A stretch of DNA of 43,342 bases from NCBI RefSeq assembly GCF_002154695.1, contig NZ_MTAV01000202.1, forward strand, positions 1 to 43,342. The letters are read 5' to 3'. The stretch is from Nostoc sp. T09. GTDB taxonomy: Bacteria > Cyanobacteriota > Cyanobacteriia > Cyanobacteriales > Nostocaceae. The translations under genes and the position numbers were made by a program. The notes under the pieces are model-generated. The model worked only from the letters and a program-made list of their open reading frames with translations. It did no database searches and had not been told where the DNA came from. Within the stretch, counting starts at the first letter, position 1; every line of letters begins with the position of its first letter. Positions 1-43,342 of this stretch are shown here, one piece after another.

Positions 1-234
1 CCTCAAAACGGTCACACTCCCTTCTTTCCTTCGTTTCAGCCCCTTTGTCACCCCTTCAGATGTTGCATTCAAAAAATCCGTCTTATCGGCGTTTATCGGC
101 GGTTTATTTTATCCTCTCTAATGCACAAAATTAGCTGTGTCAATCCACTACAATTTAAGGTTTACTTTATAAATCATCTCTTACCAATAATTTGTTGAAG
201 CAAGCATTTTTACTCCTTAATTTTTGCCTAAAAC
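1..234. other. Intergenic flank, no gene seen
   Basis: AT-rich sequence downstream of the last glycosyltransferase of the minus-strand cluster. Around 76-112 there is a TTATCGGCGTTTATCGGCGG-type stretch that resembles the dispersed cyanobacterial TTTATCTGCGTTTATCTG repeat. No open frame with coding character was seen. Confidence 0.5.
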
Positions 235-1263
235 TTATTGAGGAACTCTATTCCTAAAATTGCGATATTTAAGTTTAATATTGTTAATTTTTTGCTTTAT
301 AAAAATCCTAATAAACTTTTGCAACTGCATGAGTGCAGTTAGACGAATAAATCTTTGCGGACGCTGCTCAGGACATTTTAAATAGCGATAATGTAAGAAA
401 ACATCGCGGTAAGGAATATCAACATATTCACCAGAACAAAGCCGCGTAAAATATGAAGAAGCTACACTCATATAGTGAATATATGTCAGACGTTCCCCTT
501 GGTCATACAATATATTATCTACGGTATCAAATTGAGAATTCCAATGACAACCAGTAGCAGTGCCATGATAAGCGTAGTTATAGTAAGAAATCCCACTGCG
601 TAACACTAAGTAGTTTATAACTGTTTGATCAGAATCAGCCCAAGCTAGTGCATCAGCTTCGCCTGCTTCTAAATTTTCTAGCAGCTTGGCTAACATACTA
701 TCATCAAAAATCTTCTTTTTAGAAGCGAACCAACCAGAGCAAAAAATTAGATGACTGACGTTTTTTTTGTTAAAAATATTATCGAGTTTATCTTCTGTCC
801 AGTTAAAAATATAGTTTAAATCCGATTTATATTGATAGTCATTTGCAATCCAATCATACTCATCCAATTTTTGATAGACATCATCTAGTGGTTTCATCAA
901 CAGCGTATCTCCATCAAAGAAAATAAACTTGTCAAATGGGCCATCTAGACAGCAAAGTTTTCGATGTCTTTCTATACGGAAATTCTCTCCTAAACCATAT
1001 TCTTTCCATAGATTTAATGCTCTTGGGTGAGCTTTCCAGATACGAGAGCCAAAGTCTTCCCAGCGAGCTATGGAAGCATAGTCCTCAAATAAGGTGACAT
1101 TATCCCTTGCTGCGACCTCTGCCTTTACCTTATCTAACTGCTCATTATATGGAATGACACAAACCGGAATTTTTCTGCCAGCATTAGCTTCTATACTATT
1201 GAGTAAAGCAACCAGTTGGTCATAAACTACATCATTAGCTAGAGTGTAAATCCCATCACTCAT
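235..1263 (-). CDS. DxD-type glycosyltransferase-like protein, paralog 1 of 3
   Basis: Predicted 342-residue cytoplasmic GT-A-like glycosyltransferase that would transfer a sugar from a nucleotide-sugar donor; donor and acceptor are unknown. The N-terminus (MSDGIYTLAND) matches its two neighbours. A hydrophobic strand runs into the DGD motif (D117-G-D119), the expected metal/nucleotide-sugar site, and a conserved YIHY segment lies near the C-terminus. Start: the frame can open 36 bp earlier, but that would overlap the upstream gene. The ATG at 1263 has AGGAG about 8 nt upstream and aligns with the paralogs. It is the last gene of the minus-strand cluster. I vaguely recall database names of the form Npun_R2821/Npun_R2823 family for such proteins, but cannot verify this. 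The GT assignment is inferred from the DxD context and neighbours. Confidence 0.75.
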   Translation of the reverse strand: MSDGIYTLANDVVYDQLVALLNSIEANAGRKIPVCVIPYNEQLDKVKAEVAARDNVTLFEDYASIARWEDFGSRIWKAHPRALNLWKEYGLGENFRIERHRKLCCLDGPFDKFIFFDGDTLLMKPLDDVYQKLDEYDWIANDYQYKSDLNYIFNWTEDKLDNIFNKKNVSHLIFCSGWFASKKKIFDDSMLAKLLENLEAGEADALAWADSDQTVINYLVLRSGISYYNYAYHGTATGCHWNSQFDTVDNILYDQGERLTYIHYMSVASSYFTRLCSGEYVDIPYRDVFLHYRYLKCPEQRPQRFIRLTALMQLQKFIRIFIKQKINNIKLKYRNFRNRVPQ

Positions 1264-1279
1264 AAAAATACTCCTGATA

Positions 1280-2170
1280 TCAAGTATGGGCAGTAACAAA
1301 GGGGAATAAACGACGAGTTAGTTTTGGGATAAAAGCAAGTTTACCCTCATGAAGGTAGCGATAGTGATTCCACAATTCCCAATAGGGACTATTGCTTTTC
1401 ATCTTGATTCCAGCCCAATGGAGATATTTAAGCCTTTGTCCTCGGTCATAAAGAGCGTAGTCTTGTTGTTGGAAATTTCGTGAACCAGCCCAACTACCAG
1501 GCCCTCCCCCAGGAATTTTGACAAGATTACCGCGTTTAGCAATTAATTTGAGAACGAGATAATTGAGAAGCGGTTGGTCTGTAACTCCTTCAGAAAAATC
1601 AAAATATTCGCGATGCGCAGCACATTCGCGCAAAGTCTCATCCATCTGCTGCTCAGTAATAGCGCCTTTTCTCGAAGCCCAAAAACCACTGTTGAAAACA
1701 TCTTCGAGTTGATTATCTGAAAAAATCTGCTGCTCTTTAATTACTGAAGAAAAAATATTGCGCAGTTTGTCATTGGCATGATGATAATCACAACAGAAAA
1801 AATCAACTTCAGCAAGCTTCTCTAAATTTTCGGCAATTTTTTCAAAAACAACAATATCTGTATCAATATAAATAAACTCGTCTAAAGGTCCAAACCATGC
1901 TACCAATTTACGCATTTTGTTTGGTAAGGCGAGGAAATCCCGATCAAAGATTTCGCCTATACGTTTAGTAAATTGCTCAATCAATTCTAAATTTGGAAAA
2001 ATTTGCACATTGTGTAATGTACTCAGTTTATCTGCAACTTTTTGATAACTATCATTAAAAGGTATAAGATAAATTAGTACTTCCTGGTCATAATAACGAA
2101 TGCTATTGAGTAAGGCAATGGCATTATCTATGACATAATCGTTAGCAACTATATAAATTCCCCGACTCAT
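1280..2170 (-). CDS. DxD-type glycosyltransferase-like protein, paralog 2 of 3
   Basis: Predicted 296-residue GT-A-like glycosyltransferase, the shortest and most divergent of the tandem trio. It shares the N-terminal pattern (MSRGIYIVANDYVIDN), has FIYIDTD with the DTD motif at residues 103-105, and a YLHWAG segment in place of the YIHY/YLHY of its neighbours. It lacks the roughly 25-residue insert before the DxD seen in the other two. The start ATG has AAGGAT just upstream. Only 3 bp separate it from the preceding gene's stop codon, so translational coupling is likely. No signal peptide or membrane helix is seen. Donor and acceptor are unknown. Confidence 0.75.
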   Translation of the reverse strand: MSRGIYIVANDYVIDNAIALLNSIRYYDQEVLIYLIPFNDSYQKVADKLSTLHNVQIFPNLELIEQFTKRIGEIFDRDFLALPNKMRKLVAWFGPLDEFIYIDTDIVVFEKIAENLEKLAEVDFFCCDYHHANDKLRNIFSSVIKEQQIFSDNQLEDVFNSGFWASRKGAITEQQMDETLRECAAHREYFDFSEGVTDQPLLNYLVLKLIAKRGNLVKIPGGGPGSWAGSRNFQQQDYALYDRGQRLKYLHWAGIKMKSNSPYWELWNHYRYLHEGKLAFIPKLTRRLFPFVTAHT

Positions 2171-2173
2171 AAA

Positions 2174-3148
2174 TTATCCTTGGTGAGTTAACTTAAATTT
2201 TCTCAAAGCTCTGGTGAATAAATTGGGTGATCGTGCATCATAAGGTTTAGAAATATTTTGGAATGCTGGACGCTTATCAGATTCGTGTAAGTAGCGGTAA
2301 TAAAGAAATAATTCTCGATAGGGAAACTCAATATTTTCTCCAGCACATACTGCTTGATTGATGTGAGGAGGAACGCCAATATAATGTAAGTATGTTAACC
2401 GATTGCCCTTGTCGTATAAAATTTTATCTTTCTCTTCAAAATGCTTGGAAGTAACAGTACAGCCTGTAACTTGGTTATCAGGTAAGTGATTCGCAAAGTT
2501 ATAAACAGGTATACCAGACCTCATAAACATATAATTGAGAACTGGTTGATCGCCTGTAGGGTAAAGTATTTCTCTTTCTCCTGACTGAAGATAAGATAAT
2601 AACTCTGCTAATTTTTCTTGATTAAATAATCCTTTTTTTGAAGCATAAAATCCCGAACAAAATATTTCTTCCACCAGGCGATTTTCATCAAAGATTTCAT
2701 ACAATTTATTTGATTTAATATTATAAACTTTGTCTGGATGTTTAAACTGGAAATCATACACTACACAATCATATTCATCTAATTTATCAAACACAAAATC
2801 TAGTGAATTCATCACTAGAGTGTCGGCATCCAAATAAACAAATCGCTCAAAGGGTCCATCAAATGCACAAAACCTGCGATGACCACCATAAATTCTATAT
2901 TTGTTTCTATTCATGCTAGCAGGACTAGCCTTCAACATAAATTCATCCCAGCGTTGAATTGATTGTTGATTATCGTACAAGAATACATTAGGACGCTTAG
3001 CTATTGCGTCAGCAATCCGTTGGGTTTGCTCATCAAAAGGATAGATACAGACAGGGATATCCGAACCTAGTATCACATCAATACTATTGAGCAAAGCAAT
3101 CAGTTGATCATAAACATAGTCATTGCCAAGGGTACAAATACCATTCAT
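2174..3148 (-). CDS. DxD-type glycosyltransferase-like protein, paralog 3 of 3
   Basis: Predicted 324-residue GT-A-like glycosyltransferase. It is close in sequence to paralog 1: N-terminus MNGICTLGNDYVYDQLIALL, FVYLDADT with DAD at residues 107-109, then FCSGFYASKKG and LTYLHYIGV. The pattern fits a retaining, GT8-like GT-A fold, but I cannot assign a CAZy family with certainty. The gene starts 3 bp after the stop of the GT10-like gene, with no strong Shine-Dalgarno, which fits coupled translation. The arrangement of three paralogs suggests local duplication followed by specialisation for different linkages. Confidence 0.75.
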   Translation of the reverse strand: MNGICTLGNDYVYDQLIALLNSIDVILGSDIPVCIYPFDEQTQRIADAIAKRPNVFLYDNQQSIQRWDEFMLKASPASMNRNKYRIYGGHRRFCAFDGPFERFVYLDADTLVMNSLDFVFDKLDEYDCVVYDFQFKHPDKVYNIKSNKLYEIFDENRLVEEIFCSGFYASKKGLFNQEKLAELLSYLQSGEREILYPTGDQPVLNYMFMRSGIPVYNFANHLPDNQVTGCTVTSKHFEEKDKILYDKGNRLTYLHYIGVPPHINQAVCAGENIEFPYRELFLYYRYLHESDKRPAFQNISKPYDARSPNLFTRALRKFKLTHQG

Positions 3149-3151
3149 ATT

Positions 3152-4111
3152 TTATGAGTGTTGAGCAACAAAATTTGACAACCAATTCCCTAAATTTAGT
3201 TTGTGTAAAATGATTTGACGCGCTTCCGCGATCGCATCTTTAGCTGCATACCAAGCATCGGGGGTAGCAGTCACTTCTTGAATATAAGCACTACCTTTTT
3301 CGTCTAAGCTAGGTAATCTTAAAAAACTGCCTGGTGGTAATAATTTATCAGCAGCAGATCCACCATAATAAATTGGTAGACACCATGCCAACAAAGAATC
3401 CCACATTTTTTCACTTACATACCAACTATTGTCGGCATAATTTTCAATTGCCAAATTATAGTAGTACGGTGCCATCCCATGCCACTTGTGACCTAGTTCT
3501 CCCTTGGTCTGCGACCATTCAGATAAGTTACGACCATACAAATCAAACTTAATCCCACTTTCTTGGAGAGAACGCAGAAAATTTAACCGCTGACGATGGT
3601 TAGCTGTACGGTTAATTCCAGAGGTAATCCAACTGCATGGTGCAACCTTTTTCGGTATTGGCATTTCATTTAAATCATCAAATGATTTGGCATGATACCA
3701 AATAGCAGGCATATAGTCAGGAACAGGCGCAAAATCATCTGGGCCAGTAACATAGCCACAATACTGCTGTGCTGTCTGATAATTATTTTTATTGATTTCT
3801 ACAATTTCATCTAAGGGTGGTTCGCGGAGAAAATAAATAATTCGCTCTTTAGAGACACCACGCAATAAAGATTCGATATTAACTTCTAGTTTTTGTTGCT
3901 GATTACGCAAACGATCTAACCAAGATTGTGGTGGGGATGGTTGGGGAAAATCAAATTGATAGAGTAACAAAAAATCTGGCTTTGGTGCGGTTGTCAATAT
4001 TTGGATATTGTCCCATAAGCCAAAATGATTAGGGGTTTGTTGCCACATCCAATCAGCACTTGTATTAAGTGATGAATAGCTGCTAATCATACCGATAGTC
4101 TTGATAGTCAT
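3152..4111 (-). CDS. GT10 family (alpha-1,3/4-fucosyltransferase-like) glycosyltransferase
   Basis: 319-residue protein whose C-terminal half carries the GT10 hallmark: YYNLAIENYADNSWYVSEKM at about 217-236, then WDSLLAWCLPIYYGG and LPPGSFLRL at about 258-266. In GT10 enzymes this region binds GDP-fucose. The N-terminal 150 residues are family-variable and probably form the acceptor domain. The start codon abuts the stop of the preceding GT4 gene (TAA immediately followed by ATG), so the two are almost certainly co-translated. Substrate specificity is inferred: some bacterial GT10 enzymes use GDP-sugars other than fucose, and no GDP-fucose biosynthesis gene is in the window. Confidence 0.8.
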   Translation of the reverse strand: MTIKTIGMISSYSSLNTSADWMWQQTPNHFGLWDNIQILTTAPKPDFLLLYQFDFPQPSPPQSWLDRLRNQQQKLEVNIESLLRGVSKERIIYFLREPPLDEIVEINKNNYQTAQQYCGYVTGPDDFAPVPDYMPAIWYHAKSFDDLNEMPIPKKVAPCSWITSGINRTANHRQRLNFLRSLQESGIKFDLYGRNLSEWSQTKGELGHKWHGMAPYYYNLAIENYADNSWYVSEKMWDSLLAWCLPIYYGGSAADKLLPPGSFLRLPSLDEKGSAYIQEVTATPDAWYAAKDAIAEARQIILHKLNLGNWLSNFVAQHS

Positions 4112-5371
4112 TTAAGTATTAATAATTTGTAGTTTTTCACTCAGTATTTCACCATCACCAGATAATGGTGGGCGCATAGAATATTCTAAAAAACTTAATA
4201 TTTTGGTAATTCTATTCTCCCAAGAAAATTGATGGGCAAAATCGATACTAGCGGCATAACCTTCGCTCTTCCTCGGATATGCCTCTAAAGCATGTTGAAT
4301 AGCTTCAGCAAATTTATATGGATTATCTGGTTCACTCCAAACAGCTACCAAAGGCGATTGCTTGAATTCCATTAAAGGTGGAATTTCCGTAGCGACTATT
4401 GGTGTTCCCGAAGCCATATACTGAAAAAACTTAACTGGATTAGTGAAATTCGCTGATTGTCCAGAGCAGTGAGGATGAGCTAAAAGATCAGCTGCTTGAA
4501 ACAAACTCACTAACCGTTCCCGTGGAAGTATCCAGCCTAAAAATTTCACGTTTTCTATATTTTTATTTTTGGCTATTTGCTGATAATCTTGTACTTGTGA
4601 TTCTGTCCCACCTGTTATGACAAACTGAATTTGAGGTAGTTCTTTGGCTGCGTCAATTAAAACATCAATTCCTTTAAAAGGATACAAAGCACCGGAATAA
4701 ACAACTAAATACTTACGTTGTTCTTTAAGTAATTCTTGTCGCCATGCTTGAGCTTCTTCAGGTTGTCTCAGTAAGAATGAATGGTTGAATCCGTTATGTA
4801 GCCAAACAACCTTTTCTGGAGGCATACCAGATTCTATGAGGCTTTCTCTGATAGGTTCCGACTGAGTTATAGCAATTTTAAAATATGGGTTGTGGACAAT
4901 TTCTAGCTCAAATTTCTTATCTTGATAATAATGACGTTCGTAGATAGTAACAATCTGATTTTTGACTGCGGCTTTGGCAAAATTCCAATCTCTAGTATGT
5001 ACAACTTTAGTATAGGGTAGGATATGGATAGGTAAATAGTATTTAGATACGAGCGTACTAGAGTTAGTGAATTTACTACCTACTTGATCAATAGGCCAAG
5101 GCATGGGTAAGGGAGCAACTTTCAGCTTTTCATCAATATCATAAAATTCAATAAACTCTGGATTTGGCCTTCTTGGGCGATAAGGATAAAGTAACAATAA
5201 GGGATTAAAAGAATTATTGAATTTATCTGGATAAGCTAAAACAGAGGAGTATCCTAAGTTAGCGGCGGCATTAGCACAAAGAACATCATGAATTTCGTGT
5301 GCTGTATCAGGTTTTAGTGAGATTTCCCCACTATAAAAAACATACTGGCTTTTTTTAGATGAATTGCTCAT
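4112..5371 (-). CDS. Glycosyltransferase family 4 (group 1), first of two
   Basis: 419-residue GT-B glycosyltransferase. The C-terminal nucleotide-sugar domain is clear: VVYSGALYPFKGIDVLI at about 223-239, VITGG near 251-255 and NPVKFFQYMASGTPIVATEI at about 311-330, the usual donor-binding segment. The N-terminal domain (about 10-200) is the acceptor half. It lies 45 bp after the ABC exporter and is fused stop-to-start with the GT10-like gene. It is cytosolic or membrane-associated, and its role is probably to add one sugar to the cluster's product. The exact sugar is unknown. Confidence 0.88.
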   Translation of the reverse strand: MSNSSKKSQYVFYSGEISLKPDTAHEIHDVLCANAAANLGYSSVLAYPDKFNNSFNPLLLLYPYRPRRPNPEFIEFYDIDEKLKVAPLPMPWPIDQVGSKFTNSSTLVSKYYLPIHILPYTKVVHTRDWNFAKAAVKNQIVTIYERHYYQDKKFELEIVHNPYFKIAITQSEPIRESLIESGMPPEKVVWLHNGFNHSFLLRQPEEAQAWRQELLKEQRKYLVVYSGALYPFKGIDVLIDAAKELPQIQFVITGGTESQVQDYQQIAKNKNIENVKFLGWILPRERLVSLFQAADLLAHPHCSGQSANFTNPVKFFQYMASGTPIVATEIPPLMEFKQSPLVAVWSEPDNPYKFAEAIQHALEAYPRKSEGYAASIDFAHQFSWENRITKILSFLEYSMRPPLSGDGEILSEKLQIINT

Positions 5372-5416
5372 TTTTTTAATTTATAAGTAATATATGTTGT
5401 ATGTTTTAGTTCTAGA

Positions 5417-7663
5417 TTATAGAGAAAAATTTTTCTCCAATATTTGTAATGTATCCAGTAGAGAAATAGCAGAATCATAATTCTCGCTGATTAATTGATT
5501 TTGCTGCTGAGAATCAGCATCAAAATTACCCAATAACAAATGTAAAGATCTAATCAATACATTGATACTGATATGTAATTTTTCGGAAAAATCACTATGT
5601 TTTTCCATATATGAATTACATTCTATTTTTTCGGCTGAATCTAAAACGAATTGCTGACTAGCTTTTGTGCTATCAATATCATTTAGCATATTAATCATAT
5701 CGAGAGTTTTTAACGCTGAATAATAGGATTGCTCGATTAATTCTTGCTTTTCTTGAGAATTGTCTACTATACCATCAATTAATAAGTTCAGAATGCCAAT
5801 TATTGAGTTAAGCTGGGTCCGCATATCGTGAGAAATTCCCAGTAACATAGAACGGGGCTTAGGAGAATCTTCGGCTTGCTCGGCAAATTGCATTGAGTAA
5901 AGGCGTGAGTAATAACCACCTTTTTCTAAAAGTTCTTTGTGGGTTCCTACTTCTACTACATGGCCATGATCTAATACGGCAATTTGATTGGCTTTTTGTA
6001 CTGTAGAAAGTCGGTGAGCAATGACTAGTGTGGTGCGATCGCGGCTGAGATCATCGAGTGCAACTTGTACTAATCGTTCCGAAACTGTATCTAAAGCACT
6101 AGTGGCTTCATCAAGAATCAGTATTTCTGGGTTTTGGAGTAGGGCGCGGGCGATTGCTAATCTTTGTCTTTGTCCACCGGATAACAGAACGCCGCGATCG
6201 CCAATTAAAGTATCAAATCCTTGGGGCAATTTGCTAATAAACTCATAGGCATTAGCCCGCTTTGCTGCCATGATAATTTCCTCATCGTTAACATCAGATC
6301 GCCCATAGCAAATGTTGTTGCGCACTGAGTCATTAAAGAGAAATGTATCTTGACTGACAATTCCCATAGCCTTGCGTAGTGATTTCATCTCGAATTCCCG
6401 CAAGTCGGTACCATCTAAGGTAATACAGCCAGAGGTAGGATCATAAAATCTACTTAAAAGGTCAGCTATTGTTGATTTACCTGCACCAGAACCACCTACT
6501 AAAGCTAATGTTGTTCCTTTGGGCAAATATAAATCTACGTTGTTAAGTACTAAGTTTTGATGTTGAGGGTAGGAAAAACAAACTTGATTGAAATATATTC
6601 CCTTCTGTAATGATTGATAGAGAATCGTCCCCCGATTCATCAATGGCTTATTATCTGTTCGTAAAAAGTCAGCCACAATATCTACACTTGCAGAAGTGTT
6701 AGCAAAGGTACTGCGTAGAACATTTAATTGAGAAATTAAGGGCAAAAGACGTAGCAGGACTAATAAATATGTCAATAGAACAGCGGAAACTGAAGTAATT
6801 TGTTGTGCAAATAAGGCACGACCTATTAAAACAATAACTATTAAAGCTATCATCCCAGTTACCTCGCTGGCTGGCATTATAGCTTCAGAATTAACCTGAG
6901 ATTCAAAATCTGCTTTTTCTCGATATCGAATTAATTTTTTAATTCGTTTATATTCTTTTTCTTCATTTCCAGTCGCCTTAACTAAGCGAATTCCATTTAG
7001 GACTTCTAGTACAGTAATAGAATAAGTTTTAGACATTTCCGAAAGTTCTGTACCAAAATATTTGGAACGAGTGATTGCGTACTGATTTACTAAAGTAATG
7101 AAAACCAATAAAATTGTAGTAACAATAGTCAATTGCCAAGAAATTGACAATAACAAAACTACAAAAACTAAAATAGTAATTACGAGAATTACTAATTTAA
7201 TAAAACTACCTATAGCACTAGCAGTACGACTAATTTCTCCACCAAGACTGTTAATTAAGTCACCGACGCGCATCTTAGCGTAATAACTTAAATCTACTTC
7301 TAGTAATAATGCCACCCCAGCTTCTCTCATATCTGAGGTTAATGTTCTTGTTAAAGAACTAGAAACAAGGGTACTCAGATAGGTGGCTAAATTTTTTAAA
7401 AAAATTATGAATATAATAGAGCTAGCCATCACCGCTAAGCGGTAATTATCTGGAACCTTATCGAAAGGATATATAATTATTTTTAAAATCGGGGGAGCGC
7501 CTGTTAAATTAACTTCTTGACCAACAATTTTAAGAATTATTGGTACAATTAATGTTGTACCAATACCATTAAATAAAGCGCCAGAAAATCCCAGAACAAT
7601 TGTTGCCAATATTCGCCACGGATAAGGTTTAAGAAATTTTGCTAAAAACTGAATGTTAGACAT
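5417..7663 (-). CDS. ABC exporter (permease-ATPase) with C-terminal tandem HisKA-like module
   Basis: 748-residue half-size type IV ABC exporter of the MsbA/HepA kind. About six membrane helices lie in residues 15-310. The ATPase domain follows: Walker A GGSGAGKST (390-398), signature LSGGQ (494-498), Walker B ILILDE (514-519) and switch His550. Typical exporters end near 600. This one adds about 145 residues containing GISHDMRTQLNSIIG (609-623), which looks like a histidine-kinase H-box with H612 as acceptor. A second hairpin (693-742) aligns without gaps to 611-660, with about 16 of 50 identities, but has Glu where the His should be. No kinase CA (ATP-binding) domain follows. It lies between two GT4 genes, so export of a lipid-linked glycan or glycolipid is likely. 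Phosphorelay control through the tail is inference. Confidence 0.92.
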   Translation of the reverse strand: MSNIQFLAKFLKPYPWRILATIVLGFSGALFNGIGTTLIVPIILKIVGQEVNLTGAPPILKIIIYPFDKVPDNYRLAVMASSIIFIIFLKNLATYLSTLVSSSLTRTLTSDMREAGVALLLEVDLSYYAKMRVGDLINSLGGEISRTASAIGSFIKLVILVITILVFVVLLLSISWQLTIVTTILLVFITLVNQYAITRSKYFGTELSEMSKTYSITVLEVLNGIRLVKATGNEEKEYKRIKKLIRYREKADFESQVNSEAIMPASEVTGMIALIVIVLIGRALFAQQITSVSAVLLTYLLVLLRLLPLISQLNVLRSTFANTSASVDIVADFLRTDNKPLMNRGTILYQSLQKGIYFNQVCFSYPQHQNLVLNNVDLYLPKGTTLALVGGSGAGKSTIADLLSRFYDPTSGCITLDGTDLREFEMKSLRKAMGIVSQDTFLFNDSVRNNICYGRSDVNDEEIIMAAKRANAYEFISKLPQGFDTLIGDRGVLLSGGQRQRLAIARALLQNPEILILDEATSALDTVSERLVQVALDDLSRDRTTLVIAHRLSTVQKANQIAVLDHGHVVEVGTHKELLEKGGYYSRLYSMQFAEQAEDSPKPRSMLLGISHDMRTQLNSIIGILNLLIDGIVDNSQEKQELIEQSYYSALKTLDMINMLNDIDSTKASQQFVLDSAEKIECNSYMEKHSDFSEKLHISINVLIRSLHLLLGNFDADSQQQNQLISENYDSAISLLDTLQILEKNFSL
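5435..5833 (-). other. Duplicated HisKA-like segment within the ABC exporter tail
   Basis: Sub-gene region encoding residues 611-742 of the exporter. The first copy begins SHDMRTQLNSIIGILNLL. The second begins SEKLHISINVLIRSLHLL and keeps S-Q, L-I, Y-x-S-A and L-D at the same spacing. A 32-residue linker joins them. Copy 1 keeps the acceptor His (codon 5828-5830); copy 2 does not. A family search would say whether both score as HisKA. Confidence 0.65.
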
Positions 7664-7719
7664 AGAAAATTTAAGTATAAATTTATATGTGGCAATATAT
7701 AGTTAAGGTATCTAACTTT

Positions 7720-8880
7720 TTATAATCTGCTCATCACTTCTGCCAAAGTAGATGACATTGTTTCCAAACTATATTTTTCTACACATTTTTTTCTTGCTTT
7801 GATCCCTTTTGCATTTGCTGCTTCTAAATCCTCAAATATTAATTTGATTTGTTCAGCAATTTGTTCAGGACAACCAGGATCAACTAGATAACCAGTGTCA
7901 TCTAAAATTTCGGGAATATCTCCTACCCGCGTTGATAAAACTGGTTTAGCCATAGCCATTCCATCTGTCAATTTGAGAGGAAATTGAGCGTGAGCAGTTA
8001 GAGTATCTCGTTGGGGAACAACTACAATGTGAGCAGCGGCGACTACCTCAGGCATTGCCTCTACAGGGCATTTTGGCAACTTGATAATCCAACGACCCCA
8101 CTTTTGAATGAGTTGGTCGTCATAATCATCGTAAGGACTACCACCAACAATCACTAGTCTTAAATCTTGTTGATTCAATAAATCTAAAGCTATTAAGACA
8201 TCTTCAACTCCCTTATGAGGGCGTGGCGCTCCCGGAAACATGAGAATTTTATATTGAGACAGACCATAACGCTCTCTACTAACTTCAGGGTTATACTTCT
8301 GGGGGTCAAACATTGCCGTATCTTTGCCATTAGGTACATAAACTCCACCAAAGCGTTTTTGTAGAAAGTTAGTATCTATAGTCACTACTTCTGCTTTTGG
8401 CACTAAACGTTCTATCCACTGTAAATACAGTGGATGATCGGGAAATTTTAATGCTCCATTTTGTTTGAAAATATCTCGATATAATTGCTTCGGGTTAGGG
8501 TTATATTTCCATTCAAACCCACCATACCAACTCAGTTCCCAGTCATCTATATCTAAAAATAAAGGACGACGATGGCTAAGTTTGCGAACTAGAGATAACC
8601 CAAAACTTGTCGGTTTGGGCTTAACTGCATATATAATATCCCCATCTATTTTTTCTAACAGTTTTTTAGCTGATATGAAAAAATCAGGATAGTTTTTACC
8701 AGCAACATAATTAATAGGTATTCCTGAAGGAGGGATAGCGTAAATTTCTTTACCAAATAAAAAGCCTACTACTTCTACTTCATAATCTATTTTTTTGAGA
8801 ATTTGCGCTAGTAAAAATGCTCGAACTATTCCGCCACCAGCAAAATCACTAACTACTAAAGAAACTTTAGCTTTGCTCAT
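7720..8880 (-). CDS. Glycosyltransferase family 4 (group 1), second of two
   Basis: 386-residue GT-B glycosyltransferase. The N-terminus has the acceptor-domain glycine loop FAGGGIVRAFLLAQ (13-26). The C-terminal donor domain has FPGAPRPHKGVEDVLIAL (215-232), LVIVGGSPYDD (242-252) and PLKLTDGMAMAKPVLSTRVG (301-320). It lies 56 bp upstream of the ABC exporter and 8 bp downstream of the GT2 gene, in the same direction. It is probably a cytosolic enzyme that extends the cluster's glycan. Donor and acceptor cannot be read from the sequence. Confidence 0.88.
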   Translation of the reverse strand: MSKAKVSLVVSDFAGGGIVRAFLLAQILKKIDYEVEVVGFLFGKEIYAIPPSGIPINYVAGKNYPDFFISAKKLLEKIDGDIIYAVKPKPTSFGLSLVRKLSHRRPLFLDIDDWELSWYGGFEWKYNPNPKQLYRDIFKQNGALKFPDHPLYLQWIERLVPKAEVVTIDTNFLQKRFGGVYVPNGKDTAMFDPQKYNPEVSRERYGLSQYKILMFPGAPRPHKGVEDVLIALDLLNQQDLRLVIVGGSPYDDYDDQLIQKWGRWIIKLPKCPVEAMPEVVAAAHIVVVPQRDTLTAHAQFPLKLTDGMAMAKPVLSTRVGDIPEILDDTGYLVDPGCPEQIAEQIKLIFEDLEAANAKGIKARKKCVEKYSLETMSSTLAEVMSRL

Positions 8881-8888
8881 AACTATAT

Positions 8889-9935
8889 TTATTCACTACT
8901 AATAAAATTGCTGGTATTATAGCTTTTGAATATTGTAGTTATTTTCAACCAAATAGCTATGATTTTTTGCGATCGCGGACCTCGATATTTTTCATATAAT
9001 AAGAAGCTAGGAATAATTAATCTGATTTGGTAAATCAGTTTTAAGACATATTTGGAAGTAATTTTAATTCTCTGATTGAGTAAGTAAAAAGGTGGGTAAA
9101 ACATTGTTACCAACCTAGTAAAATTATTTGCTTCTTTTTCTCTAATTGCTTCTTTAATTAAAAAACTAATACCTGTTTGGCACAAAGGTAATAAATCCTT
9201 ATACTTGCTATAAACTGTTTCATAGAACATAATGTAATAATCTTTCATGTAAGACCAATTATTTGTTCTATTAAACTGGTGTTTTGTATAAAATGCCCCG
9301 ATCATTGGTGTGTAAACAAAATCTACACCAGCAAGTAAAAGGTCTAGTGGAAAATCTCTATCTTGCAGAGCTTTAAGTCGCTCATCAAAGATTTTTTTTT
9401 CTAGCACATGTCTATTCATCAGTAGACATTGCTGAAGTACAGGAAATGCAGAATCAGTTAGAAAATCCGGAATTAGCAATCGCTCAATTAATTGCTCTCT
9501 TGTCAAAGAACCGACAATATTTTCTTGTCTGTCGATAACTTCTTGGTCTTCATTTATAAATACTCGTTCATAATTTGTATAAAAAACAGTATTATTCTCA
9601 TTTATTTCCGGAGTTACATGAGTTAATTGAAATCTAATTTTATCCTCATGAATCCAATCATCACCATCTAAAAATTGAATCCATTTACCCTTGGCTTGCC
9701 TAAAACCAAAATTGCGAGTTGAAGATACTCCTCCATTTTCTTTGTAGAAGTAACTTACTCGTCGATCAAGGTTCATCAATTGCTTGGCAATTTCTTGAGT
9801 GTTATCAGTAGAACCATCATCTACAATAATGCATTCAAGGTCAGTAAATGTTTGTGCTAAAACGCTTTTAACTGAGCATTCTAGGTAGCTAGCTTGATTA
9901 AAACAGGTAACAATGATTGAAATAAATGGAGTCAT
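8889..9935 (-). CDS. Glycosyltransferase family 2
   Basis: 348-residue inverting GT-A glycosyltransferase. The classic GT2 N-terminus is present: ISIIVTCFNQASYLECSVKS (5-24), DDGSTDNT (39-46), GGVSSTRNFG (68-77) and the metal-binding LDGDDW (89-94). The C-terminal 130 residues are less conserved and carry hydrophobic patches but no clear membrane helix, so it is probably cytosolic. It sits 8 bp upstream of the GT4 gene. A HIP1 octamer lies in the 3' part. It could start or extend the glycan made by the cluster. Confidence 0.9.
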   Translation of the reverse strand: MTPFISIIVTCFNQASYLECSVKSVLAQTFTDLECIIVDDGSTDNTQEIAKQLMNLDRRVSYFYKENGGVSSTRNFGFRQAKGKWIQFLDGDDWIHEDKIRFQLTHVTPEINENNTVFYTNYERVFINEDQEVIDRQENIVGSLTREQLIERLLIPDFLTDSAFPVLQQCLLMNRHVLEKKIFDERLKALQDRDFPLDLLLAGVDFVYTPMIGAFYTKHQFNRTNNWSYMKDYYIMFYETVYSKYKDLLPLCQTGISFLIKEAIREKEANNFTRLVTMFYPPFYLLNQRIKITSKYVLKLIYQIRLIIPSFLLYEKYRGPRSQKIIAIWLKITTIFKSYNTSNFISSE

Positions 9936-10044
9936 TTAGTAAACACTCTTCTAATGGAAAAGCTTCATATGTTATTTTGTTAAACACACAACTACTAAAC
10001 TTTTTTGTAGATGTGGTAGCAAGATATAATACTAAATTTATTAT

Positions 10045-11061
10045 TTAAAACTTAGAAATAGCGGGAACTTTGATGGAGATATTAGCACGATGTAAATAAT
10101 ACTTGAGTAGTGCTGTATAGATGCGATCCATTGAGGGCATTTGATAACTTTTTTCCGGTTCAGCGTCATGTGAACCCCAAATTACTGGAAAAGGATTTGG
10201 TTCCCATACCATTAAATTTCCTCGCTGATCATAGCTATAATCAAAAGCCATGAAGTCGAAACCTAAAATCTTTCTTGCCTGTTGTAACTTATAATGATTA
10301 GGGTCTTCTCCACTGAAGTAAGCAATCTCTTCAGCTATGATTGATTCGTTAGTTACGCGGTTGTCGTTATCACGAACTTCCCAAGATTTTGAAACCATTA
10401 ACGGGCCGGGAATACCTTCATCTCCCATAGCAAAGTAGCGATATTTACGATACAGTCCGTCCTCTCCCTTCGTATCTAAAAATTCCACGGCTATGGGAGC
10501 AATGAATTTGTCAAAAGGAACATTCTCTATTTCTTGAAGATGTTCTATGAAAAAAATGTCGCTACCATGTACCCAGTCTTCCCGGATAAAAAAGGGAGTT
10601 GATAACCCTCCTTGTGTCTTTTTAAAATTCTCTATGTCAGTGATAGGGATTGTTTTAGCAGTACGAATCCCTACATTGCTAATTAACTTAGATGCAATTG
10701 ATTTGATGGAATTTGAGAGATTATCTACAGGATTAACAATAGGAATATTATGTAAGTGGCATTGTGCCTCTATTTCTTTGACATATTGATAAATGTGAGG
10801 AAATCTTTCTTTAAGTGGGTCTTGTAACCAAGGTAAAAATAGAGCATATTTGTCCCAGTTAGTTATTTCATAAGGAAGATAATGAACTTCAAATAGGTGT
10901 GCGGCTTCTGGAACATTTTGCCTAACCCAATAAAGAAAGTAGTCATTATATGTAGACTGATGATCGCGTTGCCGTACAACAAGGATACGCTTGGGATAAC
11001 GAATGTTATTGATCGTCTCCCGAATTGCTGAAATTACTTGTTGGCGTAATTGATTGTTCAT
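10045..11061 (-). CDS. ATP-grasp domain protein
   Basis: 338-residue protein with an ATP-grasp signature in its C-terminal half. An ATP-binding strand region lies at about 155-200 (FFIREDWVHGSDIFFI, then PIAVEFLD). The Mg site is probably D274 with E287 and N289 in VWEPNPFPVIWG. ATP-grasp enzymes couple a carboxylate, through an acyl phosphate, to an amine or thiol. The N-terminal 100 residues are unfamiliar. It is the first gene of the minus-strand glycosyltransferase cluster, 109 bp before the GT2 gene. It may therefore add an amide-linked decoration (such as an amino acid) to the product. The substrate is unknown and the functional idea is inference. Confidence 0.75.
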   Translation of the reverse strand: MNNQLRQQVISAIRETINNIRYPKRILVVRQRDHQSTYNDYFLYWVRQNVPEAAHLFEVHYLPYEITNWDKYALFLPWLQDPLKERFPHIYQYVKEIEAQCHLHNIPIVNPVDNLSNSIKSIASKLISNVGIRTAKTIPITDIENFKKTQGGLSTPFFIREDWVHGSDIFFIEHLQEIENVPFDKFIAPIAVEFLDTKGEDGLYRKYRYFAMGDEGIPGPLMVSKSWEVRDNDNRVTNESIIAEEIAYFSGEDPNHYKLQQARKILGFDFMAFDYSYDQRGNLMVWEPNPFPVIWGSHDAEPEKSYQMPSMDRIYTALLKYYLHRANISIKVPAISKF

Positions 11062-11514
11062 AAATATATTTATAGTATTTGTATGAATGAATGTTAAATT
11101 TTTGAAAAATTGATCCTAGCTTTGATCGTCTGTCAACCTGATTCAATATAATTTAAGTATAGTTACTTTAACTAGGGAGATTTTACTGAAAAAATATATA
11201 AATAATTTTGAAATTAAACTTAAAATCAGTAGTTTTATGGTTATAAACATTTTCTAGTGTTTTCTGTTTCATTTATAGTAGTTTATCATTGCTAAAATCC
11301 TATTGGGCATACATTTGTAGAAGCTGAGTTCATCTGTTATTTTTAATCTAGTTTAATGACTTCTTGATGGTCGATTTGAAAACATCTTTGCCTCTGGCAA
11401 AAGCTTCAGTCTTTTATAGGTGGAGTTATTGATGAAAATCTATCATGAATAAAACTAGCGCGTCTCGCTATGCCCAAGTGTACGCACTAGTTGTTACTAA
11501 GTAAGATATAAATA
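11062..11514. other. 453-bp intergenic region
   Basis: AT-rich gap between the 5' end of the glycosyltransferase cluster and the 3' end of a small minus-strand gene. It should hold the cluster promoter. TATA-like runs occur around 11065-11080 and 11148-11160, but I cannot assign -35/-10 boxes with confidence. No coding frame or structured RNA was recognised. Confidence 0.4.
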
Positions 11515-11742
11515 CTACCAGTCGAGTAACTTTAGCCTTCCAGTTTGCATATGGTCAACTATGCGGTTAATTTGGCGGCGGTCTTCATCCTTAATATCGC
11601 CATTAGCAAAGACAGTGGAGGTAAGTAAAGTATGATCTTGACGGCTCATACTTCCTGAGGTAAGAATTCGATCTACAATTTGCTTAACTCCTATTTCTGC
11701 TTCACTATTGACAGTTTTATAAATCAATGTTTGATAATTCAT
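11515..11742 (-). CDS. Small conserved hypothetical protein (75 aa)
   Basis: A 75-residue protein with no signal peptide, membrane helix or motif that I can name. It is mostly helical in appearance, with a charged middle (GDIKDEDRRQINRIVDHMQ). Start: the frame extends nine codons further upstream, but the ATG at 11742 has TAGGAG about 6 nt upstream and gives a cleaner N-terminus (MNYQTLIYKTV). Small cyanobacterial proteins of this look are common and uncharacterised. It stands alone, with more than 400 bp on both sides. Confidence 0.65.
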   Translation of the reverse strand: MNYQTLIYKTVNSEAEIGVKQIVDRILTSGSMSRQDHTLLTSTVFANGDIKDEDRRQINRIVDHMQTGRLKLLDW

Positions 11743-12147
11743 AAATCTCCTACAGATGCAATCAAACATGACAATATTTGCTCAACCTTTAATAATTAAA
11801 AAGGAGCCAGAGAAAAATCTAAAATATATTAAATTTTTACTGAATAGAACAAATATTGCAGATTCCTGATGACGAAATTTCTTTATGTGTTAACAAAAAG
11901 AATAAAATCAATCTAACTTCGTATTTACACTTCTCCCCAGAGAAATTGTACTGATTAATCAAGCTATTCATTCCTAATTTTTAATACTATTACAGGGTAA
12001 ATACGGTTGTGCAATTTGTGATTATATGATTTTTGCAGCTAAAATAAACAGAATATGAACACTTCGTATAGCTAGTATAGATAATCCTGTTGTTCACTGT
12101 ATTTAAGACGCCAATTAATACCAACCAACATTTACTAGAGTGAAGTT
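11743..12147. other. 405-bp divergent intergenic region
   Basis: Gap between the divergently transcribed 75-residue hypothetical gene and gloB, so it must hold both promoters. It is strongly AT-rich. I see no clear hairpin, repeat array or small coding frame, and no promoter boxes I would defend. Confidence 0.4.
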
Positions 12148-12921
12148 ATGCAGGTCATCCGTCTCAACGCACTTTTCGATAACTATATATTCTTGCTGTA
12201 CGATTGCACACAAAATATTGCGGCGGTAGTCGACCCGGCAGAGGCAGAACCAGTATTAAAGCAACTGGCACAACTGAAAGCTGAGTTAGTAGCGATTTTT
12301 AACACGCACCATCATCAAGACCATGTGGGTGGCAATCAGCAGCTAATGCAACAATTTCCTGGGGTGACAGTCTATGGTGGAATCGAAGATCGCGGGAGAA
12401 TCCCGGGACAGCAGGTATTTCTAGAAGACGGCTCCCATGTTCAGTTTGCTGACCAAGTAGCTGAAGTTATCTTCGTTCCCGGACATACTCGTGCTCACAT
12501 TGCTTATTACTTTTCTCCTAAAATAGCCGACGAACCAGGCGACTTATTCTGTGGCGATACCCTATTTGCTGGGGGTTGCGGTCGTTTATTTGAAGGAACG
12601 CCTACACAAATGGTGAACTCTTTAAATAAACTCCGCTGTCTACCCGATAATACGCGTGTCTGGTGCGCTCATGAATACACCTTAAAAAATTTGCAATTTG
12701 CCCTCACCGTCGATGGTGAAAACGCCGATTTACAAAAACGCTTTGATGAAGTTAAGGCATACCGTAGCCGCGGGGAAGCTACCATTCCTTCACTGCTGGG
12801 AGTGGAGAAACGCACCAATCCTTTTTTACGCTGGGAGCAGCCAACACTACAATCAGCTGCTAAGAGTAACGATCCTGTGCAAACCTTTGCACGTATCCGA
12901 GGGATGAAAGATAAATTTTAG
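12148..12921 (+). CDS. gloB: Hydroxyacylglutathione hydrolase (glyoxalase II)
   Basis: 257-residue metallo-beta-lactamase-fold hydrolase that cleaves S-lactoylglutathione to lactate and glutathione in methylglyoxal detoxification, in the cytosol. The binuclear metal motif [10 protein letters not shown] is at 53-62 (H54, H56, D58, H59). Further ligands are H113 in VPGHTRAH and D137 in [16 protein letters not shown]. The C-terminal substrate domain ends in RTNPFLRW and a basic tail, as in glyoxalase II. Length matches the family. A DUF2817 gene follows 36 bp later on the same strand. Confidence 0.93.
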
Positions 12922-12949
12922 TCATAAGTGATTGGTCATTTGTGATGAA
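12922..12949 (+). repeat. Degenerate heptamer array (STRR-like)
   Basis: Directly after the gloB stop come four 7-nt units, TCATAAG TGATTGG TCATTTG TGATGAA, alternating a TCAT and a TGAT form. This resembles heptanucleotide repeats known from heterocystous cyanobacteria, but it is short and degenerate. Confidence 0.4.
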
Positions 12950-12957
12950 TTATTGAT

Positions 12958-14034
12958 ATGCCCTATAGCACCTTTTGTCCCAACTACACTACAGCACGGA
13001 ATCGCTTCCGTACCTCAGCATTGGCATTGGGGTGTCGTCTAGAAGCATACTCCATCGAGCAAACTGGGCCAGATGGGGAAGATTTAACTATTGATGTGGC
13101 TATTCTGAGAAACCCTAATTCTCAAAAGATTGTGGTTGTCTCCAGTGGATTGCATGGGGTGGAGGGATTCTTCGGTTCTGCTGTGCAGTGTGCTTTGCTT
13201 GAGGAGAGTCTTGGAAGTTGGAACCAAAGCCAGGATACTACTTTATTACTATTACATGCCTTGAATCCTTATGGGTTCGCTTGGTGTAGGCGATGGAATG
13301 AGGAAAATATCGATCTCAACCGTAATTTCCTGCTACCAGATGAAGAATACAGGGGTAGTCCGGCAAAATATGGTGATTTAAATGTTTTCTTCAACCCAAC
13401 TTCACCGCCATCGCGGTTTGAGCCGTTTGTTGCCAAAGCGATCGCGACTATTCTCCGCTACGGCATTACTTCTTTAACAGCCACCCTCCCAGTAGGACAA
13501 CACGATTTTCCGCAAGGGCTATTCTTTGGTGGATCTGGTTCCTCAAAAACTTATCAAATTTTGGATGCCAACCTTTCCCGGTGGATTGGGAATGCTACAG
13601 ACGTACTGCACATTGACTTCCATACAGGACTAGGTAAAAAGGCAAGCTATAAACTTTTCATTGACGATCCACCTGAGTCCGAGTCTACTCAGTGGCTAAG
13701 TGAGAAGTTTGGAGCCGATTTCGTGGAAGCTTATCAGACAAGGAAGGTTACTTATACATTTCGTGGGGGATTGGGAAGTTGGTGTAAAGCAAGATTTCCG
13801 CAATGTAATTACAAGTTTCTCACCGCAGAGTTTGGCACTTATCCGATTATTGACGTAGTTGAGGCATTGCGGGCAGAGAATCGTGCCCACTTTTTTTCAC
13901 CACCAAATCACCCATCAAAAGATTGGACACGCCAGCGATTAATGGAGGTTTTTGCACCTGCGGATGAGGATTGGCGAGATGCGGTTGTCTCTCAAGGACT
14001 GGATTTGGTAGAACGAGCGATCGCAGTATTGTGA
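12958..14034 (+). CDS. DUF2817 family M14-like metallopeptidase
   Basis: 358-residue protein of the DUF2817 family, related to M14 carboxypeptidases and succinylglutamate desuccinylases. The zinc-site pattern GLHGVEGFFGS (64-74; H66, E69) is present, followed by LLLHALNPYGFAW, WNEENIDLNRNF and a later DFHTGLG segment with a third possible ligand. No signal peptide is seen, so it is probably cytosolic. The substrate is unknown. It is co-directional with gloB (36-bp gap), but the link is probably positional only. Confidence 0.85.
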   Translation: MPYSTFCPNYTTARNRFRTSALALGCRLEAYSIEQTGPDGEDLTIDVAILRNPNSQKIVVVSSGLHGVEGFFGSAVQCALLEESLGSWNQSQDTTLLLLHALNPYGFAWCRRWNEENIDLNRNFLLPDEEYRGSPAKYGDLNVFFNPTSPPSRFEPFVAKAIATILRYGITSLTATLPVGQHDFPQGLFFGGSGSSKTYQILDANLSRWIGNATDVLHIDFHTGLGKKASYKLFIDDPPESESTQWLSEKFGADFVEAYQTRKVTYTFRGGLGSWCKARFPQCNYKFLTAEFGTYPIIDVVEALRAENRAHFFSPPNHPSKDWTRQRLMEVFAPADEDWRDAVVSQGLDLVERAIAVL

Positions 14035-14200
14035 GCCAACACAATCTTTTTGCAGAATAATAGTTGCGATCGCACCCTGCGATTCGCTAGGATCTTTAAG
14101 CTTTGGGGTATAAGCCAAGCCACTTGGGATACAGCTACACATCTGTGAGCTATCCGGCTGCAACCCAAGTTAATGAGATTCTACAGGAAAACGAAAAACA

Positions 14201-14659
14201 ATGGCGAAACGCGTACAGTTAGTTTTAACTCAGGATGTTAGTAAGCTGGGAAAATTAGGCGATTTAGTGGATGTAGCTCCTGGCTATGCTCGTAATTATT
14301 TGATTCCCCAAAAATTGGCAACTCATGCTACTCCTGGTATTCTCAAGCAAGTAGAACGCCGTCGCGAACAAGAGCGTCAACGGCAATTAGAACTTAGACA
14401 ACAAGCTTTGGAACAAAAAGCAGCGCTGGAACAAGTTAGCAGCTTAAAAATTGCCAAGCAAGTTGGTGAAAGCGAAGCTATTTTCGGTACTGTTACTAGC
14501 CAAGACGTTGCAGATGCAATTAAAGCAGCTACAGGTCAAGAAATTGATCGTCGCGGTATTGCCCTCCCCGATATTAACCATCTTGGCACTTACAAAGCTG
14601 ACATTAAACTGCATTCGGAAGTAACAGCGCAAGTCGATATTGAAGTTGTTGCTAGCTAA
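14201..14659 (+). CDS. rplI: 50S ribosomal protein L9
   Basis: 152-residue bacterial L9, which binds domain V of 23S rRNA at the base of the L1 stalk. The N-terminal domain has [19 protein letters not shown] and the signature [14 protein letters not shown]. The long connecting helix ([20 protein letters not shown]) and the C-terminal domain ([17 protein letters not shown]) follow in the usual order. Length is normal. dnaB lies downstream, an order widely kept in bacteria and cyanobacteria. Confidence 0.97.
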
Positions 14660-14668
14660 CTAATTTTT

Positions 14669-14730
14669 GAGTTTTTACCACAGATGCCCACAGGTGTAAT
14701 GATTCTGTGTTTATCTGTGGTGATCAAACT
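14669..14730 (+). repeat. Imperfect inverted repeat after rplI
   Basis: Arms ACCACAGAT (14677-14685) and ATCTGTGGT (14713-14721) are perfect complements. The outer arms GAGTTT/AAACTC extend the stem imperfectly. The motif looks like a dispersed cyanobacterial ACCACAGATG repeat. It could act as a terminator or attenuator between rplI and dnaB, but it has no clear U-tract. Confidence 0.55.
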
Positions 14731-14844
14731 CTTATTTTAAGAGCACAGAAATTGTTGTTAACAAGTAACAAAAATATCGTTGTTGGGTAAATTTTGGATT
14801 ATAAGGGTAATAGCTAAACCTCGATCGCCAATTTAAAATCGCTT

Positions 14845-16200
14845 ATGGCTGAAGTACTAAGTTTTCAAGGCAGTGGTAGCGACCGCCTCCCACCCCAAAA
14901 CATTGAGGCAGAAGAAGCGATTTTGGGGGGAATTTTGCTAGATCCAGAAGCGATTGGTCGAGTTAGCGATCGCTTAATTTCAGAAGCTTTTTACATTAGC
15001 GCCCACAAAGATATTTATCAAGCAGCGCTAAGACTCCACGCGCAGGGTAAACCCACAGACTTGCTCTCAGTGACTAGTTGGCTGGCTGATAACGATATAC
15101 TTACCCGCATTGGCGGGAGAAATAAATTAGCCACCCTTGTAGATCGCACAGTGTCAGCAGTCAATATCGACGCCTTAGCAGGGTTAGTTATGGACAAATT
15201 CCTGCGGCGACAGTTAATTAAAGCTGGCAATGAAATTGTGCATCTTGGGTACGAGACTGAGAAAGAGTTACCAATTGTCTTAGATCAGGCAGAACAGAAA
15301 GTTTTTGGTATTACTCAAGAACGTCCCCAATCAGGTTTAGTTCACATTTCTGATACGCTGATTAGTAATTTTCAGGATATTGAGGAGCGAAATCAAGGGA
15401 TTGCCTTACCTGGAATTACGTGCAGTTTCTACGATTTAGATGCCATGACCAGTGGCTTTCAGCGTTCTGATTTGATTATTGTCGCTGGCAGGCCATCAAT
15501 GGGAAAAACGGCATTTTGCCTGAACCTTGCTTATAATATTGCTGCTTCTCATAGATTTCCCGTGGCTGTTTTCAGTTTAGAAATGTCTAAAGAACAGCTA
15601 GTGCAACGTCTATTAGCCAGCGAAGCCGGAATTGAAAGTGGTTATCTGCGAAGTGGACGTCTAAGTCAAGCACAGTGGGAACCTTTAAGCCGTGCTATTG
15701 GTATGCTTTCGGAGATGCCAATTTTTATTGATGACACGCCCAATATTACCGTTACTCAAATGCGTAGTCAGGCGCGGCGACTGCAAGCAGAACAAGGTAT
15801 GGAATTGGGATTAATTGTCATAGATTACTTACAACTAATGGAAGGAGGCGGTGATAACCGAGTACAAGAATTATCTAAAATTACCCGCTCTTTGAAGGGA
15901 TTAGCGCGGGAATTATCAGTTCCAGTTATTGCTTTATCTCAGTTAAGCCGAGGAGTAGAAGCACGTACTAATAAACGCCCAATGTTGTCAGATTTAAGAG
16001 AATCTGGGTCAATTGAACAAGATGCGGATTTAGTAATAATGTTGTACCGGGATGATTACTACAATAATGACAGTCCCGATCGCGGGATCGCGGAAGTAAT
16101 AGTAGCTAAACACCGTAACGGTCCGACAGGTACGGTAAAACTTTTATTCGATCCGCAGTTTACAAAGTTTAAGAATTTAGCTAGACCAAATAATTATTGA
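14845..16200 (+). CDS. dnaB: Replicative DNA helicase DnaB
   Basis: 451-residue hexameric helicase that unwinds DNA at the replication fork. The N-terminal domain (about 15-120) begins PPQNIEAEEAILGGILLDPE. The RecA-like ATPase has Walker A GRPSMGKT (215-222), FSLEMSKEQLVQRLL and Walker B LGLIVIDYLQLM. Near the end are LSQLSRGVEAR, SDLRESGSIEQDADLV and KHRNGPTGTVKLLFDP. Some cyanobacterial dnaB genes carry inteins; this one does not, as the ATPase motifs run without interruption. It lies 185 bp downstream of rplI and converges on the FKBP gene. Confidence 0.97.
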   Translation: MAEVLSFQGSGSDRLPPQNIEAEEAILGGILLDPEAIGRVSDRLISEAFYISAHKDIYQAALRLHAQGKPTDLLSVTSWLADNDILTRIGGRNKLATLVDRTVSAVNIDALAGLVMDKFLRRQLIKAGNEIVHLGYETEKELPIVLDQAEQKVFGITQERPQSGLVHISDTLISNFQDIEERNQGIALPGITCSFYDLDAMTSGFQRSDLIIVAGRPSMGKTAFCLNLAYNIAASHRFPVAVFSLEMSKEQLVQRLLASEAGIESGYLRSGRLSQAQWEPLSRAIGMLSEMPIFIDDTPNITVTQMRSQARRLQAEQGMELGLIVIDYLQLMEGGGDNRVQELSKITRSLKGLARELSVPVIALSQLSRGVEARTNKRPMLSDLRESGSIEQDADLVIMLYRDDYYNNDSPDRGIAEVIVAKHRNGPTGTVKLLFDPQFTKFKNLARPNNY

Positions 16201-16211
16201 TATTAAATTTG

Positions 16212-16239
16212 TCAGTTATCAGTTAGCAATTACCAGTTA
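16212..16239 (+). repeat. Heptamer tandem array TCAGTTA
   Basis: Four 7-nt units directly after dnaB: TCAGTTA TCAGTTA GCAATTA CCAGTTA. The units are related by point changes, typical of STRR-like sequences. A complementary array lies 92 bp further on. Confidence 0.75.
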
Positions 16240-16330
16240 AATACCATAACTAAATTTCGGTGATTTAAACACAGAAAAAATTCTTTTTCTCCACCAATAA
16301 ATTTATTAGCTTTGAGAATGTTTCTAAACC

Positions 16331-16365
16331 TGATAACTAATAACTGTTCACTGATAACTGACTAA
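16331..16365 (-). repeat. Heptamer tandem array, inverted relative to 16212-16239
   Basis: Five 7-nt units: TGATAAC TAATAAC TGTTCAC TGATAAC TGACTAA. TAACTGA is the complement of the TCAGTTA unit after dnaB, so the two arrays could pair as a long imperfect hairpin between the convergent dnaB and FKBP genes. Confidence 0.75.
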
Positions 16366-16374
16366 TAGTAATTG

Positions 16375-16896
16375 CTATTTAATGTCTAGCAATTCTACAT
16401 CAAAAATTAAGGTGGCGTTGGGTGGAATCACACCACCAGCACCACGAGAGCCATAACCTAATTCTGGTGGGATAATTAACTGACGACGACCGCCTACTTT
16501 CATGGTGCTAAGTCCTTCGTCCCAACCTTTAATTACCTGTCCAACGCCAAGTTTAAAGTCGAAAGGACGGTTGCGATCGCGTGAACTATCAAACTTTGTA
16601 CCATCTTCCAGAGTGCCGGTGTAGTGAACTACAACCTTTTGTCCGGTTTGAGGAGTCGCCCCAGTCCCCTCTTGTAATTCAATATATTTCAATCCAGAGG
16701 GGGTAGTTACGGCATTGGCATCAGACATAGTATTGCTCGCAATCAAGGTATTGTTTTCAGTAACAGTAGTGGGCGCTGGTGTAGCTTGAGTGAAATTAGC
16801 AGCAATGGCAGAGTCCTGTTTACTACCAACTTGCGCTAATACCAAAACCCCAACACATACCAGCATTAACCCGAAGCTGAGTAAAATTGCTTTCAA
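16375..16896 (-). CDS. FKBP-type peptidyl-prolyl cis-trans isomerase, exported
   Basis: 173-residue PPIase that catalyses cis-trans isomerisation of prolyl bonds. The N-terminus ([20 protein letters not shown]) is a signal peptide or uncleaved anchor, so the enzyme probably acts in the periplasm or thylakoid lumen. A 45-residue Thr/Ala/Asn-rich linker follows. The FKBP domain covers about 68-173 with [49 protein letters not shown] and the final [10 protein letters not shown]. The active-site aromatic residues appear intact. It lies 77 bp downstream of the phasin-like gene on the same strand. Confidence 0.92.
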
Positions 16897-16973
16897 AATT
16901 AACCCTCCCTACTTAGGTAGTTTGGAACAGTATGACCAACAGGACACAATTAGTTTAAATCACAAATGATATC

Positions 16974-17297
16974 CTAACGCCAAAGCTTATTTTCTAAATC
17001 CCGCACTTGACGCTCTAAACGGTCAATTCTACCCCGCAGTTCATCTACTTCTGACTGACGAGCAACTCCCAAATCCTGCATCATATTACGCATTTGCCGT
17101 TGCATTTGAGTTTCCCAAGTGCCCTGCTCCGATCGCAACTGCTGTACAATATCATCCATCACAGCTTTTGCTTGCTCAGGGTTAAGCTTGCCATCCTTAA
17201 CCAATTCATCGCTGACTTGCCGCAGTTTGTCTGCTACTAAGGATGTTGTGCCAATACCAAGCATCAATAACTGCTGCATCCAATTGTTGTTATCCAT
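16974..17297 (-). CDS. Phasin-like coiled-coil protein
   Basis: 107-residue all-helical protein. It has a short hydrophobic N-terminal helix (MQQLLMLGIGTTSLVADKL), a central amphipathic region (LNPEQAKAVMDDIVQQL) and a C-terminal leucine-zipper-like coiled coil (VDELRGRIDRLERQVRDLE). This resembles the cyanobacterial phasin/PHA-granule-associated family, members of which coat polyhydroxyalkanoate granules in other bacteria. No PHA synthase gene is near, so a granule role is not shown here. It is oriented with the FKBP gene downstream. Confidence 0.7.
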   Translation of the reverse strand: MDNNNWMQQLLMLGIGTTSLVADKLRQVSDELVKDGKLNPEQAKAVMDDIVQQLRSEQGTWETQMQRQMRNMMQDLGVARQSEVDELRGRIDRLERQVRDLENKLWR

Positions 17298-17433
17298 ACT
17301 CCCTTCCTCTTACTTATTTCAAACCAGCCAACCCTTGCTCTTGAGTGTATGCAATCAAGCTATGCTAAAAGCGTAGTTATTCTAGCCTACAACTCTATTT
17401 TGGCAAATTGACAAATACAAGGAATGGCAAGGT

Positions 17434-17742
17434 GTGGTTATAGAACTGCTAAAGTTTAAAATTGCTGCCGAGATGCGGGAAACTTATATCCAAAAGGATG
17501 CGGAAATTTGGACAACCGCCCTTGCTAAGTATCCTGGGTTTCTAGGTAAAGAAGTTTGGATCAATCCCAACGACCCTACAGAAATTATATTTGTCATTCG
17601 TTGGGCAACAAGAGAGCATTGGCAAGCTATACCTCCAGAAGAATTAGAGGCTGTTGAACAAAAGTTTGCCGCAGCTTTGGGAGATACTTATGACTTGGTG
17701 GAGTCAGCAGAGTATCAACTACGAAAGTTCCCCTATGCTTAG
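17434..17742 (+). CDS. TIGR03792 family protein
   Basis: 102-residue cyanobacterial protein, probably a dimeric alpha-beta barrel like antibiotic-biosynthesis monooxygenases. It has an N-terminal strand MVIELLKFKI, a conserved KYPGFLGKEVWINPNDP segment, IIFVIRWATREHWQAI and a C-terminal EYQLRKFP. I recall this layout as TIGR03792, for which no function is known. It begins at a GTG (17434), because no ATG fits the conserved N-terminus; a weak GGAA/AAGG site lies upstream. Confidence 0.75.
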   Translation: MVIELLKFKIAAEMRETYIQKDAEIWTTALAKYPGFLGKEVWINPNDPTEIIFVIRWATREHWQAIPPEELEAVEQKFAAALGDTYDLVESAEYQLRKFPYA

Positions 17743-17896
17743 GAACTGGATACTGATAAATTTCAGCGCTAGTTTCCAGCTTTACGGTTAGCAATGGATT
17801 AAATCTAAAGTGAACGTCTCTGATTAGCAGGCTGAGTTAACCTTGAGTTATGGGTAAATGAGTTGAAATTTGGAATTTGAGGATTGAGGACTGCTT

Positions 17897-18601
17897 ATGT
17901 TCAACTACAATCCGTTAGAGTGCCTACCTTCCTCGGCAGAATTGCCAGATTCTAATGAAATACCCGTGGATAACGAGCTGCAAATACTAATTCCTAGTTT
18001 ATTGTTAGCCATCTTAGGCGCAATTTGGCAAAACCGTGATGACTGGTTTTTTGGTATTAACATGGGAATTTACTATACAACCAGTAAGCCTGCAATTGTA
18101 CCTGATGGATTTTTAAGTTTGGGCGTAGAACGTTTTGTAGGAGAGAATGGACGTTCTAGCTATGTACTTTGGGAAGAAGACGGGATTGCGCCAATTGTAG
18201 CTTTAGAAATTGTTTCTCAAACTTATAATTACGAATATGAACAAAAGAAATTAGATTATGCTGAGTTGGGTGTTTTGTATTATGTCATTTATGCACCAAC
18301 ACGCCTGCGGCGTAAGCGCCAACGTTTAGAAGTTTATCGTTTAGTTGAAGATAAATATATTTTACAAGCAGGAGATAAAGTCTGGATGCCGGAAGTGGGT
18401 TTAGGCATTGGACGCGAAAGAGGAACCTATCAAGGCATGACCAGAGAATGGCTGTATTGGTATAACGAGAATGGTAACAGATACTCAACACCAGAAGAAG
18501 TCTTAGAGGAGCAAGAGCAACAATTAGCGCAAACCCAACAACAGCTTCAAGAACTTTTAATTAAGTTACAACAGAGGGGAATTGATCCAAATAAACTTTA
18601 A
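17897..18601 (+). CDS. Uma2 family PD-(D/E)XK nuclease-like protein (1 of 4)
   Basis: 234-residue Uma2 (DUF820) protein. The restriction-endonuclease-like core shows VPDGFLSLGVERF, the strand IVALEIVSQTYN with the acidic residue, and YEQKKLDYAELGVLYYVIYA, whose Lys completes the D-E-x-K pattern. The C-terminal 35 residues (LEEQEQQLAQTQQQLQELLI) form a coiled coil that the other copies here lack. The start ATG has GAGGA about 8 nt upstream. Biological function is unknown; these genes are expanded in cyanobacteria. Confidence 0.85.
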   Translation: MFNYNPLECLPSSAELPDSNEIPVDNELQILIPSLLLAILGAIWQNRDDWFFGINMGIYYTTSKPAIVPDGFLSLGVERFVGENGRSSYVLWEEDGIAPIVALEIVSQTYNYEYEQKKLDYAELGVLYYVIYAPTRLRRKRQRLEVYRLVEDKYILQAGDKVWMPEVGLGIGRERGTYQGMTREWLYWYNENGNRYSTPEEVLEEQEQQLAQTQQQLQELLIKLQQRGIDPNKL

Positions 18602-18726
18602 ATTGCTGTCTTGAAAATAAGGATTAGGGATTGGGGACAAATGAAAAATGCCCCATGCCCATTTTCATGCGTGACTGACTTGTCTATTCCCGCCTCGTTT
18701 GCTAGCAGGGCGATCGCATTTTTAGC

Positions 18727-19230
18727 CTAAGCTTGCAACGCTCTAAACCATCTATTCAAAACTGAGTTGATGGTTTGTTTAATCTGATGTTTGCGATTCC
18801 ACCTTTGAAAAGCCCTTTCGTACTCTTCACCTTTCATCAAGAAAGTATTCCAAAGATCCCACCCGACAACAGAACCGCAGAATAGCAATATATACAGCGA
18901 CCAAGAAAGACCGCCACCACTAATCAAATCTACGAGAACAAAAAAAGCATTAGCGATCGCGTAATTACCCAAACGCTTCTTAAATCTACCTCGGCGGTAG
19001 ATCTGAAAAACTCGGCGCTGTTGCACTTCGCTCTGTTGCATCTGCCAGTCGCGTTCTGCTAGCTTTAAGGAATCTGGAGCAATTTCTAACTCAGCAGCAA
19101 TTTCTAACAACTCTTCGTAAGAAAATTCTCTATCTATGTTGTCAGCATGACTAGCGATCGCCAATTGGAGAATTTGCTGTACATCTTCTTGGCTATAAGA
19201 ACGGATGCTTTTTGGTTCAAATGCTGTCAT
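18727..19230 (-). CDS. 2TM domain-containing protein
   Basis: 167-residue membrane protein. The N-terminal 65 residues are soluble and acidic (SYSQEDVQQILQLAIASHAD, FSYEELLEIAAELEIAPDSL), resembling the SHOCT-like or regulatory helices often joined to 2TM domains. Two hydrophobic helices follow at about 90-130 (YAIANAFFVLVDLISGG and WSLYILLFCGSVVGWDLW), then a basic tail. Function is unknown. It is flanked by intergenic regions on both sides, so it is probably monocistronic. Confidence 0.75.
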   Translation of the reverse strand: MTAFEPKSIRSYSQEDVQQILQLAIASHADNIDREFSYEELLEIAAELEIAPDSLKLAERDWQMQQSEVQQRRVFQIYRRGRFKKRLGNYAIANAFFVLVDLISGGGLSWSLYILLFCGSVVGWDLWNTFLMKGEEYERAFQRWNRKHQIKQTINSVLNRWFRALQA

Positions 19231-19531
19231 AATTCTTTCTCTGACTATTAATTCTCATAAAGACTTACCGCTCGACAGAAGTTGTCCAGTTACCCCAGCA
19301 CTATCAGCACTATTTTCATTATCCCTACACTAACAAATCTAGATAGTGCCTTAGGTAGGAATTTCTAGAAAAATATCCCCAAGTACGGTTTTCCTATCTG
19401 GAATCAAATCACATGGTTTGCAAGTAACCATTTTATTAAGTGTATTGAATTGATTTATTCGCCATAATTACATAGACAGCTACTTGGCATTAGGGTGCAC
19501 GAACACTAAAAAGACTGTCCTCTAAAAAGTT
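19231..19531. other. 301-bp divergent intergenic region
   Basis: Gap between the 2TM gene (minus) and the exopolysaccharide-glycosidase-like gene (plus). It is AT-rich and must contain both promoters. No coding frame, repeat array or strong hairpin seen. Confidence 0.4.
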
Positions 19532-20455
19532 ATGCATCATCGCTACCAAGTTTACATCCGACGATTTTTGATCGCAGCTTTTTTAACTCTGCTGTTATCT
19601 CCCGCAATCTTCTACGGATGGTTGTGTGTTTTACGTCCGTTCCGGGCGAATCGACAGCAAACATTGTTTACAGGCATTGTTTATCAACTTCGTGCTATTT
19701 CTAAACCACGTCCTGTCACGATCCATATCGTCACTGTTGACTTGACAGCACCGGGAATAAAACCTCTGGTAACTCCAGGAATGCCAATTAGCAGTGGTAG
19801 AAAAACTAACGCCCGAACTACCTCAGAATTTCTTCGGGAATTTAAGCTGCAATTGGCAGTCAATGCTAGCTACTTCCATCATTTTTATGAAAAAACACCT
19901 TGGGACTACTATCCCCATAGTGGAGATCCTTCCTATCCTTTAGGAGAGGTCATCTCTAATGGATATCATTATTCCAAACCAGAATCAAATAGGGCAGTCG
20001 TTTGCTTTTCTAAAAATAATCTTGCCCATATCTTCGCCAGTGGCAAATGTCCTCTAAATACAGTTCAAGGCGTTGCAGGGCAAGAAATGTTAGTTGCTAA
20101 TGGTAAGGCTGTTATTTCTCAGATTCGCGAAAATAAACCGTACCCACGTGTAGCAGCCGCTATCAACCGGGAGGGTAATAAACTATGGCTAATTGTTGTA
20201 GATGGGAAACAACCCTTCTACAGTGAAGGACTGACTCTGACTGAGTTGGCAAAGGCTGCAATAGATTTAGGCGCTGATGCTGCACTCAACATGGATGGCG
20301 GCGGTTCTGCCACATTAGTTATTGGAAAGCCTAATGGCGCAAAGGTTTTAAATGCTCCGATTCATACCAAACTGCCTATGCGAGAACGTCCAGTTGGTAA
20401 TCACTTAGGTTTTTACGCTTTGCCAGCATCTATCAAAACATCCACATCCAAATAA
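19532..20455 (+). CDS. Phosphodiester glycosidase (NAGPA-like) domain protein
   Basis: 307-residue protein with an N-terminal membrane anchor or signal (RRFLIAAFLTLLLSPAIFYG, about 10-30), so the catalytic part faces the periplasm or exterior. The rest matches the NAGPA/DUF2233 family, named for the enzyme that uncovers mannose-6-phosphate. Visible marks are TTSEFLREFKLQLAVNASYF, RVAAAINREGNKLWLIVVDG and the signature NMDGGGSATLV (254-258 is MDGGG). Bacterial members are linked to cell-surface glycans; the substrate here is unknown. Confidence 0.85.
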   Translation: MHHRYQVYIRRFLIAAFLTLLLSPAIFYGWLCVLRPFRANRQQTLFTGIVYQLRAISKPRPVTIHIVTVDLTAPGIKPLVTPGMPISSGRKTNARTTSEFLREFKLQLAVNASYFHHFYEKTPWDYYPHSGDPSYPLGEVISNGYHYSKPESNRAVVCFSKNNLAHIFASGKCPLNTVQGVAGQEMLVANGKAVISQIRENKPYPRVAAAINREGNKLWLIVVDGKQPFYSEGLTLTELAKAAIDLGADAALNMDGGGSATLVIGKPNGAKVLNAPIHTKLPMRERPVGNHLGFYALPASIKTSTSK

Positions 20456-20580
20456 CCGCACCTCAACTGACGGACACCACTACCAGCAGAAAGATTAATA
20501 ACCATTTACATTTCGTTACACTAGAAACATCAAGAGGAATGAAAGCAAACCTCTAGAAGCAGAAATCAAAGGTGAACGAC

Positions 20581-21705
20581 ATGAATGGCACAATACGCGT
20601 TGGTAATCTCTTCGGGATTCCCTTCTACATCCATCCGTCGTGGTTTTTAGTGCTTGGTTTGGTAACTTGGACCTATAGCAGCGGACTGATGGGGCAATTT
20701 CCTCTATTATCTGGGGGACTAGCTTTGCTACTAGGATTGATGACAGCGCTGTTGTTATTTGCCTCTGTCGTCGCCCACGAATTAGGACATAGCTTCGTAG
20801 CTATTCGTCAAGGAATTGATGTCAAATCAATCACACTATTTATATTCGGCGGTTTAGCCAGCTTAGAAAAGGAATCGAAAACCCCAGGCGAAGCTTTCTG
20901 GGTAGCGATCGCGGGACCTTTAGTTAGCTTACTAATATGCGCTGGGGTTACAGGCATTGGTTATGCTACTGCGGCAACAGGTCCACTCGCAGCTATTCTT
21001 GGTGTTCTGGCGTCTGTTAATCTGGCGTTAGCGCTATTTAACTTAATTCCTGGCTTACCTTTAGATGGCGGGAATATACTGAAAGCTTTAGTTTGGAAGA
21101 TTACAGGTAACCCCTACAAAGGTGTAAGGTTTGCCAGCCGAGTTGGACAAATATTTGGTTGGGTAGCGATCGCCTCTGGTTTAATTCCAATACTATACTT
21201 TGGCAGCTTTGCTAATATTTGGAACTTGTTAATCGGTTTCTTCTTGCTGCAAAATGCAGGTAATGCGGCGCAATTTGCCAGAGTACAAGAAAAACTCACA
21301 GGTTTAACAGCTGCGGATGCTGTAACCCCTAACAGCCCAATTGTTTCTGTTAATCAAACCATCAGAGAGTTTGCTGATGAGCGCATCTTGGGTGGAGAAA
21401 GCTGGCATCGGTTCTTAGTGACCGACGATGAGGGACAATTAGTAGGTGCGATCGCTGCTAATGATTTGCGAACTATTCCAACAACACAGTGGTCAGAGAC
21501 TCAAGTCAAAGAAGTAATGCGAACAATTGCAGAATCTACCACAGTTCAATCGGACAAACCTTTAGTGGAAGTAGTTCAGCTACTCGAACAACAACAACTA
21601 TCTGCACTGACTGTAATTCGTGAAAACGGCGTGCTAGTAGGAATTCTAGAGAAGGCTGCGATTATCCAACTACTGCAACGCAGATCTCAATTCAACCCTG
21701 CATAG
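20581..21705 (+). CDS. Site-2 protease (M50) family protein with CBS domains
   Basis: 374-residue intramembrane zinc metalloprotease. HELGH (66-70) gives the zinc ligands and FNLIPGLPLDGGN (about 153-165) the third, D162. About five or six membrane helices cover residues 15-235. Two CBS-like repeats follow (about 250-370), with LTAADAVTPNSPIVSVNQTI and VKEVMRTIAESTTVQSDKPL. Members cleave membrane-bound regulators; CBS domains often sense adenine nucleotides. Start: a GTG three codons upstream is possible, but AAGG lies directly against it. The ATG at 20581 has that AAGG at a proper 9-nt spacing. Confidence 0.9.
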   Translation: MNGTIRVGNLFGIPFYIHPSWFLVLGLVTWTYSSGLMGQFPLLSGGLALLLGLMTALLLFASVVAHELGHSFVAIRQGIDVKSITLFIFGGLASLEKESKTPGEAFWVAIAGPLVSLLICAGVTGIGYATAATGPLAAILGVLASVNLALALFNLIPGLPLDGGNILKALVWKITGNPYKGVRFASRVGQIFGWVAIASGLIPILYFGSFANIWNLLIGFFLLQNAGNAAQFARVQEKLTGLTAADAVTPNSPIVSVNQTIREFADERILGGESWHRFLVTDDEGQLVGAIAANDLRTIPTTQWSETQVKEVMRTIAESTTVQSDKPLVEVVQLLEQQQLSALTVIRENGVLVGILEKAAIIQLLQRRSQFNPA

Positions 21706-21762
21706 TTCTCTCATCTAAAATACTCTTTCTCCAACCTCCCTCAGAATTTCTGGGGGAATTTT

Positions 21763-22401
21763 TTATGACTGGCGAAATTGAATTTTCAGGTCGCGTAACA
21801 TTTTACTTGTTCCTTGGTCAATCGCTTTTTGCACCATTTGAGGAATTAGTTCAATTAAAGATAAGTCGGGAAAGATTAGACTGACTGATGTTTCCACGTA
21901 GCCTTCATCAGAGAGAAGATATATTTTTAACTGTTTGTTGCGGTAAATCCAAACTTCGGGAACACCCATTGCTTCGTAGGCATCAAGGGTGGTTTTAGAG
22001 GTAACATCAGATTCTATAGCTAAATCTGGGGGTGGATACTCTTTTAAATTCAAGTTCGTACACCCTTGCACTCGGTCAGCATTTTGGATGTAAAAGCAGG
22101 TATCTGGTTCAATGCCAGCAATTTCTGGACGTTTTAGGGTGGTTGAGCCAAAATCTTCCCAATCTCGTCCTTGAATGTCTAACATGGCTTTGACGATATC
22201 GGCAATAATCCGGTGAGGACGTTCATGTAATGCTAGCGGGGACATGATTTCTAAAGTTCCTCGGTAGTAAGTGAAGCGACTACTGCGCTTTTCTCCTAAG
22301 TCGGTAAGAATTTGCTCAAAGTCCTGCCAGGATAGGTTAGAGATAATAATCTGGCTACCGGGGGTGAGTTCAATGGCTTGAATGGGAATGGTTACGCTCA
22401 T
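21763..22401 (-). CDS. Uma2 family PD-(D/E)XK nuclease-like protein (2 of 4)
   Basis: 212-residue Uma2 protein. The visible core is YRGTLEIMSPLALHERPHRI, GIEPDTCFYIQNADRV with the first acidic residue, PPPDLAIESDVTSKTTL with the second, and YEAMGVPEVWIYR. It lacks the coiled-coil tail of copy 1. The role is unknown. It lies downstream of ndhD on the same strand, behind a likely terminator at 22461-22493, so it probably has its own promoter. Confidence 0.85.
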   Translation of the reverse strand: MSVTIPIQAIELTPGSQIIISNLSWQDFEQILTDLGEKRSSRFTYYRGTLEIMSPLALHERPHRIIADIVKAMLDIQGRDWEDFGSTTLKRPEIAGIEPDTCFYIQNADRVQGCTNLNLKEYPPPDLAIESDVTSKTTLDAYEAMGVPEVWIYRNKQLKIYLLSDEGYVETSVSLIFPDLSLIELIPQMVQKAIDQGTSKMLRDLKIQFRQS

Positions 22402-22460
22402 CTTTTTACCTCCGTTGACTTCAGCGCTTTTTATTTCATACTGACACGCGACTCACTAAT

Positions 22461-22493
22461 AAAAAACGATCGCCCCAAAAAAAGAGCGATCGC
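22461..22493 (-). terminator. Rho-independent-type terminator after ndhD built from HIP1-like sequence
   Basis: Read on the minus strand, CGATCGC, a 12-nt loop region, then GCGATCG are followed by TTTTTT. The arms are 22486-22492 and 22467-22473, and the T-run is the complement of 22461-22466. The stem can gain a G.T and an A-T pair on the outside. It lies 34-66 bp after the ndhD stop. Confidence 0.6.
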
Positions 22494-22526
22494 TTAATTT
22501 TCAACAGATAATAGAGGTCGAAAAGC

Positions 22527-24215
22527 TTACTTTATTGTTGCCAAAACTGGTGCCACCTCAGCCTCTGCAATCTTAGGCGCTAAGAATCCACTGGCATAAA
22601 TATGGGGATTTGCTTGCGAGATGACGGTATATGATTGGCGAACCTGAGCATTCACTGCCACAGTCTTCACATCGTACATCTGCATAGCTACTTTGGGGTA
22701 GAAGCCGATGCCGATAATCAGCACGATAAAACAGGCAGCAATAAATACTTCCCGCGGACTAGCATCTCTATATACTGCTTCGGTGGGTACGACGCAATCT
22801 GTACCAAAACAAACTGCTTCTTCAGCTTCTTGATACTTCCAGCTTGCATCTACAAGGTCACAGTTAGGTGCTTTACCAGTACCGTAAAATACTTGTCGCA
22901 GCATGGAAAGTAAATAGATTGGTGTAAGAATGACTCCTACAGCAGCGAGGAAAACTGTGACTATGCAGAAAGTTGAACTGTAAACATCACTAGTTGTCAA
23001 ACCAACGAAGACTGAAAGTTCGCCAGCAAAGCCACTCATACCAGGGAGAGCCAGCGAAGCCATTGCACCTATTGTAAACAGAGCAAATACTTTGGGCATT
23101 GCTTGACCAATACCACCCATATTTTCCATTGCCATTGTATGGGTACGGTCATAAGTCACCCCTGCCAAGAAGAACAGCACCGATGCAATCAGACCGTGGG
23201 AAATCATCTGTAACATTGCGCCGTTGATTCCCAAATCGGTGAAGGACGCAATCCCCAGCAGTACAAATCCCATGTGGGAAATTGACGAATACGCCAAGCG
23301 ACGCTTCATGTTCGTCTGGGCAAAAGAGTTCAATGCACCATAAATAATGTTGACAACACCCAGAATGGCTAAAACAGGTGCGAAATAAACGTGTGCGTCA
23401 GGTAAAAGTTCAAGGTTTAGGCGGATTAGCCCGTAACCGCCCATTTTCAGGAGCACACCCGCCAAAATCATCGATACGGGAGCAGATGCTTCACCGTGGG
23501 CATCTGGCAACCAAGTGTGTAAGGGGAAAATAGCAAGCTTGACACCAAAGGCAATTAGCAATCCTGCATATAGCAGCAGTTCTAAACCAAGGGGGTACTC
23601 TTTCATCCCCAAAGCGACCATATCAAATGTTATGTTGCCACCTCCATAAAGCGCCATTGCCAAGGCTGCCACGAGAATAAATATAGAAGCGGCTGCTGTA
23701 TATAACAAGAATTTTGTGGCTGCGTAGCGACGCTTTTGTCCGCCCCAAATGCAGACGAGGAGGTAAACAGGAATCAGCTCGACTTCCCACATGATGAAAA
23801 ACAGCAGCAAGTCTTTGGCCACAAAAACCCCTATCTGTGCTGAATACAGCACGAGCATTAAAAAGTAGAATAGCCGGGGTCTGCGGTCAACTTGCCATGC
23901 GGAAAACATCGAGAGTGTCGTTACAAATCCTGCCAGCAGCACAAGTGGGGCTGATAGCCCATCGACCGATAATGCCCAGCTTAAACCTAACTGAGGCACC
24001 CAGGCATAATTATCCACGAGTTGAAAACTAGCACTGCTTGCATCGTAATGCTTCCAAAAGGCGTAGCACATCAAAATAAAATCTGCGATACCTACACCTA
24101 GGGCATACCACCGCACGCGCTTGCCATCTTTATCAGGCAGCACAGGGATGAGCAGGGAAGCAACCAGTGGCAGTAGAACAATCGCGGTAAGCCAAGGAAA
24201 TCGATCCGCTATCAT
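22527..24215 (-). CDS. ndhD: NAD(P)H-quinone oxidoreductase chain 4 (NdhD-type)
   Basis: 562-residue integral membrane subunit of cyanobacterial NDH-1, one of the proton-pumping antiporter-like subunits in respiration and cyclic electron flow. It has about 14 hydrophobic helices. Family marks are [59 protein letters not shown] and [19 protein letters not shown]. The catalytic Glu in MWEVELIP and Lys residues of the channel are present. Near 452-474 it has a Cys-bearing insert relative to the shorter NdhD1 type (about 530 residues). It stands alone, without ndhF, so I cannot say which NdhD paralog it is. Confidence 0.93.
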
Positions 24216-24446
24216 GTCAATGAGAATAAATACTTATCTGTGAATAAAGCTATTCTACTAGAGTTTGTAAACAATTGTGAATAAGTATTTACTTCAGTAG
24301 ACATAGAAAAATCTATATCTTTAGGGCTATGTGAAAGTACATATAAAATGCGTATCTCAGAAAAAAATATTTAAATTGAAACATTTGTTTATATATCTTA
24401 AATTTTCTACAATGTTAAGTACCAGAAACTTAATTAACAATCATTT

Positions 24447-24944
24447 ATGTCTTTATCAAATTCACAATCCTATAGTTCCGATAAAGTGCTAACTCCACCT
24501 GTATCTACTGCACCTGTATGGAAAATCGAGCTGTTGTATGACAGTGAATGTCCTTTGTGTATGCGCGAGGTCAATTTTCTGCAAAAACGAGATGCAGGTC
24601 GAGGGTTGGTAAAATTTGTCGATATTGCAGACGATGACTATAACCCCGAAGCACATGGCGGAGTAGACTTTGAAACAGCAATGGGGCGCATCCATGCAGT
24701 TTTACCAAATGGAACAGTGGTACAAAATGTTGAGGTGTTTCGGCGCGTTTACGAAATTCTGGGAATGGGTTGGGTTTATGCCATAACCCAGTTACCTATT
24801 ATTGGTGCGATCGCAGATTTTCTCTATGGAGTTTGGGCAAAATGGCGACTCGCGATCACAGGACGACCGAAGTTAGAAGATATTGTAGCTCAGCGTCAAG
24901 AGCGACTGGCTTGTAATACTGAGGGGCGTTGTCGGATAGATTAA
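24447..24944 (+). CDS. DCC (DUF393) family thiol-disulfide oxidoreductase-like protein
   Basis: 165-residue protein with a thioredoxin-like start: ELLYDSECPLCMREVNFLQ, where C35 and C38 form the CxxC after the D-x-x-C pattern typical of DCC proteins. A mid-region (VEVFRRVYEILGMGWVYAIT) and a hydrophobic segment with LPIIGAIADFLYGVWAKWR follow. Three Cys near the end (LACNTEGRCR) add possible redox sites. The family is widespread and poorly characterised. It is transcribed divergently from ndhD with a 231-bp gap. Confidence 0.8.
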   Translation: MSLSNSQSYSSDKVLTPPVSTAPVWKIELLYDSECPLCMREVNFLQKRDAGRGLVKFVDIADDDYNPEAHGGVDFETAMGRIHAVLPNGTVVQNVEVFRRVYEILGMGWVYAITQLPIIGAIADFLYGVWAKWRLAITGRPKLEDIVAQRQERLACNTEGRCRID

Positions 24945-25058
24945 TAGAACCACGGATAGACACAGATAAATGTGGAACTTGATAAGTTTGTGGGTTTTGT
25001 GATCGCTCTCAGAAACCCACTAGTACTGTTAGGCGGAAGTCAAAATTCTTATTCTGTA

Positions 25059-25442
25059 CTAGTTACCGTGAGACTTACGCCAATTATCAAGACGTTCGAG
25101 AAGCTCGAAGATAGTTGCTCTTACATTCTCCGATTGATCAATCGGAACTTTATACTCATCAAATATATACTCGTCAGCCTCATTGAAGTGGCTTAAGTGA
25201 AATGTGAACCAGTTCCATTTTGGATATATAGCAATCCTCGGCAGTTTACTGTTGTCACGCCAATTATCAGATAGATTGATCACGAGAGTTCCACATGACA
25301 GCACTGGGAAGAATAACTCTGAATACTTAGATTCAATGATTTCGTCAACTAACCAAAGCATTTTGTCAAATGATGGTGGTTGCTTCCTACTAGAATCCTC
25401 TTCATAGTAGTATTTAACGCTGTACCAATCTTTTTTTGACAT
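25059..25442 (-). CDS. Hypothetical protein (127 aa)
   Basis: 127-residue protein, not recognised. It is acidic and rich in Trp, Tyr and Phe (YPKWNWFTFHLSHFNEADEY), with no signal peptide and no membrane helix. The N-terminus (SVKYYYEEDSSRKQPPSFDK) and the mixed aromatic/acidic look recall immunity-type or SMI1-like small proteins, but no family motif is firm. No Shine-Dalgarno is evident. It faces the ndhD/DCC region and has no partner toxin nearby. The plus-strand frame over the same DNA looks less protein-like. Confidence 0.6.
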   Translation of the reverse strand: MSKKDWYSVKYYYEEDSSRKQPPSFDKMLWLVDEIIESKYSELFFPVLSCGTLVINLSDNWRDNSKLPRIAIYPKWNWFTFHLSHFNEADEYIFDEYKVPIDQSENVRATIFELLERLDNWRKSHGN

Positions 25443-25611
25443 AATATTTTTATCCCATACAAAAATATTTTATAAGGATAATTTTAGTAAATACAAAATT
25501 TTATATAGCTTTCCGGTACTGCAATCGGATATTATCTGAATTATCCAAAACCTTATAGGAACTACCTAAAATTTTACTCCGTCACAATAGATTGAATTAG
25601 GAGTAAAATAT

Positions 25612-26103
25612 ATGTTCTGTTGGTTAAAACCTATTGCTTGGAGTTTAACAGGTTTAAGTTTATTTACTGTCAACATAGAAATACTATCAAAACCCGTTGC
25701 TGCTGGTGAACCAATTATTGATAAGAACTGTCAGTTTCATGAGAGAACACAAGAAATTTTTAAGAAAATACCACCACAGAGCCAAGGAACAGTATTTTTG
25801 ACATCTGGCTTTGAGGTTGATAATCAAAAATACATTTTACAAGTACTAAAATTTCCCAATTCTAGAGGTGTTTTTTGTCTTTGGCGAACTAATTCACGAA
25901 TACCGCAAAGATTAACACAAGCTCAACTTATTCAAGATAAGCTAATTGAAAAAGTTGAAAAGGACTCTTCTCAAAAAGCTACTTATATAGTGACAATACG
26001 AGGAGATAAAAATCAAAATATTTTAAGAACTTATTATCGATTAAGACTGACCAATCCCAATCGGCCAGAAGTGACACCAATGGTCGTAGTATACAAACGT
26101 TAG
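25612..26103 (+). CDS. Secreted hypothetical protein (163 aa)
   Basis: 163-residue protein with a likely signal peptide at the start (WSLTGLSLFTVNIEILSKPV, with a possible cut after VAAG near 34). The mature part has two Cys (NCQFHERT and FCLWRTNSR) that could form a disulfide, and beta-rich segments (KYILQVLKFPN, KATYIVTIRG). I do not recognise the family. The start has TTAGGAG about 8 nt upstream. Its stop lies 8 bp from the stop of the convergent pseudouridine synthase gene. Confidence 0.7.
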   Translation: MFCWLKPIAWSLTGLSLFTVNIEILSKPVAAGEPIIDKNCQFHERTQEIFKKIPPQSQGTVFLTSGFEVDNQKYILQVLKFPNSRGVFCLWRTNSRIPQRLTQAQLIQDKLIEKVEKDSSQKATYIVTIRGDKNQNILRTYYRLRLTNPNRPEVTPMVVVYKR

Positions 26104-26111
26104 CAACATCT

Positions 26112-27866
26112 TCAAAATGGCGTCTTTGCCCATATTTGCAGGGTTTCTCCCAAGTGCGGATGCAGGAAGCGAAGTTGCCTCGCGTGCAAATATAAGCGAC
26201 TGGCAACTGCACTATAACCATAAAGGCGATCGCCCAAAATAGCTACCCCTAGACCTTGCACATCAGCAGCATGAACTCTTAACTGATGAGTGCGTCCTGT
26301 TAGCGGTGTAAACTCAACACGAGTATAGTTTCCCTCTATGACTAGGACTTGAAAATGGGTGATGCTGGGTTTACCATAGCGGCAATCAACTTGCTGATAG
26401 GGGCGGTTATCGGGATTTCCCCAAAGTGGCAATTCAATTAGACCTTGATCGGCGGTTACAATCCCAGAAAGTAGGGCTTCATAAACTTTGTGAACTTGCT
26501 GTTGTTGAAATTGTAGACTCAGTTGGCGATAGGTTTGGCGATCGCGTGCCAACAGCAAAATTCCAGAAGTGTCTTGATCTAGCCGATGCACGGCATTGAG
26601 TGACATACCCTCCGGTAATAAATTCCGCAAACGACTAAGAACGCTGTCTTGGGTATCAAAATAACGACCGGGAACGGATAATAATCCTGGGGGTTTGTTA
26701 ATGGCAATCAACCATTTGTCTTCGTAAATAATCGATAGTGTTTCTGCTTTTTCTTGTTCAAAAAGCAATATGATATTCGTTGAATTGCTCATATTAAAAC
26801 TTGCGCTTTTGCTCCCCTCCTCGCTTGCGGGGAGGGGTTGGGGGTGGGGTTCTGCGTTGTGATTAATTAAATTAATTTCTGAGAACCCTGACAGCAAAAA
26901 CCCCATCAATGGCTGACAGCGTTCTGCACAAGCACCGTAAAATCTTCCGGGAATTTTATCGGCGGTGGCAGATCCCCACCAAAACTCTGCCATTGCTAAT
27001 GGTTTTAAATGATGTGTTGCCGCATATTGCAACAGTTTGGGGGCGCAACAGTCACCTGTGCCTGTGGGTAAGCCTTTTGGCATCAATTGTTGTAGCGATC
27101 GCGATTTTCCGAAAAAATTGATCAGGGTGTAAGCCGCGTGCATCTGCGCTTGCAGTTGGCGAGAAAGTTGTTTACGTTGTTGTTTCAGTTCCTGCATCCG
27201 CCTATCTGCTGCTGCAATTACTTGCTTAAGCGGCTGCAACACTTCATTTTGTTGGCGTTTAAGTTGGCGTTGTTCGATTCCCTGCTGGCGGCTTGCTTCA
27301 TCAAGTTGTTCAAGAGCAATAGTAAGTGCTTCACCTGTGAGTATCGTGCAGATTTGCTGACGTTTTTCTTGACGTTGATGTTTGCAATTACGATGGCGAT
27401 CGCGCGTTGCTTGCAATTGCTGTTCAAATTCACGAGATAGAGTTTCGTATTGTTGTCTTTGGGGAAGTTTGTTCAAGGTAATTAATTCTTGCTTGATAGC
27501 TTCCAATTCCGCCAAAGTTCTAGCTTCGTCTAAAGCAACTTCCTCTCGTCCCGGAATGGGCGGAACCCAACCCTCAACTACATTGCAACCATTCAACAAA
27601 CCGGAGAAAGCTTTGATAACTCGCTGTTCACCAGTAGGTAGTTCAACTAGCAATACTCCATACATCTTGCCTTCTTGAGAATAAAGCTCATCGCTGGCAA
27701 GTTTTTGCATTAAACTTTGAGCGATCGCTTCTACTACAGGAGTGCGTGGTAGTCTCAGCAAATTACCGCTTTGAGGACAATACCCTTCATAGTAATAGTT
27801 CGGGGCTGTGTTGTTGAGTGTACAATTCCAGTCAAGAAAATCTGAAAGCGGATGAAGAACATCCAT
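26112..27866 (-). CDS. RluA-family pseudouridine synthase with large N-terminal domain
   Basis: 584-residue RNA pseudouridine synthase. The catalytic domain (about 370-584) has INKPPGLLSVPGR, the motif HRLDQDTSGILLLARD with catalytic D430, and FTPLTGRTHQLRVHAA. The first 330 residues are unusual: an N-terminal part (LLRLPRTPVVEAIAQSLMQK), a long Gln/Arg-rich coiled coil (about 125-245) and LPTGTGDCCAPKLLQYAATH. Long forms of this kind occur in other bacteria. Substrate RNA is unknown. A repeat-like, in-frame insertion lies in the linker (26812-26854). It heads the downstream end of a minus-strand run with Uma2 and the methyltransferase. Confidence 0.88.
   Translation of the reverse strand: MDVLHPLSDFLDWNCTLNNTAPNYYYEGYCPQSGNLLRLPRTPVVEAIAQSLMQKLASDELYSQEGKMYGVLLVELPTGEQRVIKAFSGLLNGCNVVEGWVPPIPGREEVALDEARTLAELEAIKQELITLNKLPQRQQYETLSREFEQQLQATRDRHRNCKHQRQEKRQQICTILTGEALTIALEQLDEASRQQGIEQRQLKRQQNEVLQPLKQVIAAADRRMQELKQQRKQLSRQLQAQMHAAYTLINFFGKSRSLQQLMPKGLPTGTGDCCAPKLLQYAATHHLKPLAMAEFWWGSATADKIPGRFYGACAERCQPLMGFLLSGFSEINLINHNAEPHPQPLPASEEGSKSASFNMSNSTNIILLFEQEKAETLSIIYEDKWLIAINKPPGLLSVPGRYFDTQDSVLSRLRNLLPEGMSLNAVHRLDQDTSGILLLARDRQTYRQLSLQFQQQQVHKVYEALLSGIVTADQGLIELPLWGNPDNRPYQQVDCRYGKPSITHFQVLVIEGNYTRVEFTPLTGRTHQLRVHAADVQGLGVAILGDRLYGYSAVASRLYLHARQLRFLHPHLGETLQIWAKTPF
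26812..26854 (-). repeat. REP-like G-rich element inserted in frame in the pseudouridine synthase linker
   Basis: CCCCTCC (26814-26820) and GGAGGGG (26831-26837) flank a short loop, followed by a G-rich tail (GGGGGTGGGG). Read on the minus strand it encodes AEPHPQPLPASEEG in the linker before the catalytic domain. Such palindromic G-rich elements are dispersed between cyanobacterial genes; here one is translated. Confidence 0.6.
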
Positions 27867-27936
27867 AAAATATCTGGTGAAAAATTTAGCTACTTACACA
27901 TATTCATTACCTTAATCTCAAAACGGAATGTGAGAT

Positions 27937-28488
27937 TTAAGTACTGACAATCAAATTTACTGCAACAGCTATATCTGGAAATGATATTGGATACATAGTT
28001 CCGTCTGTGAGTGTAGATTTAGAAGCGTACTCACCATCTTGCGGCTCTCGAAATACTACAAGCTGCCTTTTTTTGAGGTTCACCACCCAGTATTCAGGGA
28101 TTTCAGCTTCAGCATAGATTTTAGTTTTAATCTCAAAATCTTTGTCTAAGCTGGAATCGGAGTATTCAATCAACCAGAAAATATTTTCAGGATAAGGATG
28201 ATGATTTAAGTATTCACGCCCCAAGCGTTGCACAATGGCAATATCTGGTTCTGGTTCAGAGTTATTAGAAAGTGTAATCGGTTTTGCTGGACGAATTGTA
28301 GCTCGTTCGCCCAATAAGCGAGTAAGATATTCCCCTGCTTCACTACTAAAATAGGCGTGGGGTTCGCCTTCGGGTGACATCTCTACAATCTCTCCCTTCA
28401 ATAGTTCCACACGCCGATCATCCAAGATCCCGGCTGCAATCATGCGGTGGTAATCATCTATTGTCCACTTAGCTGTAGTTACAACCAT
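27937..28488 (-). CDS. Uma2 family PD-(D/E)XK nuclease-like protein (3 of 4)
   Basis: 183-residue Uma2 protein of the compact type. The core shows MIAAGILDDRRVELLKGEIV, SEPEPDIAIVQRLG with the first acidic residue, IFWLIEYSDSSLDKDFEIKT with the Glu-x-Lys half, and YAEAEIPEYWVVNL. It lies 42 bp downstream of the methyltransferase and 70 bp upstream of the pseudouridine synthase, so it may share their transcript. Function is unknown. Confidence 0.85.
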   Translation of the reverse strand: MVVTTAKWTIDDYHRMIAAGILDDRRVELLKGEIVEMSPEGEPHAYFSSEAGEYLTRLLGERATIRPAKPITLSNNSEPEPDIAIVQRLGREYLNHHPYPENIFWLIEYSDSSLDKDFEIKTKIYAEAEIPEYWVVNLKKRQLVVFREPQDGEYASKSTLTDGTMYPISFPDIAVAVNLIVST

Positions 28489-28530
28489 CGCGATCGCTTT
28501 TTTATCGCTCTCATCATTTCACATCCTAAC

Positions 28531-29178
28531 TCAAACATTAATTGAGTTAGGTTTTACGCCAATTAACAGTGCAAGTTCTAGCCACTTCCAATAACAATCT
28601 ACATCAATGAAGCCAATATTTCGCAGCCAACTCAGCTGTGTTTCTACGTCTAAAAGTTTATTGGATGGGTCGTCATTTTCTGGTGCAATACCGAGTTTTT
28701 GTAAAAAATGCTCGTGCAATGCTGGTGTGGGTGAGGCAACATGCTCTAAATTGCAAAAAATACCACCTGGTTCCAATATTTGAAAAATTTCTGTGTATAG
28801 GGAAAGTTTGCGATCGTGGGTGAGGTGGTGAATAGCAAAGCTGGAAACTACTGCGTCAAAAAAACCTAATTCTAGCAGAGGTTGATCTAAGTTGTGAGCA
28901 ATTACTTGCACTGTCGTATCACCAGCAAACCGCGTTTTTACCGCCTCTAACATAGTTGCAGAAAAATCAATGGCTATGCTTTGCACTTGGGGACGGTCAA
29001 GCTTGAGTAGTGCTAGTAAACGACCATCACCAGTACCTAAATCCAGAATGCGCTTTACAGTCTTTGGGACTTGTTCTAGTAAGACTGCTTCACCTTCAGT
29101 ACGGTGGGGTATAGAGTCTGCCTGAGCTAGATATTTCAAGGCATGGTCAGCAGAAGTCCAGAGGTTAATTTGATTCAT
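28531..29178 (-). CDS. Class I SAM-dependent methyltransferase
   Basis: 215-residue Rossmann-fold methyltransferase. Motif I is ILDLGTGDGRLLALLKL (about 44-60), with SIAIDFSATML as the acidic motif II loop. The later FFDAVVSSFAIHHLTHDRK and LEPGGIFCNLEHV match motifs of the Methyltransf_11/25 group. The substrate is unknown; small molecules or quinone-like acceptors are typical. It is the first of three minus-strand genes with the Uma2 protein and the RluA-type synthase. Confidence 0.85.
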   Translation of the reverse strand: MNQINLWTSADHALKYLAQADSIPHRTEGEAVLLEQVPKTVKRILDLGTGDGRLLALLKLDRPQVQSIAIDFSATMLEAVKTRFAGDTTVQVIAHNLDQPLLELGFFDAVVSSFAIHHLTHDRKLSLYTEIFQILEPGGIFCNLEHVASPTPALHEHFLQKLGIAPENDDPSNKLLDVETQLSWLRNIGFIDVDCYWKWLELALLIGVKPNSINV

Positions 29179-29534
29179 CCAAGAACAGTTCTTGCAGCAA
29201 TTGTACTTTTCTAGCTTGACAGGAAACGTAATTTTAGAACATCACCCAACAAGGCTAAATGACTAATTCATTCCCACCACTAACTTGAGTTTTGCGTTAA
29301 GCGTAGGCGCTTCGCGTCTTGTCGCCAGACATCGCTGCCTAGTTTCTTTTTATGTGCAAGTAAACCTCAAGTGTAAAGACTTATAAAATATTTAGTTATT
29401 TACTAGATAGTAAATATTCAATTAAATATTAAATTTTGCATATATCAAATTGTTACAAGCATCGAATTCTTCACCTTTTAAACGGTAGGTAATGCTATTA
29501 TCGCGAACACAATTATTAATTAAATAGGATAAAT
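29179..29534. other. 356-bp divergent intergenic region with repeat-like sequence
   Basis: Gap between the methyltransferase and the beta-barrel gene, probably with both promoters. Around 29296-29337, GCGTAGGCGCTTCGCGTCTTG resembles a dispersed cyanobacterial GC-rich repeat in otherwise AT-rich DNA. TATTAT at 29496-29501 is a possible -10 box for the plus-strand pair, without a good -35. Confidence 0.4.
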
Positions 29535-30548
29535 ATGGTTTACTTTTTAGGAGAATATCCCATTATCCAAACGGATAGTACTAATTTCTCTAATGGAATT
29601 ATTTATGCAGATGAATTTGTTACTGATGAGTCTTCAGGCTCAAAGGATTTAAAAGCATTTAATACTACAGAACAACTTAGTAGAGAGTCTGTAAATCCTA
29701 CAATTTCTCCTCCCACAATGATAGAGATATCGCCTTTTTCCGTAGCTCAGGATACTGGAATCACAAGCGATCAAACATCAAAGCCAGTTGGACAACAACC
29801 TTTACAAATAGAACCAGCCTACCCAGAACAAAAGCCGTTTCAACCACAAAGAATACCCGCAGTCTTTAGGAAAAAGCGGTCGAGTTCGGTTCCATCTCCT
29901 GGTATTACTATCCAAACGCCATCTGGTTATGGTAAATCTTGGGGCAGTGCTTCTGTAGGCTTGGGGCTACAATCTCGAACTCGCTTTACTGACACAGCCG
30001 ATGGAGTGATCGGGTTTGGTATTGGTTTAGGTGATGCTCAAAAGTCAGTTGGTTTAGATGTAAGTTTAGGCATTGTGGATCTAGATAATCTCCAGGATGG
30101 TACGCTAAGCTTTAAACTACATCGCAGACTTCCAGATGATTTTGCTGTAGCTTTCGGTGTGAAGAATTTTGTGACTTTTGGTGAGACTGACGGTGGTACA
30201 AGTGCTTACGGTGTAGTTACAAAAATGTTTCGCCTACAAGATAGTGATAGCAAATCTTTTAGTCGCCTTTACGTTTCTGCTGGTATCGGTGGCGGTCAGT
30301 TTCGTTCAGAATCAGATATTAGAAATAAAGTTGATTCTATCGGTGTTTTTGGTAGTTTAGCTTTACGAGTCGCTCAACCAGTGAATGCGATCGCAGAATG
30401 GACTGGACAAGATTTAACTCTAGGATTATCTATCACACCATTTAAGAAAACTCCTTTAGTCATCACGCCAGCTGTTACTGATATTACTGGCAATGCGGGT
30501 GATGGTAGCCGCTTTATCTTTGGTATTGGTTATGGCATTTCTTTTTAA
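29535..30548 (+). CDS. Beta-barrel-like hypothetical protein, partner of the CHAT gene
   Basis: 337-residue protein, family not recognised. The first 110 residues are low-complexity (Thr/Ser/Pro/Gln). The rest alternates polar and hydrophobic residues in Gly-rich strands (SWGSASVGLGLQSRTRF, VIGFGIGLGDAQKSVGLDVS, LYVSAGIGGGQFRSE) and ends FIFGIGYGISF. A terminal Phe is the usual signature of outer-membrane barrel proteins. No standard signal peptide is visible at the N-terminus (MVYFLGEYPIIQTDS), which is odd for such a protein. The start has AGGA about 7 nt upstream. It lies 33 bp before the CHAT gene, in the same direction. Confidence 0.7.
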   Translation: MVYFLGEYPIIQTDSTNFSNGIIYADEFVTDESSGSKDLKAFNTTEQLSRESVNPTISPPTMIEISPFSVAQDTGITSDQTSKPVGQQPLQIEPAYPEQKPFQPQRIPAVFRKKRSSSVPSPGITIQTPSGYGKSWGSASVGLGLQSRTRFTDTADGVIGFGIGLGDAQKSVGLDVSLGIVDLDNLQDGTLSFKLHRRLPDDFAVAFGVKNFVTFGETDGGTSAYGVVTKMFRLQDSDSKSFSRLYVSAGIGGGQFRSESDIRNKVDSIGVFGSLALRVAQPVNAIAEWTGQDLTLGLSITPFKKTPLVITPAVTDITGNAGDGSRFIFGIGYGISF

Positions 30549-30581
30549 TTTATATCTATCTCAACATGGGGAATCTATTTT

Positions 30582-32123
30582 ATGAAATTACCTCGTTCAT
30601 TTTTGGTAATTGTATTATCAGTGGCTTTGGTTTTAATTTTTTTTAAATCTGTTTATGCGCAATCAGCAAATCAATCAGATAATGGTGGTTCTGATCCTCA
30701 AGAAATTGTAAATCCTTCGGATGTAACTGGTCCCGATCCGCAAGAGGGTGTAACAAATAATGATAATACTACAGGGGGCACTAACGTTGAAATAGATCGT
30801 ACTGCATTTGATAAGAGTTTTGAATCAGCACCAGTTGAGCAAGCTGTTGAGCAATTTGAAGAGTTACAAGCAGTAGAAATTGGGGAAAGATTTGGTACAT
30901 CCTTCTTTGGAGAAATTGCTTCAACTTCAGATATTGCCCAAACTTTAAAAAATCTTTGTCAGCAAACTGGGCAAAATGCTGCTCTTCTTTATGTAGCTTC
31001 TTTAAAAGACAAACTGAACCTCATTCTCATCCTTCCTAGTGGAGCGCAACAAAGCCCTTCTAGCAATTCTAAATGTCTCAACAGTGCATCGGATAACATT
31101 CAACCTATACGCAAAGATATCCTAGAAGCAAAACACAGCACTGTCCAAAAAGTTGCCCAAGAATTTCGCTCGAAAATTACTAATTACAGAAATGAGAAAA
31201 ATAATTATCTTGTGGCTTCTCAAAAACTTTATCAATGGATAGTTACTCCTTTTGAACCTGCTTTACAAGCTAACAAAATCAACACTTTAATTTTCTCAAT
31301 GGATAGCGGTTTGCGATCTATTCCTATTGCTGCTTTACATGATGGCAAACAGTTCATCATTGAAAAATATGGTGTTGCACTTATACCTAGTTTCAGCCTC
31401 ACAGATACTCGTTATGCCCCGATTGCTAAATCTGAAGTCTTGGCAATGGGAGTCTCAGAAAGTACAGAAGACCAAGTACCGTTACCATTTGCAGGTGTAG
31501 AAGTAAATACGTTAACTAGCAAAATTTGGCCAGGTCAGGCTCAGGCATTGTTGAACAAAGCATCTACAATAGAAAATCTCAAATCTGTCAGCAGCAAACA
31601 ACGTTTTGGAATTATTCATCTAGCAACTCATGGACAATTTAATCCTGGAGAACTGACTAAGTCTTATATTCAGCTATGGAATGAAAAAATTCGTTTAAAT
31701 CAGCTAAGAACTTTATCTCAGGAATTAAAATGGAGTGCCAATCCTAAAGTAGAAATGTTAGTTTTGAGTGCTTGTACAACTGCTTTAGGTAACAACGAGG
31801 CAGAATTAGGATTTGCTGGTTTAGCTGTGCAAGCAGGGGTAAAAACAGCACTTGGTAGCCTCTGGTATGTCAGCGATGAAGGCTCTTTAGCACTAATGAC
31901 TAAATTTTATAATGACTTAAAGACTACTTCCTTGCGATCGCTGGCACTTAGACAGGCTCAATTAGGAATGCTCAAAGGAGAAGTTCGGATACAAAATGGC
32001 AATTTACGCCTTTCGGAAAACAATCTTGTGCCGCTACCTCCAGAATTAGATGTAGCAGAAAATATAAATCTATCTCATCCTTATTTTTGGTCGGCCTTTA
32101 CTGTAATTGGTAACTGGAACTAG
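30582..32123 (+). CDS. Secreted CHAT domain (caspase-like) protein
   Basis: 513-residue protein. Residues 1-26 are a clear signal peptide (LVIVLSVALVLIFFKSVYAQ), so it should act outside the cytoplasm. Residues 27-66 are an acidic Asn/Asp/Gly linker with repeated DPQE. The C-terminal half is a CHAT domain: DSGLRSIPIAALHDG (241-255), the His motif IIHLATHGQF with H350, the Cys motif VLSACTTALG with C398, and LGSLWYVSDEGSLALM. The His-Cys dyad of clan CD peptidases is intact. It lacks the TPR array found in many CHAT proteins. The substrate is unknown; proteolysis is inferred from the motif. Confidence 0.85.
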   Translation: MKLPRSFLVIVLSVALVLIFFKSVYAQSANQSDNGGSDPQEIVNPSDVTGPDPQEGVTNNDNTTGGTNVEIDRTAFDKSFESAPVEQAVEQFEELQAVEIGERFGTSFFGEIASTSDIAQTLKNLCQQTGQNAALLYVASLKDKLNLILILPSGAQQSPSSNSKCLNSASDNIQPIRKDILEAKHSTVQKVAQEFRSKITNYRNEKNNYLVASQKLYQWIVTPFEPALQANKINTLIFSMDSGLRSIPIAALHDGKQFIIEKYGVALIPSFSLTDTRYAPIAKSEVLAMGVSESTEDQVPLPFAGVEVNTLTSKIWPGQAQALLNKASTIENLKSVSSKQRFGIIHLATHGQFNPGELTKSYIQLWNEKIRLNQLRTLSQELKWSANPKVEMLVLSACTTALGNNEAELGFAGLAVQAGVKTALGSLWYVSDEGSLALMTKFYNDLKTTSLRSLALRQAQLGMLKGEVRIQNGNLRLSENNLVPLPPELDVAENINLSHPYFWSAFTVIGNWN

Positions 32124-32155
32124 CTGCATAGATTAGACCTGCCTTGAAAATAAAA

Positions 32156-32183
32156 CTCTTGCAAAAATATATTTTTGCAAGAG
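32156..32183 (+). terminator. Perfect palindrome, probable terminator of the beta-barrel/CHAT unit
   Basis: A fully self-complementary 28-bp sequence begins CTCTTGCAAAAAT and ends with its complement, 33 bp after the CHAT stop codon. As RNA it forms a long stem with little or no loop. No U-tract follows (G-rich DNA comes next), so it may stabilise 3' ends rather than terminate. Confidence 0.5.
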
Positions 32184-32253
32184 GGGGGAAAGGGAAAAGG
32201 TTAAAGGGAAAGGGTTTTGAGTTCCTTTCCCCTTTTCCCCTTTCCCTTTTACC

Positions 32254-32270
32254 GACTTCTGCAAGAAGTC
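32254..32270 (+). repeat. Short hairpin GACTTCT/AGAAGTC
   Basis: GACTTCT and AGAAGTC flank the loop GCA with perfect arms. It shares the GACTT/AAGTC core with the hairpin 33 bp downstream, as expected of one dispersed repeat family. Confidence 0.5.
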
Positions 32271-32302
32271 TATTGTCTAGGAACTTTGAACTGTAACGAT
32301 CA

Positions 32303-32333
32303 GATTCCCGACTCTTTCAAAAAGTCGGGAATC
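32303..32333 (+). repeat. Hairpin GATTCCCGACT/AGTCGGGAATC
   Basis: Eleven-nucleotide arms are perfect complements around a 9-nt loop. The sequence resembles a GATTCCCGACTT repeat often seen between cyanobacterial genes. It lies between the CHAT gene and the aroH 3' end, where transcription converges. Confidence 0.55.
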
Positions 32334-32592
32334 TTGCAGTACCTCATAAAAGAATAAAAGCTTTGGTTGATGAATTCAAAACTTCTTTTGTTATTTAAAT
32401 CAGTCGTTTTAAATTAAAGCTGTTTTAAAAGTGCTGAGTGGTAAATTATGAAATGGAATTGAAGATAATTAAAAATCTTTGTCTTTCCATGTATCACTAA
32501 CTACTATCTTCAGTCTTTTATCTTTTTATTTCTAATTTCAGTCCCTGGGTTTTTAGCGTAGATTATTTTATCGACTAATTTACGCACATATT

Positions 32593-33006
32593 TTAGACTT
32601 TTGACTCTACTACTTGCGGCGATCCTGGTAAAGGCTGGGGTAAACTCCAGTCAGGACGCAGGTTGGCAGCATTACGTAAATATGTATGGTAAATTGGTGC
32701 GGAGGTTGGCAGGTAGACGTGGATTAAGAAGCGGATACAGCGCTGTAAACTACCCTCTACATGCATTTGCTGCACATCTAACATTGCTACACCATCCCAA
32801 GCAGGACGAGTTCTGGCGATCGCAGCTGGAAAAATAGCATCCAAATCCCGTGTTACCGAGAATGTAACACTAATAATATCCTTTGGCTGGAGATGATTCC
32901 GTTTTTCCAGTTCATCTAGTAGTTCTGTTACCGCTTCTCGAATCGCCTCAGTTGTGTTTTCTGAAACGGTTGTTGCTCCACGAATAGCCCGCATTTGCCA
33001 CTCCAC
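32593..33006 (-). CDS. aroH: Chorismate mutase, AroH class
   Basis: 137-residue monofunctional chorismate mutase that converts chorismate to prephenate for Phe/Tyr synthesis, in the cytosol. The AroH signature MRAIRGATTVSENT is at the start, with ITEAIREAV-type helix, VTFSVTRDLDAIFPAAIARTR and the C-terminal IHVYLPTS. Start: an earlier TTG sits on top of the Shine-Dalgarno. AAGGAGG is placed 8 nt before the GTG at 33006, giving MEWQMRAIRG, which also fits the family. It lies 85 bp downstream of sppA on the same strand, probably as one operon. Confidence 0.92.
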   Translation of the reverse strand: MEWQMRAIRGATTVSENTTEAIREAVTELLDELEKRNHLQPKDIISVTFSVTRDLDAIFPAAIARTRPAWDGVAMLDVQQMHVEGSLQRCIRFLIHVYLPTSAPIYHTYLRNAANLRPDWSLPQPLPGSPQVVESKV

Positions 33007-33091
33007 GCCCAATCCTCCTTAAATTAGCTCAACTGTGATTTCTCACTTTCTAGTTTTTACCACTGTTGATTTACCTCTGACTATTGATTAT

Positions 33092-33913
33092 TTATGGTCG
33101 ATATAACCACAGGGGTAATCCACTGGTAGACATTTCAAATTCCAGCCAGTCAATACCAGCCCCAATTCCTGATGAAACCTGACGATTTCCTGGTAAAAAT
33201 CGACTTAACAAGGGTTTACGTTCTTCTAGGGTGAAGCATGGTGTTTTTTCAGGATCGAGTCCGGCTAGTTCTGCTGTCCAGCGCCGCGCATCTTCTTCTG
33301 TTCCCAGACGATCTATCACTCCTAACTCTAAGGCTTGCTGACCAGTAAAAATTCGACCATCTGCAAAACTTTTCACAGTATCTACCGCTAAAGAACGGGC
33401 TTCAGCAACTGTTTGCACAAACTGCTGATAACTTATGTCAATCAACTCTTGCAGAATGTTTTGTTCTGGTTCCGTCAGTTCTCGGTCGAATGCCAAAATA
33501 TCTTTGTAAGGGCCAGATTTAATTACCTTAAAGGAAATTCCGATTTTATCCAGCAAACGTTCTAAGTTATTCCCCCGAAGAATTACACCAATACTGCCCG
33601 TAATTGTACCTGGGTTTGCCATGATGTGTTCAGCTCCCATGCCAATGTAGACACCTCCAGAAGCCGAAATATTGCCAAAGCTGGCAACAATTTTCATTTT
33701 ATCCCGTAGACGTTTCAGGGCGCTGTAAATTTCTTGAGAATCCCCCACTGTACCGCCAGGACTATCGATTCGTAGCAGTAATGCTGGAAACTTTTTTTCC
33801 TCTACTGTTTTTAGTGCTTCTAGCACACGTTTGCGAGTACCGGTGGATATTGCACCAGTAATTTCAATCCGAGCAATTTGTTTACTAAACCTGGGCTTAA
33901 AGGGCCAAACCAT
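33092..33913 (-). CDS. sppA: Signal peptide peptidase SppA (short form)
   Basis: 273-residue S49 serine protease that degrades signal peptides left in the membrane. The S49 core shows LLLRIDSPGGTVGDSQEIY (46-64), ASFGNISASGGVYIGMGA (77-94; the serine is S85 in SASGG) and GSIGVILRGNN. A conserved IKSGPYKDI segment (131-139) supplies the probable catalytic Lys (K137). It has about half the length of the E. coli enzyme, as in archaeal and Bacillus forms. There is no strong N-terminal membrane anchor, only a short basic start, which is notable. Confidence 0.9.
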   Translation of the reverse strand: MVWPFKPRFSKQIARIEITGAISTGTRKRVLEALKTVEEKKFPALLLRIDSPGGTVGDSQEIYSALKRLRDKMKIVASFGNISASGGVYIGMGAEHIMANPGTITGSIGVILRGNNLERLLDKIGISFKVIKSGPYKDILAFDRELTEPEQNILQELIDISYQQFVQTVAEARSLAVDTVKSFADGRIFTGQQALELGVIDRLGTEEDARRWTAELAGLDPEKTPCFTLEERKPLLSRFLPGNRQVSSGIGAGIDWLEFEMSTSGLPLWLYRP

Positions 33914-34382
33914 ATGCGCTCATAAAACCTCGTAATAAACTCAATATAAGATCTCAAGAGGTCAGACGACCTGCTTTGTCCACACAAAAAGTGTACAGGC
34001 CTGGCGCTAGGAAGAATTTTAAGGAAATTTTTATATTGATCTGGATGTTTATTTGCTCTTTTTAACCCAATTTAGGCTGAAGCAAGACTGTAGCTTTTTG
34101 AATATCTCAATTCTTACAGGCACTGATGGTGCTTTTGGCTGTAGCAATCTATATTTTACTAGCAGAGTAAATAATACTGCTGTGCAGAACCTAAAATTAT
34201 AAATACAAGAACCTAACCTCAGCAAGTTTAGGCCTGAGGACTGAGTAAGACGTAATTATTTTTAACCAATCTTAATTGATCTACTCAAATTTAATTGATC
34301 AAAATTCAGCAATGCCAATTCCTATATCTTAGTTAGAAATAGCAAGATCCTCTAATTTTGGAAGATAAATTTTTTAAGCTAC
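33914..34382. other. 469-bp intergenic region, no gene seen
   Basis: AT-rich gap upstream of sppA (minus strand) and downstream of the small membrane-protein gene. The sppA promoter must lie here. I found no coding frame, heptamer array or strong hairpin. Confidence 0.4.
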
Positions 34383-34679
34383 TCAGGAATCAATTCGCAA
34401 AATTTGACACCGATAATAAACGTAAATATCAAACAGCGCCCCAACAAAACTACAAGTCAAACTGATTACAACTAAGCCATGCAGGGGAGTACCACTACCA
34501 AAAGTAGCAAGAAAATGTATAATTTGAGTAGCGATCGCTTCAGTTATCCCATCTAAACCGGGAATGTGTCCGACCAGAGATAGGAGGAGCAAGAAGCCAC
34601 CGACTAAAAACATCGGCACAACAAAGCTGAAAATAATCGTGAGCAGCAGAGAACGGAGAAAGTTGGTGAAAATAGTCAT
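34383..34679 (-). CDS. Small membrane protein (98 aa)
   Basis: 98-residue protein with two or three hydrophobic segments: FLRSLLLTIIFSFVVPMFLV, LLLLSLVGHIPGLDG and LVVISLTCSFVGALFDIYVY. The C-terminus is a short basic tail (RCQILRIDS). I do not recognise the family, but its composition is ordinary for a conserved cyanobacterial membrane protein. It is isolated, with a 423-bp gap before the divergent MlaE gene. Confidence 0.65.
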   Translation of the reverse strand: MTIFTNFLRSLLLTIIFSFVVPMFLVGGFLLLLSLVGHIPGLDGITEAIATQIIHFLATFGSGTPLHGLVVISLTCSFVGALFDIYVYYRCQILRIDS

Positions 34680-35102
34680 TTAGACGACACTCCGTGGTGA
34701 AAGTGGACAATAGCCGAAACGCAATATGTCATTTTCTACAATACGTGCGATCGCTCCAGAGCAGTGAAGATGTCAAAAATCTTAAGTTTTCATTAAAAAA
34801 ATCTGCTTTTGGTTACATTAGATGCTTGAAACAAAAGTAAGCTTTGTAATCGGCAAAACCTTTGCTAAATAAAGTACTGGCTCAACAGCTTTCCTGATAA
34901 ATTAATATAAAGCTTGGTGGCATTAGCCTTCATTTTCTGAGAAGAGCTTTAAACTAAGTTAATGTTTCACCCAAACCAGAGGCATAGGAGCAGGGGATGA
35001 AAAGAAGAAAGAAACAACTATTGTCTATTGCCTCTTGACTCTTGACTATTGCCCATTGACTTTCGCTATTCTTAAGGCAGTTACCGAGTTAGCTACAAAA
35101 CA
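34680..35102. other. 423-bp divergent intergenic region
   Basis: Gap between the small membrane-protein gene and the MlaE-type permease gene, with both promoters. It ends in a heptamer array at 35021-35062, listed separately. No coding frame seen. Confidence 0.4.
35021..35062 (+). repeat. Heptamer tandem array TTGACTx upstream of the MlaE-type gene
   Basis: Six 7-nt units, TTGTCTA TTGCCTC TTGACTC TTGACTA TTGCCCA TTGACTT, lie in phase 40 bp before the permease start. They match the STRR-like unit found before plsY (GACTATT phase). Confidence 0.75.
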
Positions 35103-35900
35103 TTGAGTGAGACTACATCCAAATCCAGTTTAGGAGCATGGAGTCAGCGTTTGCTGGCGGCGATTTTCCTGGGTGGACAAGTACTAGTTCACCTACTGAG
35201 AGTCAAAATTCATTGGCGAAATACTAAAGAGCAAATGGCAGCAGTTGGGCCAGATTCTCTGTTTATTGCTCTATTGACGGCTATTTTTGTGGGCGCAGTG
35301 TTTACCATTCAAGTAGCGCGAGAATTTATTAACTTTGGGGCAGGAAATCTCGTCGGCGGCGTGCTGGCGGTAGCCTTAACAAGAGAACTCTCGCCCGTAC
35401 TGACAGCAGTGATTTTGGCAGGACGAGTTGGTTCTGCTTTTGCAGCTGAAATTGGTACTATGCGGGTAACAGAACAAATTGATGCTCTGTTGATGTTAAA
35501 AACTGATCCAATTGATTACCTAGTTATTCCCCGCGTCTTAGCTTGCTGCTTAATGCTGCCAATTTTAACTCTCTTGTCTTTGGTAACAGGGATGCTGGGG
35601 GGGTTGGTAATTGCATCGAACTTATACAGCATCTCCGATACTACATTTCTAGACTCAGCCCGTAACCTGCTTGGTATCTGGGATATTTGTAGTGCCATGA
35701 TTAAAGCATTTTGCTTTGGAATTTTAATTGCTGTAATTGGTTGTAGCTGGGGTCTAACGACAACAGGAGGAGCCAAAGGAGTTGGACAATCAACCACAAC
35801 TGCTGTTGTCACAGCCTTGCTGATTATATTTGTGAGTAACTTTTTCCTTTCTTGGTTAATGTTTCAAGGTACTGGCAGTGCATTGCTCAAAGGCATGTAG
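35103..35900 (+). CDS. MlaE family lipid ABC transporter permease
   Basis: 265-residue permease of the MlaE/YrbE family, which moves phospholipids or other lipids between membranes with an MCE protein and an ATPase. About five hydrophobic helices are present. Family marks are GPDSLFIALLTAIFVGAVFT, LTRELSPVLTAVILAGRVGS and AAEIGTMRVTEQIDALLMLK. The start is TTG at 35103 (MSETTSKSSLG), preferred because no ATG lies near the conserved N-terminus. The ATPase and MCE partners are not adjacent. The DUF3119 gene follows. Confidence 0.85.
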   Translation: MSETTSKSSLGAWSQRLLAAIFLGGQVLVHLLRVKIHWRNTKEQMAAVGPDSLFIALLTAIFVGAVFTIQVAREFINFGAGNLVGGVLAVALTRELSPVLTAVILAGRVGSAFAAEIGTMRVTEQIDALLMLKTDPIDYLVIPRVLACCLMLPILTLLSLVTGMLGGLVIASNLYSISDTTFLDSARNLLGIWDICSAMIKAFCFGILIAVIGCSWGLTTTGGAKGVGQSTTTAVVTALLIIFVSNFFLSWLMFQGTGSALLKGM

Positions 35901-36010
35901 CCCTAAAGCTACTATCAACAATCCTCGCCATAACTCTTAATTGCCCGCCTCCTAACCCCCAAAATCCTAAAATAGGAAATGTGTCTATTAACAAAGCAGG
36001 ATTTGAGACT

Positions 36011-36397
36011 GTGACTAGTTCATTTGCACCCCACACCACATCTACGGTGGAACTCAAACCTAACTACAATATCCCTGTAGTTTTGGTAATTGCCTCTATT
36101 CCATTGCTGTTAGCTCAACCTGTGGTAGGAGGAGTTATCGGATTGTTTGGTTTATTTCTCATGTTTCAGGCAGGCACATTGCGGTTGCTATTTACTGCCA
36201 CTGACTTAGATATTTACAGAGGCGAAAAACTAATTCGGCGGTTTCCTTATCAGGAGTGGCAAAATTGGCGGATCTTTTGGGATCGAATTCCTATACTGTT
36301 TTACTTTAAAGAAATCAAAAGTATTCACTTTTTGCCGATTTTATTTGACCCCAACACCCTGAAAGCCTGCCTGGAAGAACGTTGCCCACGGATTTAG
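36011..36397 (+). CDS. DUF3119 family membrane protein
   Basis: 128-residue protein. It has two hydrophobic helices in the first half (PVVLVIASIPLLLAQPVVGG, then IGLFGLFLMFQAGTLRLLFT) and a soluble C-terminal half (LDIYRGEKLIRRFPYQEWQN, ILFYFKEIKSIHFLPILFD), resembling a PH-like domain. This fits DUF3119, found in cyanobacteria and chloroplast-bearing plants. Start: the frame opens from 35852, but that part overlaps the permease gene. The GTG at 36011 has AGGA about 10 nt upstream and gives an N-terminus like known members. Function unknown. Confidence 0.72.
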   Translation: MTSSFAPHTTSTVELKPNYNIPVVLVIASIPLLLAQPVVGGVIGLFGLFLMFQAGTLRLLFTATDLDIYRGEKLIRRFPYQEWQNWRIFWDRIPILFYFKEIKSIHFLPILFDPNTLKACLEERCPRI

Positions 36398-36517
36398 CAT
36401 TGATTGCTTTAGATACAGACTCAGAAAACAGTACAAACTACCCAGGACTTTTAGCACAGGTCAATTGTATATTTCTGAAAGCTATTTATTCGCGTCATAG
36501 GAATTACACTATTGTTT

Positions 36518-37813
36518 ATGAACCCAGAGGAATCTCAAACCCCAGAATCGATTGATGAGTGGTTGGCGCAAATACAAGAACAAAATCCTAAAGTAGAAGA
36601 TTCAGAACACTCATCTATTGAGTCAGAGGTAGAAACAGAAGCTCAGAGTTTATTAGATGACACGCCACAAAATGATGCAACTGTTGAATTGCCCATTCCT
36701 CATGCAGAGGAAGAAAGTTCTACAGTTGAGTCAAAAGCAGATGCAACTGCTGAGTTATTTACGCCATTAGCAGCCTTAACTGTGTCACCAAGGTCACAAA
36801 TAAACTCAGAATCACAAGATAATTCCCTATACGCACAAGCAGCACAACAAGTTGCAGATTTACAAAGCGCCAAAGAAGCTCTAGAAGCAGAAATAGCCAA
36901 TCTGCAAGGAACTTACAAAACTCTTCAGGCGCAAGTTGGAGAAACTCAATTGACGCTGGGACGACTCGTGCAAGAGTCGCTAACACAGTTAGAGCAACGC
37001 AAACAAGCGCTGCAAATTTCTGTAGAACAGTTAGAACGTCGCCAAGAACGCATCCGTAATGAAATGCGTACCACTTTTGCCGGCACATCCCAAGACTTGG
37101 CAATTCGGGTACAGGGTTTTAAAGATTATCTCACAGGCAGCTTACAGGATTTAGCCGCAGCAGCAGAGCAGTTACAACTAGTGCCGCCTGTCATCGAACG
37201 AGAAAAACCAGCAGTGGTGAAAGAGGTGAAGCCAGCTGAATCACAGCCAGGTATCCCACAATTTGCCCAACAGCAGTTTCAAGATACTACAAAGCAAATT
37301 CGCCGCCTAATTGACCAATATCGCAGCAAACCAGATTACTATGGTCCCGCATGGCAATTGCGCCGTACCTTTGAACCAGTGCACGCGGAAAGAGTTGCTA
37401 ACTGGTTTTTCAGCCAAGGTGGAAGAGGTGCTTTGCGGACAATGGGTAGCCGCTTGCAGAATATCTTGATTTCTTCGGCAGTGATTTCTATACTCAACAA
37501 GCTGTATGGCGATCGCGTTCGCACTCTAGTATTAGCTAATACACCGGAACGTTTAGGTGAATGGCGGCGCGGCTTGCAAGACTGCCTAGGTATAGGTCGC
37601 CCAGATTTCGGTCCTGATAGAGGCGTAGTATTATTTGAGGCACCGGAAGCTTTGGCTCAGAAAGCAGATCGATTAGTAAAAGCAAATCAACTGCCTTTAA
37701 TTATCATCGACGATTCTGAAGACCAAATTAGCCTAGCACTACTGCAATTTCCTCTGTGGTTAGCCTTTGCTCCTGACCCCAAAATGATGAGAAACTATGA
37801 TGATGATTTTTAA
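36518..37813 (+). CDS. DUF3086 domain-containing protein
   Basis: 431-residue protein. The first 110 residues are acidic and disordered. A long coiled coil follows (QVADLQSAKEALEAEIANLQ through LEQRKQALQISVEQLERRQE). The DUF3086 domain occupies about 245-431 and ends in LALLQFPLWLAFAPDPKMMR plus an Asp-rich tail. The family is cyanobacterial and uncharacterised. An in-frame TTG six bases upstream (36512) has a better-spaced AGGA; I kept the ATG, so the start is not settled. It stands between DUF3119 and plsY in the same direction. Confidence 0.82.
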   Translation: MNPEESQTPESIDEWLAQIQEQNPKVEDSEHSSIESEVETEAQSLLDDTPQNDATVELPIPHAEEESSTVESKADATAELFTPLAALTVSPRSQINSESQDNSLYAQAAQQVADLQSAKEALEAEIANLQGTYKTLQAQVGETQLTLGRLVQESLTQLEQRKQALQISVEQLERRQERIRNEMRTTFAGTSQDLAIRVQGFKDYLTGSLQDLAAAAEQLQLVPPVIEREKPAVVKEVKPAESQPGIPQFAQQQFQDTTKQIRRLIDQYRSKPDYYGPAWQLRRTFEPVHAERVANWFFSQGGRGALRTMGSRLQNILISSAVISILNKLYGDRVRTLVLANTPERLGEWRRGLQDCLGIGRPDFGPDRGVVLFEAPEALAQKADRLVKANQLPLIIIDDSEDQISLALLQFPLWLAFAPDPKMMRNYDDDF

Positions 37814-37821
37814 TTAGTTAT

Positions 37822-37893
37822 TCGTCATTAGTCATTAGTCATTTGTCATTGGTTAAAGAATCTTGGACTATAGACTATTGACTACTGACTTTT
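37822..37893 (+). repeat. Paired heptamer arrays before plsY
   Basis: First array: TCGTCAT TAGTCAT TAGTCAT TTGTCAT (37822-37849). Second: GACTATA GACTATT GACTACT GACTTTT (37866-37893). TAGTCAT and ATGACTA are complements, so the two arrays are roughly inverted and could form a hairpin between the DUF3086 stop and the plsY start. Confidence 0.75.
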
Positions 37894-37918
37894 GGCTGTT
37901 TTAACTTTTGACTTTTTT

Positions 37919-38599
37919 ATGGCTATTTGGTTAAGTTTGTGCGGTGTAGTTTTAGTTGTAGCCTACCTACTAGGTTCTTTCCCGACTGGCTACATTGCCG
38001 TGAAGCAGTTAAAGGGTATTGATATCAGAGAAGTTGGTTCTGGTTCAACTGGAGCAACCAATGTTCTTAGAACCTTGGGTAAAGGGCCTGGGGCATTTGT
38101 GTTATTAATTGATTGCTTGAAGGGAGTATTAGCGATCGCTCTAATTTACCAGTTATTCAACTTTGTCCCAGTTCACGATTTCATCCCCCCTACAGTAGAT
38201 GCTAAGCTGTGGCAACCTTGGTTAGTAACTTTAGCAGGGTTTGCAGTCGTCCTCGGACACAGCAAATCAATTTTTTTAGGCTTTAGCGGTGGTAAATCTG
38301 TCGCTACTGGTTTAGGAACTTTGTTGGCAATTAGTTGGCAGGTAGGTTTAGCAACAGCAGGTGTATTTGCCATTGTCATAGCTCTATCGCGGATTGTCTC
38401 TTTAAGCTCCATTGCAGGCGCGATCGCTGTAACAATTTTCATGGTAGTTTTCCATCAACCTTTACCTTGCATTCTGTATGCCTTTCTCGGTGGGTTGTAT
38501 GTGATTTTCCGCCACCGCAGTAATATTGAACGGCTGCTTGCAGGAACTGAGCCAAGAATCGGACAGCAGGTAACGACAGAGCCAGAACAAACTGCATAA
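37919..38599 (+). CDS. plsY: Glycerol-3-phosphate acyltransferase PlsY
   Basis: 226-residue inner-membrane enzyme that moves the acyl group from acyl-phosphate to glycerol-3-phosphate, the first step of phospholipid synthesis. Three conserved motifs are visible: AYLLGSFPTGYI (about 15-26), GSGSTGATNVLRTLGKGPG (about 42-60) and GFSGGKSVATGLGTL (about 122-136). About five hydrophobic helices are present. Start: the frame extends nine codons upstream from a TTG into the repeat-rich leader. The ATG at 37919 matches the family length and N-terminus. Confidence 0.93.
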   Translation: MAIWLSLCGVVLVVAYLLGSFPTGYIAVKQLKGIDIREVGSGSTGATNVLRTLGKGPGAFVLLIDCLKGVLAIALIYQLFNFVPVHDFIPPTVDAKLWQPWLVTLAGFAVVLGHSKSIFLGFSGGKSVATGLGTLLAISWQVGLATAGVFAIVIALSRIVSLSSIAGAIAVTIFMVVFHQPLPCILYAFLGGLYVIFRHRSNIERLLAGTEPRIGQQVTTEPEQTA

Positions 38600-38656
38600 T
38601 TTATGTAATGCCTACATATAGAACTGTAGTTCTTTACTAGAGTTCAATCAAAAATT

Positions 38657-39124
38657 ATGTTGGCAAATACAATTAAAAAAAGTTTATTAGCAGTAGCTAC
38701 AGCATTATCAATTTTGCCTGGGTTAGCACAAGTTGCCCAAGCTCAGTCTAAACCAGATTTATTTGGTGCGATCGCTTATTCTCCCTCTACCAGAGTTACC
38801 ACGGGAGCAACAGGTTTATCACGCCAAGAAGCTGAGCGTAGCGCTATTTATAATTGTCAGCAACAATCTCAAGCCAAAGATTGCTCAGTTCCACTATGGT
38901 TTAAAAATTCTTGGGGAGCTTTAGCAGTTGGTTCTAACGGTGCTTATGGTACAGGCTGGGGATATGATACCAATCATCCTGGTCAAGGTAGGTCGATTGC
39001 TGCACGTTATGCAATTCAAACCTGCCATAATTTTGGCGGTGTCAATTGTCGAGTAATTTTCACTAGAGAAGCTAGATATCAAGTGATTGATAACGGTCCA
39101 GTCTTAATTCCAGCTAATCAGTAA
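38657..39124 (+). CDS. DUF4189 family secreted protein
   Basis: 155-residue protein with a standard signal peptide (SLLAVATALSILPGLAQVAQ, cut after AQA near residue 29). The mature part shows the DUF4189 pattern: FGAIAYSPSTRVTTGATGLS, RQEAERSAIYNCQQQ and KDCSVPLWFKNSWGALAVG. Four Cys (NCQQ, KDCS, QTCHN, VNCR) could form two disulfides. Function unknown; the family is secreted or periplasmic. It stands 57 bp after plsY. Confidence 0.82.
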   Translation: MLANTIKKSLLAVATALSILPGLAQVAQAQSKPDLFGAIAYSPSTRVTTGATGLSRQEAERSAIYNCQQQSQAKDCSVPLWFKNSWGALAVGSNGAYGTGWGYDTNHPGQGRSIAARYAIQTCHNFGGVNCRVIFTREARYQVIDNGPVLIPANQ

Positions 39125-39173
39125 GCTTATTGGTAGCTTAAAATAATAGCATCAGGTAATTGTGTGAATTTTT

Positions 39174-39737
39174 ATGGTTAAGGCAACCACAGGAAACAAA
39201 CTCACCTTAGAAGAATTTTTAGCGCTGCCAGAGGGAGATATAAACTATGAGTTTGTGGATGGTTTTGCAGTAGCCAAGGTGTCACCAAAATTTTTTCATT
39301 CAGCTTTACAAAGAGCTTTACTATTCCTAATTTATGCCTGGTCTAAAGGCAAAGGTCGCACCGTTGCGGAATGGGCAATCCTTTTAAAACGTCAAGGAAA
39401 AGATTGGGCACCTGTACCAGATTTGACTTATATTTCCTATGAACGTCTACCCAAAAGTTGGCAGCGTAATGAAGCTTGTCCTGTTCCTCCAGAGTTAGTA
39501 ATTGAAATTATTTCTCCAGACCAAATGATGAAGGAATTTGAAGAAAAGGCGAAAGATTACTTTGAGGCGGGAGTGTCACGAGTTTGGGTTGTAGATCCCG
39601 AAGCAATGAGCATGAGGGTATTTTTATCTGTGGATAAACGTCAAGTTTATACAGATGATATGCCTATTATTGATGAGTTATTTCCTGGTTTGGAATTAAC
39701 AGTTAGGCAGATTTTTTCAGAAGCAGAATTGATTTGA
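39174..39737 (+). CDS. Uma2 family PD-(D/E)XK nuclease-like protein (4 of 4)
   Basis: 187-residue Uma2 protein. The core shows TLEEFLALPEGDINYEFVDG, WAPVPDLTYISYERLP with the first acidic residue, PPELVIEIISPDQMMKEFEE and KAKDYFEAGVSRVWVVDPEA with the Lys and the terminal strand. Compact form, no coiled coil. It lies 49 bp after the DUF4189 gene in the same direction. Function unknown. Confidence 0.87.
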   Translation: MVKATTGNKLTLEEFLALPEGDINYEFVDGFAVAKVSPKFFHSALQRALLFLIYAWSKGKGRTVAEWAILLKRQGKDWAPVPDLTYISYERLPKSWQRNEACPVPPELVIEIISPDQMMKEFEEKAKDYFEAGVSRVWVVDPEAMSMRVFLSVDKRQVYTDDMPIIDELFPGLELTVRQIFSEAELI

Positions 39738-39872
39738 TTGTGTAATATTTTTGTAGCTTACCCGCCTTGAAATAAATTCCAAGGCTAATAGCTAAAGTCC
39801 TCTCATGAAGACTAAATTAGAATTCGACTCTCCGCGTCAGTCTTAATTACAAATGTTCATTCGGACATGATA

Positions 39873-40154
39873 TTACTTTCTAAGTGCAACCAAAGTGAAT
39901 ACAGCAATCTCAAGACACGCACCTAATCGCAGATGCAATCCACTCATACTTACTCCGCGATTAGTGTATTGAATCATCTCCCCTACTTGATAGCGCCGTA
40001 AATAATACTTTTCACCTAGAGGTGGTAGAATCAAAGCTTTGAAAGAATGTAGGCGCACCTGTCCACCGTGAGAATTTCCTGATAGTGGCAAATTAAAGCG
40101 CTTTGTCATAGCGCTGATATAAGCAAACTCTGGCTCATGGGCGGCTATTTCCAA
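39873..40154 (-). pseudogene. Remnant of a calcineurin-like metallophosphoesterase (C-terminal third)
   Basis: A 93-codon open frame whose product, AAHEPEFAYISAMTKRFNLP then LSGNSHGGQVRLHSF, GEMIQYTNRGVSMSGLHLRL and CLEIAVFTL, matches the C-terminal end of YkuE-type metallophosphoesterases. The N-terminal two thirds, with the other metal ligands, are missing: only about 110 bp separate it from der. The usual GHxHGGQ metal motif reads GNSHGGQ, so a ligand His is gone. Frame and stop are still intact, so decay is probably recent. It could also be a co-opted short protein, but I think that less likely. Confidence 0.75.
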
Positions 40155-40215
40155 ATTTGGCTGACGGTTATCTTGGCGATATATAAATTAAAGAAAGACT
40201 TAAAGTAGCTAAAAT

Positions 40216-40249
40216 GTAGAGACATGATCATGATATATTACGTCTCTAC
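40216..40249. repeat. GTAGAGAC inverted repeat in the der leader
   Basis: GTAGAGAC (40216-40223) and GTCTCTAC (40242-40249) are perfect complements, 18 bp apart, with the palindrome CATGATCATG (40223-40232) inside. It ends 14 bp before the der start codon. It resembles a dispersed Nostoc repeat, and could mask or expose the der ribosome-binding region. Confidence 0.65.
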
Positions 40250-40263
40250 GTTACCCTGAGTTT

Positions 40264-41625
40264 ATGGGACTGCCAATTGTTGCTATTATCGGACGCCCAA
40301 ATGTGGGCAAATCCACCCTGGTTAATCGTCTCGCCGGGGCACAAACGGCGATTGTCCACGATGAACCGGGAGTGACACGCGATCGCACTTATCTGCCATC
40401 TTACTGGAGCGATCGCGAGTTTTTGGTGGTGGATACAGGTGGCTTAGTCTTTAATGATGACACCGAATTTTTACCCCTGATTCGTCAACAGGCGATGACA
40501 GCACTCACCGAAGCTAGTGCTGCTATTTTTGTTGTCGATGGTCAAACAGGCCCCACACACGCTGATGAAGAAATTGCTGAGTGGTTACGCCAACAACCTG
40601 TACCTGTCCTGTTGGCTGTAAATAAATGTGAATCCCCAGAACAAGGCTTAATCCAAGCGGCGGAATTTTGGCAATTAGGATTAGGTGAACCTTACGCCAT
40701 TTCTGCAATTCATGGCGGCGGTACGGGAGAACTCCTTGATGAGTTAATTACGCACATTCCCCATGTAACCGAAGTACCGGAAACTAACGAGATCAAAGTA
40801 GCAATAATCGGACGACCAAATGTGGGTAAGTCTAGTTTATTGAATGCTTTCGTTGGGGAAGAAAGGGCGATCGTCAGTCCTATCTCAGGCACAACACGCG
40901 ATGCGATTGATACAGTGGTCGAGCGGGATGGGCAAACCTATCGCTTGATTGATACCGCCGGTATTCGTAAAAAGAAAAGCATAGACTACGGCACAGAATT
41001 CTTTAGTATTAACCGTGCTTTTAAAGCGATTCGCCGCGCCGATGTGGTGTTAATGGTCATAGACGCCTTAGATGGAGTCACCGAACAAGACCAAAAATTA
41101 GCAGGGCGGATTCTTGAAGAAGGTCGCGCTTGTATAGTTGTAGTCAATAAGTGGGATGCAGTCGAAAAAGACTCTTACACAATCTACGACTACGAAAAAA
41201 ATATGCAAGCACGGCTGCATTTTACCGAATGGGCAGACACTATTTTTGTTAGTGCTTTAACAGGACAGCGGGTAGAGAAAATTTTAGAATTGGTGAATCA
41301 AGCAGCTGAGTCACACAAACGCCGTGTAAGTACAGCTGTAATTAACGAAGTTCTAGAAGATGCGGTGAGTTGGCATTCTCCACCAACATCACGTGGCGGA
41401 CGTCAGGGCAAAATTTATTATGGGACACAAGTTAGTACTCAACCGCCAACGATCGCTCTGTTTGTCAACGATGCCAAACGCTTTAATGAAAACTACCGCC
41501 GCTATGTTGAACGGCAATTTCGGCAACAATTAGGATTTAAAGGCACCCCGATTCGATTATTGTGGCGCAGTAAGAAAGTCCGTGATGTCGAAAGTGGTAA
41601 TCTCAATCGTGCTACCCGCGTGTGA
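40264..41625 (+). CDS. der: Ribosome biogenesis GTPase Der (EngA)
   Basis: 453-residue double GTPase needed for 50S subunit assembly. The first G domain has GRPNVGKS at 10-17 and DTGG; the second has GRPNVGKS at about 183-190, [10 protein letters not shown] and [12 protein letters not shown] and NKWD are the two G4 motifs. The C-terminal KH-like domain (about 350-453) ends in [20 protein letters not shown]. Length and order are normal. It precedes the CbiQ-type gene, a pairing common in cyanobacteria. Confidence 0.97.
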
Positions 41626-41773
41626 TATTGCTGAGTTCTGAGTAAGGAGAAGTAGATTGTGCTAAGTCTCTAATGTCAAGGCACAATAGTCAAGAATCAG
41701 TAGGTAGAACAAAATCTTGATTTTGGAGCTGACAAAGCCTTAACTTCTTAGTTGCTCTATCGAAACTTTCTAT

Positions 41774-41794
41774 CACTCAGCACTCAGCACTTAG
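41774..41794 (+). repeat. Heptamer array CACTCAG at the CbiQ-type start
   Basis: CACTCAG CACTCAG CACTTAG, in phase, ends 2 bp before the ATG at 41797, so it occupies the ribosome-binding position. Confidence 0.7.
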
Positions 41795-41796
41795 AA

Positions 41797-42723
41797 ATGG
41801 ATTTACTGCGATCGCTACCACTAGGACTTTACCTAGAAGAACCTCAAACTTGGCTGCATAAAATTGATCCCAGAGTCAAGTTTGCTTGGTTGATGAGCTT
41901 TCTCACAAGTTACACTTTTGCCAGGAACGAATGGCGTTTACTATTAGTAACGCTATTAATTATTGTGACGTTAATTGCGAGAATTCCCAAAAGAGTATGG
42001 CAGCAGCAAATGGGCTGGTTGTTGATCTTGGCCTTTTTTGTCTTTGCAATTGCAGCTATCAGTCCGGATGGATTGGGGATCAATTATCAGCCACGCTTAC
42101 CAGCCAACGAACAAGTTTTTAGCCCCCAAACAACTACAAATACTGCCAATATTGATCAACAAGCAGCATTTGGTAATAAAGAATATAGATACGTACTATT
42201 TCACAAAGGGCCTGTTAAAGTCAGTCGTCGTTCCTTAGATTTGGCAGTGCGGCTGAGTACGATTTTGTTTACTGTCATTTACAGCACCAACCTTTATCTG
42301 CTGACCACAGCACCAGAAGAAATTACAGCCGGGATGGAAAGCTTGATGCAACCATTGCGGCGGCTCAAGTTACCTGTTACAGAAATTGCTCTAACTTTAA
42401 CTTTATCTTTGCGGTTTATACCTCTAGTCTTAGAAGAAGTACAGAATTTAATCCGATCGGTAATGACTAGGGCAATTAATTGGAAAAAGCTGGGACTCAA
42501 AGGAGCAGTTAAAGTTTGGATGATTGTAGCAGAGCGACTGTTAGAAAATCTGCTACTAAGAGCAGCACAGATGGCGAGTGCAATGATGGTGCGCGGTTTT
42601 ACCAGTCCAAATGAGCATAGAGTGCCTTGGCATGACTTACGGTTAAAAAGGTGGGACTGGCTGGCTATTGGCACATTAACTCTATTTTGGGGCGTGCGGC
42701 TGGCAATTGGTACTGATGTGTGA
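41797..42723 (+). CDS. CbiQ/EcfT-type energy-coupling factor transmembrane protein
   Basis: 308-residue membrane protein of the CbiQ family, the T-component of ECF-type vitamin or cobalt/nickel importers. Several hydrophobic helices are present, with LGLYLEEPQTWLHKIDPRVK at the start, LALTLTLSLRFIPLVLEEV-type segments and the coupling region AAQMASAMMVRGF, a version of the AxxxRG motif. A roughly 45-residue insert (about 105-150, PRLPANEQVFSPQTTTN and more) is unusual for the family. Start: 15 codons upstream in frame fall in a heptamer array, so the ATG at 41797 is preferred. A-component genes are not adjacent. Confidence 0.82.
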   Translation: MDLLRSLPLGLYLEEPQTWLHKIDPRVKFAWLMSFLTSYTFARNEWRLLLVTLLIIVTLIARIPKRVWQQQMGWLLILAFFVFAIAAISPDGLGINYQPRLPANEQVFSPQTTTNTANIDQQAAFGNKEYRYVLFHKGPVKVSRRSLDLAVRLSTILFTVIYSTNLYLLTTAPEEITAGMESLMQPLRRLKLPVTEIALTLTLSLRFIPLVLEEVQNLIRSVMTRAINWKKLGLKGAVKVWMIVAERLLENLLLRAAQMASAMMVRGFTSPNEHRVPWHDLRLKRWDWLAIGTLTLFWGVRLAIGTDV

Positions 42724-42753
42724 AGATTTTGGAATAGAGATTTTGGATGAATT

Positions 42754-43342
42754 ATGACCCAAGGTTGGTACTGGCGAGCGCTTCCTTTAGAACATCGTAC
42801 TGGTTCTGAAATTTTCGCTGCTCTATTTCGCCCCACTACCCCATCTGGAATCGCTACCTTATTAGAAAGCACCTACCCAACGCCAAAAGAACATTCACAA
42901 CTCAATCGTTATTCTATTTGTGCTGGTGCTCCCCGCATAGTTGATGGTGTTCCTCAAATGTGGACACCGCAGCTAGGAAAGGTTTTTCCGTTTTTGGAGG
43001 AGTTGCTGCGAAGTAGAGGAGAGGGGGGACAAGGGGGAATCATTTCTCCCTCATCTCCTCCCCACCTTCCTTTTACTGGTGGTTGGTTGGGATGGTTGGG
43101 TTACGACGTAGCGTGGGAAATTGAACAACTACCCCAAAATAAATGCGATCGCTTACCGTTTCCTGTAGCTTTTTGGTACGAACCCGATTGTTTTGCCATT
43201 TTAGATCATGCCGAACAAATTCTTTGGCTAGCTGCTAGCAATGTGAGTGGACTTGATGAGTTACAGGAAAAGTCGGAGCCAGGAAAAACAAACAACTCTC
43301 TCCCCTTGTCCCCCCCTCTCCTTGTCCCCCCTTCCTCCCGCC
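42754..43342 (+). CDS. Anthranilate/aminodeoxychorismate synthase component I, 5' part
   Basis: Open frame of 196 codons from ATG 42754 that runs off the window, so the protein is partial. The start MTQGWYWRALPLEHRTGSEI, then GGWLGWLGYDVAWEIEQLP, matches the N-terminal domain of chorismate-binding enzymes of the PabB/TrpE type. PabB makes 4-amino-4-deoxychorismate for folate; TrpE makes anthranilate. The catalytic domain lies beyond the window, so the two cannot be told apart; I lean to PabB. Two low-complexity inserts (near 43018-43070 and 43296-43342) interrupt the domain. No ATG alternative is better. Confidence 0.8.
   Translation, partial: MTQGWYWRALPLEHRTGSEIFAALFRPTTPSGIATLLESTYPTPKEHSQLNRYSICAGAPRIVDGVPQMWTPQLGKVFPFLEELLRSRGEGGQGGIISPSSPPHLPFTGGWLGWLGYDVAWEIEQLPQNKCDRLPFPVAFWYEPDCFAILDHAEQILWLAASNVSGLDELQEKSEPGKTNNSLPLSPPLLVPPSSR
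43023..43037 (+). repeat. G-rich element inside the pabB-like gene
   Basis: GGGGGGACAAGGGGG, translated in frame as part of an atypical Gly/Ser/Pro stretch. Its near complement occurs at 43302-43316 in the same gene. Confidence 0.55.
43302..43342 (+). repeat. C-rich tandem CCTTGTCCCCC element inside the pabB-like gene
   Basis: CCCCTTGTCCCCCCC, then a second TCCTTGTCCCCCC unit, and a CCTCCCGCC end cut by the window. It encodes Pro/Leu/Ser-rich sequence and is inverted relative to the G-rich element at 43023-43037. Confidence 0.55.

Follow-up and report, generated by a model that had tools for sequence, protein, structure and literature searches.

A cyanobacterial ABC exporter with a tandem HisKA-related tail in a glycosyltransferase locus: a possible docking bundle independent of phosphotransfer

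The DHp domain of histidine kinases (HisKA, PF00512) is built of hairpins that pair by nature, and in HisKA proteins the acceptor His (position 612 in the protein described here) and the Pro of the H-box are tied to phosphorylation and helix bending. In systems of the BceAB-BceS type an ABC transporter works with a DHp-bearing protein, as in the exporter considered below, but there the kinase is a separate, complete protein, whereas here the hairpins are fused to the transporter. As a rule, two-component signalling is connected to ABC exporters by way of separate kinases and of changes in gene expression. In Caulobacter DivL, Tyr550 stands at the His position, kinase activity is absent and DivK~P still docks on the DHp domain; the substitutions R553A (+3), T557N (+7) and Y562A (+12) disrupt DivK binding, whereas Y550H leaves binding of DivK~P unaffected (PMC4211667). 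DivL has PAS and CA domains and no transporter, and receiver docking is shown for DivL only (PMC4211667). In the RetS-GacS system the DHp serves protein pairing and not phosphotransfer; RetS is a sensor kinase, and the heterodimer is shown for that system only (PMC12148439). The transceptor CbrA (SLC5 transporter, STAC, PAS, DHp, CA) holds transporter and DHp in one chain, as our exporter does, but it is a full kinase joined to an SLC5 transporter, unlike the exporter (PMC13022988). Transporter-kinase fusions (CbrA) and Tyr-for-His DHp domains (DivL) are already known. A limited search of titles and abstract openings in the open-licence literature returned no description of an ABC exporter with a HisKA tail, which is weak evidence of absence.

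Such an exporter is encoded in the window, by which we mean the whole stretch of 43,342 nucleotides that was analysed (Nostoc sp. T09, contig NZ_MTAV01000202.1); the features are collected in Table 1. The protein has the ABC_membrane domain and the full set of NBD motifs of an ABC exporter half-transporter (Walker A GGSGAGKS at residues 390-397, LSGGQ at 494-498, Walker B LILDEA at 515-520), and its tail starts at about residue 596. The top-scoring named family is the heterocyst polysaccharide ABC exporter HepA (NF045513), which the window protein matches over residues 5-593 at 567 bits, short of the curated cut-off of 725, as do its relatives L053 and L273 at 576 bits each. Glycosyltransferase surroundings are common to HepA and this exporter, but two HepA-family proteins in the same genome (936 and 973 bits, above 725) are without the tail, and on a tree with five paralogues from that genome the window's exporter and its kin form a separate clade. 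MsbA (TIGR02203) is a further related exporter, matched at 446 bits, below its cut-off of 602, with the match stopping at residue 595, ahead of the tail. By these sequence comparisons the exporter family is near HepA but distinct from it.

Table 1. Features of the exporter gene and its surroundings in the window
Feature	Position	Strand	Evidence
ABC exporter half-transporter, 748 aa, with HisKA-related tail; near but outside HepA family	5417..7663	-	ORF translation, Pfam, NCBIfam, tree
Transmembrane domain (Pfam ABC_membrane, residues 42-304)	6752..7540	-	Pfam
Nucleotide-binding domain (Pfam ABC_tran, residues 373-522) with Walker A, LSGGQ, Walker B	6098..6547	-	Pfam and motifs
Hairpin copy 1 (residues 603-673), HisKA/DHp-like, H-box SHDMRTQLNS	5645..5857	-	Pfam HisKA; predicted helices
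Codon CAC of His612, would-be phospho-acceptor	5828..5830	-	sequence
Hairpin copy 2 (residues 676-747), diverged, Glu694 at acceptor position	5423..5638	-	self-alignment; predicted helices
GT4 glycosyltransferase, upstream neighbour, same strand; most constant partner of exporter	7720..8880	-	homologue counts, Pfam
GT2 glycosyltransferase	8889..9935	-	Pfam
GT4 glycosyltransferase, downstream neighbour	4112..5371	-	homologue counts, Pfam
GT10 (fucosyltransferase-like) glycosyltransferase	3152..4111	-	homologue counts, Pfam
GT8-like glycosyltransferase	2174..3148	-	homologue counts, Pfam
Conserved neighbour, no Pfam match at 0.01	1280..2170	-	homologue counts, Pfam
Cluster member, no Pfam match at 0.01; opening resembles those at 1280 and 2174 by eye	235..1299	-	
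Hydroxyacylglutathione hydrolase (glyoxalase II), syntenic marker of locus	12148..12921	+	homologue counts, Pfam

The neighbourhood was compared over 96 places, made up of the window together with 95 loci that were fetched, no fewer than five of them twice. With the window counted, a GT4 glycosyltransferase like that at 7720 occurs in 95 places, the GT8-like and the GT10 enzymes in 93 each, a gene like that at 1280 in 88, and a GT4 like that at 4112 and the glyoxalase II in 79 each. The other recurrent neighbours, judged from one scanned representative of each, include a sugar-nucleotide transferase (51 places), a GT11 (18) and three GT4 groups (8, 5 and 5), together with an ABC1-type atypical kinase, which is not a histidine kinase (18), and two genes (34 and 24 places) whose representatives gave no Pfam match at 0.001. 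Beyond the family, where wider loci were available from 16 of 36 genomes, the GT4 like 7720 is present in 15 and the glyoxalase II in 10, and a single locus has a receiver gene, some 8 kb away from the exporter. Eight kinase ORFs, one with a receiver domain, served as BLAST queries for histidine-kinase genes and found none in the window or in the 95 flanks of up to 6-10 kb, their sole match in the flanks being the cut exporter tail of locus L056 itself; for the 148 ORFs outside the 25 largest neighbour clusters, that BLAST was the only kinase screen. Because the neighbourhood is one of glycosyltransferases, we infer that the protein exports a glycan or glycolipid.

The tail had been predicted from the window alone to hold two tandem HisKA-like hairpins, arisen by duplication and fused to the exporter, and this has been borne out. 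Residues 611-660 and 693-742 align without a gap at 16 of 50 identities, and when the tail is matched to itself without gaps, the highest BLOSUM62 score (at offset 82) is 76, far beyond the mean of 27 and maximum of 46 in 1000 shuffles. The H-box-like stretch SHDMRTQLNSI occupies residues 611-621, and in the window protein only copy 1 has the acceptor His, Glu694 taking its place in copy 2. No CA domain follows the hairpins, again as predicted: the protein ends at residue 748, and the Pfam search gave no HATPase_c match. The HisKA profile (PF00512) matches the full protein over residues 606-663 at E 5e-6 and 26.9 bits, which is exactly the gathering score and places it within the family at the curated cut-off, and matches residues 591-748 alone at 3.9e-7 and 30.4 bits; copy 2 alone (residues 684-748) has no Pfam match at E 1. 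All 66 aligned tails match HisKA at E up to 1, the best at 8.2e-14, and of three single hairpins tried from outside the family, L273 (4.7e-7) lies above the gathering score and L283 (1.6e-5) and L274 (0.0014) below it. When a profile of the 66 tails was run against PDB sequences, kinase DHp chains were matched, the best being 7n0e chain A at 1.1e-5, presumably the GacS DHp in its complex with RetS; since viral spike proteins enter the same table from 6e-4 onward, this result supports but does not prove a relation to kinase DHp domains, and the HisKA matches of the 66 tails are the stronger evidence at the level of sequence. The exporter tail is thus like the DHp of histidine kinases in its H-box, its hairpin and a match at or above the gathering score, but it has no CA domain, its acceptor is not conserved across orthologues, the Pro of its H-box is lost and it is fused behind an ABC transporter.

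AlphaFold2, supplied with the 66-row alignment, models the tail as four helices (603-629, 636-673, 676-712 and 718-747) with pLDDT 84 and pTM 0.76, the number of helices that had been expected. A Foldseek search of the PDB with the tail model returned only generic four-helix bundles, none of them reaching E 0.001. A full-length model was of moderate quality (pLDDT 72, pTM 0.56) and was rejected as too weak for placing the tail against the NBD; in it, the linker 595-604 has low confidence and so is perhaps flexible.

Many related genomes carry this tail. A two-hairpin profile is matched at 1e-12 by 208 of the 217 genomes of the GTDB family; in 188 of these the best match has an E of at most 2e-28, as strong as in those two-hairpin exporters whose sequences were read, and the other 20 have weak matches only, like those of kinases. 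The best 80 of 124 named matches come from Nostoc, Anabaena, Calothrix, Scytonema, Fischerella, Rivularia and further filamentous genera, most of which form heterocysts. Of 339 genomes sampled from the whole phylum, 60 were picked up by a profile of the NBD end and first hairpin: 24 belong to the family, 29 to the rest of the order and 7 to the rest of the class. This is a lower bound, as the profile missed G168 and G265, two family genomes that carry the exporter. All 36 non-family genomes from this search, with a second exporter in G566, make up an outside set of 37 exporters, 31 of which are 665-691 aa long; L275, L276 and L290 have two hairpins and the others one, except L291, whose long tail may hold a degenerate second hairpin. 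The raw tail was also tried as a query in the order, where it returned exporters mixed with kinase-like ORFs, and its weak matches were set aside after a few had been inspected.

When the tree is rooted with the five ABC paralogues, all exporters that bear the tail fall into one clade (support 100). Within it the window's two-hairpin family is likewise one clade (100), and L275, L276 and L290 diverge first, with support of 97 for the clade that they form and of 80 for the remainder. Hairpin number requires two changes on this tree, and its state at the base is ambiguous. A first tree of the hairpin copies groups copy 2 with the outside hairpins (support 94), but with six rows dropped and the acceptor column masked all three groupings have AU p of 0.64-0.75, so that the trees do not discriminate between descent of copy 1 from the single hairpin, descent of copy 2 from it, and a fresh capture of copy 1 from a kinase. 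In the kinase ORFs that most resemble the hairpin (543-606 aa), one of them being GAF-HisKA-HATPase, SHE[LI]RTPLNG precedes a similar second helix, and from this shared H-box and like second helix the hairpin was probably captured from a kinase of that type.

The acceptor position admits residues other than His. Among 149 distinct family tails, drawn from the window and from the 213 of 215 loci that were readable, with identical tails collapsed, position 612 is H in 103, Y in 38, D in 3, V in 2 and G, Q and N in one each; among the 37 outside exporters it is Y in 35, F in one, R in one and H in none. One set of loci was found with patterns that included S[HY]E and therefore leans to H and Y, and it was the genome searches run without that pattern that brought in the other residues. 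In 73 relatives from the S[HY]E set the codon is CAC in 47, CAT in 9, TAC in 12 and TAT in 5, the His and Tyr codons lying one transition apart. When 89 full-length family proteins (66 with H and 23 with Y) are placed on a tree by their ABC part, at least 10 changes between His and Tyr are required, four of them forced by strongly supported branches. Parsimony places Tyr at the base of both the exporter clade and the two-hairpin clade; under a likelihood model with two rates, P(His) is 0.34 at the former and 0.99 at the latter. His nevertheless remains the commonest residue at 612 in the family, and pure neutrality at this position does not account for that.

The residues around the acceptor are far more constant. 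By conservation column 612 ranks 50th of 143 in the tail, whereas 615, 613 and 623 take the first three places and 619 the sixth, so that the pattern largely takes the form, conservation that omits H612, which the original prediction had named as telling against it. In the 149 tails the conserved face reads E613 (146), R615 (147), T616 (138), N619 (143) and G623 (144), the window itself having the acid D613 at +1 of H612 and T at +4. Position 617 is R in 88, Q in 58 and C, E and N in one each, the Pro of the kinase box RTPLN being absent from all; most of the H-box is kept, the exceptions being the acceptor and this Pro, with their ties to phosphorylation and to the bending of the helix. Placed from kinase DHp helices, positions 616, 619 and 623 should be exposed on the face of the acceptor, and their entropies (0.53, 0.27 and 0.24) compare with 0.33 for L618, 0.27 for L625 and 0.48 for I622. 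Copy 2 keeps part of this face (E/D695 in 123, R697 in 121, N701 in 108), but its counterparts of 616 and 623 vary (T in 64, G in 17 of 149). Among the eight tails with neither H nor Y at 612, position 619 or 623 is changed in seven, against four of the 141 others, a joint change that is no more than suggestive, since a single genus supplies five of the eight. Position 612 also seems to covary with 643, which clade structure could produce.

These features can be compared with DivL. An intact H-box with a residue other than His is found in all 37 outside exporters and in 46 of 149 family tails (eight of the 46 with neither H nor Y), Tyr-for-His itself in 35 of 37 and 38 of 149, with Arg at +3 and the acceptor face conserved; the window protein has His and differs from DivL in this respect. 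The DivL positions +3 and +7 correspond to R615 and N619 (Arg in 147, Asn in 143 of 149), by analogy with which receiver docking may be supposed here, while +12 is mixed (F77, L35, V13, C11, S9, I2, Y2).

One plausible explanation, which we favour tentatively and with a little less than even confidence, is that the tail is a phosphotransfer-independent pseudo-DHp bundle at the ATPase end of a glycan or glycolipid exporter, where it docks a cytosolic partner and may also, or instead, pair the ATPase domains. It would be a catalytically silent DHp (HisKA) module, a helical bundle that does not depend on histidine phosphorylation, in which after capture the acceptor His was replaced by, or became interchangeable with, Tyr. 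In the single-hairpin exporters each subunit would contribute one hairpin, and two together would make a four-helix bundle under both NBDs, as in the DHp dimer of a kinase; in the window's family the second hairpin would allow each chain to form its own. Copy 1 appears to retain the helix face by which a DHp docks a receiver domain, and it is for this reason that partner docking without phosphotransfer seems the most likely use of the tail; the docked partner would bias the closing of the NBDs and hence the export cycle. Against docking stand the lack of a kinase partner gene in the flanks searched and the presence of a receiver gene in only one of the 16 outside loci. The partial persistence of E, R and N in copy 2 could be structural, and a lineage-specific return to phosphotransfer is conceivable, given the His majority and the probability of 0.99 that the likelihood model assigns to His where the two-hairpin clade begins.

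A simpler reading dispenses with partner and signal altogether and has the hairpins, as a C-terminal extension, only keep the two NBDs of the homodimer close. The inherent pairing of DHp hairpins speaks for such a clamp, as do the need of a single-hairpin exporter for a second subunit to complete a four-helix bundle and the low model confidence, perhaps flexibility, of the linker 595-604; but positions 616, 619 and 623, presumably exposed, are as conserved as core leucines, and copy 2 has not preserved 616 and 623, neither of which a clamp would call for. We consider it possible, if on the whole doubtful, and a precedent exists in BmrA, another exporter, in which the C-terminal NBD helix is essential for activity (PMC11774805). 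That a kinase in trans phosphorylates H612 where present, and so sets the state of the exporter, is distinctly improbable. His in 103 family tails, the acid and Thr flanking it in the window, kinase ORFs so close to the hairpin that a related kinase could phosphorylate it, and the likelihood estimate at the two-hairpin base all fit such a relay; His is nonetheless absent from 46 of the 149 tails and all 37 outside exporters, His and Tyr have been swapped repeatedly on the tree, the flanks searched yielded no kinase gene, and the Pro at +5 is gone in 149 of 149. Relatives keep the tail but often replace the acceptor, and a docking or pairing device is therefore likelier than a phosphate relay, so that the phosphotransfer role originally suggested for H612 finds no support.

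More improbable still is a pairing of the exporter hairpin with the DHp of a free histidine kinase, which would read the exporter or be silenced by it. RetS swaps the GacS DHp homodimer for a DHp-DHp heterodimer (PMC12148439); the sequence matches in the PDB include chains of both GacS and RetS, and the hairpin is close to that of a cyanobacterial kinase group. The locus, however, yielded no kinase gene, and in the model of the two-hairpin tail all four helices come from the same chain, a fold nearest to single-chain four-helix bundles, which would leave no free face for pairing. Chance resemblance of a helical extension to HisKA is scarcely credible: although copy 2 alone lacks a Pfam match, and helical sequences do give stray matches (the viral spikes, and PilB3_C and WipA_Phos in many tails), HisKA is matched by every one of the 66 tails, and the H-box is in register and near-invariant in 149.

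If the pseudo-DHp docking bundle is the right reading, a bolder version of it, which we think unlikely, would put this whole family of cyanobacterial glycan exporters under the control of a receiver domain (or a kinase DHp) that docks without phosphotransfer, a bundle formed in trans having been made single-chain by duplication in the window's lineage. Two-component signalling would then act directly on an ABC pump, the logic of DivL having been moved from a kinase to a transporter. A kinase-related part is in any case joined to a pump in at least 60 of the 339 sampled genomes of the phylum, within a syntenic glycan locus, and offers a handle on how these cyanobacteria might regulate the export of surface glycans. 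There is, moreover, a natural series of hairpins and acceptors (single with Tyr, double with Tyr, double with His or Tyr) that makes the function of a DHp without phosphate directly testable. In G459 and G460, which belong to the same genus, there is another exporter gene at a distance of about 4 kb; in its product copy 1 is degenerate (ASEVRTRLN, ADEVQSKLN), and copy 2 is canonical (SHEIRVRLN, SHQIRIRLN) and has the His. Judging from these two genomes, the element that is kept may be any hairpin with the full H-box face, rather than copy 1 as such.

In two genomes (G459 and G460) the exporter gene is joined, at a distance of about 4 kb, by a second one (loci L300 and L301), and in the products of these second genes it is hairpin copy 2 that has a canonical SHEIR or SHQIR box while copy 1 is degenerate, the reverse of the asymmetry seen in the window protein. 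A further exporter, of 873 residues in genome G566 (locus L291), has a long additional stretch followed by a SYEVR hairpin, and a degenerate second hairpin is possible in this protein. Within one genus, g128, five tails (L165, L183, L184, L185 and L234) have Val, Asp or Asn in the acceptor position, and the same five are also altered at 619 or 623; the whole conserved face is possibly decaying in this lineage.

Coordinates of the additional exporter genes and of a window ORF
Feature	Location	Strand
Second exporter gene	L300:16542-18788	(-)
Second exporter gene	L301:1326-3566	(+)
Further exporter of G566, 873 aa	L291:889-3510	(-)
338-aa ORF	window 10045-11061	

Ahead of hairpin 1, the tails of L040 and L041 hold about 24 additional residues after the NBD (e.g., NKNLIQTKILKAMRLNSKKFVEH), a stretch that may be shared with other exporters of 772-776 aa and that is probably why the composite profile missed the genomes of these two loci. 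The L297 tail has a tandem repeat, SHELRTRLSYEVRTRLNAML, immediately ahead of its H-box, of which SQELQNRLSYEVRTTLNGMI in the L284 tail is a diverged version.

Elsewhere in the window, the consecutive ORFs 235, 1280 and 2174 (positions 235-3148) have similar starts, as judged by eye, and look like a tandem glycosyltransferase family; among the three, a GT8 Pfam match is confined to ORF 2174. The 338-aa ORF, without a Pfam match at 0.01, is present in 8 of the 96 places (the window and 95 loci of relatives).
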